A DNA stretch of 38,552 nucleotides. Source: an uncultured Clostridia bacterium (GTDB lineage: Bacteria; Bacillota; Clostridia; Oscillospirales; Acutalibacteraceae). This document shows, piece by piece, positions 1 through 38,552 of this stretch. The stretch covers positions 1 through 38,552 of the forward strand of contig CANQBP010000005.1 of NCBI GenBank assembly GCA_947589415.1, in the 5' to 3' direction. Under the pieces are notes generated by a model. It saw only the letters and a list, made by a program, of their open reading frames with translations, made no database searches and was not told the origin of the DNA. Made by a program: the position numbers and the translations under genes. Position 1 is the first letter of the stretch, and every line of letters begins with the position of its first letter.

Positions 1-1590
1 AAGGGACTCACCTGTTGGATGGCTCCGAGGGATATTCTGCCGGGAAGTGACTGGGCTGCTTCTATAAGTACCGCAATCACAACATCAAAGGTATTTCTTG
101 TTCTCTTCAGCAAGAACAGTGTTTCTTCCGAACAGGTAGCACGTGAGATAGGTGTTGCGGAGGCTAAGAAGGGTATTTTTGTTATTCCCTACAAAATCGA
201 CGATACCGAGCTTTCCGGTGCTTTCGAATATTATCTTACCGGTGCGCACTGGATAACCGCCGATTACAGCAATGGCGACTACAAATTAGAAGAACTCTAT
301 TCCATTATTGCGGGTGTTACGGGCAAATCCGTGCAGAATATCACAAACAACACTTATATTGATCATCTCCATATAAATAGTGCCGACGGCTCAAACATAC
401 AGGAGGAGATAGATAATATATCCGGATTTAACGGTGTTCCGAGAACTGCTGCAACACCGGGAAATCCGATGCAAACACAGCAAGTGCCGTCTGCTGTTTC
501 TAATAATTCTCAAATGATACCCGCCGCCGGTGACAGGGAGAAAAATAAAAACACTAAAAAGATTGTTATTCCAATAGCAGCGGGTGTAATTGCTGTTGTT
601 GCAGTATTGGTGGTAGTGCTTGTAATCTCGAACTCTTCTTCTCAAAATGTTCCTTATGATTCCTCTTCGATTAGTTCTTACGGCTATTCTTCAAGTAGTT
701 CCTACGGTCAGAGCAGCGAAATAATATATGATTTAAAAGTGACATATAGAGGTTGGGACTGCACAGGTACGTATGAAGGGGAAGTAAGCACTCTTGGCAA
801 GCCGGACGGAAAGGGCAGCTTCAAAGGAACCTATGTTGATAATGATAATAAAACGATTCAAATGACCTATGAGGGCATATTTAAAGACGGTACTATAACC
901 GGAGAAGGTATAGGTACGCAATACCTCTCGGACTATACGGTTACTTGTGACGGTATGTTTGAAAGTGGAATGTTGAACGGTGAGGCGGAACGAACCCTCA
1001 AATTCAATGGAGGAGATAAGAGTAGTGAAACTGATAAAGGCAATTTTGTAGACGGCCAACTTAATGGTGAAGGAGGATATACTGTTTATTTCCGAAACGG
1101 CGATATTTATACATTTGAGGGCACATTAGAAAATGATAAAAAACAACAAGGAACGGCGCGCCGGGATTATACAAACGGTGAATACCACATCTATGAAGGT
1201 GATTTCTACCAAGACAATGACAATAACGACCAGTACAACAACGGAACATACGAATACTATGATGCAAACGGAAGTATTACTAAAGATATAAAATACACTA
1301 ACGGGAAAGGAATGAATGCAATAGTCAATTTTAATGTAACGTACACCATAGAAAGCAATCACGGGAATGTTTCTACTATTACATGGGATTCTATACAAAA
1401 TGCGACCGGTTATGAAATTGAATATGGTGGCATAACCAAAGCAATAAATTATCCGAATTATAGTCTCTGGAACTGCTACACTAAAACTAAAGAAAGTATT
1501 AACGTCCGTGCCGTTGGAGTAAACAATGGTGAAAAGATTTATTCTAATTGGAGAGAAATCAGCTTTGAGACCCCCGAAAAATTCAATTAA
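1..1590 (+). CDS. TIR-domain membrane protein with MORN-like repeats (5' partial)
   Basis: The reading frame is open from the first base, so the true start lies upstream. The first ATG in the window (19) is internal: the same residues follow it in the downstream paralogue at about residue 32. Order of parts: most of a TIR domain (WMAPRDILPGSDW box, hydrophobic VFLVLF strand, then an NS..S..V..E motif whose Glu in AREIG aligns with the catalytic Glu of NAD-cleaving TIRs); a polar linker; one strong membrane segment (codons at about 562-630); a Ser/Tyr-rich stretch; four or more MORN-like units (YEGIFKDGTITGEG type); and a C-terminal fibronectin-III-like stretch (ITWDSIQNATGYEIEY). TIR enzymes of this class usually hydrolyse or cyclise NAD. 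Membrane anchoring and a MORN/FN3 exterior are unusual, and the substrate or trigger cannot be told. It lies in tandem with a paralogue and ends in its own terminator. Confidence 0.88.
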   Translation, partial: KGLTCWMAPRDILPGSDWAASISTAITTSKVFLVLFSKNSVSSEQVAREIGVAEAKKGIFVIPYKIDDTELSGAFEYYLTGAHWITADYSNGDYKLEELYSIIAGVTGKSVQNITNNTYIDHLHINSADGSNIQEEIDNISGFNGVPRTAATPGNPMQTQQVPSAVSNNSQMIPAAGDREKNKNTKKIVIPIAAGVIAVVAVLVVVLVISNSSSQNVPYDSSSISSYGYSSSSSYGQSSEIIYDLKVTYRGWDCTGTYEGEVSTLGKPDGKGSFKGTYVDNDNKTIQMTYEGIFKDGTITGEGIGTQYLSDYTVTCDGMFESGMLNGEAERTLKFNGGDKSSETDKGNFVDGQLNGEGGYTVYFRNGDIYTFEGTLENDKKQQGTARRDYTNGEYHIYEGDFYQDNDNNDQYNNGTYEYYDANGSITKDIKYTNGKGMNAIVNFNVTYTIESNHGNVSTITWDSIQNATGYEIEYGGITKAINYPNYSLWNCYTKTKESINVRAVGVNNGEKIYSNWREISFETPEKFN

Positions 1591-1611
1591 AAAATCCGTA
1601 CATAACCGCAT

Positions 1612-1646
1612 AAAATGCTCCCCCGTCTTTAAGGCGGGGGCATTTT
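1612..1646 (+). terminator. Rho-independent terminator of first TIR gene
   Basis: A GC-rich stem (CCCCCG paired with CGGGGG, flanked by AAAATGC/GCATTTT, loop TTTAA) follows the stop codon by 21 bases and runs into TTTTATAT. A near copy follows the second TIR gene. Confidence 0.9.
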
Positions 1647-1715
1647 ATATTAAACAGCAGAATTGACGGAAATATATAGCTCACAACAGAATAGTACAAT
1701 TTGTGACACAATATA

Positions 1716-1744
1716 TTGACTTTTTTGCGAATTTACCGTATAAT
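1716..1744 (+). promoter_or_regulatory. Consensus sigma-A promoter of second TIR gene
   Basis: TTGACT at 1716-1721 and a perfect TATAAT at 1739-1744 are separated by 17 bases. The expected transcription start near 1751 leaves a leader of about 30 bases. The strength of the match suggests constitutive expression. Confidence 0.85.
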
Positions 1745-1782
1745 TGTAAAGCTACAATTTATTTATGAAAGGGTTGGTTGTT

Positions 1783-3228
1783 ATGTCTGATGTATTTCTG
1801 AGCCATAGCTCAAAGGACAGAGAGGCTGTTGAAAAGGTGTGTGCTTTTCTTGAGGAAAAGGGACTCACCTGTTGGATGGCTCCGAGGGATATTCTGCCGG
1901 GAAGTGACTGGGCTGCTTCTATAAGTACCGCAATTACTGCCTCAAAAGTATTTCTTGTTCTCTTTAGCAGGAATAGTGCCACATCACAACAGGTCGCACG
2001 TGAGATAGGTGTTGCGGAGTCTAAAAAGGATATTTTCGTTATCCCCTACAAAATTGACGATACCGAGCTTTCCGGCACATTTGAATATTATCTTACCGGT
2101 GCGCATTGGATAACCGCCGATTACGGCAAGGGCGATTACAAATTGGAAGAGCTTTATTCCATTATTGCGGGTGTTACGGGCAAATCCGTGCAGAATATCA
2201 CAAACAACACATATATTGATCATCTTCATATCCACAGTTTCGGCGGAGCTAACATACAGGAAGAACTGAACAATATATCCGGGTTTAACAGTGTTTCGGG
2301 AACTGCTGCAACAACAGGAAATCCAATGCAAACACAACAAGTACCGCCACCGTATCAAACACAGAATACGCAGACGAAAACACCTCAACAGCAAAATTTT
2401 TCAAATCAAACACAACAAGTACCGCCACCGTATCAAACACAAAATTCGCAGACGGAAACACCGCAACAGCAAAATTTTTCAAATCAAACACAACAAGTAC
2501 CGCCACCGTATCAAACACAGAATATGCAAACGGCAACTCCCCCACCCCCACAGCAGATATTTTCAAGACCGGCACAGCAAATACCATTTTCACGTAAGAA
2601 ACAGAATCAGAATACAATGTATAATTTTAGAATAAACTATAATGGTTGGAACTGCGATGGTACATATAGAGGAGAAGTAAACGCACTAAATGCAGCTAAC
2701 GGAAAAGGCAGCTTCAACGGAGTGTATGTTGATGAAGATAACAACATAATTTCCGTTACCTATGAGGGCATATTTCAAAACAATACGATAACCGGCAAAG
2801 GTGTAGGAATACAATTCTGTTCAAAATTCGTGATTACCGATGATGGTTTTTTTCTAAACGGAAAGTTAAACGGTAAAGGTAAACAAACCGGTAAATATAA
2901 TGAAGGTGATATACTTAGTGTGACTGCAAAAGGCTATTTTGTAGACGGAAAACAAGAAAAACGCGGAAAGTATATTATTGAATTTTTAAACGGTGATTAT
3001 TTTTCATTTGTGGGCGAATTTAGAAATGACCAACGCCAACAAGGAACTGAGCGTGGGACGTATGCAAGCGGTGAATACTACATCTATGCAGGTGATTATT
3101 ACTACAAGGACAATGACGACAATGTCTATTACAACAACGGAACTTGCACATTCTATACAGTATCGGGTAATATTACCAAGCAGGAAACATACATAAACGG
3201 AAAGGTTACAAAAACATACACATACTAA
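1783..3228 (+). CDS. TIR-domain protein with Pro/Gln repeat linker and MORN-like repeats
   Basis: The start chosen is ATG 1783 (MSDVFLSHSS), not ATG 1765, because AAAGGG at 1768-1773 lies 9 bases ahead of it and the TIR beta-A strand begins there; 481 residues. Residues 1-140 are a complete TIR domain: DVFLSHSSKD, APRDILPGSDW, and Glu74 in VAREIG at the position of the catalytic Glu of TIR NADases. Residues 183-260 are three 26-residue Pro/Gln/Asn-rich units. From about 280 come MORN-like repeats (YNGWNCDGTYRGEV, YEGIFQNNTITGKG). The TIR part is nearly identical to that of the upstream gene, but this copy has no membrane segment and no FN3-like tail, so it is predicted to be soluble. It converges on the TrkA/RyR gene. 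A role as NADase or signal generator in defence is inference. Confidence 0.9.
   Translation: MSDVFLSHSSKDREAVEKVCAFLEEKGLTCWMAPRDILPGSDWAASISTAITASKVFLVLFSRNSATSQQVAREIGVAESKKDIFVIPYKIDDTELSGTFEYYLTGAHWITADYGKGDYKLEELYSIIAGVTGKSVQNITNNTYIDHLHIHSFGGANIQEELNNISGFNSVSGTAATTGNPMQTQQVPPPYQTQNTQTKTPQQQNFSNQTQQVPPPYQTQNSQTETPQQQNFSNQTQQVPPPYQTQNMQTATPPPPQQIFSRPAQQIPFSRKKQNQNTMYNFRINYNGWNCDGTYRGEVNALNAANGKGSFNGVYVDEDNNIISVTYEGIFQNNTITGKGVGIQFCSKFVITDDGFFLNGKLNGKGKQTGKYNEGDILSVTAKGYFVDGKQEKRGKYIIEFLNGDYFSFVGEFRNDQRQQGTERGTYASGEYYIYAGDYYYKDNDDNVYYNNGTCTFYTVSGNITKQETYINGKVTKTYTY
2329..2562 (+). repeat. Three in-frame 78-bp tandem repeats
   Basis: Units begin at 2329, 2407 and 2485, each starting CAAACACAACAAGTACCGCC; the spacing is exactly 78 bases (26 codons). 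Units 1 and 2 are almost identical and unit 3 diverges in its last third. They encode the Pro/Gln linker of the second TIR protein, so copy number can change without breaking the frame. Confidence 0.95.
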
Positions 3229-3262
3229 AAGGTCAGTTTAGTGACATATATAACCGCATAAG

Positions 3263-3290
3263 ATACCCCCGGTCTTTAAGGCGGGGGTAT
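3263..3290 (+). terminator. Rho-independent terminator of second TIR gene
   Basis: ATACCCCCGGTC and GGCGGGGGTAT form the stem around a TTTAA loop, followed by TTTTATAT. The flanking bases (TAACCGCATAA before, TTTTATAT after) match the terminator of the first TIR gene. It ends 20 bases before the convergent TrkA/RyR gene's stop codon. Confidence 0.9.
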
Positions 3291-3310
3291 TTTATATCAA
3301 CCGCAGTGTT

Positions 3311-5275
3311 TTACTGCTTATTTTTATTATTTATATACCTTAACATAAGCGACATTATATCATATTTATACGTAGTTTTCGTCTTTTCCCCCTGCAACAG
3401 CTTACCAATAGGCTGCAAACAGGTATGTGTTTTTTTATCATCATTTCGCACACTTCCGTATCTCCAACCCTGTGAGGCAACAAAATAACACCACCTTCTG
3501 TGTTCAAGATCGGCAATAAACCCTGCAAATTTATCGTTCATAAGAGCCTTAATAAAATCGTCCTCATTTGTCATCAATCGCCATATCTTGCCGTTATACT
3601 CCACAAGACTGCCGTTTTCCCCTATCTCGCTGTTGATCTGTTCATCAACATCTATATTAAGCTCCCTCTCCAAACGCTCAAATATGACTTGCTTAACACT
3701 TTCATGAGCAGCCAATGCCTTGCTTGAATCTCTCTTGAACATGGACGTATGATTCCAAAACTCCTCCATACTGTTCTCTTCCGACTTCCAAGGTGTTTCG
3801 TCTTTGCCGATAATTTGTATGGCAGAATAAAAATAGTGGAACTCCTTCGCCATAATATTTATCTCTTTGTTTAGTATAAGCTCCAAAGAAATAACTCCGT
3901 TCATATCGTACATAAGCTGCACATTGGAAAAAGTACGGTTGTTGGCAGATATATACTTTGCAAGTATTCTGTCGTTATCCATGCGCAATATAATTGGAGT
4001 GCCGGCTTTTCCGTCCTCGTCAAATATGTTTGCAAGCCGCATAGCACAATTCACTCCACCGTTAATATCATCAATCGCTATAACGGAATATGTGTACGGG
4101 TTTCTGGAGTTTTCCAAACGCACCTGTTCGATAAACTCCCTGTATTTTATATTCAAATTATGGCAGTTTACAATAAACGTGCCGTCTGCCGATGTATTTT
4201 TAATACGTATCGTACCTTGATCCATATAAAATGTATCCGAACTGAAACGGTTTGTAAAAATCTCCATTTTACTCTCAATGTCAATATCATATACATCTAC
4301 AACTATGGAATTTCTCTTGCTCACGACACCCAAATTCATAGCTTGTAAAAGTGTCTGCTGACCGATCGAACCAAAACCCATTATAAGCAAATGTACATTC
4401 CAGTCGTCCAGCTTAGTGTCCGTGTTCAGGTAATAACTGTGCAGCGGAAATTCATCAAACATTTTCCTTACCTGCAATTCGGGAATACTCACTATTTCCA
4501 AATCATAACAGCTTTCATTCTTGCCTATGTTATAATAATCGGCAATAAGCTCCCTTATGCTATCGTCCTCACATCTGCACGTTATTTTTGCCCCTGCCTT
4601 TAAAACAAAACGTCCGTCACCCTTTATCAGACTGAACACTTGCAGCAGTGAAAAATTCTCAACGGAATTATCATTAAAAATTATGATATTGTCTGCACTG
4701 TCCGCCTCTGCCTTTTTTAACAGATAGTGAATATCCTCACCCTCCGCTTTCAGTATGTCAAAATTATGCAGCACATAACCTTTTTTTATCAACTCATACC
4801 TTTCGGAAGAATCAAATTCCGCATTTGAAACTATATGTACCGATACTTTTTTGTTTTTCTCAAAGGAGTAGTTTTTAATCAGTGATTTCGTGCTTTCATT
4901 ATAGCCGAAGATAATTACTTTCTGCGAGGTTTTTCCTCTATGAAATATAAATACAAACCGTAAAACATTTTCCAACGCCTTATACGCAACGGCAATAGTG
5001 CAGTACGGTGCGGAAAATACCGCCACACCGTATAAATATCCGACAACATTATAAAGAAATGAATTATGCAAATCCATAAATTCTAATGCTTCTTCAAGTG
5101 AAATATCCGGAGTGAATGTAAAAGTGCTGATACTGTTATCAAAAATCAGTAAAATTCTGAAAAATACCTGCGCATCGGAATAGTACAGTACCCCCTCCAA
5201 AACGGACACGGCAAATGACGATATTGCAAGTATCAATATAAATTTGTTTGCAAATAATTTTGTTCTTTCCCCCAT
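3311..5275 (-). CDS. Membrane protein with two TrkA-N-like domains and C-terminal RyR domain
   Basis: 654 residues, start ATG 5275 preceded by GAGGTG at 8 bases. Hydrophobic segments at about residues 11-32 and 74-111 suggest two or three membrane passes. Two Rossmann-type nucleotide-binding regions follow: VIIFGYNEST from about 119 and LLIMGFGSIGQQ from about 296, the GxGxxG pattern of TrkA-N/RCK domains. Residues 585-650 read as a ryanodine-receptor (RyR, Pfam PF02026-type) domain: LEHRRWCYFVASQGWRYG, then a KKTHTCLQP stretch. The layout resembles ligand-gated K+ channel regulators, but no clear TVGYG selectivity filter is visible, so ion transport is unproven. Bacterial RyR and TrkA-N domains are known from comparative genomics to occur in nucleotide-signalling conflict systems. 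Convergent TIR genes fit that context. It could instead be an unrelated channel-like regulator. Confidence 0.82.
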   Translation of the reverse strand: MGERTKLFANKFILILAISSFAVSVLEGVLYYSDAQVFFRILLIFDNSISTFTFTPDISLEEALEFMDLHNSFLYNVVGYLYGVAVFSAPYCTIAVAYKALENVLRFVFIFHRGKTSQKVIIFGYNESTKSLIKNYSFEKNKKVSVHIVSNAEFDSSERYELIKKGYVLHNFDILKAEGEDIHYLLKKAEADSADNIIIFNDNSVENFSLLQVFSLIKGDGRFVLKAGAKITCRCEDDSIRELIADYYNIGKNESCYDLEIVSIPELQVRKMFDEFPLHSYYLNTDTKLDDWNVHLLIMGFGSIGQQTLLQAMNLGVVSKRNSIVVDVYDIDIESKMEIFTNRFSSDTFYMDQGTIRIKNTSADGTFIVNCHNLNIKYREFIEQVRLENSRNPYTYSVIAIDDINGGVNCAMRLANIFDEDGKAGTPIILRMDNDRILAKYISANNRTFSNVQLMYDMNGVISLELILNKEINIMAKEFHYFYSAIQIIGKDETPWKSEENSMEEFWNHTSMFKRDSSKALAAHESVKQVIFERLERELNIDVDEQINSEIGENGSLVEYNGKIWRLMTNEDDFIKALMNDKFAGFIADLEHRRWCYFVASQGWRYGSVRNDDKKTHTCLQPIGKLLQGEKTKTTYKYDIMSLMLRYINNKNKQ

Positions 5276-5372
5276 TTTTTACACACCTCACCACAAGCAA
5301 TATTACATATATCGTTTTTTTAATATACATGAGTGTATGCTTATCTGTTATAAATCAGCCTGCTGAAATAAA

Positions 5373-5400
5373 GGGTCACAGGACTAACAGCCTGCAACCC
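5373..5400 (-). terminator. Probable terminator of rpsB-tsf
   Basis: Read on the minus strand, GGGT-TG-CAGG and CCTG-TG-ACCC form a stem with a small internal loop and an 8-base apical loop, followed by TTTATTTC. It lies about 70 bases beyond the tsf stop codon. Confidence 0.6.
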
Positions 5401-5469
5401 TCACTTTCTCAAAAATCCGTATTCCGAATTTATCGGACACGCCCGTCGGAAAATCTGTCGATTTACCGA

Positions 5470-6378
5470 TTATTTTACCATACTTGCCACCTCGGCAGCA
5501 AAATCGTCCGAACGTTTTTCAAGACCCTCGCCTTTTTCAAAACGTACAAAATCAACTATGCCGATCTTACCGCCAAACTCTTTAGCTTTCTGATTTGTGT
5601 ACTGCTCAACAGTAACTTTATTATCCTTTATAAACGACTGGAAGAGCAGGCAGTTTTCCTCATAATACTTGCCGATCTTACCCATTACAATCTTCTCGGC
5701 AACATTTGCAGGCTTACCGGAATTAACAACCTGCTCTGTCATGATCTTCTTCTCATGCTCAATAACATCGTCCGGAACATCTTCTTTTTTAAGATAAAGA
5801 GGATTAGCAGCCGCAATCTGCATTGCTATATCCTTTGCATATTCCGCAAAACCGTCAGCATTTGCAACATCTGTATCAAACTTAACAAGAACAGAAATCT
5901 TTCCTCCCATGTGTACATAAGAAGCAACATTTCCCTCAAAGAGTTTGAAACGACGGATTATTATATTCTCACCGATTGTCTGGATTTTCTCCTGCAAAAG
6001 AGCCGCAACCGTCATTGATGTGCCGACTGCCGTCTTTGTGAGAAGTTCCTCAACATCAGCGGGCTTTTCAGCCATAATTGTTTCGGCAACCGTCTTTACA
6101 AATGCTTGAAATTCCGCATTCTTTGCAACAAAGTCTGTTTCTGCGTTCACTTCAACCGAAACGCCTGCCGTACCGTCGGTATTGGTCACAGCAAACGCTA
6201 CGCCCTCCGCAGCAATTCTTGATGCTTTCTTAGCAGCCTTAGCAAGTCCCTGCTCTCTAAGTACGTCTATTGCTCTGTCCATATCCCCGTCTGCCTCGGT
6301 AAGAGCCTTTTTACAGTCCATCATACCGCAGCCTGTCTTTTCTCTCAATTTCATTACATCTTTAGCCGTAAATGCCAT
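5470..6378 (-). CDS. tsf: Translation elongation factor Ts
   Basis: 302 residues, close to the family's usual length. It catalyses GDP/GTP exchange on EF-Tu in the cytoplasm. The N-terminus MAFTAKDVMKLREKTGCGMM with DCKKAL is the conserved UBA-like EF-Ts N-domain. The core contains ETDFVAKN, the EF-Tu contact motif, and the C-terminal part has the usual dimerisation region with coiled-coil insert. ATG 6378 follows GGAGG by 8 bases. It lies downstream of rpsB, the standard bacterial pair, with a hairpin between them that may lower its expression relative to rpsB. Confidence 0.98.
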   Translation of the reverse strand: MAFTAKDVMKLREKTGCGMMDCKKALTEADGDMDRAIDVLREQGLAKAAKKASRIAAEGVAFAVTNTDGTAGVSVEVNAETDFVAKNAEFQAFVKTVAETIMAEKPADVEELLTKTAVGTSMTVAALLQEKIQTIGENIIIRRFKLFEGNVASYVHMGGKISVLVKFDTDVANADGFAEYAKDIAMQIAAANPLYLKKEDVPDDVIEHEKKIMTEQVVNSGKPANVAEKIVMGKIGKYYEENCLLFQSFIKDNKVTVEQYTNQKAKEFGGKIGIVDFVRFEKGEGLEKRSDDFAAEVASMVK

Positions 6379-6414
6379 TTTAAAAACCTCCGTACAAAAT
6401 AGTTCTATCCGAAA

Positions 6415-6442
6415 AATAGCCGCAAAGCTAATTGCGGCTATT
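6415..6442 (-). terminator. Intercistronic hairpin/attenuator between rpsB and tsf
   Basis: A perfect 11-bp inverted repeat (AATAGCCGCAA ... TTGCGGCTATT, 6-base loop) begins 11 bases after the rpsB stop codon. On the minus strand it is followed by TTTC, making a weak terminator or an mRNA-processing and stability element that would set the rpsB:tsf ratio. Confidence 0.75.
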
Positions 6443-6453
6443 CTGTCTGCCGA

Positions 6454-7194
6454 TTATTCCTCAGCCGTTTCCTCTTCGTCAGCCTCTTCCTCTGCTGCTG
6501 CGCCCATTCTTCCCTCGTTACCCTCAATGATAGCGTTAGCCATAGCACCGGAAATGAGCTTTACTGCACGTATAGCATCATCGTTGCCGGGAATTACATA
6601 GTCGATCTCATCGGGATCACAGTTTGTATCTACAATAGCTACTATCGGAATACCGAGTTTCTTAGCTTCCGCAACGGCAATTCTTTCCTTGCGGGGATCA
6701 ACTATAAAGAGTGCGCCGGGAAGTTCCTTCATTTCCTTGATACCGCCAAGGAATTTTTCAAGTTTCTCAATTTCAAGATTGAGCTTTATTACTTCCTTTT
6801 TCGGGAGAAGATCGAAAGTTCCGTCCGACTCCATTGCACGAAGCTGATTAAGTCTTTCAATTCTTCCTTTGATTGTTGTGAAGTTTGTGAGCATACCGCC
6901 GAGCCATCTTGCATTTACATAATAAGCGCCTGCTCGGAGTGCTTCATCCTTTACGGAATCCTGCGCCTGTTTCTTTGTTCCTACAAAAAGCACGGACTTT
7001 CCTTCAGCCGAAAGCTCACGAACAAAGTTATAAGCCTCTTCGAGCTTCCTTACGGTTTTCTGGAGATCGATAATATATATACCGTTTCTCTCCGTAAAGA
7101 TGTAGGGAGCCATTTTCGGGTTCCATCTTTTTGTGAGGTGACCGAAATGTACGCCTGCCTCCAAAAGCTGGTTCATTGATACTACTGATGCCAT
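6454..7194 (-). CDS. rpsB: 30S ribosomal protein S2
   Basis: 246 residues from ATG 7194, which follows AAGGAGG; the frame stays open upstream to 7260 but that extension (Arg/Lys-rich) is leader RNA. S2 binds late in 30S assembly near the S1 site. Recognisable stretches are [19 protein letters not shown] near the N-terminus, [17 protein letters not shown], and [18 protein letters not shown] near the C-terminus. The acidic tail (repeated Glu/Ala) is common in Firmicutes S2. First gene of the rpsB-tsf operon. Confidence 0.98.
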
Positions 7195-7291
7195 AATAAA
7201 ATCCTCCTTAGGTTTTTTCCTCCGCCGGCTTGTAATTCCGACATACCGTTTGATATGCACCTAACGAATAAATACCGACGTGTGATTTGCG
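7195..7291 (-). promoter_or_regulatory. rpsB leader RNA with possible SD-sequestering pairing
   Basis: About 97 bases lie between the predicted transcription start and rpsB. On the minus strand TTAGGT (plus 7259-7264) is complementary to ACCTAA (plus 7208-7213), which overlaps the edge of the Shine-Dalgarno AAGGAGG. Closing this helix would partly occlude the ribosome-binding site. S2 is known to autoregulate rpsB in several bacteria through leaders of unrelated structure. Whether this one does so is inference. Confidence 0.35.
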
Positions 7292-7297
7292 TATAAG

Positions 7298-7326
7298 ATT
7301 ATACCACACTCAATTTAAAATTGCAA
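7298..7326 (-). promoter_or_regulatory. rpsB promoter
   Basis: On the minus strand, -35 TTGCAA (7321-7326) and -10 TATAAT (7298-7303) are spaced by 17 bases, with an extended -10 TG one base upstream. It is divergent from the oxidoreductase promoter at 7429. Confidence 0.85.
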
Positions 7327-7337
7327 GCATTTTTTCC

Positions 7338-7390
7338 TTTTAATTATACCTTTTAATTATATCACTTTTAATTATATCATATAATTAAAA
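7338..7390. repeat. AT-rich direct repeats between divergent promoters
   Basis: TTTTAATTATA occurs at 7338, 7351 and 7366 (units of 13, 15 and 15 bases), followed by the inverted ATAATTAAAA at 7381. The block lies just upstream of the rpsB -35, where AT-rich UP elements act. A repressor site for the divergent gene is the alternative. Confidence 0.7.
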
Positions 7391-7428
7391 AATAAATTGC
7401 AGGATAATATGTACTTAATAAATGTGTG

Positions 7429-7457
7429 TTGATAGATGCCGTAATTTATGTTATGAT
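7429..7457 (+). promoter_or_regulatory. Promoter of the two-flavoprotein operon
   Basis: TTGATA (7429-7434) and TATGAT (7452-7457) are spaced by 17 bases. The expected transcription start near 7464 lies upstream of ATG 7491 and downstream of ATG 7422, supporting the shorter protein. Confidence 0.75.
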
Positions 7458-7490
7458 ATTACATATCAAATATATAACAACAGGTGTAAC

Positions 7491-8726
7491 ATGAAAGAAA
7501 GAGAAAAAATAAAAATTGCCGTTATCGGCGGAGGTGCTGCGGGACTTACAGCCGCAGTAAAATGTGCGGAAAAATTCGGCGGCAGAAATGTTATTATACT
7601 TGAAAGACAAATGAATATCGGACGAAAACTGCTGTCCACCGGAAACGGCAGGTGCAATATTTCAAACATAAACATATCACCCGAACATTATCACGGTGAT
7701 AAAAATATCATAAATTCCGTGTTATCCGATTTTTCTTATAAGGCTTCAAAAAAGTTTTTCGCCGATATGGGATTGCTTTTCCGTCAGGACAGTGAGGGCA
7801 GGGTTTATCCGTACAGCAATCAGTCCGCAACCGTTCTTGAATGTATGCTTTACCGTCTTGATTGTTTGGGTGTAAAGAGATTATGCTCATTTAAAATAAA
7901 TTCAGTCGTAAAAAACGAAAATTATTTTGAGATCACCTCGGAGAATGTAACGATATGTGCCGAATATCTCATTTTCGCCTGCGGCTCTGCCGCTTATCCC
8001 TCACTCGGCGCAAATACAAGCGGATTTGAACTTCTCGAAAATCTCGGAATACCGAAGCCGAAACTGTTCCCCGCACTCTCCCCTATCGAAACAAAGGAAA
8101 AATACGGTATTCTCAAGGGTGTACGTGCAAAGGGTACGGTATCTTTGTATGCCGACGATAAACCCGTTACGGTAAAAGAGGGAGAAATACAATTTTCCGA
8201 CAAACGACTGTCGGGGATATGCGTGTTTGATATTTCAAGAACAGTAAACAAATACTTGAACGGTAAAAAATCACATAATCTCAAGCTCTGTATAGATCTC
8301 ATGCCCGAATATACGGAGAGTGATCTTTGGATATATTTGAAAAGGTGCAAGGTAATTTTTTCGGACAAAAAAGCCGATTCGCTTTTAGTCGGGGCACTTA
8401 ACAAAAACCTTGCCCGTGCCGCAGCAGATCATGCGGGCATAAAGGATAAACCATGCAAAGCCCTCAACGGTCACGATATGCAGAACCTAATTTCCGTTAT
8501 AAAAAATTTTACATTCACACCCGTTTATTCCGATAATTACAATTCTGCTCAGGTATGTGCCGGCGGCTACGGTTCAGATACGATAGAGCCCGAAACACTT
8601 ATGTCGAAAAAGATAAATAAGCTGTTTGTATGCGGTGAAATGCTCGATGCGGACGGCGAATGCGGAGGATATAATCTTCATTTTGCTTTCGGCAGTGCAA
8701 TGAAACCGGCTAAATACATCAAGTGA
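7491..8726 (+). CDS. NAD(P)/FAD-dependent oxidoreductase (HI0933/YhiN/BaiN family)
   Basis: 411 residues from ATG 7491, preceded by AGGTG; the longer frame to 7422 begins before the promoter's transcription start. An N-terminal Rossmann dinucleotide motif (AVIGGGAAGLTAA) binds FAD. NIGRKLLSTGNGRCNIS and the C-terminal GECGGYNLHFAFGSA are hallmarks of the HI0933-like flavoproteins. The family includes proteins annotated as aminoacetone oxidases and BaiN; true substrates are mostly unknown, so no specific reaction is claimed. It is probably co-transcribed with the next flavoprotein gene, 18 bases downstream. Confidence 0.92.
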   Translation: MKEREKIKIAVIGGGAAGLTAAVKCAEKFGGRNVIILERQMNIGRKLLSTGNGRCNISNINISPEHYHGDKNIINSVLSDFSYKASKKFFADMGLLFRQDSEGRVYPYSNQSATVLECMLYRLDCLGVKRLCSFKINSVVKNENYFEITSENVTICAEYLIFACGSAAYPSLGANTSGFELLENLGIPKPKLFPALSPIETKEKYGILKGVRAKGTVSLYADDKPVTVKEGEIQFSDKRLSGICVFDISRTVNKYLNGKKSHNLKLCIDLMPEYTESDLWIYLKRCKVIFSDKKADSLLVGALNKNLARAAADHAGIKDKPCKALNGHDMQNLISVIKNFTFTPVYSDNYNSAQVCAGGYGSDTIEPETLMSKKINKLFVCGEMLDADGECGGYNLHFAFGSAMKPAKYIK

Positions 8727-8744
8727 TAAATTCCGAGGTGCGAT

Positions 8745-10337
8745 ATGATAAGAATTAACAACATTTCTCTTCCCCTTGATTATATAAATGAGGATCTGAA
8801 AAAATATGCGGCTGATGCCCTAAAAATTAACAAAAGCAATATAGAAAGCGTTTGTCTTAACAAAAGAAGTATTGACGCAAGAAAGAAAAATAATATACGC
8901 TTCAACGCTTCGTTAAATGTTATTGTTAAGGAAAATGAAAATTCCATTGTGAGAAAATGCTCCGCAGCAACAACTGTTGAGGAATATAAATATATTCTCC
9001 CCGCCTGCAAAATTTTTGAAAAGCCTCCTATAATTATAGGGAGTGGGCCTTGCGGTCTGTTTGCCGCACTTATTCTTGCGCAGGCAGGGCAAAAGCCTAT
9101 TGTACTCGAGCGGGGACGTGATGTTGACAGCAGGAGCAGAGATACAGGTAAATTTTGGAACAGCGGAGAACTCGATACAACATCAAACGTACAATTCGGT
9201 GAGGGCGGTGCGGGTACATTTTCCGACGGCAAGCTGAACACGGGCACAAAAGATGTCAGAATAAGAAAAGTACTTGAAGAATTTGTAAATCACGGTGCGC
9301 CCGAAGATATTTTGTATCTTGCAAAACCACACATCGGAACGGACAGGCTTAAATCAACGGTAAAAAATATAAGGGAAAAAATAATATCCCTCGGCGGAAG
9401 TGTTATGTTTGAAACCAAAGTAACCGGTATTGAGAGCCGAAACGGCAGAATTACTGCCGTAATCGCCGAACATGACGGAAATAAAATAAGGCTTTATTCA
9501 GATAGTGTAATTCTTGCTGTCGGTCATAGTGCAAGGGATACCTTTGAAATGCTTGTCAAAAATAATATTAAAATGGAACAAAAACCTTTTTCCGTGGGTG
9601 TCAGAATTGAACATTTACAGGAAAATATAAATATGGCACAATACGGTGAGTACTTCAAAAACATCTATCTCCCCGCAGCGGATTATAAACTTGCCGTTCA
9701 TCTTAAAAGCGGCAGAGGTGTATATACATTTTGTATGTGTCCGGGCGGCTATGTTGTTGCGGCAGCAAGTGAAAGCGGCAGACTTGTAACAAACGGAATG
9801 AGCGAATATGCCCGTGACGGAGTTAATGCAAATTCCGCTGTTCTTGTGGGAATAAATCCGAAGGATTTCGGAAGTGAGGATATACTCGCAGGTGTTGCCG
9901 TTCAAAGAAAACTTGAGGAATCCGCCTTTAGGCTTGGAGGGGAAAACTATTATGCCCCCGTACAAAGAGTTTGTGACTTTCTTAACAAAACGCCCTCCTC
10001 ATCTGTCGGTTCTGTTATTCCCAGTTACAGACCGGGATATACACTTACAAGTATTGATCGCTGTCTGCCCGAATTTATTACAGACTCCCTGCGTGAGGGT
10101 CTGCTGCTTTTTGACAGAAAACTCAAAGGCTTTGCCGACGGTGACGCTGTTCTTACTGCGGCAGAAAGCAGAAGTTCTTCCCCCGTCCGCATACTCCGTA
10201 ATGAAAAAATGCAGTCTGTTTCCATGGAGGGACTGTACCCTTGCGGAGAGGGTGCGGGATATGCCGGAGGTATCATGTCCGCCGCTGTTGACGGAATAAA
10301 AGCGGCAGAGATGATATTATTGTCGGGCACAAAATAA
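8745..10337 (+). CDS. FAD-dependent dehydrogenase (COG2509-type)
   Basis: 530 residues, ATG 8745 after GAGGTG. An N-terminal domain of about 90 residues (MIRINNISLPLDY...) precedes an FAD Rossmann motif IIGSGPCGLFAAL at about residues 97-109, then GEGGAGTFSDGKLNT and a C-terminal GEGAGYAGGIMSAAVDG that closes the FAD site. This arrangement is that of the widespread uncharacterised FAD-dependent dehydrogenases grouped in COG2509. The substrate is not known. It sits 18 bases after another flavoprotein gene, so the two probably form one operon; whether they act in one pathway is not clear. Confidence 0.9.
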   Translation: MIRINNISLPLDYINEDLKKYAADALKINKSNIESVCLNKRSIDARKKNNIRFNASLNVIVKENENSIVRKCSAATTVEEYKYILPACKIFEKPPIIIGSGPCGLFAALILAQAGQKPIVLERGRDVDSRSRDTGKFWNSGELDTTSNVQFGEGGAGTFSDGKLNTGTKDVRIRKVLEEFVNHGAPEDILYLAKPHIGTDRLKSTVKNIREKIISLGGSVMFETKVTGIESRNGRITAVIAEHDGNKIRLYSDSVILAVGHSARDTFEMLVKNNIKMEQKPFSVGVRIEHLQENINMAQYGEYFKNIYLPAADYKLAVHLKSGRGVYTFCMCPGGYVVAAASESGRLVTNGMSEYARDGVNANSAVLVGINPKDFGSEDILAGVAVQRKLEESAFRLGGENYYAPVQRVCDFLNKTPSSSVGSVIPSYRPGYTLTSIDRCLPEFITDSLREGLLLFDRKLKGFADGDAVLTAAESRSSSPVRILRNEKMQSVSMEGLYPCGEGAGYAGGIMSAAVDGIKAAEMILLSGTK

Positions 10338-10354
10338 ACAGACTGTTATACAGC

Positions 10355-10383
10355 TTGATAATTAAGGCTTTATATGATATAAT
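10355..10383 (+). promoter_or_regulatory. Promoter of hisHF
   Basis: TTGATA (10355-10360) and a perfect TATAAT (10378-10383) are spaced by 17 bases, giving a leader of about 32 bases before ATG 10422. Confidence 0.85.
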
Positions 10384-10421
10384 TTAAACGAAAATCAGAA
10401 AATATTATTGGGTGTGATATA

Positions 10422-11036
10422 ATGATAGCCGTTATTGACTACGGTGCAGGTAATCTGCAAAGTGTAATTAAGGCAATGAATTACATTGGCTGCGATTGTA
10501 TTGTTACAAATGAAAAGGAAAGAATACTTAATTCTGACGGAGCTATTCTTCCGGGCGTAGGCTCTTTCGGAGATGCTATGGACTGTCTTATAAATTCCGG
10601 TGCCGATGAGGCGGTAAGGGATTTTGTCAAAACCGGAAAGCCGTTTCTCGGAATATGTCTGGGATTACAGCTTTTGTTCGGGGGAAGTGAGGAAAGTCCC
10701 GATGTCAAGGGTCTTGGTCTGCTTAGGGGAAATATAACGAAAATACCGAATGACGGCGGACTTAAAATTCCGCATATGGGCTGGAATTCTCTTGATATCC
10801 GCAGGCATGACGGACTTTTCATGGGTATTGAAGGAGAGCCGTATGTATATTTTGTACATTCATATTTTCTCAAAGCAGAGGACGAAAATATCGTATCGTC
10901 AAGAACGACTTACGGCACACAAATAGATGCATCAGTATCCTTTGAAAACATATATGCAACGCAGTTTCACCCCGAAAAAAGCGGTAAGGTCGGACTGCAG
11001 ATACTCAAGAATTTTGTTTCATTAACAGGGAGGTAA
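10422..11036 (+). CDS. hisH: Imidazole glycerol phosphate synthase, glutaminase subunit
   Basis: 204 residues, the usual HisH size. It releases ammonia from glutamine and channels it to HisF in the fifth step of histidine synthesis. [12 protein letters not shown] opens the class I amidotransferase fold; the catalytic Cys is Cys79 in GICLGLQ, and His183/Glu185 in FHPEKSG complete the triad. PHMGWN is also HisH-typical. hisF follows after 5 bases, so the two subunits are translated together. The other his genes are not in the window. Confidence 0.97.
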
Positions 11037-11041
11037 AAATC

Positions 11042-11809
11042 ATGTATGCAAAAAGAATAATTCCCTGTCTTGATGTCAAAGACGGCAGAGTCGTTAAGGG
11101 TACGGGATTTGTAAATTTGAGAGATGCGGGTGATCCCGTGGAATGTGCAAGGCTTTACGATCAGGAAGGCGCAGACGAGCTTGTACTTCTTGATATAACG
11201 GCCTCAAGTGATGCGAGGGATATCATAACCGATATTGTACGAAAGGTTGCGGACAGCGTATTTATTCCGTTTACGGTTGGCGGAGGAATAAGGACTGTTG
11301 ATGATTTTACGGATATATTGAGAGCCGGAGCGGATAAAGTTTCGGTAAATTCCGCGGCGGTACATAGGCCTGATATAATAAACGAGGCCGCATACAAGTT
11401 CGGAAGTCAATGCGTAGTATGTGCAATAGATGCAAAAAGACGTACAAACGGCAGCGGTTGGGACGTATATATAAACGGCGGAAGGATAAACATGGAAAAA
11501 GATGCCGTTAAATGGGCAATTGAGGCAGAAAAAAGAGGAGCCGGAGAAATCCTGCTTACAAGCATGGATTGTGACGGTGTACAAAACGGGTATGATATTG
11601 AACTTACAAAAGCAGTTTCCGAAAGTGTCGGTATTCCCGTCATAGCTTCAGGAGGTGCAGGCAAACTTGAGCATTTTTATGATGCTTTCACGGAAGGTAA
11701 AGCCGATGCGGTGCTTGCAGCGTCGCTGTTCCATTTCAGAACTATTTCCATAGGAGAGCTTAAAGAATACCTTGATAAAAAAGGTGTTCCCATAAGAAAA
11801 ATAATATAA
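11042..11809 (+). CDS. hisF: Imidazole glycerol phosphate synthase, cyclase subunit
   Basis: 255 residues, a complete HisF (beta/alpha)8 barrel. It converts PRFAR plus ammonia from HisH to imidazole glycerol phosphate and AICAR. The N-terminus [20 protein letters not shown] carries the catalytic Asp11; AIDAKR holds the second catalytic Asp; phosphate-binding glycines appear in TVGGGIR and IASGGAG. Its ribosome-binding site (GGGAGG) lies in the last codons of hisH. A strong hairpin terminator follows. Confidence 0.98.
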
Positions 11810-11811
11810 AT

Positions 11812-11857
11812 AAAGGTCGTCGGTAAAGCTCTAAAAGGCTTTGCTGACGACCTTTTT
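11812..11857 (+). terminator. Terminator of hisHF
   Basis: AAAGGTCGTC (11812-11821) pairs with GACGACCTTT (11846-11855) and the inner GTAAAGC with GCTTTGC, followed by TTTTT. It probably also blocks readthrough from the convergent operon. Confidence 0.9.
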
Positions 11858-11937
11858 AATACGGCTGCGGATAAACCCGTTTTCGTAATTTTTTCACCGC
11901 CACGGCAATTATTCGTATATGACACGGTCTTTGTTTT

Positions 11938-13188
11938 TCAGCTAAAATCAGACTTAGATATAAGACTCGTTCCAAGAACATATAAACTGCTGCCGCCACC
12001 GAAACATATCTTTTTGGAGTCCGCCTCAACATCAACAACTTTTATCTGTTTACCCTTTAAATCATATACGGAAATTTTTCCCGATGTAAGCACGGCAATA
12101 TGCTCACCGTCAAGATCAAGTGACTTGACCTTATCGTCTATATCTATAAAATCAGATTGTTTTCCCTCACCGTCTACAATGAATACTTCGCTGCTGCGGC
12201 TGTCAGTATCGGAGGAAAGTGAAATTGCCACTCCGTTTTTTCTGTTTTTTGCATAACCCGTTAAGGTTTTCATATCATAATCAAAAGAGTTTTGCTTTCC
12301 GTTTTCAACATCAATAAAATATACAGCACTGCTCCCTATTGCAATCACATTCCCGTTATCAAGATATTCTATACCGTATATAAAGGAATCCTCAAATTCA
12401 TACTTTTGCAGATAGCTGTCACGTTCAAAATCAAGTATATACAAAGCGGAAATAAGTGCGCCGTTCTTTGCCGACACACCACCGAGTGCAGCCCTTGTGC
12501 CGTCACGATTTACAGATACGCTGTTTACATAATACTCCGCAAAAGAATAAGTATATTTTTTCGTATTATCATTTTTATAAACATTAAGTTCCGACAAATA
12601 ATTACTACCGCCCGTCAGAACCGCATATGTTCCGTTAGGTGCAATATCCGCATCAAATATTTTATTATTCATTGTTCCGGAATACACAACACTGTCACGG
12701 TTTATAATCTTATACCCCGTTGCCCCCGAATTATAAGCTATGGTATATCCGGAGTTTATTTTTATAATAGGATTTGCAAAGGAATGTTGAGTATTAAGAT
12801 ATTCTCCTGCGTTGATATTCAGTACGGCAAGAGATGTATCGCTGCAATACACCGGACAGCCGTCCATAACTCCGAACCCGCCGTTATTCACGGTCATTCC
12901 GCTGAACTTTGCGGGATAACCGTTACCCTCCGTCTTTCCGAGGAGATCATACTGAAACCAATTATATATATTTTCCGATGTCAGTTTATCAAGATTTGTA
13001 AGTGCCAGAACAGCAATAACTGCTATGAACAGAATAGCAAACACTTTAAGAAATTTTTTAGTCAGATTTTGAGGTGCAGGTTCGCTGTCGCCGTATTCCT
13101 TAAGAGGTGCTTCTTCATAACTCGTATATTCCCTGTTTTTAAGATTTTTCGGTTTTACCTGCTCATAACGTCCTTTCCTTTTATTCAT
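11938..13188 (-). CDS. Membrane-anchored beta-propeller-like protein (DUF5711-like)
   Basis: 416 residues. A basic N-terminus and acidic linker are followed by a single membrane segment (FAILFIAVIAVLALTNL, about residues 51-67), so most of the protein should be outside the cell. The rest is a chain of short beta-rich units of about 40 residues (YAVLTGGSNYLSELNVY, RAALGGVSAK, VIAIGSSAVYFIDVENG, IAVLTSGKISVYDLKGK) typical of a WD40/PQQ-like propeller with about seven blades. I think it belongs to the clostridial DUF5711 family, but no function is known. It is the last gene of the ilvD-ecf-truA unit, 43 bases after truA, and faces the hisF terminator. Confidence 0.75.
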   Translation of the reverse strand: MNKRKGRYEQVKPKNLKNREYTSYEEAPLKEYGDSEPAPQNLTKKFLKVFAILFIAVIAVLALTNLDKLTSENIYNWFQYDLLGKTEGNGYPAKFSGMTVNNGGFGVMDGCPVYCSDTSLAVLNINAGEYLNTQHSFANPIIKINSGYTIAYNSGATGYKIINRDSVVYSGTMNNKIFDADIAPNGTYAVLTGGSNYLSELNVYKNDNTKKYTYSFAEYYVNSVSVNRDGTRAALGGVSAKNGALISALYILDFERDSYLQKYEFEDSFIYGIEYLDNGNVIAIGSSAVYFIDVENGKQNSFDYDMKTLTGYAKNRKNGVAISLSSDTDSRSSEVFIVDGEGKQSDFIDIDDKVKSLDLDGEHIAVLTSGKISVYDLKGKQIKVVDVEADSKKICFGGGSSLYVLGTSLISKSDFS

Positions 13189-13231
13189 TTTACCCCTTAT
13201 CCTTTCACCAAAAATATATATAATCTGCGTT

Positions 13232-13972
13232 TTAATAAATTACATTATTCAAATATAACCCTTCGGGCGGTGCGGTAGGCCCGGCAAACGAACGATCCGA
13301 TGCCTCTATTATTTTCGGTATGTCATCGGGAAGTATCTTCCCCTCCGACACATAAAGCAGCGTTCCGACTATAATGCGAACCATATTGTATAAAAAACCG
13401 TCCGCACGAACGGTTATATTTATAATATCATTTTCTCTGTTTATTTTAAGATATTCCACGGTTCTATGGAAATCTCCTTTTTTTCTGTTATTATCAACAG
13501 TACAGAATGATGTAAAGTCGTGAGTGCCTATAAAATATTCAGCCGCTTTTTTCATTTTTTCAATATCCGTTCTGTACCAGTAATGCAGTGCAAGACCGTC
13601 AAGAAAAGGATTTCTCACACTGCCGTTCCATATTTTATAAACATATTCCTTTCCTTTGCAGGAATACCGTGCATGAAAGTTATCGTCTTTCTCTTTTGCA
13701 GACAACACGGCTATGCTGTTCGGAAGATAGTTATTCACGGCCGCCGGAAACCTCTCAACGGGTATTTTATGTTCGGTTTTAAAGCTCACGCAATACATAT
13801 TTGCATGAACTCCGGTATCTGTACGGCTGCAACCCTTTATATCGTTATTTTCACCCGTCACTCTAAAAAGAGCATTTTGAAAAACCTCTTGTACGGAAAG
13901 AGCATTTTTTTGTATCTGCCACCCGTGGTAGTTTCTCCCGTCATAAGCCATTGTAAGCAAAATATTTCTCAT
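13232..13972 (-). CDS. truA: tRNA pseudouridine(38-40) synthase
   Basis: 246 residues, the usual TruA length. It isomerises uridines 38-40 in the tRNA anticodon arm. The catalytic Asp lies in SRTDTGVHA (about residue 53); the N-terminal LLTMAYDGRNYHGWQ and the C-terminal FLYNMVRIIVGTLL are family hallmarks. The ecfT stop lies 13 bases upstream, matching the common Firmicutes order ecfA1-ecfA2-ecfT-truA. Confidence 0.97.
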   Translation of the reverse strand: MRNILLTMAYDGRNYHGWQIQKNALSVQEVFQNALFRVTGENNDIKGCSRTDTGVHANMYCVSFKTEHKIPVERFPAAVNNYLPNSIAVLSAKEKDDNFHARYSCKGKEYVYKIWNGSVRNPFLDGLALHYWYRTDIEKMKKAAEYFIGTHDFTSFCTVDNNRKKGDFHRTVEYLKINRENDIINITVRADGFLYNMVRIIVGTLLYVSEGKILPDDIPKIIEASDRSFAGPTAPPEGLYLNNVIY

Positions 13973-13985
13973 ATAAACATCACCG

Positions 13986-14798
13986 CTATATTACGGCAGG
14001 ATATACAATGTTAAAGTATATTACCGTACCGAATATTAAAACAGAAATTATCAATGCAATAACATCTGTAAATGTAAAACGCATAATTTTCATTCTCGTC
14101 CTGCCGTTTCCTCCGTTATAACACCGACATTCCATCGCTACGGCTAAATCTCCCGCACGTTTAAATGACGATACGATCAAAGGTATAAGCACCGGCACAA
14201 GTGCCTTGACTCTTCGGAAAACATTTCCGCTTTCCAAATCCGCCCCTCTTGATTTTTGTGCATTCATAATCTTATCCGTTTCACCAAGCAGAACGGGTAT
14301 AAAGCGAATTGCTATTGTCATCACCATAGCAATATCATGCACCTTAACACCTAACAGTTTCAGCGGTTTCATAAGCCATTCAAGTCCGTCCGTAAGGTCA
14401 GTCGGGGAGGTCGTATATGTAAGCACGGAGCTTACCATCATCATAACGGAAATTCTTATTGTTATAAAAATTGCATTATTCACGCCGCCCGATGTTATCT
14501 TGAGAAACTGCCATTGCCACAATACATCTCCCGATCCGTAAAACAGATTGAGTATCCCCGTAAAAATTATTATTGCAAGGATATATTTAAGACTTTTAAG
14601 ATACTTAATAAAACCTATTTTTGTCATTAGGATTATAATCAGCGAAAACAGACTGATTGCCGCAAGCGAAACAAAATTACGGCAAACAAATATAAATACC
14701 AGCAGCATAAGCAAAAGAAATATCTTTGCTCTCGCATCAATTCTATGTATAAATGATTTTCCCGGCATATACTGTCCGAGTGTTATATCTCTTACCAA
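13986..14798 (-). CDS. ecfT: ECF transporter transmembrane component EcfT
   Basis: 270 residues. The start is a TTG codon at 14798 preceded by AGGGG at 9 bases; the next in-frame ATG, ten codons later, has no good ribosome-binding site. Five or so membrane segments (for example IFLLLMLLVFIFVC, LAIIIFTGILNLFYG) lead to two cytoplasmic coupling regions containing SRGAD and MECRCYNG, the positions of the ARG-type motifs that contact the ATPases. It forms the shared scaffold of a group II ECF transporter with EcfA1 and EcfA2, using exchangeable vitamin-binding S-components not encoded here. It is separated from ecfA2 by about 98 structured bases. Confidence 0.95.
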   Translation of the reverse strand: MVRDITLGQYMPGKSFIHRIDARAKIFLLLMLLVFIFVCRNFVSLAAISLFSLIIILMTKIGFIKYLKSLKYILAIIIFTGILNLFYGSGDVLWQWQFLKITSGGVNNAIFITIRISVMMMVSSVLTYTTSPTDLTDGLEWLMKPLKLLGVKVHDIAMVMTIAIRFIPVLLGETDKIMNAQKSRGADLESGNVFRRVKALVPVLIPLIVSSFKRAGDLAVAMECRCYNGGNGRTRMKIMRFTFTDVIALIISVLIFGTVIYFNIVYPAVI

Positions 14799-14881
14799 AC
14801 TGCACTTCCCCTATAATAATGCGGAAACTCTCCGCTGTCACACAAGCGGCCCAACTCTGAAAATCGGTCTTTATTTATGCT

Positions 14882-14903
14882 CGGATAAAAGGTATTTTAT
14901 CCG
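14882..14903 (-). repeat. Palindromic hairpin over the ecfA2 stop codon
   Basis: CGGATAAAA (14882-14890) and TTTTATCCG (14895-14903) form a perfect 9-bp inverted repeat with a 4-base loop. On the minus strand the first arm contains the ecfA2 stop codon. A second small stem (GCGGA/TCCGC, 14821-14835) lies nearer the ecfT ribosome-binding site. Confidence 0.8.
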
Positions 14904-15757
14904 TTCCTCCGCCGATAAGCCGCCATAATTTCGTTAAATCCCTGCTCAACCGTGAGAACGGTCGGGTCAACATCAATTCCTTCTTTTACAAGAAGCTGCA
15001 TTATTTTTGTTATTTGAGGAACTCTGAGTCCGGCTTTCTCAAGCTCTTCATGATTTGAAAATACTATCTTTGCAGTATCAAACATCAGTCTTTTGCCGTG
15101 TGACATAACAAGTATCCTGTCCGCTGTTCTTGCTATATCCTCCATGCTGTGCGACACAAGCAAAACCGTATTATTTCTGATTTTATGATATTCTTCTATC
15201 CTGCAAAGCAGCGCATCACGTCCGAGAGGATCGAGTCCCGCCGTAGGTTCGTCAAGTATAAGTACATCGGGATCCATTGCTATTACTCCGGCTATTGCTG
15301 CTCTTCTCTTTTCTCCGCCGGATAACTCAAACGGCGAGTTTTCGAGCAGCTTTTCATCAATACCCGTAAATTCTGCCGCCGAACGTACCCTTTTATCAAT
15401 CTCCTCATCGCTTAACCCCATATTTTTCGGGCCGAAAGCTATGTCCTTATATACGGTTTCCTCAAACAACTGATATTCGGGGTACTGAAAAACCAAACCG
15501 ACCTTAAAACGTATCTCACGTATTTTTTTCGGTTTTTCCCATATATCTCTGCCGTTTAAATAGATACTGCCTTCGGTAGGTTTGAGCAAACCGTTAAGAA
15601 GTTGGACAAGTGTGGATTTACCCGATCCCGTATGACCTATTATACCTACAAATTCACCCTCATTTATTTCAAAACTCACACTGTCAAGTGCGGTTTTTTC
15701 AAATGAAGTACCGTTGCCGTATGTAAATTTAACATTTTCCGCTTTAATAGCAGACAT
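14897..15757 (-). CDS. ecfA2: ECF transporter ATP-binding protein EcfA2
   Basis: 286 residues. Walker A GHTGSGKST at about 38-46, Q-loop FQYPEYQLFEETV (the EcfA2 variant), ABC signature LSGGEKRRAAIAG, Walker B VLILDEPTAGLD, and switch His in LVSHSMED. Pairs with EcfA1 as a heterodimer driving vitamin uptake through EcfT. The C-terminal extension of about 60 residues is normal for EcfA proteins. It begins 18 bases after the ecfA1 stop. Confidence 0.96.
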   Translation of the reverse strand: MSAIKAENVKFTYGNGTSFEKTALDSVSFEINEGEFVGIIGHTGSGKSTLVQLLNGLLKPTEGSIYLNGRDIWEKPKKIREIRFKVGLVFQYPEYQLFEETVYKDIAFGPKNMGLSDEEIDKRVRSAAEFTGIDEKLLENSPFELSGGEKRRAAIAGVIAMDPDVLILDEPTAGLDPLGRDALLCRIEEYHKIRNNTVLLVSHSMEDIARTADRILVMSHGKRLMFDTAKIVFSNHEELEKAGLRVPQITKIMQLLVKEGIDVDPTVLTVEQGFNEIMAAYRRRNG

Positions 15758-15775
15758 GATTTTCCTCCAAATTCA

Positions 15776-16630
15776 TCACTTGATAAGCGATACCAAGGCG
15801 CGGACACATTCTTCTTCATTCAGCACACATTCGGGAAGTTCAAAGCCGCAGCTTTTAAGTCTGTACACAAGCTCCGTTGCCTGCGGAACATCAAGTCTGT
15901 TCTTTTTAAGCAGCTCAACTTTGGAAAATACATCATGCGGAGTCCCGTCTGTCAAAACCTTTCCGGACTCCATGACAATAACTCTGTCGGCAAGCACCGC
16001 TTCCTCCATATAGTGAGTGATAAGTACTATTGTTATTCCCGCTTCCCTGTTGAGCCGCAGCAAGGTATTCATTACCTCGTCCCTGCCCTGCGGGTCAAGC
16101 ATTGCCGTTGGCTCGTCAAGTACGATACATTCGGGCTCCATTGCGATTATTCCCGCAATAGCCACTCTCTGTTTCTGACCTCCCGACAGCTTATCCGGTG
16201 AATATGTGCGGTATTCGTACATATCCGCAGCTTTCAAGGCACATTCTACCCTTTCACGTATTATTTCGGGCGGTAAACCTAAATTCTCACAACCGAAAGC
16301 AACGTCCTCTTCCACTATTCCCGCAACTATCTGATTATCCGGATTTTGTCGGACTAAGCCGACTTTTTTCCTTATATCAAAAACGTGAGCCTCATCTTTT
16401 GTATTTAATCCGTCAATAATTACATTCCCCAAAGTCGGGAGATATATGGAATTAAAATGTTTTGAAAGCGTGGACTTTCCGGAACCGTTATGACCGACTA
16501 TTGCTGCAAACTCTCCTCTTTTTATACACAGGCTTATGTTATCCAATACATAATTACTGTTTTTCTCATTTTCATCATACCGAAAATAAACATTTTCAAC
16601 ACGAATAAAGTCATTCATACGGCTGCTCAT
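15776..16630 (-). CDS. ecfA1: ECF transporter ATP-binding protein EcfA1
   Basis: 284 residues from ATG 16630, which has AGGTG 6 bases upstream; GTG 16639 is possible but lies inside that site. Walker A GHNGSGKST, Q-loop RQNPDNQIVAGIVEED (EcfA1 type), signature LSGGQKQRVAIAG, Walker B CIVLDEPTAMLD, switch His in LITHYMEE. The ribosome-binding site is in the last codons of the upstream methyltransferase gene, so translation is probably coupled to it. Confidence 0.96.
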   Translation of the reverse strand: MSSRMNDFIRVENVYFRYDENEKNSNYVLDNISLCIKRGEFAAIVGHNGSGKSTLSKHFNSIYLPTLGNVIIDGLNTKDEAHVFDIRKKVGLVRQNPDNQIVAGIVEEDVAFGCENLGLPPEIIRERVECALKAADMYEYRTYSPDKLSGGQKQRVAIAGIIAMEPECIVLDEPTAMLDPQGRDEVMNTLLRLNREAGITIVLITHYMEEAVLADRVIVMESGKVLTDGTPHDVFSKVELLKKNRLDVPQATELVYRLKSCGFELPECVLNEEECVRALVSLIK

Positions 16631-16635
16631 GTATA

Positions 16636-17502
16636 TCACCTGTCACTCTGCCATATGGCTGTACTTCCGCACGGCAGCGTCAAACCGCTTTGCGTTACTT
16701 TCAGTCCTATCTCCGAGCTTGTTACGCTGCCGTTAAACCTCGGCTTTATCATAACGCTTAAAAGATATTCCATGACCGAGGGAGAAAGTCCTGTCGTGTA
16801 TGAATTAAGTATGAAAAACTCCGCATCATCCGATAATATGGGTAAACATAATTCGACGAGAGAATAAAGCTGTTCCTCCAGCTTCCATACTTCCCCTCCC
16901 GGCCCTCTGCCATATGACGGAGGATCCATTATTATACCGTCGTACTTGTTTCCTCTGCGCTGCTCACGCTGTACAAATTTCACGCAATCATCAACAAGCC
17001 ACCTTACCGGCTTGTTTGAAAGATTGCTAAGTGCAGCATTTTCTTTTGCCCACTGAACCATGCCCTTTGATGCATCTACATGACATACGCTTGCCCCCGC
17101 CTCAAGGCAGGCAAGTGTTGCCGCACCGGTATATGCAAACATATTAAGCACTCTGACCGGTTTTTGCGCCGACCGTATCTTTTCGGAAACAAAATCCCAG
17201 TTTACTGCCTGTTCGGGAAAAATTCCCGTATGCTTAAACCCCATCGGTTTTATACCGAAAGTAAGATTTTTATAATCAATGCTCCATTGCTGCGGCACTT
17301 TTCGGTTATACTCCCAAGCACCGCCGCCGCTCGAACTTCTTTTATAACGTGCGTGAGCTTTTTTCCACAACGGATTTTTCTTTTCGGTATGCCATATAAT
17401 TTGCGGGTCGGGTCGGATAAGCACAATATCTCCCCAACGCTCAAGACGTTCCCCGTCCGAGCAGTCAATAAGCTCATAATCTTTCCATTGTGCTTCTCGC
17501 AT
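16636..17502 (-). CDS. Class I SAM-dependent methyltransferase (RlmI/RlmK-like)
   Basis: 288 residues. The SAM site is readable in order: motif I VLNMFAYTGAATLACLEAGA with acidic VDASKGM, then VDDCVKF, then motif IV DPPSYGRG. This combination is that of the COG1092 group of 23S rRNA methyltransferases (RlmI, RlmK C-terminal half), but there is no N-terminal PUA domain, so the target base is not assignable. ATG 17502 follows CGGAGG. It sits 24 bases after ilvD and immediately before ecfA1, with no terminator between, so it is part of the same transcript. Confidence 0.9.
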   Translation of the reverse strand: MREAQWKDYELIDCSDGERLERWGDIVLIRPDPQIIWHTEKKNPLWKKAHARYKRSSSGGGAWEYNRKVPQQWSIDYKNLTFGIKPMGFKHTGIFPEQAVNWDFVSEKIRSAQKPVRVLNMFAYTGAATLACLEAGASVCHVDASKGMVQWAKENAALSNLSNKPVRWLVDDCVKFVQREQRRGNKYDGIIMDPPSYGRGPGGEVWKLEEQLYSLVELCLPILSDDAEFFILNSYTTGLSPSVMEYLLSVMIKPRFNGSVTSSEIGLKVTQSGLTLPCGSTAIWQSDR

Positions 17503-17526
17503 TTTCCCGTCCTCCGTTAATTTCCA

Positions 17527-19194
17527 TTATTTTTTTACCTCTAAAATTGCTCCTCTGTTGCCCGATGTAACAAGCGAAGCATATCTTGCCAGATAACCAG
17601 TTGTTATTTCGGGTTCTCTCGGTGTCCACTCCGAACGGCGCTTTTCAAGTTCCTCATCGCTTAGCAGCACATTTATGGTATTCGCGTTAATATCTATCTC
17701 AATTATATCTCCGTCTTTTATAAGCGCAATAGGACCGCCAACTGCCGCTTCGGGGGATACATGACCGATTGCGGCTCCTCTTGTTGCTCCGGAAAAACGT
17801 CCGTCCGTTATTAGTGCAACCGTACTTCCAAGACCGCGTCCCATAATTGCCGATGTCGGATTGAGCATTTCTCTCATTCCGGGGCCGCCCTTAGGGCCTT
17901 CATAGCGGATAACAACTACATCACCGTCAACGATTTGTCCGCCGTTGATTGCAGCCATTGCATCTTCCTCACAATCATACACCTTTGCGGGGCCGGAATG
18001 TTTAAGCATTTCGGGAGCTACCGCAGAACGTTTAACCACGCACGAATCGGGTGCAAGATTACCCTTGAGTACTGCTATGCCGCCGGTTTTACTGTACGGA
18101 TTATCAACAGTCCTTATTATATCGGGATTTTTATTTTCGGCATTTTTTATATTTTCTGCAATAGTCTTTCCGGTGACTGTTACAATATCGGTTTTAAGAA
18201 GTCCGAGCTTATTTATTTCGTTCATAACAGCATAGATACCGCCTGCTTCGTTAAGGTCTTCAATATATGTATGACCCGCAGGTGCAAGGTGGCAGAGATT
18301 AGGCGTGTGTGAACTGATTTCATTCGCAATATCGGGATTAAGCTCTATTCCGCACTCATGTGCGATAGCGGGAAGATGAAGCATACTGTTTGTGCTGCAG
18401 CCGAGTGCCATATCCATTGTAAGGGCATTTCTGAAAGCATCCTCCGTCATTATATCACGGGGACGGATATTCTTTTCCAAAAGCTCCATTACCTTCATTC
18501 CCGTATGCTTTGCAAGCTGAAGTCTTTCGGAATAAACAGCGGGTATCGTACCGTTTCCTCTCAAAGCCATACCAAGAACTTCGGTAAGGCAGTTCATTGA
18601 ATTGGCAGTGTACATACCCGAACATGAACCGCAGCTCGGACATACTTTATTTTCAAACTCAAGAAGCTCTTCCGCCGTTATTTTACCAGAATTATATGAA
18701 CCTACCGCCTCGAACATACTTGAAAGACTTCTTTTTTCTCCGCTGACATGACCTGCAAGCATAGGACCGCCGCTTACAAATATTGTAGGAATATTAAGTC
18801 TTGCAGCCGCCATAAGAAGTCCGGGTACGTTCTTATCGCAGTTAGGTACCATAACAAGGGCATCAAAGGCATGAGCTATGGCCATAGCTTCTGTCGAATC
18901 GGCAATAAGATCACGGGTAACAAGTGAATACTTCATTCCCTTATGCCCCATAGCTATGCCGTCACATACGGCAATTGCGGGAAATACCACGGGATTTCCT
19001 CCCGCCATAGCAACGCCCTGTTTAACAGCATTTACTATTTTGTCTATATTCATATGACCCGGTACGATCTCATTATAGGAGCTTACTATACCTACGAGCG
19101 GTTTAGCTATTTCTTCATCAGTCATTCCGAGTGCATGGAGCAGCGAACGCTGCGGCGCACATTGTACACCCTTGCTTATAGCATCACTATTCAT
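17527..19194 (-). CDS. ilvD: Dihydroxy-acid dehydratase
   Basis: 555 residues, full length for IlvD. It dehydrates dihydroxyisovalerate and dihydroxymethylvalerate in valine and isoleucine synthesis, using an Fe-S cluster and Mg2+. Cluster-type cysteines are seen in [10 protein letters not shown] and [30 protein letters not shown] and GHVSPEA near the C-terminus are family signatures. It is the first gene of a long minus-strand unit. No other ilv/leu genes are present nearby. The consensus promoter and short leader may carry branched-chain amino acid control. Confidence 0.98.
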
Positions 19195-19229
19195 TTAAAA
19201 AACCTGCCTTTATTATATTTTTTCACCAT

Positions 19230-19253
19230 TCAAGCGGTACGGATTACCAACAT
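19230..19253 (-). CDS. Possible ilvD leader peptide MLVIRTA
   Basis: Within the 82-base leader of ilvD an 8-codon frame reads Met-Leu-Val-Ile-Arg-Thr-Ala-stop. Three consecutive branched-chain codons upstream of a branched-chain biosynthesis gene are what a ribosome-mediated attenuator would contain. Against it: only a weak GGA ribosome-binding site precedes it and I see no terminator hairpin between it and ilvD. It may be chance. Confidence 0.35.
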   Translation of the reverse strand: MLVIRTA

Positions 19254-19282
19254 GAGGTGTCCATACTCGTTTAACACATATA

Positions 19283-19311
19283 ATTATAAGTTTTTACGCC
19301 GATATTGTCAA
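19283..19311 (-). promoter_or_regulatory. Consensus promoter of the ilvD-ecf-truA unit
   Basis: On the minus strand TTGACA (19306-19311) and TATAAT (19283-19288) are both perfect and spaced by exactly 17 bases. Predicted leader of about 82 bases. Confidence 0.92.
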
Positions 19312-19508
19312 TAGCCTTACAAATTTAGCCTTTTCATTTAAAACCAACTCACTTATTTGTCAAAACACTTATTTTTACTGCCTTTAGCGAGATAAAAAAA
19401 TGGTGTCTTTTACTTATTATAAAAGGCAAAAATAATAACACTGATTTGCCAAACATAATCAGATTTATGAAAATATTAGAAACTCGGTCAAATTCCATAT
19501 ACATTATG

Positions 19509-19553
19509 CACAAAAAAATAACAATTTTTTTGTGTTATGTAAATTATACATAA
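19509..19553 (+). repeat. Two adjacent inverted repeats upstream of msmX-like gene
   Basis: CACAAAAAAAT / ATTTTTTTGTG (11-bp arms, 4-base gap, 19509-19534) is followed immediately by TTATGTA / TACATAA (7-bp arms, 5-base gap, 19535-19553). They sit 50-100 bases ahead of the -10 element, a place for an activator site; the first could also be an AU-rich terminator. Confidence 0.7.
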
Positions 19554-19605
19554 AAACAAGGATAATAATTTATTAAAAAAACGTATTTAATTTTTCTTCT
19601 AAATC

Positions 19606-19614
19606 TGTTATAGT
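19606..19614 (+). promoter_or_regulatory. Extended -10 promoter of msmX-like gene
   Basis: TGT followed by TATAGT (19609-19614) fits an extended -10 element. There is no good -35 hexamer, so an activator is plausible. Confidence 0.5.
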
Positions 19615-19711
19615 AATAGTGTTAAATTTTGTATATAAATTTACGCCGACGATAGCGGGCTTGTTGTGTTAGTGTTTTAATGTTATCTGCGGCGGATTCA
19701 GGAGGCAAATT

Positions 19712-20824
19712 ATGGCAAGTGTATCTTTAAGAAACGTTTACAAAATCTATGACGGAAATGTTACGGCTGTAAGTAATTTCAACCTCGAAATTGAGGACAA
19801 GGAATTTATTATATTCGTTGGTCCGTCAGGCTGCGGTAAGTCAACCACTCTTCGTATGATTGCAGGTTTGGAGGATATTTCCAAGGGCGAGCTTTATATA
19901 GGTGATGTTCTTGCAAATGATATTTCCCCGAAAGACAGAGATATAGCGATGGTGTTCCAGAACTATGCTCTTTATCCCCACATGACGGTATATGACAATA
20001 TGGCATTCGGTCTAAAGTTAAGAAAGACTCCTGCCGACGAAATAAGACGCCGTGTTGAGGAGGCTGCAAGATCTCTCGATATAGCGCATCTTCTCGAACG
20101 TAAGCCTAAGGCTCTCTCCGGCGGTCAAAGACAGCGTGTTGCACTCGGACGTGCTATTGTTCGTGATCCTAAGGTATTCCTTCTTGACGAGCCGCTTTCC
20201 AACCTTGATGCAAAACTCAGAACAGCCATGAGAACCGAGATCTCAAAGCTGCATAAAAGGCTGGGTACAACATTTATCTATGTAACGCATGACCAGACGG
20301 AGGCTATGACAATGGCTGACCGTATCGTGGTTATGAAAGACGGTTTCATTCAGCAGGTCGATACTCCGCAGAACCTTTATGAAAGACCTTGTAATCAGTT
20401 TGTTGCCGGATTTATGGGTACTCCGCAGATGAACTTTATTGATTCGACAATTGTTCGTTCCGGCGATGAGTACGGAATACAGTTCGGTAAGTACGTAATT
20501 CCGCTTCCGGAATCAAAGAATAAGAAAAATATTCTTTCGCATTTTGTCGGTAAAGAAGTTGTTCTCGGAATACGTCCCGAAGATATTCATGATGAACCCG
20601 AATTTCTTGAGAGGGCAGAGGATGCGATAATCGAGGCAGGAGTTGAAATTACCGAGCTTATGGGTAATGAGATTTATCTCTATCTCACAATCGAGGGAAC
20701 ATCATGCGTTGCTCGTGTTGACCCGTCGTCTGTTGCCGAGGCCGGTGAAGTGGTTGAGGTTGCATTCGATGTTGAAAAGATACATATTTTCGACAAGGAG
20801 TCAGAGAGAACTATAACTAACTGA
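19712..20824 (+). CDS. msmX: Sugar ABC transporter ATPase (MsmX/MsmK/UgpC type)
   Basis: 370 residues. Walker A GPSGCGKST (about 37-45), Q-loop FQNYALYPHMTV, signature LSGGQRQRVALGRAI, Walker B VFLLDEPLSNLDA, switch His in VTHDQTEAM. The C-terminal 130 residues contain GFMGTPQMNF and LGIRPEDIHDEP, the regulatory OB-type domain of the CUT1 sugar importer ATPases. No permease or solute-binding genes are adjacent, so like Bacillus MsmX it probably energises several carbohydrate importers. ATG follows AGGAGG at 6 bases and GC content is slightly higher than its neighbours, consistent with high expression. Confidence 0.95.
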   Translation: MASVSLRNVYKIYDGNVTAVSNFNLEIEDKEFIIFVGPSGCGKSTTLRMIAGLEDISKGELYIGDVLANDISPKDRDIAMVFQNYALYPHMTVYDNMAFGLKLRKTPADEIRRRVEEAARSLDIAHLLERKPKALSGGQRQRVALGRAIVRDPKVFLLDEPLSNLDAKLRTAMRTEISKLHKRLGTTFIYVTHDQTEAMTMADRIVVMKDGFIQQVDTPQNLYERPCNQFVAGFMGTPQMNFIDSTIVRSGDEYGIQFGKYVIPLPESKNKKNILSHFVGKEVVLGIRPEDIHDEPEFLERAEDAIIEAGVEITELMGNEIYLYLTIEGTSCVARVDPSSVAEAGEVVEVAFDVEKIHIFDKESERTITN

Positions 20825-20894
20825 TGTTTTCCGAGGGAAAACGGATGGTTGTAATTCGGTGCTGCCGATTGTAACAAAGTAATAAAAATAATTG

Positions 20895-20925
20895 AGGGTC
20901 GTCTTTGTATTGTAAAGACGACCCT
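20895..20925 (+). terminator. Terminator of msmX-like gene
   Basis: AGGGTCGTCTTT pairs perfectly with AAAGACGACCCT around a 7-base loop. A smaller stem (GTTTTCC/GGAAAAC, 20826-20842) directly follows the stop codon. The 12-bp stem is symmetric enough to act also against the convergent spoVM transcript. Confidence 0.85.
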
Positions 20926-21063
20926 TTCCTTACGGGCAGATCCAATGTTTTTTAATTCAATCATGCATAAAATAATTCTATGTGCGTCAGCTTTCGACCC
21001 TTGTCAGACTAAAAACGGAACAAATTAACACACATAACGGTCTTGGTGTTTCTTTACCGCCGA

Positions 21064-21156
21064 TCATACCGGCTGCTTAGGGAGTTTTTTTATTCCGAAT
21101 ACTTTTCTCAAGAAAAATCCCCAGAATTTCGGATTGTCTACTACTACTATCTTCAT
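21064..21156 (-). CDS. spoVM: Stage V sporulation protein SpoVM
   Basis: A 30-residue frame from ATG 21156, with GGGAGG 8 bases upstream. It starts MKIVVV and continues with an amphipathic stretch PKFWGFFLRKVFG and a basic end (KK..PKQ). SpoVM of B. subtilis (26 residues) has the same plan: short beta-like start, PKF-type proline, then a helix that lies on positively curved forespore membrane and anchors SpoIVA coat assembly. Position is also right: in Bacillus spoVM follows thiN in this very operon. It is too short for most gene callers. The residue-by-residue match to SpoVM is from memory of the family. Confidence 0.85.
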   Translation of the reverse strand: MKIVVVDNPKFWGFFLRKVFGIKKLPKQPV

Positions 21157-21208
21157 AAAAACTACCTCCCGAAAAAATACGCTCTTCACAAATAAGTATG
21201 CGAAAAAC

Positions 21209-21361
21209 TCAGCAGTGTCTGCATTTACCGCGCAGCGAAAACGATATTATTACCAACAATATAACTGTTATTGCGGCAATGCAGCAGTCCGGCAGAACAA
21301 ATCCCGCCAACAGTCCCAAACTGAAAGCAGTCAATTTTCCGTTTACAAAGCATCTTCTCAT
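21209..21361 (-). CDS. Small Cys-rich membrane protein (50 residues)
   Basis: ATG 21361, with AGG 9 bases upstream. The frame starts MRRCFVNGK, has one or two hydrophobic stretches (AFSLGLLAGFVLP and CCIAAITVILLVIISF) and ends GKCRHC. It fills the gap between thiN and spoVM on the same strand, and a sigma-E-like promoter ends 25 bases ahead of its start. The membrane topology, the spacing and the lack of another explanation for this gap support a real gene. I do not recognise the family. A role in the mother cell during sporulation would be inference from position only. Confidence 0.6.
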   Translation of the reverse strand: MRRCFVNGKLTAFSLGLLAGFVLPDCCIAAITVILLVIISFSLRGKCRHC

Positions 21362-21386
21362 ATCAATCAACCTGACCTTTAGCTTT

Positions 21387-21415
21387 GTTGTTTGCCTTAC
21401 ATTAACATAATATAC
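21387..21415 (-). promoter_or_regulatory. Sigma-E-like promoter upstream of small ORF and spoVM
   Basis: On the minus strand GTATATT (21409-21415), 14 bases, then CAAACAAC (21387-21394) resemble the mother-cell sigma-E elements (ATATT-type -35, CATACAAT-type -10; six of eight -10 bases). B. subtilis spoVM is sigma-E dependent. Short motifs in AT-rich DNA can match by chance. Confidence 0.4.
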
Positions 21416-21431
21416 CGATTTCGCTAAAAGG

Positions 21432-22085
21432 TTACGGTTTTTCCAAAATCACAACCGCACAACCGTCATGAACGTGAACCTCTGCTGTTTTTTCTTCAAT
21501 TCTGTTGCTTGCACCGATCGGAAAATCGGCTTTTATTTCAATATTGTCTGCATTATATTCAAACCCGCAAAGAGATATTCGGCAGCTTTCACAACCGAAG
21601 GGAAATATGCCGAAACCCCATTTGACTTTATCACGCATGACAATAATCTGCTCATTATTTCCTTTTTTAAAAGGCGGTGCGCTCAAAACACTTATTTCGT
21701 TCCTGCCGTCAACTATGCAGGCGGGTATTTCCCTGTCGGCAAGATATTTCAGTACACAAAAATTCGCATAGGTGTGGTCAAGCCTTCCGCCCGTAGCTCC
21801 AAAAATAAGAAATACATCGCAGCCCCGCCTTATACCTTCTTTTACGGCATAAAACATATCCGTATCATCTTTTTTTACCGGGAGGCGTATTATCTCGCTT
21901 TTACAATTTTCGGGACAGTTTGAGGAGTCGAAATCCCCGACTATCAGATCGGGGCAAATACCCGATTTTTCCGCAAATAAATACCCGCCGTCCGCACATA
22001 TAACATAATCGCCGTCATGATAAAGACGTTTTATTATTTCAATTTCCGTACACGGGGAAGCTCCGATCAATATACATCTTTTCAT
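21432..22085 (-). CDS. thiN: Thiamine pyrophosphokinase
   Basis: 217 residues. It makes thiamine diphosphate from thiamine and ATP. Typical motifs: CILIGASPC at the start, ICADGGYLFAEKSGICPDLIVGDFDS, KKDDTDMFYAV, and FGATGGRLDHTYANF with the metal- and substrate-binding Asp/Arg/His residues. It follows rsgA with a 6-base gap. In B. subtilis rpe lies between these genes; here it is absent. Confidence 0.95.
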   Translation of the reverse strand: MKRCILIGASPCTEIEIIKRLYHDGDYVICADGGYLFAEKSGICPDLIVGDFDSSNCPENCKSEIIRLPVKKDDTDMFYAVKEGIRRGCDVFLIFGATGGRLDHTYANFCVLKYLADREIPACIVDGRNEISVLSAPPFKKGNNEQIIVMRDKVKWGFGIFPFGCESCRISLCGFEYNADNIEIKADFPIGASNRIEEKTAEVHVHDGCAVVILEKP

Positions 22086-22091
22086 TCAACA

Positions 22092-22979
22092 TCACCGTTT
22101 ACTGATCCAATCAGGAATATTTTTTACTTCATCATACATATGCTTATAACTGTTATGGCGAGAAACGGAAATTTTCCCGTCATTTACAGCCTCGATCACG
22201 GCGCAGCCTTTTTCGCAGGTGTGAGAACAGCCGGTAAACCTGCAATGATTGACGTATTCATCGAACTCCGGAAAGCAACCCGCTATATCGTCTTTTTTTA
22301 TAAGCTCATACCTTTCAATGTCAACCGTGGAAAATCCGGGAGTATCGGCAACATATCCTCCGCCGACCTTATATAACTCGCTATGGCGTGTAGTATGACG
22401 CCCCCTGCCGAGTTTCCTGCTTATTTCTGCCGTTGATATACAAAGACCGGGAAAAAGAGAGTTCAGCAGCGAAGATTTTCCAACACCGGTATTTCCCGTA
22501 AATGCGGAAATTTTATCCTTAAATAACGATATTATTTCTTGTTTGTTGATTTCGTTTTTCGTGCTGTATTCAAAACAGGTTATACCCGCAGATTTATATA
22601 TATTCGAGAGTTCCGAAGTGTCGGCAAGATCGGATTTTGTAAATATTATAACAGGTTCTATGTCCTTACTGACGGCAACCGCACTGATTTTATCTATAAT
22701 CAATGTGTTCGGTGACGGTTCTCGTGCAGATGACACAATAAACAGTCTGTCAAGATTGGCAAGCGGGGGGCGGATAAGATAATTTTTTCTCGGAAGTACT
22801 TCCTCTATCTGCGCCTTGTCCCCGTCAACAGCCGTTATTTCCACCCTGTCGCCTACTGACGGACTTATTCCCCTTTTTCTGAATATCCCGCGTGCCTTAC
22901 ACTCATATACGCAGTCAGCGGCTTCAACATAGTAGAAGCCACTGACTGCTTTAATTATTAGTCCTGTTAATTTTTCCAT
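22092..22979 (-). CDS. rsgA: Ribosome small-subunit-dependent GTPase A
   Basis: 295 residues: an N-terminal OB fold (about 1-70), a circularly permuted GTPase with motif order G4 (FTKSDL), G1 (GNTGVGKSSLLNSL), G3 (DTPGFS), and a C-terminal zinc knuckle (C-x-F..CSHTCEKGC). It acts in late 30S assembly and, in Bacillus (CpgA), is a substrate of the PrkC kinase encoded directly upstream. The start ATG 22979 lies 11 bases after the prkC stop codon. Confidence 0.97.
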   Translation of the reverse strand: MEKLTGLIIKAVSGFYYVEAADCVYECKARGIFRKRGISPSVGDRVEITAVDGDKAQIEEVLPRKNYLIRPPLANLDRLFIVSSAREPSPNTLIIDKISAVAVSKDIEPVIIFTKSDLADTSELSNIYKSAGITCFEYSTKNEINKQEIISLFKDKISAFTGNTGVGKSSLLNSLFPGLCISTAEISRKLGRGRHTTRHSELYKVGGGYVADTPGFSTVDIERYELIKKDDIAGCFPEFDEYVNHCRFTGCSHTCEKGCAVIEAVNDGKISVSRHNSYKHMYDEVKNIPDWISKR

Positions 22980-22990
22980 AACTCACCGAC

Positions 22991-25597
22991 TCAAAAAATC
23001 AGAAAACTGTCGGGGTCGAACCTTGTTGTAGGTCTTCTGATCCCCATTTCCGTTGCTGTTGCGGCAGGCGTTTGCCCTGTTTCACCGCTTGTTCCGTTAC
23101 CGGACGATTGTTTTGGTACTTGATCGATATCATTTTTCGCTTGGGCAATATAACCATATATATCATCTTCAGTTTCCGCTGTTTCAATCTTAGATTTATA
23201 TTCTTCAATTATTCCCTCAACAGTAGTCCAATCCTCATCTGTATAATAGAATTGCTCAGCGTATCTGTCTACTTCTTCATATGCCCTTTGCTTCATTTCG
23301 GAAAGCTCTTCATCTCCCGAAGTCGGCTCGTCCCCTTCGGATGGCTCAGGTTCTTCGGAGGGTTCGGAAGATTCTTCCGGCAGACGACTAAATTCATCGA
23401 TCAATCCCTTTGCCTCATCAAAAAGCTCCGCTACCTCCTCACTACTTTCGGCCTCGCTTATTCGTTGTGTATATCCGTCGATTATTTCACCGATTTCTTT
23501 TCTGTCTGCGGGAGCATAATTATCTGTATCAACATAATTATTCAGTTGATTTATTGCTTTCTCCTTATCAGTTTCGAGTGTATCCGGCTCGCTTGACTGC
23601 GGTGCTTCCTGCTTGATTTTATATTTTTCATTTATATATTTCTGCGTCACCTTTCCGTCCTTGAACTCGAACAAATATTCGGCATATCTCACACCGTCAA
23701 TCATAACTGTTACCGTCTTTTTCAGAGTTTTTTCATTATCCGGCTTCAGCTCTATCTCGAAAGTAAATCCGTTTGCGGGACTTCCCTTTCTTTCATCATA
23801 CTTTTTGCCGTCAACATTTACAGTCACCGTTATTTCGGCATACTCCTTCTCCTTGAGGATATCATCAATAACATCATATTTGATGCTTTTCAGTGTCTTA
23901 CTTCCGTCACTTACCTGTATTGTAATAAGTGAACCCTTTGAAAGCTCGTTACCCGCAAGAGGATCTGTTCCTACTACCTTATCCGCCTCGACTGCACTTG
24001 CAACCGACGATTTTTGCGTTGTAAAGCCCTTTGACTCCAGCTCACTCTTAGCCTTATCATACGTCAATCCGTTAACATCGGGCAGCTTTACTTTTTGGAC
24101 TGCCGGTCCGTCGCTGACAATCAAGGTAACGGTTTTTCCTATTTCCTGACTTACCCCCTCCTGCGGTGAGCAGTCAATAACATATCCCTTTGCTACCTCC
24201 GAGCTGCTTACTCTTGCTATATAGCAATTAAAATATCTGTCTTGAATTTTCTTTACAGCTTCCTGTTCGGTATAATTTTTCACCTTTGGTATCTGCATGG
24301 TCGTACTTTCACTGTTTATAACTAACTTTATGGTAGCATTTTCCTTAACCTGCTTAGAGCCTGCTTCGGGATCTTGCGAAAGTACAACATTCATCGGCTT
24401 ATCTGCCTGATACTCGGCAGATATTTCATATTTAAACTTATATGATTTATCGGACTGTATATCATCATACATTTGCCCTACAAACTGCGGAACATCAACA
24501 TCTTTCGTTTCATTCGCTTTCATGCTGTTGCTCACAAACATATAAATCATTATACCGATAGCCGCAACCACCATGACGACCATAATAGCCGTCACCCATT
24601 TTACAACGGTTCTGGATACACTTCCCGTAAGCACTTCGTCATAGCTGTCGTAATCATCATCATACGCAGGTTCGGGAGATGCGGAAGATACCTGATTGAT
24701 CGACTCAACATATTTTGTCGGGGTTTCATCAACAAAATAACTGTATCTGAATTTTACCGAAGGATTATGTCTGAATATCTCAATTGCCTCTAACATTTCA
24801 CTTGCCGAGGAATATCTCTGCGCCGGATCTTTTCGCATGGCTTTAAGCGTTATTTCCTCTATGCCTTCGGGTATATTTTCATTGATTTTACGAAGCGGTT
24901 CGGGATCATTCTGCATCTGCATGATAGCCACGGACACGGCGCTGTCTGCCTCAAACGGCAGACGTCCCGTAAGCATTTCATACAGCATAACACCAACGGA
25001 ATATATATCCGCCTTACCGTCAATATTATCAACACCCCTTGCCTGTTCGGGTGCAATATAATGAACCGATCCTATGGCCTTATCCGTCATTGTTCGAGTC
25101 ACATTATCCGAAAAACGAGCAATTCCGAAATCCGTCACCTTGATCGTTCCGTCCTGTAAAAGCATTATATTCTGCGGTTTCATATCCCTATGAATTATGC
25201 CCTTTTCATGTGCGTGCTGAAGTGCCTGAAGTATCTGTACGGTAAAATGCACGGCTTCCTTCCACGGAATAATATGCTGATGCTCTATATACTCCTTGAG
25301 TGTTATACCGTCAATATATTCCATAACGATATACTGTATCTTATCTCCGAAGCTGACATCGTTCACCTTAACGATATTAGGGTGCGAAACCAGAGCGATT
25401 GCCTTGCTTTCGTTTTTAAATCTTCTTATAAACTCACTGTTATTTGAAAATTCATCTTTAAGAATTTTTACGGCAACCGTAGTATCATCAATATTATCAT
25501 GTGCCTTATACACGGTCGCCATTCCGCCGACACCGATAAGCTCCTGTATTTCATATCTGCCGTCAAGTCGTTTTCCGGTATATTTATCATTTTCCAT
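22991..25597 (-). CDS. prkC: PASTA-domain Ser/Thr protein kinase with extra extracellular helical repeats
   Basis: 868 residues, about 200 longer than B. subtilis PrkC. Kinase domain about 13-275: glycine loop GVGGMATVY, Lys44 in VAVK, catalytic HRDMKPQN (Asp138), DFG at 156-158, APEQ. Cytoplasmic juxtamembrane linker, membrane helix 334-355, three PASTA domains (about 366-430, 434-498, 500-566) that sense muropeptides, and a beta-rich segment 570-655. The C-terminus adds two related helical repeats (676-737 and 766-826) joined by a Glu/Ser/Pro-rich linker, which typical PrkC lacks. It is paired with the phosphatase PrpC 22 bases upstream. Likely roles are cell-wall homeostasis, dormancy exit and germination signalling. 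Confidence 0.96.
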   Translation of the reverse strand: MENDKYTGKRLDGRYEIQELIGVGGMATVYKAHDNIDDTTVAVKILKDEFSNNSEFIRRFKNESKAIALVSHPNIVKVNDVSFGDKIQYIVMEYIDGITLKEYIEHQHIIPWKEAVHFTVQILQALQHAHEKGIIHRDMKPQNIMLLQDGTIKVTDFGIARFSDNVTRTMTDKAIGSVHYIAPEQARGVDNIDGKADIYSVGVMLYEMLTGRLPFEADSAVSVAIMQMQNDPEPLRKINENIPEGIEEITLKAMRKDPAQRYSSASEMLEAIEIFRHNPSVKFRYSYFVDETPTKYVESINQVSSASPEPAYDDDYDSYDEVLTGSVSRTVVKWVTAIMVVMVVAAIGIMIYMFVSNSMKANETKDVDVPQFVGQMYDDIQSDKSYKFKYEISAEYQADKPMNVVLSQDPEAGSKQVKENATIKLVINSESTTMQIPKVKNYTEQEAVKKIQDRYFNCYIARVSSSEVAKGYVIDCSPQEGVSQEIGKTVTLIVSDGPAVQKVKLPDVNGLTYDKAKSELESKGFTTQKSSVASAVEADKVVGTDPLAGNELSKGSLITIQVSDGSKTLKSIKYDVIDDILKEKEYAEITVTVNVDGKKYDERKGSPANGFTFEIELKPDNEKTLKKTVTVMIDGVRYAEYLFEFKDGKVTQKYINEKYKIKQEAPQSSEPDTLETDKEKAINQLNNYVDTDNYAPADRKEIGEIIDGYTQRISEAESSEEVAELFDEAKGLIDEFSRLPEESSEPSEEPEPSEGDEPTSGDEELSEMKQRAYEEVDRYAEQFYYTDEDWTTVEGIIEEYKSKIETAETEDDIYGYIAQAKNDIDQVPKQSSGNGTSGETGQTPAATATEMGIRRPTTRFDPDSFLIF

Positions 25598-25619
25598 TTA
25601 TGAGATCCCTCCAAGCCTT

Positions 25620-26348
25620 TTAGTCCGAAATAACGGCCACTGTAATATTATCACTGCCGCCGAGTTCTTTCGCAGTTTCTACCAGTTTATCCGTCAATTC
25701 TTCCGACTTATATTCCTTTACAAATTCAAGCAGCCTGTCATCGGTTATATAATTCGACATACCGTCAGTACAAATAATCAGGCTCGCTCCGTCTTCAAAT
25801 TCTACGGTATTGTAGTCCGTCCGAAGTTCAGACTCCGTTCCTAACGCTCTTGTTATAATGTGGCGTCTTGGGTGTATTCTTGCCTGTTCCTCCGTTATTT
25901 CCCCTATATCGACAAGTTGTTGGACAACCGAATGATCCGTTGTTACCTGCCTTACACCTTCATCGCTGCATATATAAGCCCTGCTGTCACCAGCATGAAC
26001 GATGTGCGCTCTCTTTTTTTTGACTACCGCACACACAACGGTAGTTCCCATTCCGTCAAGTCCGGGAACATGAATGGCCATATCGAAAACAGCTTTATTT
26101 GCATACTCTACTGCCAACTGCAAAAGACTGCGTATTTCTTCCGGGGACATATCACTGTCATAACCGCTTGTCAGCGTTTCCGATATATTTTGAGCAGCAA
26201 CACGACTTGCTATACTGCCGCCATGCGCACCGCCCATTCCGTCACAAACGACCGCCCACACGGCTCCGTCGGGAAAAGTTCCCGTCATACAGTAATCTTG
26301 GTTTGTATCTCTTTTCAGACCCACATCACTTTTTGAATGTATCTCCAA
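25620..26348 (-). CDS. prpC: PP2C-family Ser/Thr phosphatase
   Basis: 242 residues. The start is a TTG at 26348 with GGGGG 8 bases upstream. DVGLKRDTNQDYC and VVCDGMGGAHGG contain the two-metal Asp residues; HAGDSRAYI, ICTDGMSNYI and GGSDNITVAVI are the remaining PP2C motifs. It removes phosphates placed by PrkC, encoded 22 bases downstream. Usual family length. Confidence 0.97.
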   Translation of the reverse strand: MEIHSKSDVGLKRDTNQDYCMTGTFPDGAVWAVVCDGMGGAHGGSIASRVAAQNISETLTSGYDSDMSPEEIRSLLQLAVEYANKAVFDMAIHVPGLDGMGTTVVCAVVKKKRAHIVHAGDSRAYICSDEGVRQVTTDHSVVQQLVDIGEITEEQARIHPRRHIITRALGTESELRTDYNTVEFEDGASLIICTDGMSNYITDDRLLEFVKEYKSEELTDKLVETAKELGGSDNITVAVISD

Positions 26349-26405
26349 TTGCTTTTCCCCCTTTACCCGAAGGTTATTTCTTTCTTCCTTAAAAATACGA
26401 TGTCT

Positions 26406-27440
26406 TTAGTTCGTATCCGCAGCACTCATTCGTCTGAGCTGCCCGCATGAAGCATTGATATCACTTCCGAGCGTTCGCCTCACGGTTGCCGTTATACCCG
26501 ACCTCGCAAGAATTTTTATAAAGGCTTCCATTCTTTCCTTCTTGCTTTTCCTGTAACCTGTCCCGTTTACGGTATTGACAGGTATAAGATTTACATGGGC
26601 TATTATCCCCGCAAGCCGTACGCCAAGCTCATCGGCACATTTATCACTGTCATTTACGCCATCTATCATGGCATATTCAAAGGATATTCTCCGCCCTGTT
26701 TTTCTGCAGTAATACCTGCACGAGTCAAGCAGACTGTCAATACCGTACTTTTTGTTCACGGGCATAGTTCGGCTTCTTATTTCATCATTCGGAGCATGAA
26801 GTGATACCGAAAGAGTCAGCTGCATCTTCATATCTGCAAGCTCATATATCCTCGGCACTATACCGCAAGTAGAGAGGGAAATATGCCTCATTCCGATATT
26901 CATGCCGTTTTCATCGGAAACAAGCCTCAGAAAACGCACAACATTATCAAAATTATCAAGCGGTTCTCCCATTCCCATAAGAACGACATTGGATATATGT
27001 ATGCCGTTATCCCTTTGTTCAGTCTGTATCTGCGCCATCATTTCGGAGGCGGTAAGATTTCTTGAAAATCCGCTTTTGCCTGTCGCACAAAAGCTGCAGC
27101 CCATTTTACAGCCGACTTGTGTTGAAATACAGCTTGTATAACCGTGATGGTATTTCATCAAAACAGACTCCACGCACTCGCCGTCGGCAAAGGAAAACAA
27201 ATATTTCCTTGTATCATCATAAGACGAAATCAATTTTTTTTCAATAGCCGCATTTGATATATAGCAGTTTTGACTAAGTATTTGGCGTAATTTATTAGAA
27301 ATATTAGTCATTTCATCAAAAGAAATAACACCCTCATGCAGCCATTTGAATATTTGCAAAGCCCTGTATTTAGGTTCTCCGAGTTCTTTCAGCATATCTT
27401 CAAGTTCATCGGGATACATGGATTTTATATCTTTGCGCAC
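26406..27440 (-). CDS. rlmN: 23S rRNA A2503 / tRNA A37 C2-methyltransferase
   Basis: 344 residues from GTG 27440, which lies 5 bases after the rsmB stop codon and 11 bases after AGGAGG; the frame is open to 27524 but that part overlaps rsmB and has no RlmN similarity. A radical-SAM enzyme: the 4Fe-4S motif CKMGCSFCATG is present, with the SAM-binding GMGEPLDNFDNV and the two mechanistic Cys residues expected in this family (one in VESVL..-to-CISTQVGC region, one near the C-terminal SDINASCGQLR). It adds the C2 methyl of A2503 at the peptidyl-transferase centre. Confidence 0.95.
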   Translation of the reverse strand: MRKDIKSMYPDELEDMLKELGEPKYRALQIFKWLHEGVISFDEMTNISNKLRQILSQNCYISNAAIEKKLISSYDDTRKYLFSFADGECVESVLMKYHHGYTSCISTQVGCKMGCSFCATGKSGFSRNLTASEMMAQIQTEQRDNGIHISNVVLMGMGEPLDNFDNVVRFLRLVSDENGMNIGMRHISLSTCGIVPRIYELADMKMQLTLSVSLHAPNDEIRSRTMPVNKKYGIDSLLDSCRYYCRKTGRRISFEYAMIDGVNDSDKCADELGVRLAGIIAHVNLIPVNTVNGTGYRKSKKERMEAFIKILARSGITATVRRTLGSDINASCGQLRRMSAADTN

Positions 27441-27445
27441 ACAAC

Positions 27446-28777
27446 TCACTTCCTCCTCACGGCACTTATGAAAAAGCCGTCTGTCCCGTTTATGTGGGGA
27501 AACAGCGTAAGTTCGTTTCTGCACTCATCAATACCTCTTCTGATTCCGTCGGGAACGGGCAGGTCATACGGTTCAAATTCTTCATGTTCCTTTAAAAACC
27601 TGCGGATATTCATGTTATTCTCGGCAGGATTTAGTGTGCAGGTAGAATATATCAATATTCCCCCGCTTTTTACGAACTCCGAGCAATTACACAATATAAG
27701 ATACTGCAAATCGGGCAAAGTGTCAAGTCCAATATTATTTTTATATCGCAATTCGGGTTTTCGTCCGATTATTCCCAAACCCGAACATGGCACATCACAA
27801 AGAACTCTGTCCGCCATTGGAAATTTTCCGTAAACCGAAGAATCCGCAGCAACGGTTTCTATAATATCTATACCGAGCCGCTTTGCCCCCTGCCTTACAA
27901 GTCCCAGTCTGTTTTCATACATATCGCAGCAAATTATTTTTCCCTTATTCCGCATATATTGAGCTATGGTAAATGCCTTCCCTCCCGGTGCGGAACAGGC
28001 ATCAATGACAGTATTGCCGGATTTTGCATTCAATAATCGACAGCATAACTGCGAGGCAGTATCCTGCACATGGAAAAAGCCGTCGGAATACTGTTCAATA
28101 TCCTCTATTGCTCCGGTTTCACGCAAAAAAACACAATCTTCAAGTATTTCCGAACACTCTGTACGAATACCTCTGTTTTCCAATGCGGAAACAAGTTTTT
28201 CTCTGTCCGTTTTCAAGGTATTTACCCTTGCGCAGATTTTCGGTCTGCCCTCTATACATTCGAGCATCTGCAAGGTTATATCGTCACCGTAACATTCCCT
28301 CCACAACCTTACGAGATTTTCGGGACATGAATATTTTATCGACCAGTACTTGTTTTTTCCCTTGCGTTTGTTCGGCAAAGACAAATTTCCGCTCCTTACG
28401 GCACATCTAAGCACACCGTTCACAAAACCCGAAGCATTGTAAAGCCTATTATCTTTACACAATTTCACGCTCTCATTTACTGCCGCCGAGGGCGGTACGC
28501 TGTCCATAAAAAATATCTGATAAAGCCCCATTCTGAGAATTACAAGTATTTCCGTATCAAGCTCATTTATCGGCTTGTCGGAAAACCTTGACAAATTATA
28601 GTCAAGCAGAAGTTTCTTTTCAAGTACACCGTAAAACAACATCGAAGCGAACGACTTATCACGATTGGCGGTATTGTTTTGCAAAAACACAATGTTAAGC
28701 GTTATATTTGAATAGGATTGTTCCTTTTCCACACGCATAAGCGCATCATAAGCAAGCTGTCTTGCCGATTTTGACAT
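27446..28777 (-). CDS. rsmB: 16S rRNA m5C967 methyltransferase
   Basis: 443 residues. An N-terminal NusB-like RNA-binding domain (about 1-130) precedes the Rossmann methyltransferase: DACSAPGGKAFTIAQ (SAM site), DVPCSGLG (motif IV Cys) and YSTCTL (motif VI catalytic Cys). ATG 28777 follows AAGGAG, 12 bases after fmt's stop. Confidence 0.96.
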   Translation of the reverse strand: MSKSARQLAYDALMRVEKEQSYSNITLNIVFLQNNTANRDKSFASMLFYGVLEKKLLLDYNLSRFSDKPINELDTEILVILRMGLYQIFFMDSVPPSAAVNESVKLCKDNRLYNASGFVNGVLRCAVRSGNLSLPNKRKGKNKYWSIKYSCPENLVRLWRECYGDDITLQMLECIEGRPKICARVNTLKTDREKLVSALENRGIRTECSEILEDCVFLRETGAIEDIEQYSDGFFHVQDTASQLCCRLLNAKSGNTVIDACSAPGGKAFTIAQYMRNKGKIICCDMYENRLGLVRQGAKRLGIDIIETVAADSSVYGKFPMADRVLCDVPCSGLGIIGRKPELRYKNNIGLDTLPDLQYLILCNCSEFVKSGGILIYSTCTLNPAENNMNIRRFLKEHEEFEPYDLPVPDGIRRGIDECRNELTLFPHINGTDGFFISAVRRK

Positions 28778-28789
28778 TGTCTGCTCTCC

Positions 28790-29713
28790 TTACGAAAACC
28801 GAAGGTTACTCGGATCATTTTCATGCAATCCGTTTACAAATTCCCTTGCGGTCATTTTTCTCTTTCCCTCGGACTGAATTTCTATTATTTCAATCGATCC
28901 TTTTCCGCAGGCGACAACTAAAGGATCAATTGAAAGTACCTGCCCCGGTTCTCCGTTATTATCAAGTACAACCGTTTTGTGTAATTTAACCTTTTTCCCG
29001 TTAAGAAGAGCCGTTGCCCCAGGCCAGGAATTAAGTCCTCTTACACGGTTATGCACATTTTGTGCGCTTTCGGTAAAATCAAGTGCAGACATATCTTTTG
29101 TAAGCATTTTAGCATATGATGACTTCTCATCGTCCTGCTTCTGTTTGGTAAGAGTTCCCTCAAGAGCCGAATGTACCACCTTTACTATAAGCTCTGCCCC
29201 CAACTCCGAAAGTCTGTCATGAAGCTCGTCGGCTGTTTCGTTTTCTCCTATATCAAGCTCGGACTTCATTAAAATATCGCCCGTATCAAGACCGACGTCC
29301 ATATACATTGCCGTAACTCCGGTTTTGCTTTTTCCCTCTATTATAGCAGTCTGTATGGGAGATGCTCCCCTATATTCGGGCAAAAGTGAGGCATGAACGT
29401 TTATGCAGCCGTATTTCGGGAAATCAATAATTTCTTTCGGTAATATCTTACCGTATGCGGCAACTACTATCATTTCCGGCGAAAGCTGTTTTAATATTTC
29501 AAGCGCACTGCCGTCTTTAAGCGTTTTCGGCTGATATACGGAAATTCCGTATTCGAGAGCAGTTTTTTTAACAGGCGGCGGTGTTAAAACAAACTTTCTT
29601 CCCTTTGGTTTATCAGGTTGGGAAAACACACCGACTATCTCGTTTCCGTCCGCTATAAGTGCTTTAAGGCAGGGCACGGCGAAATCCGGCGTTCCCATAA
29701 ATACTATTTTCAT
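28790..29713 (-). CDS. fmt: Methionyl-tRNA formyltransferase
   Basis: 307 residues, usual length. It formylates initiator Met-tRNA. MKIVFMGTPDFAVP starts the formyltransferase fold; NVHASLLPEYRGASPIQTAI carries the catalytic Asn/His, and MDVGLDTGDIL supplies the catalytic Asp. The C-terminal tRNA-binding domain includes VRGLNSWPGA. It works with the deformylase encoded just upstream. Confidence 0.97.
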   Translation of the reverse strand: MKIVFMGTPDFAVPCLKALIADGNEIVGVFSQPDKPKGRKFVLTPPPVKKTALEYGISVYQPKTLKDGSALEILKQLSPEMIVVAAYGKILPKEIIDFPKYGCINVHASLLPEYRGASPIQTAIIEGKSKTGVTAMYMDVGLDTGDILMKSELDIGENETADELHDRLSELGAELIVKVVHSALEGTLTKQKQDDEKSSYAKMLTKDMSALDFTESAQNVHNRVRGLNSWPGATALLNGKKVKLHKTVVLDNNGEPGQVLSIDPLVVACGKGSIEIIEIQSEGKRKMTAREFVNGLHENDPSNLRFS

Positions 29714-29733
29714 ATAATTCCTCTTTTTCAGTC

Positions 29734-30195
29734 TTAAAATTCAGACGGATCCAATTTTTTTATGATATGTTCCTTAAAAAGGATACCGTCAAGATGATCG
29801 TTTTCATGGCATATAGCTCTTGCAAGAAGTCCCTCGGCGTTAATAGTAAATTTATCTCCGCATCTGTTATATGCATTTACCGTAACGAACATCGGACGCA
29901 CGGTTATTCCGTATTCGCCCGGACATGAAAGACAGCCCTCACTTCCTTCCTGTTCGCCTTTTGTCTTAACGATTTTAGGATTTATAAATTCGATCTTTCC
30001 ATCACCGATATCTATAACGAAAATGCGTCTTAAAATACCCACTTGGGGTGCTGCGATCCCTACTCCGTCCCCGCTCACCATAGTTTCATACATATCATCA
30101 AGCAGTGTTGCGAGCTTTTCATCAAATCTTTCGACAGGACGGCATACTTTTGTCAAAATAGGATCGCCTTCCTTTATTATATTTCTTATAGCCAT
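29734..30195 (-). CDS. def: Peptide deformylase
   Basis: 153 residues from ATG 30195, preceded by GGAGG; the upstream open frame to 30246 is not supported. It removes the N-formyl group from new proteins. All three motifs are present: GVGIAAPQVG, EGCLSCPG (metal-binding Cys) and CHENDHLDG (HExxH metal and catalytic residues). Confidence 0.97.
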   Translation of the reverse strand: MAIRNIIKEGDPILTKVCRPVERFDEKLATLLDDMYETMVSGDGVGIAAPQVGILRRIFVIDIGDGKIEFINPKIVKTKGEQEGSEGCLSCPGEYGITVRPMFVTVNAYNRCGDKFTINAEGLLARAICHENDHLDGILFKEHIIKKLDPSEF

Positions 30196-30270
30196 AATAT
30201 CCTCCAAATAATTATCGCAGAATCGTGCATGATAAATTATTAACAAACCTCATGCCAATTCAACTAACTT

Positions 30271-32712
30271 TTATATAATGCTGTCGGGATCTATATCGAC
30301 ATATGTCACAACATCCGAATACATTCCGTTTTTACCGATATCAATTAACAATCCCGACATCATTTCTCTAAATCTTTTACAATTTTTAAATTTTATTATA
30401 AGTCTGTACCGATATCTTCCTCCAACCTTTACAACGGACGCCGGTGAGGGCCCCATAACACGAAGCGGCAATTCCGAAAAAATATCCTCCGCAACGTCTT
30501 TCAGCCTTCCGGTAAAATACTCCGCAGCATCGTGTGCGGACTGTTTATTCTCCGATACGAATACAACCACTCCTATATCGGCAAAAGGCGGATACAGCAT
30601 AGCTTTTCTCAATTCTATCTCCGCTTTAAAAAATTCGTCATAGTTCTGGGCGGAAGCAAACTCTATAATTGGATTTTCCGGTTCATAAGTTTGTATTATC
30701 GCCCTTCCCTCAAGACCTCCCCTTCCGGAACGTCCCACGACTTGTGTCAGAAGTGAAAATGTACGCTCATAACTTCTGAAATCGTCGCTATGAAGCATAC
30801 TGTCTGCGGAAAGCACACCGACAAGCGTAACATTCGGAAAATCCAAACCCTTTGCCACCATTTGTGTACCAAGCATTATATCATACTTCCCGTTGCGGAA
30901 ATCACCAAGTTTTTTTTCGTAAGCATAACGCTGCATGGTCGAATCGGTATCGAGCCTTATTATTTTTGCATCAGGAAAAATTTCCTGCAGCTCCTGTTCC
31001 GCTCTTTGTGTTCCCGCTCCGGAATATCTGAGTCTGTCGGAACCGCAGGACGGGCAGTCATGCGGTGCGGGGATACTATATCCGCAATAATGACACATCA
31101 GTCTGTTGTTTACGCTATGAAACGTAAGTGAAATCGAGCAATTCGGACAGGATATAACCTCGCTGCAGGAACGGCAGGCAACAAACGTATTATGTCCTCT
31201 TCGGTTAAGAAGTATAATCGACTGGTGACCTGACTGCAAATTATCATCAACGGCTTCAAGCAAAACGGAACTGTAACCCGAACGGTTTCCCTGCTCACGT
31301 TCCCTGTTCATATCAACAGTTATCACATGAGGCAGTTTCGCATTGCCGTAACGTTTATCGAGTCTGCTCATAAAGTATCTTCCGCTGTCGGCATAATAAC
31401 AGCTTTCAACTGACGGTGTTGCCGACGACAGCAGCAGCGGACACTTATTCATAAAACAGCGGTATTTTGCAAGTTCTCTTGCATGAAACCTCGGAGTTGC
31501 CGAGGACTTATAGCTATATTCCTGTTCCTCGTCCATAACTATAAGACCGAGATTTTCAATCGGTGCAAAAACAGCGGAGCGTGTACCGACTGCGATATTC
31601 GCCTCTCCGTTTTTTACCCTTCTCCATTCCTCAAGCCTTTTACCGAGCGGCAGACCGCTATGAAAAACCGCAATGCGCTTTCCGTATCTTGCTGTAAATT
31701 TAGACAGCAGCTGCGGTGTGAGGGAGATTTCCGGAACCATGCATATAACTCCCCTGCCATCTTCGTTCACTCTGTCGATCAGCTTCATAAAAACGGAAGT
31801 TTTTCCGCTGCCCGTAATACCGTAAAGCAGCGAAACGGACGGTTTTCCCTCTCGATACTTCTCAAACAAATTATTATAGGAAATTTCCTGCTGTCTTGTA
31901 AGTATTATATCCTGCCTATCGGTTTCGGAGTACACAAAGGACTCCGGTTTAGGCGGAGTCGCCTCGAAATATTCGCAAATTCCCTTTTTCACAAGGTTAT
32001 CAGCCACGGAAATGCTAACACCGGTAAAATAACACACCTCTCTTACAGATGCCTCACCCATATCTTCAAGAACATTAAGCACCTCTCTTTGAGAAGGCGT
32101 ATATTTTTTTTCGGGAATTTCTCCCCTTAATCTTATCATTTTTACGGTTATATCCGCAATTCTTTTTTTTACCGTTTCCGTCCTTTGTATTATTCCCCTT
32201 TCGGCAAGACTTTCAAGAACGCCTGCATTCTCCATTGACAGCGCCTTTAATATCAAATCCTGTCTTACAGGTTTTTTTCGTGACAGAAGATATTTATAAA
32301 TCCCGATTTCCTCCGAGCTTAGCAGAAAATCCGAAATATCCGTATTGCTGTCGGCACTGTAACTGTATGTAAGCTGAACCGACAATCCTGTCGGCAGCAT
32401 AGCGGAAAAAGCATCAAAATACGTGCAGTAATACCTCTCCTTTATGAACTCTCCGAGAGAAAGCATCTCAGCGGAAAGAACAGGTTCTTTATCTATAATT
32501 TGAGATATTGCTTTAAGCCCCGAAATATCCCCGGTTTCACGTATACGCATTACAATACCCTGCCTTAATCCGTGTCCGAAACTTACTTTAACACGGCAGC
32601 CCGCAAGGAGCTGTCCGTACATTTTGTCGGGAACAGAATAGCTGTAAAGCCTGTCATAGCTGTATCCGGTTTTTTCGACAGCTATATCTGCCGCTAAAAA
32701 TTTTTCATTCAT
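30271..32712 (-). CDS. priA: Primosomal protein N' (replication restart helicase)
   Basis: 813 residues. N-terminal 3'-DNA-binding domain (VKVSFGHGLRQGIVM), winged helix, helicase with Walker A GITGSGKTS and DEEQ-box (VMDEEQEYSYKS), eight Cys residues of the zinc-binding strand-annealing loop (CRSC, CPNC, CHYC, CPSC), and helicase motifs V/VI (VGRSGRGG). It reloads the replisome at stalled forks. ATG 32712 overlaps the rpoZ stop region by a few bases; coaBC, usually between them, is missing. Confidence 0.97.
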   Translation of the reverse strand: MNEKFLAADIAVEKTGYSYDRLYSYSVPDKMYGQLLAGCRVKVSFGHGLRQGIVMRIRETGDISGLKAISQIIDKEPVLSAEMLSLGEFIKERYYCTYFDAFSAMLPTGLSVQLTYSYSADSNTDISDFLLSSEEIGIYKYLLSRKKPVRQDLILKALSMENAGVLESLAERGIIQRTETVKKRIADITVKMIRLRGEIPEKKYTPSQREVLNVLEDMGEASVREVCYFTGVSISVADNLVKKGICEYFEATPPKPESFVYSETDRQDIILTRQQEISYNNLFEKYREGKPSVSLLYGITGSGKTSVFMKLIDRVNEDGRGVICMVPEISLTPQLLSKFTARYGKRIAVFHSGLPLGKRLEEWRRVKNGEANIAVGTRSAVFAPIENLGLIVMDEEQEYSYKSSATPRFHARELAKYRCFMNKCPLLLSSATPSVESCYYADSGRYFMSRLDKRYGNAKLPHVITVDMNREREQGNRSGYSSVLLEAVDDNLQSGHQSIILLNRRGHNTFVACRSCSEVISCPNCSISLTFHSVNNRLMCHYCGYSIPAPHDCPSCGSDRLRYSGAGTQRAEQELQEIFPDAKIIRLDTDSTMQRYAYEKKLGDFRNGKYDIMLGTQMVAKGLDFPNVTLVGVLSADSMLHSDDFRSYERTFSLLTQVVGRSGRGGLEGRAIIQTYEPENPIIEFASAQNYDEFFKAEIELRKAMLYPPFADIGVVVFVSENKQSAHDAAEYFTGRLKDVAEDIFSELPLRVMGPSPASVVKVGGRYRYRLIIKFKNCKRFREMMSGLLIDIGKNGMYSDVVTYVDIDPDSII

Positions 32713-32920
32713 TTATGTCAGGTTCAAGAATTGCATACTTATGGTTTTTAAATTCCTCAACAGCAACGATAACGGGCTTATCACATACCTTGCCCTTATC
32801 ACTCTGCATATCGTCCGTTATCTCTCTTGCCCTTTTAGCAACAGCGATCGCAAGCGAATATTTACTCATCTTACCTGCAAAAATATCATCTACGGAAGGT
32901 CTTGTATAATGTTCGTACAT
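32705..32920 (-). CDS. rpoZ: RNA polymerase omega subunit
   Basis: 71 residues, normal for omega. MYEHYTRPSVDDI, KYSLAIAVAKRAREI and the C-terminal KPVIVAVEEF match the family, including the helix that cradles the beta' C-terminus. AAGGAG precedes the ATG. It lies 21 bases after gmk and overlaps priA. Confidence 0.93.
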   Translation of the reverse strand: MYEHYTRPSVDDIFAGKMSKYSLAIAVAKRAREITDDMQSDKGKVCDKPVIVAVEEFKNHKYAILEPDINE

Positions 32921-32941
32921 AATAATATCTCCTTTTCAATG

Positions 32942-33529
32942 TTATATGTCAAAGCAGGATCTTTGTGATCGCAGCTTTTCCGCCTTTATAATTGTCCTTA
33001 CATTCTCCACGCAGTTTTCAAGAACATCATTTACAACGACATAGTCGTAATTTTTGGCAAGAGGAAGCTCCTCCTGCGCCCTTTTCATGCGCTTTAAAAC
33101 GTTTTCCTCGGTTTCCGTACCTCTTCCCCGCAGCCTTTTTTCAAGGATCTCCATAGACGGCGGCATTATAAAAATACTTACACAATCCGGTACGGATTTT
33201 TTAACTATCTCGCACCCTTGTACCTCTATTTCAAGAATAACATCTTTACCTTCTCTCCGCCAATCATCTACCGGCTTTTTGGGTGTACCGTAATAATTTT
33301 CAAGATATTGAGCATACTCTATAAAACCGTTTTCGGCTATCATCTTTTCAAACTGCTCACGTTCATAAAAATAATATTCTACCCCGTTTTTTTCTTTTCC
33401 TCTCGGCGCTCTTGTTGTTGCCGATACGGAAAGGCATATATTATCGTCCTTTACAAGCTCGGCAGCAACACTTCCCTTTCCTGCTCCCGCCGGCCCCGAT
33501 ATAACAAATAAAAGTCCGTTATTTTTCAT
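32942..33529 (-). CDS. gmk: Guanylate kinase
   Basis: 195 residues. It phosphorylates GMP to GDP. P-loop [13 protein letters not shown]-binding [20 protein letters not shown], and the lid [13 protein letters not shown] are all in place. It overlaps the 3' end of remA by 11 bases, indicating coupled translation. Confidence 0.97.
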
Positions 33530-33788
33530 ATTCTTCCTCCTCTTCTCCGCTGTCCGTACCGCTTATTCTATGGGCAAGCGTTTCCGCCGAAATTGCCGAC
33601 AGCACAATATGTCCGCTGTCCGTTACGATAACGGATTTTGTTTTCCTCCCGCAGGTCGCATCAATAAGTAAATGTCGTTCTCTCGCACTCTGCACCATTC
33701 TCTTAACGGGCGAGGCTTCGGGAGCAACTATTGTTATGACTCTTGCCGCAGAAAGCATATTTCCGTAACCTATATTGATAAGAAGCAT
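33519..33788 (-). CDS. remA: RemA-family regulator (DUF370)
   Basis: 89 residues. [27 protein letters not shown] and the central [13 protein letters not shown] are close to RemA of B. subtilis, a DNA-binding activator of biofilm matrix and osmoprotection genes. It occupies the same place, between yicC/yloC and gmk. The Glu-rich tail (EEEEEYE) is longer than usual. Because few clostridia here make a Bacillus-type matrix, its targets are open. Confidence 0.93.
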
Positions 33789-33834
33789 ATAATCAACCCC
33801 GTATAGCGTAATTGAATAAAAACGGAAGTCCGCA

Positions 33835-34713
33835 TTACTCTATATTCTGAATTTGTTCCCTTATTTTCTCTATCTCCGCTTTAATGTCCACTACCTTATG
33901 GGCAAGGTCGGCGTCGCTTATTTTTGAACCGATCGTATTCGCCTCTCTGTTCATTTCCTGCACAATAAAATCGAGTTTCCGTCCGATCGGCTCGCTGCAT
34001 GAAAGCATATCTTTCAGTTGGTCAATATGACTCCTTAACCGTACGGTTTCCTCATCTACCGCAGTCTTATCGGCAAAAATCGCAGCCTCGGTAAGTACTC
34101 TTTGCGGGTCTGCCGATGCATCTCCCAATATTTCATTCAACCTTGCAAGAAGTCTGCAACGGTATTCCTCCACTATTTGCGGATATCCCTGTTCGATAAC
34201 GGCAACGAGATCAATAATAGTGCCGCATCTCTGAAGAACATCTTCCTTGAGCCTTTCGCCCTCACGTTCACGCATTGCTACAAAAGCCTCAAGTGCCTGT
34301 CTTGCTGCCGTTTCTACCGCCAGACAAAGTTTTTCCTCGTTTTCGGGGGTTTTATGTATTGTGAATATATCATTATACCCTGCGACAAGCGAAACGGTAA
34401 TATCATCTTTTAATCCGTACTTATCACGAAGCTCTCTTAGGGCATTGATATATCCGGCAGCAATAGAGTGATTAAGACTTACATCAGCAGTTGCCTCATC
34501 ATCTGATTCTATCGAAACAAAAACATCTATTTTTCCTCTTTTTACATACTCGGACACCAAATTCTTTATAGTTTCCTCAATGAACCCGTAACCTTTCGGT
34601 GTACGGGATTGAAGCTCCAGAAAACGGTGATTAACCGATTTTATCTCAAATACTATTTTTTTGCCGTCAATTACCCCGTCAAATCTTCCATAGCCCGTCA
34701 TGCTTTTTATCAT
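33835..34713 (-). CDS. yicC: YicC/YloC-family endoribonuclease
   Basis: 292 residues, the family length. [33 protein letters not shown] at the N-terminus (read in two parts: MTGYGR and [11 protein letters not shown]) and the C-terminal [19 protein letters not shown] plus [15 protein letters not shown] are hallmarks. Proteins of this family are RNases that trim or degrade RNA. It is the first gene of the superoperon, ahead of remA. Confidence 0.95.
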
Positions 34714-34770
34714 AGCAAACCATCTTTCTTTTTAATATTCAATCATAAATGATACACCTGTCAACAATAC

Positions 34771-34800
34771 ATTTTACCAATTTTAAAGTATGTTTGTCAA
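34771..34800 (-). promoter_or_regulatory. Promoter of the yicC-spoVM superoperon
   Basis: Minus strand TTGACA (34795-34800) and TAAAAT (34771-34776) with an 18-base spacer. A second TTGACA at 34759-34764 may give a tandem promoter. Confidence 0.75.
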
Positions 34801-35509
34801 CTGCATATATATCACGTATCAAGTGTTAAAATTTACGCATTTCCGTAATATATGTAAAGCTGCCCGGCATTTTAAAACTTATCCGAAATATATACCTGTT
34901 TTCGTTAAAGGTGTTCCCTGCTCCACACAAACGTTCCAATTATGCTTTTCCCGAACGCTCACCGATTACTCCATGCCTAATAATGCTTAATTACTCCCGC
35001 CGTAAGCCAATGTACCGTACCTGATTATGGTACAGCCTTTTCGTTTTCTGTTTTGGAAATAACCGTATAAGTAAATTATACTTTATAGGAATAAAAATAT
35101 CAAATAAATATTAAATATAAATTTTATTTTTAGATAAACTATCTTTAACCGTGCATTTAAAATATTTTTCTTTTTTATAAAAAACAGGAAATGTTTTACA
35201 TAAATAATATTGATTTCAAATACCTTTAACTGAACATTTGCTTTAATTCAAATACAAGTATGTATGCAATAGCATAAAACTATACGATCTTATGCTAATA
35301 AGAAACAAAAGCCTCATTTAATCGAATGTACAGCAGTTCCCCTCAACAAATTCCTGCACACTTAATTTTTTTATTGTTATAAAACAGTAAAATAATGTTA
35401 ATAATGATATAGAACAAAATTATGTAATATTATACTTAAATTTGATATTAAAAATTTTTTCCCATGTTCGATTCGTAATTATCGGTAATAATATTTTTGA
35501 GGGGGTGAA
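34801..35509. other. Long non-coding region between yicC and spoIVB
   Basis: About 0.7 kb without a credible gene. 34805-35060 has a base composition unlike the AT-rich DNA to its right, and on the minus strand its frames yield protein-like fragments broken by stops (for example CTIIRYGTLAYGGSN followed by a stop), ending in a short GTACC/GGTAC stem near 35017-35033. It may be a dispersed repeat or gene remnant. 35060-35480 is very AT-rich with one long inverted repeat (35270-35297). Confidence 0.45.
35270..35297. repeat. Inverted repeat TAGCATAA-N12-TTATGCTA
   Basis: Perfect 8-bp arms with a 12-base spacer (35270-35277 and 35290-35297), about 215 bases ahead of spoIVB. The dyad size suits a dimeric regulator; function unknown. 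Confidence 0.6.
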
Positions 35510-35512
35510 ATT

Positions 35513-36733
35513 ATCAAAAAATTTTTCAAAACTCTCACGGCATATATTGCCGCATTATCACTTCTGACATTGGGCATAGGAAGTGCAGCAGCATACCTTA
35601 CTCCAAACGAAATTTCCGTAAGCTCCGACAGCGGGACAGCATTTTGCTCATTTCCGGTCACACTGAATTATGATATAACCGACGCCGCATCCGATACAAA
35701 TTCCAACGGCAAAACAAGTGCAAAAGTCATGCTTTTCGGTTCAGTCCCCGTAAAACAGGTAAATGTAAATTTTACGCAGCGTGAAAGCGTGACCCTCGGC
35801 GGAGAACCGTTCGGAATAAGACTATATACCGACGGTCTTGTTGTCACTCAAACTTCGGAAGTACCCACAATAAACGGAAACAAAAATCCCGCAGGCGAAG
35901 CGGGAATATGCAGCGGCGACATTATCACCGCCGTTGACGGAAAGTATTTGAAAACAAATGAACAATTAACGGATATCGTTGAAAAGAGCAACGGTGAACC
36001 CGTAAGGGTATCCGCCCGCCGAAACGGAAACAGCTATACCACTCTTATTACCCCTGTCTATGATGTTCAGTTTAAAGCCTACCGCATAGGACTTTGGGTT
36101 CGTGACAGTTGTGCAGGAATAGGAATTATTACCTTTATAGACAAAGAAACGGGAACATTCGCAGGTCTGGGGCATGGTATAAGCGACAATGAAAGCGGTA
36201 GCATCATGCCGCTTGCTAACGGAGATATAGTAAATGCAAATATCGGTTCGGTAGAAAAAAGTATCGGGGGTTATCCCGGATCGCTTTGCGGATTTTTTTC
36301 CGACAATCATGCTGAAGGCACAATTACGGCAAATGACGAATGCGGACTGTATGGTAAACTCTGCGGAAGTTCATTTAATAACGGAAAGGAAATTCCCGTT
36401 GCTTTCCGTCAGGAAGTTGTGAGAGGGAAGGCCCTCTTATATACAACCATTTCGGGAAGTACCCCAAAGTATTATGATATAGAAATAGAGGATATAAGCT
36501 ACAACAATGTCAATATTACAAAGAATATGATAATTAAAATAACCGATAGTGAACTTCTTGAGAAAGCGGGAGGAATTGTACAGGGAATGAGCGGAAGCCC
36601 TATTATTCAAAACGGAATGTTGGTCGGAGCCGTTACCCATGTATTTATAAACGACCCTTCACACGGATACGCAATATTTGCGGAAAATATGACAGACTTC
36701 AACAACACTTTTGTACAAAAGAACACAAATTAA
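35513..36733 (+). CDS. spoIVB: SpoIVB sporulation signalling serine protease, non-canonical ATC start
   Basis: 406 residues if translation begins at ATC 35513. No in-frame ATG, GTG or TTG exists between the upstream stop (35498) and TTG 35570, and TTG would remove half of the N-terminal hydrophobic helix. GAGGGGGTG lies at the right distance (7 bases after GGGGG) from ATC AAA AAA TTT TTC, which would read MKKFFK, a typical signal/anchor start. After the helix come a PDZ domain (about 95-170: [13 protein letters not shown]) and the S55 peptidase domain with GLGHGISD (catalytic His) and GMSGSP (Ser about 360). In Bacillus it is secreted from the forespore and cleaves SpoIVFA to start sigma-K processing. 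spo0A follows, the usual order. Confidence 0.93.
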
Positions 36734-36795
36734 GCAATTCAAATTTGTTAAATAAACAAAATTTCGGTTTTTTAAAAAAACTCTCAAACAAACTA

Positions 36796-36824
36796 TTGCC
36801 AAAATTGGTAATTTATGGTAATAT
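36796..36824 (+). promoter_or_regulatory. Probable spo0A promoter
   Basis: TTGCCA (36796-36801), 17 bases, TAATAT (36819-36824) overlapping a TATAAT. No TGTCGAA-type 0A box was recognised. A weak AT-rich inverted repeat after the spoIVB stop (36741-36764) may partly separate the two genes. Confidence 0.5.
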
Positions 36825-36858
36825 AATATCATCAAAAAAACTAACGGGGGATTTAACC

Positions 36859-37641
36859 ATGAAAGATCAATTTAAAATTCTGATTACAGAAGAGGCCAAC
36901 CATTTTGAAGCGGAAAAGCCGGAGCTTTTTGCAGAGAGAGGCTTTATCCCGGAATTTTGTGAAAAAGACGGTATTAAAGTAACAGAAAAAATAAAGGAAT
37001 TTCAACCGGACGTTGTTCTTATGGATATGTTTATGAGCAGCATTGACGGTGTGGGTGTTATCCGCAAAATAAAAAAGGAAAGCAGTTCAAATAAACCTGT
37101 TTTTGTAATAGTTTCCGGATATGACAGTCCCGTGCTTGAGTATGAGGCACTTTGCGCAGGAGCTGCATACTTTGTCATCAAGCCGTATAATGCCGAGGAT
37201 CTTCTTGAAAGAATTTCGGATCTGCTTGACTACTGCGCCGCTCAAGACAATGAAAAGACCTCCGGAGGCATTATAAGCATCAATAAGGAACTTGAAATAA
37301 CCATAACGGATATTCTTCATCAAATAGGTGTGCCCGCACACATCAAAGGTTATCACTACCTTAGAGATTCAATTATGATGTGTGTGAACCGCCCCGAAAT
37401 TATAAATGCGGTCACCAAAGAATTATATCCGTCTGTTGCGGGAAAGTATGATACGACATCTTCTCGTGTTGAACGTGCAATACGTCACGCTATCGAGGTT
37501 GCATGGGACAGAGGTGATGTAGACGTTCTCAACTCATATTTCGGCTATACGATACACAACGGAAGAGGTAAGCCGACAAACAGCGAGTTTATCGCTATGA
37601 TTTCCGACCGTCTGCGTCTGCACAACAAAAGAACAGCATAA
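36859..37641 (+). CDS. spo0A: Sporulation master regulator Spo0A
   Basis: 260 residues from ATG 36859, 8 bases after GGGGG; the frame is open upstream to 36745 but lacks support. The C-terminal DNA-binding domain is highly conserved ([43 protein letters not shown]). The receiver domain keeps the phospho-acceptor Asp56 (VVLMDMFM), Ser86 (VSGYD) and Lys108 (VIKPY). The usual acidic pair (ADDN) is replaced by TEEA (Glu11-Glu12) and the receiver N-terminus is otherwise divergent. It sits directly after spoIVB and ends in a strong terminator. Confidence 0.97.
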
Positions 37642-37650
37642 AAAATAAAC

Positions 37651-37684
37651 AACAGCACCCTTTACCTTGCGGTAGGGTGCTGTT
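37651..37684 (+). terminator. Terminator of spo0A
   Basis: AACAGCACCC and GGGTGCTGTT, with inner TACC/GGTA and a TTGC loop, form a strong stem; the T-tract is short. Confidence 0.85.
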
Positions 37685-37731
37685 TCACCTCTTTCGGAAA
37701 AGTTTCCTTGTAGTATATCATAATACTCGTT

Positions 37732-37750
37732 TTGAGTTTTATAAACTCAA
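37732..37750 (+). promoter_or_regulatory. Palindromic operator candidate upstream of HTH regulator
   Basis: TTGAGTTT-TAT-AAACTCAA is a perfect 8-bp dyad with a 3-base centre, about 60 bases ahead of the regulator's start. Xre-type regulators often bind such dyads at their own promoters. Confidence 0.6.
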
Positions 37751-37812
37751 TTAGCGCATTTTATTTTAAATTATTTATGTTATATTTATTATTATCTTTG
37801 GGATGTGGTAAC

Positions 37813-38148
37813 ATGAAATTTGGAAATAAACTCAAAATACTTATAGAGGAAAATAACATAACACAAAAAAATCTTGCAGCTAAATTAAATATTGCACCGT
37901 CAACAATAAGCAGCTACGTCCAAAATATGCGTGAGCCTGACTTTGACACGCTTAAAAAAATAGCGGTATATTTCGACGTCAGCCTTGATTATCTTCTTGG
38001 TATGCCGCTGAAAAGTACGGACGAAAGTAACGAGAGCGAATTGCTGCGTATTTTCCGAGCAATGACAGACGAGCAAAGAGAAATTTTTATTGAACAGGGC
38101 AAGGCTTTCTTAAAATCAAATACAAAACATAAAAATCCGATTGATTAA
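37813..38148 (+). CDS. Xre/Cro-CI family HTH transcriptional regulator
   Basis: 111 residues from ATG 37813; the longer frame to 37732 overlaps the palindrome and reads as a non-protein hydrophobic string. Residues 1-65 are a helix-turn-helix: FGNKLKILIEENNITQKNLA then KLNIAPSTISSYV and PDFDTLKKIAVYFDVSLDYLLG. The short C-terminal part (ELLRIFRAMTDEQREIFIEQGKAFL) is probably a dimerising helix. Target genes cannot be told; autoregulation is suggested by the dyad upstream. Confidence 0.93.
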   Translation: MKFGNKLKILIEENNITQKNLAAKLNIAPSTISSYVQNMREPDFDTLKKIAVYFDVSLDYLLGMPLKSTDESNESELLRIFRAMTDEQREIFIEQGKAFLKSNTKHKNPID

Positions 38149-38182
38149 AAAAACGTGTAAGCCGTATAAAACAGCCTACACG
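38147..38182 (-). terminator. Terminator of the GNAT gene
   Basis: On the minus strand CGTGTAGGC pairs with GCTTACACG (one G-U) and is followed by seven T. It lies between two convergent genes and overlaps the stop codon of the HTH gene. Confidence 0.8.
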
Positions 38183-38196
38183 CATTTCTTTGATTT

Positions 38197-38552
38197 TCAA
38201 ATTTCTTCCCTCAGTATGGCATAGATTTTATAATCATATGCCCTGCCGTTTTTGAATATTGCCTTTCGCATTGTACCCTCATAGCTGAAACCGGCGGACT
38301 CCAAAGCCGCCTCTACAACCTTATTTGTCGAAAACGGATGTGCGCTTATTCTGACAATATCAAATTTTTCAAACGCCTCTTTACAGATCTGTTTAATAAC
38401 AGCCGAGCCGATATTACGACCCCTGTACTTTTTTGAAAGCCATACCGAAAGTTCCGCCGTTTTCTCAAAATCTCCGCTTCCGAGAATTACGTCCGCACCT
38501 CCCACGGCATGACCGTCTGCAATAACCGCCCTGCATATCTGCTTTTCCTCAC
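38197..38552 (-). CDS. GNAT-family N-acetyltransferase (5' partial)
   Basis: The frame is open to the window edge (upstream residues read EEKQICRAVIADGHAVGGADV), so GTG 38505 is not the start and the gene is truncated by the window. The visible 118 residues contain the acetyl-CoA-binding KKYRGRNIGSAVIKQI and the C-terminal EAALESAGFSYEGTMRKAIFKNGRAYDYKIYAI, typical of the RimJ/RimL-like subgroup. Substrate unknown. Confidence 0.85.
   Translation of the reverse strand, partial: EEKQICRAVIADGHAVGGADVILGSGDFEKTAELSVWLSKKYRGRNIGSAVIKQICKEAFEKFDIVRISAHPFSTNKVVEAALESAGFSYEGTMRKAIFKNGRAYDYKIYAILREEI

Follow-up and report, generated by a model that had tools for sequence, protein, structure and literature searches.

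In the Thoeris systems of types I, II and IV, a TIR protein that keeps its catalytic Glu works with a separate nucleotide-sensing effector, usually encoded in one operon. The TIR-made ADP-ribose signals act on SIR2, TM-macro or caspase-like effectors (PMC12847820). A 2026 preprint demonstrated that RyR domains of the PF02026 family (RyDEP/R12) bind cADPR isomers produced by TIR proteins, 2'/3'cADPR, and cADPR has been implicated in the control of animal ryanodine receptors, channels with RyR repeat domains (PMC13232231). Two further points of comparison are the GsuK and MthK channels, in which a 2TM pore module is followed by one or more RCK domains, and CASTOR/DMI1, with its double-RCK ring.

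The window analysed here comprises positions 1-38,552 of a 102,964-base contig, the start of which cuts the 5' end of TIR1. In it, two TIR genes lie beside the gene of a channel-like protein with a C-terminal RyR domain (Table 1), and we propose that they probably belong to a two-part nucleotide-signalling module in which the TIR product acts through the RyR-tipped RCK channel. The first-pass annotation had described two Glu-keeping TIR genes next to a TrkA/RyR membrane protein, and this is borne out, the catalytic Glu being kept in 12 of 12 TIR rows and in all 28 rows of TIR2 and its relatives. The TM helix of TIR1 spans residues about 192-210 (numbering of the truncated frame), and its FN3-like C-terminal end was recognised by eye. 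MORN repeats were found, as MORN fold or Pfam MORN, and the MORN-like parts of TIR1 and TIR2 share 50% identity. The promoter-like site preceding TIR2 suggests, as a consensus match, that this gene may have a promoter of its own.

Table 1. Features of the TIR-channel locus, in window positions.
Feature	Position	Strand	Remarks
TIR1	1..1590	+	TIR domain, one TM helix, MORN-like part, FN3-like end; 5'-truncated
Terminator-like hairpin 3' of TIR1	1620..1640	+	consensus match only
Promoter-like site directly 5' of TIR2	1716..1744	+	11/12; consensus match only
TIR2	1765..3228	+	TIR domain, disordered P/Q-rich linker, MORN-like beta meander; no TM helix
TIR_2 domain of TIR2	1792..2121	+	catalytic Glu80 (Glu74 counted from second Met)
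Tandem repeat in TIR2 linker	2329..2537	+	78-base (26-aa) unit, 2.7 copies
MORN-like domain of TIR2	2608..3222	+	residues 282-486
Terminator-like hairpin between convergent TIR2 and channel genes	3264..3289		by eye
2TM-RCK-RCK-RyR channel-like protein, 654 aa	3311..5275	-	
RyR domain of channel-like protein	3356..3520	-	residues 586-640; H592, W595, H617, D639
RCK2-like Rossmann domain	3851..4402	-	residues about 292-475; GxGxxG 300-305 and D330 kept
RCK1-like Rossmann domain	4466..4927	-	residues about 117-270; nucleotide motif degenerate
Membrane part of channel-like protein	4943..5275	-	helices 3-31, 37-51, 60-69, 73-111; no TxGYG filter

By analogy, the TIR-channel module may be called Thoeris-like in logic, with a Glu-keeping TIR protein and a putative separate nucleotide-sensing effector. 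The effector itself differs, however: in place of the Thoeris effectors stands a RyR-tipped RCK channel-like protein, which matches no Thoeris effector in PADLOC or NCBIfam and no SIR2, TM-macro or caspase-like domain, and 20 channel rows match no Thoeris model. The TIR domains of three genomes (G441, G888 and G1261) weakly resemble the Thoeris type III model ThcB4 of NCBIfam (29-40 bits), with a best score of 39.8 bits against a cut-off of 220 bits; the literature matches listed include no text on type III.

A conserved neighbourhood, the absence of which the first-pass annotation had named beforehand as grounds for dropping its proposal, was found: among 15 inspected loci, a TIR gene adjoins the channel gene in eight, none does so in six, and one is uninformative. 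The eight paired loci span seven genera and two phyla, and in three of them the genes overlap or leave a 3-base gap. Unlike the convergent genes of the window, TIR and channel genes are same-strand neighbours in six other loci, ranging from an 11-base overlap to an 829-base gap, and the five scanned genomes with a paired locus hold 1-3 TIR genes each. The partner TIRs come from several subfamilies. Those of Fusobacterium and G1262 have a WD40 tail, that of G888 has a TM helix and no Pfam tail, and those of G1468 and G441 have no Pfam tail, the G441 tail being MORN-like by eye only and the similarity of this TIR to window TIR2 not significant (BLAST, E 0.13). MORN tails are thus not essential, and the WD40-, TM- and tail-less partners rule them out as a defining feature. 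Of the TIR-TrkA/RyR module proposed in the first pass, then, the association stands, since further families and Fusobacterium show it too, in many cases with the two genes closely spaced, and the RyR pocket is kept; the MORN tails and the convergent layout are not general. A third protein search gave two further proteins, searches of viral contigs, phages and Rfam were unproductive, and plasmids yielded one Fusobacterium record only.

The earlier caution that the linkage could be coincidental does not hold for the channel family, in which tight pairs recur and, in family f32, a TIR gene and the channel gene co-occur across contigs. For the TIR pair of the window, coincidence is kept as a rival: the TIR-MORN genes would be independent and would only share the site downstream of tsf, with the channel family pairing with other kinds of TIR elsewhere. 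Such an accidental neighbourhood would fit the window genes, which are convergent and hence not one operon; the sister species G1335, where a divergent TIR-MORN gene lies beside tsf with no channel there (MAG 78% complete); and TIR domains of the window group that lie away from this channel, one in L045 and two in L046. It is nevertheless very unlikely, for the channel occurs in 1 of 300 family genomes, yet both species of the genus known to have it (the window's own genome and L014/G1322) carry a window-type TIR sequence next to it, and these are also the two, among 51 genus genomes, with TIR2 matches of at least 55% identity, the channel having been searched in part of the 51. A comparison of 109 listed TIR2 relatives with 43 listed channel relatives, based on the longest contig of each cluster and including many short contigs, gave only one size-matched contig pair; this match, P0005 (channel) with P0068 (TIR), both with a longest contig of 9,236 bases, was not counted because 0.26 coincidences are expected by shifts.

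Five of the six loci without an adjacent TIR gene belong to family f32. The five inspected f32 loci show a fixed channel neighbourhood, with a radical-SAM frame adjoining and secD/secF-like frames near, and the TIR gene is not adjacent; a TIR-WD40-like gene on a separate contig is present in 10 of 10 channel genomes of this family vs 2 of 22 others. In G938 the channel is present and no TIR was detected by profile within 7.6-8.6 kb on each side.

The predicted fold of the channel-like protein shows the TM1-P-TM2 arrangement and RCK ring of RCK-gated K+ channels, and its membrane helices are read, on the model, as TM1, a pore-helix-like segment and TM2. The TxGYG selectivity filter is found in none of 43 channel rows, so ion conduction by this protein is putative, and identity as a known K+ channel is ruled out while the K+ channel fold is retained. 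Compared with GsuK, MthK and CASTOR/DMI1, the protein lacks this filter, carries an added C-terminal RyR domain and shares about 10-14% identity. Its closest full-length fold is GsuK (Foldseek), structures of which were solved with NAD and with ADP according to their titles. This likeness, the GxGxxG motif and D330 kept in RCK2, and the fixed chromosomal place of the channel gene in f32 would suit a protein whose RCK domains read NAD(H)/ADP levels and which needs no TIR-specific product, either responding to a TIR-driven drop of NAD+ or being a general ion-homeostasis protein co-opted by TIR genes. We consider this unlikely, as it leaves unexplained why five of the 11 invariant columns of alignment A3 fall within the RyR domain and why TIR-WD40 genes co-occur with the channel in f32.

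The RyR domain itself scores 30.5 bits with PF02026 (Pfam gathering cut-off 27.4). Its residues H592, W595, H617 and D639 correspond to H75, W78, H100 and D117 of the RyDEP pocket, as judged by motif, spacing and alignment to RyR, with D639 placed by motif only; position 617 is H or N across alignment A1. The top Foldseek chains aligned include no RyR chain, which says nothing on absence. The domain and the H, W, H and D at matching pocket places are thus those of the RyDEP/R12 family, but RyDEP is a stand-alone protein with which phages overcome Thoeris, whereas here the RyR domain forms part of a host channel-like protein that has a TIR partner. The match of H592 and D639 to the RyDEP catalytic pair H75/D117 also raises the idea that the protein is an off-switch or antidote, which would sponge or hydrolyse the TIR product at the membrane in RyDEP fashion and so protect the cell; in line with this, the channel of L014 is intact while the TIR genes are decayed (broken or fused). 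However, a sponge has no need of a 2TM-RCK-RCK body, tested homologues besides RyDEP left the signal undegraded despite high sequence conservation (PMC13232231), and the gene is kept apart from TIR in the inspected f32 loci and in G938, making an antidote quite improbable.

We favour the signalling module, which is based on the architecture as predicted, the conservation of the pocket residues and the recurrent pairing. Weighing against it are the channel loci of f32 and G938 with no TIR gene beside them, the TIR-MORN gene of G1335 without a neighbouring channel, the decayed TIR genes next to the intact channel of L014, the window-group TIR domains found away from this channel, the single size-matched contig pair and the missing K+ filter. 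In this model, the C-terminal MORN or other repeat part of the TIR protein would sense a cue, with the TIR domain in the cytosol, and the activated TIR would use NAD+ to make a signal of the ADP-ribose type, a cADPR isomer being the likeliest. This signal would be bound by the RyR domain at the C-terminus of the 2TM-RCK-RCK protein, and the RCK ring would relay binding to the pore, whose filter is not of the potassium type and which would presumably open. The open pore would then depolarise or leak the membrane and lead to cell arrest, perhaps as abortive infection or stress arrest. That a cADPR isomer directly gates the channel, in a bacterial TIR-to-RyR axis where the channel effector is conserved and the TIR sensors can be exchanged, is an evenly balanced proposition.

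Among the literature matches listed, none describes an ion channel as the effector of a TIR signal, which is no proof of absence. Animal ryanodine receptors are much larger than the protein described here, and the RyR repeat is the only part found in common. The action of cADPR on ryanodine receptors, both its existence and its mechanism, has long been debated. The binding of 2'/3'cADPR by RyR domains bears on this debate (PMC13232231). Our findings suggest that there may be a bacterial TIR-signal-to-channel pathway resembling the animal cADPR-to-ryanodine-receptor axis. If true, prokaryotes would have their own counterpart of the animal cADPR-RyR pathway, and a domain known from free sponges and glycosidases of phages would also serve on the host side; a small bacterial RyR-RCK fusion beside a TIR enzyme would make ligand, pocket and gating testable with few purified proteins.

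The gene for the 654-residue protein, a predicted 2TM-RCK-RCK-RyR membrane protein referred to here as the channel, has tsf and rpsB upstream, and its reading frame is separated from that of TIR2 by 82 bases. In TIR2 the TIR domain is followed by a linker of low confidence, which includes a 26-residue repeat, and then by a beta-meander domain with structural matches to Morn1; at the DNA level the linker carries an in-frame tandem repeat with a 78-base unit. A third paralogue of the window TIRs (946 residues, 3' end open) lies on another contig of the same genome, C75, and linker length differs between the paralogues, since its repeated linker is longer than that of TIR2. A hydrophobic helix separates the TIR from the MORN part in TIR1 and the C75 paralogue, whereas TIR2 has no such helix. 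In the TIRs with a hydrophobic helix after the TIR domain, lysines or arginines precede the helix, a pattern suggesting that their tails may lie outside the cell; such a placement would make a cue from the envelope likely. Elsewhere in the genome, a stand-alone RyR-like gene is found about 1.1 kb downstream of a frame that by eye resembles nadA (quinolinate synthase).

Coordinates of TIR, channel, RyR-like and accompanying features
Feature	Location	Coordinates	Strand	Remarks
TIR1	window	1-1590	+	runs off first base of window, which is first base of contig
TIR2	window	1765-3228	+	complete gene
TIR2 linker tandem repeat	window	2329-2537
Channel-like gene, 654 aa	window	3311-5275	-	convergent with TIR2
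Divergent single TIR-MORN gene	G1335, L060	9789..11696	+	beside tsf
AAA+ ATPase with C-terminal RyR domain	G1468, L084	4812..7004	-	RyR 45.7 bits
Three TIR genes in a row	G898, L046	208..8098	-	names by eye
190-aa frame, possibly not a gene	G888, L020	7979..8551	+	between channel and TIR, opposite strand
Stand-alone RyR-like gene, 93 aa	own genome, C2, L086	7863..8144	+

The channel family is rare in the genomes surveyed. It was detected in 1/300 genomes of the window's family (E <= 1e-10, single-sequence query), 2/394 of its order (E <= 1e-20), 8/391 of its class (E <= 1e-15) and 3/398 of its phylum (E <= 1e-12), the window's own genome being counted each time, as well as in 3/300 genomes of a second family, own genome not among them (E <= 1e-20), and in 10 of the 32 genomes of family f32 (E <= 1e-20), where the G1272 copy is in two pieces on two contigs. 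Further channel loci are L014, whose coordinates are the same as those of genome G1322, and one Fusobacterium vincentii record. Overall, 20 distinct genomes carry the channel, and its surroundings were inspected in 15.

A TIR gene adjoins the channel gene in 8 of these 15 loci, contrary to the refuting case named in the first-pass annotation, a lack of any neighbourhood conserved across genomes. Besides the window, these are L014 (channel 95% identical to the window's, TIR genes broken or fused), G441 (3-base gap), G888 (829 bases apart), the Fusobacterium vincentii record (3 bases apart), G1262 (11-base overlap), G1261 (225 bases; channel in two frames, MAG 77% complete) and G1468 (66 bases). 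In G1468 an AAA+ ATPase bearing its own RyR domain follows as the third gene after channel and TIR, possibly a second RyR effector or a regulator. The TIR profile found no TIR beside the channel in six of the 15 loci, namely G938 and five f32 genomes, one f32 locus being a 3.7-kb contig. The remaining locus, G898, is uninformative, as its contig stops at the channel 5' end and the other side is without a TIR. The three G898 TIR genes on L046 comprise, by eye, two that combine an NLR-like, nucleotide-binding central region with a TPR-like tail, and one TIR-TPR. In all five f32 loci L033, L034, L036, L037 and L038, a radical-SAM frame resembling a SCIFF maturase adjoins the channel, with secD/secF-like frames beyond it in four and the contig ending in the fifth (names by eye).

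With one to three TIR_2 matches per genome (11 genomes scanned), the probability that a given gene has a TIR_2 match no more than 1 kb away is 0.0015-0.007 in each genome. The product across seven loci, about 1e-17, treats loci as independent, counts only TIR-bearing loci and puts the TIR genes of Fusobacterium and of G1468 at an assumed three each, and thus serves as a guide and not a test. Co-occurrence in f32 is an independent test of the TIR-channel association. All 10 channel genomes of f32 encode a TIR-TM-WD40-like protein about 920-1,080 residues long; in the five of them that are not among the 15 inspected loci, the channel and TIR-WD40 matches lie on separate contigs. Among f32 genomes without the channel, G1289 (82% complete, 7% contamination) matches its N-terminal part, with frames up to about 1,040 residues, and G1079 has a 67-residue match; the remaining 20 have none at E <= 1e-20. 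Fisher's test across the 32 genomes gives 1e-6, a value more inflated by shared ancestry than the p of 0.01 in genus g373 alone (5/5 channel genomes versus 2/9 others).

Comparison of the window with L014 in 300-base blocks shows the channel gene to be 94-98% identical, tsf and rpsB 86-90% (a last 33-base block at 100% aside) and the TIR pieces 66-92%. Channel dN/dS is 0.14, and channel dS is 0.15 versus 0.69 for tsf. These values fit a channel that may have been transferred or gene-converted between the two species, and TIR genes that probably change faster. Among 51 genomes of the genus, TIR2 matches of at least 55% identity occur in the own genome and G1322, with weaker TIR matches in six more. 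The divergent TIR-MORN gene of G1335 keeps the catalytic Glu, is without the CWMAPRD stretch seen in the TIRs of the window and has no channel found beside it; neither TIR nor channel was found at 16 further tsf loci, some on short stretches.

In the proposed mechanism, the repeat-tailed TIR would act as sensor and produce an ADP-ribose signal, which the RyR domain would bind, and the RCK ring would then open the pore. A literature search of limited coverage found no paper joining RyR domain, TIR domain and TrkA. A 2015 comparative-genomics paper reportedly linked these three domains, and priority for the idea of their association may lie with it. A search for "ryanodine receptor" with "Thoeris" returned a 2021 axon degeneration review and the preprint on RyDEP, a phage RyR-domain protein that defeats Thoeris (PMC13232231), in which a term search detected neither "TrkA" nor "bacterial RyR". 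As reported in that preprint, 2' and 3'cADPR are ligands of phage RyR-domain proteins, 6/8 RyDEP homologues tested bind the signal, and RyDEP hydrolyses it, the ligand being surrounded by H75, W78, H100 and D117 (PMC13232231). Counted from H592 of the window protein, W595 at +3 and H617 at +25 are spaced as in RyDEP, whereas D639 lies at +47 and its RyDEP counterpart at +42. In an alignment of 20 channel-family rows covering Bacillota and Fusobacterium, H592, W595 and D639 are kept in all 20, and position 617 is occupied by H in 9 rows, by N in 10 and by T in 1. Thoeris type I, II and IV signals are 3'cADPR, His-ADPR and N7-cADPR, with effectors of other kinds, and N1-cADPR in SpbK defence, if active, needs a receptor elsewhere in the genome (PMC12847820). 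On that ground, canonical cADPR can reasonably be considered as a candidate ligand of the RyR domain.

In the TIR tree, where several long branches were flagged by the tool, one group (support 92/91) unites the TIR-WD40 proteins from Fusobacterium, G1262, G1261 and f32. In each of the two trees Fusobacterium is paired with G1262 (100/99). The TIR-WD40 group does not include the TIRs of the window, G441, G888 and G1468, several of which have an uncertain position, and thus one kind of effector accompanies several kinds of TIR. Such an arrangement would show the pattern expected of a sensor-effector module with exchangeable sensors.
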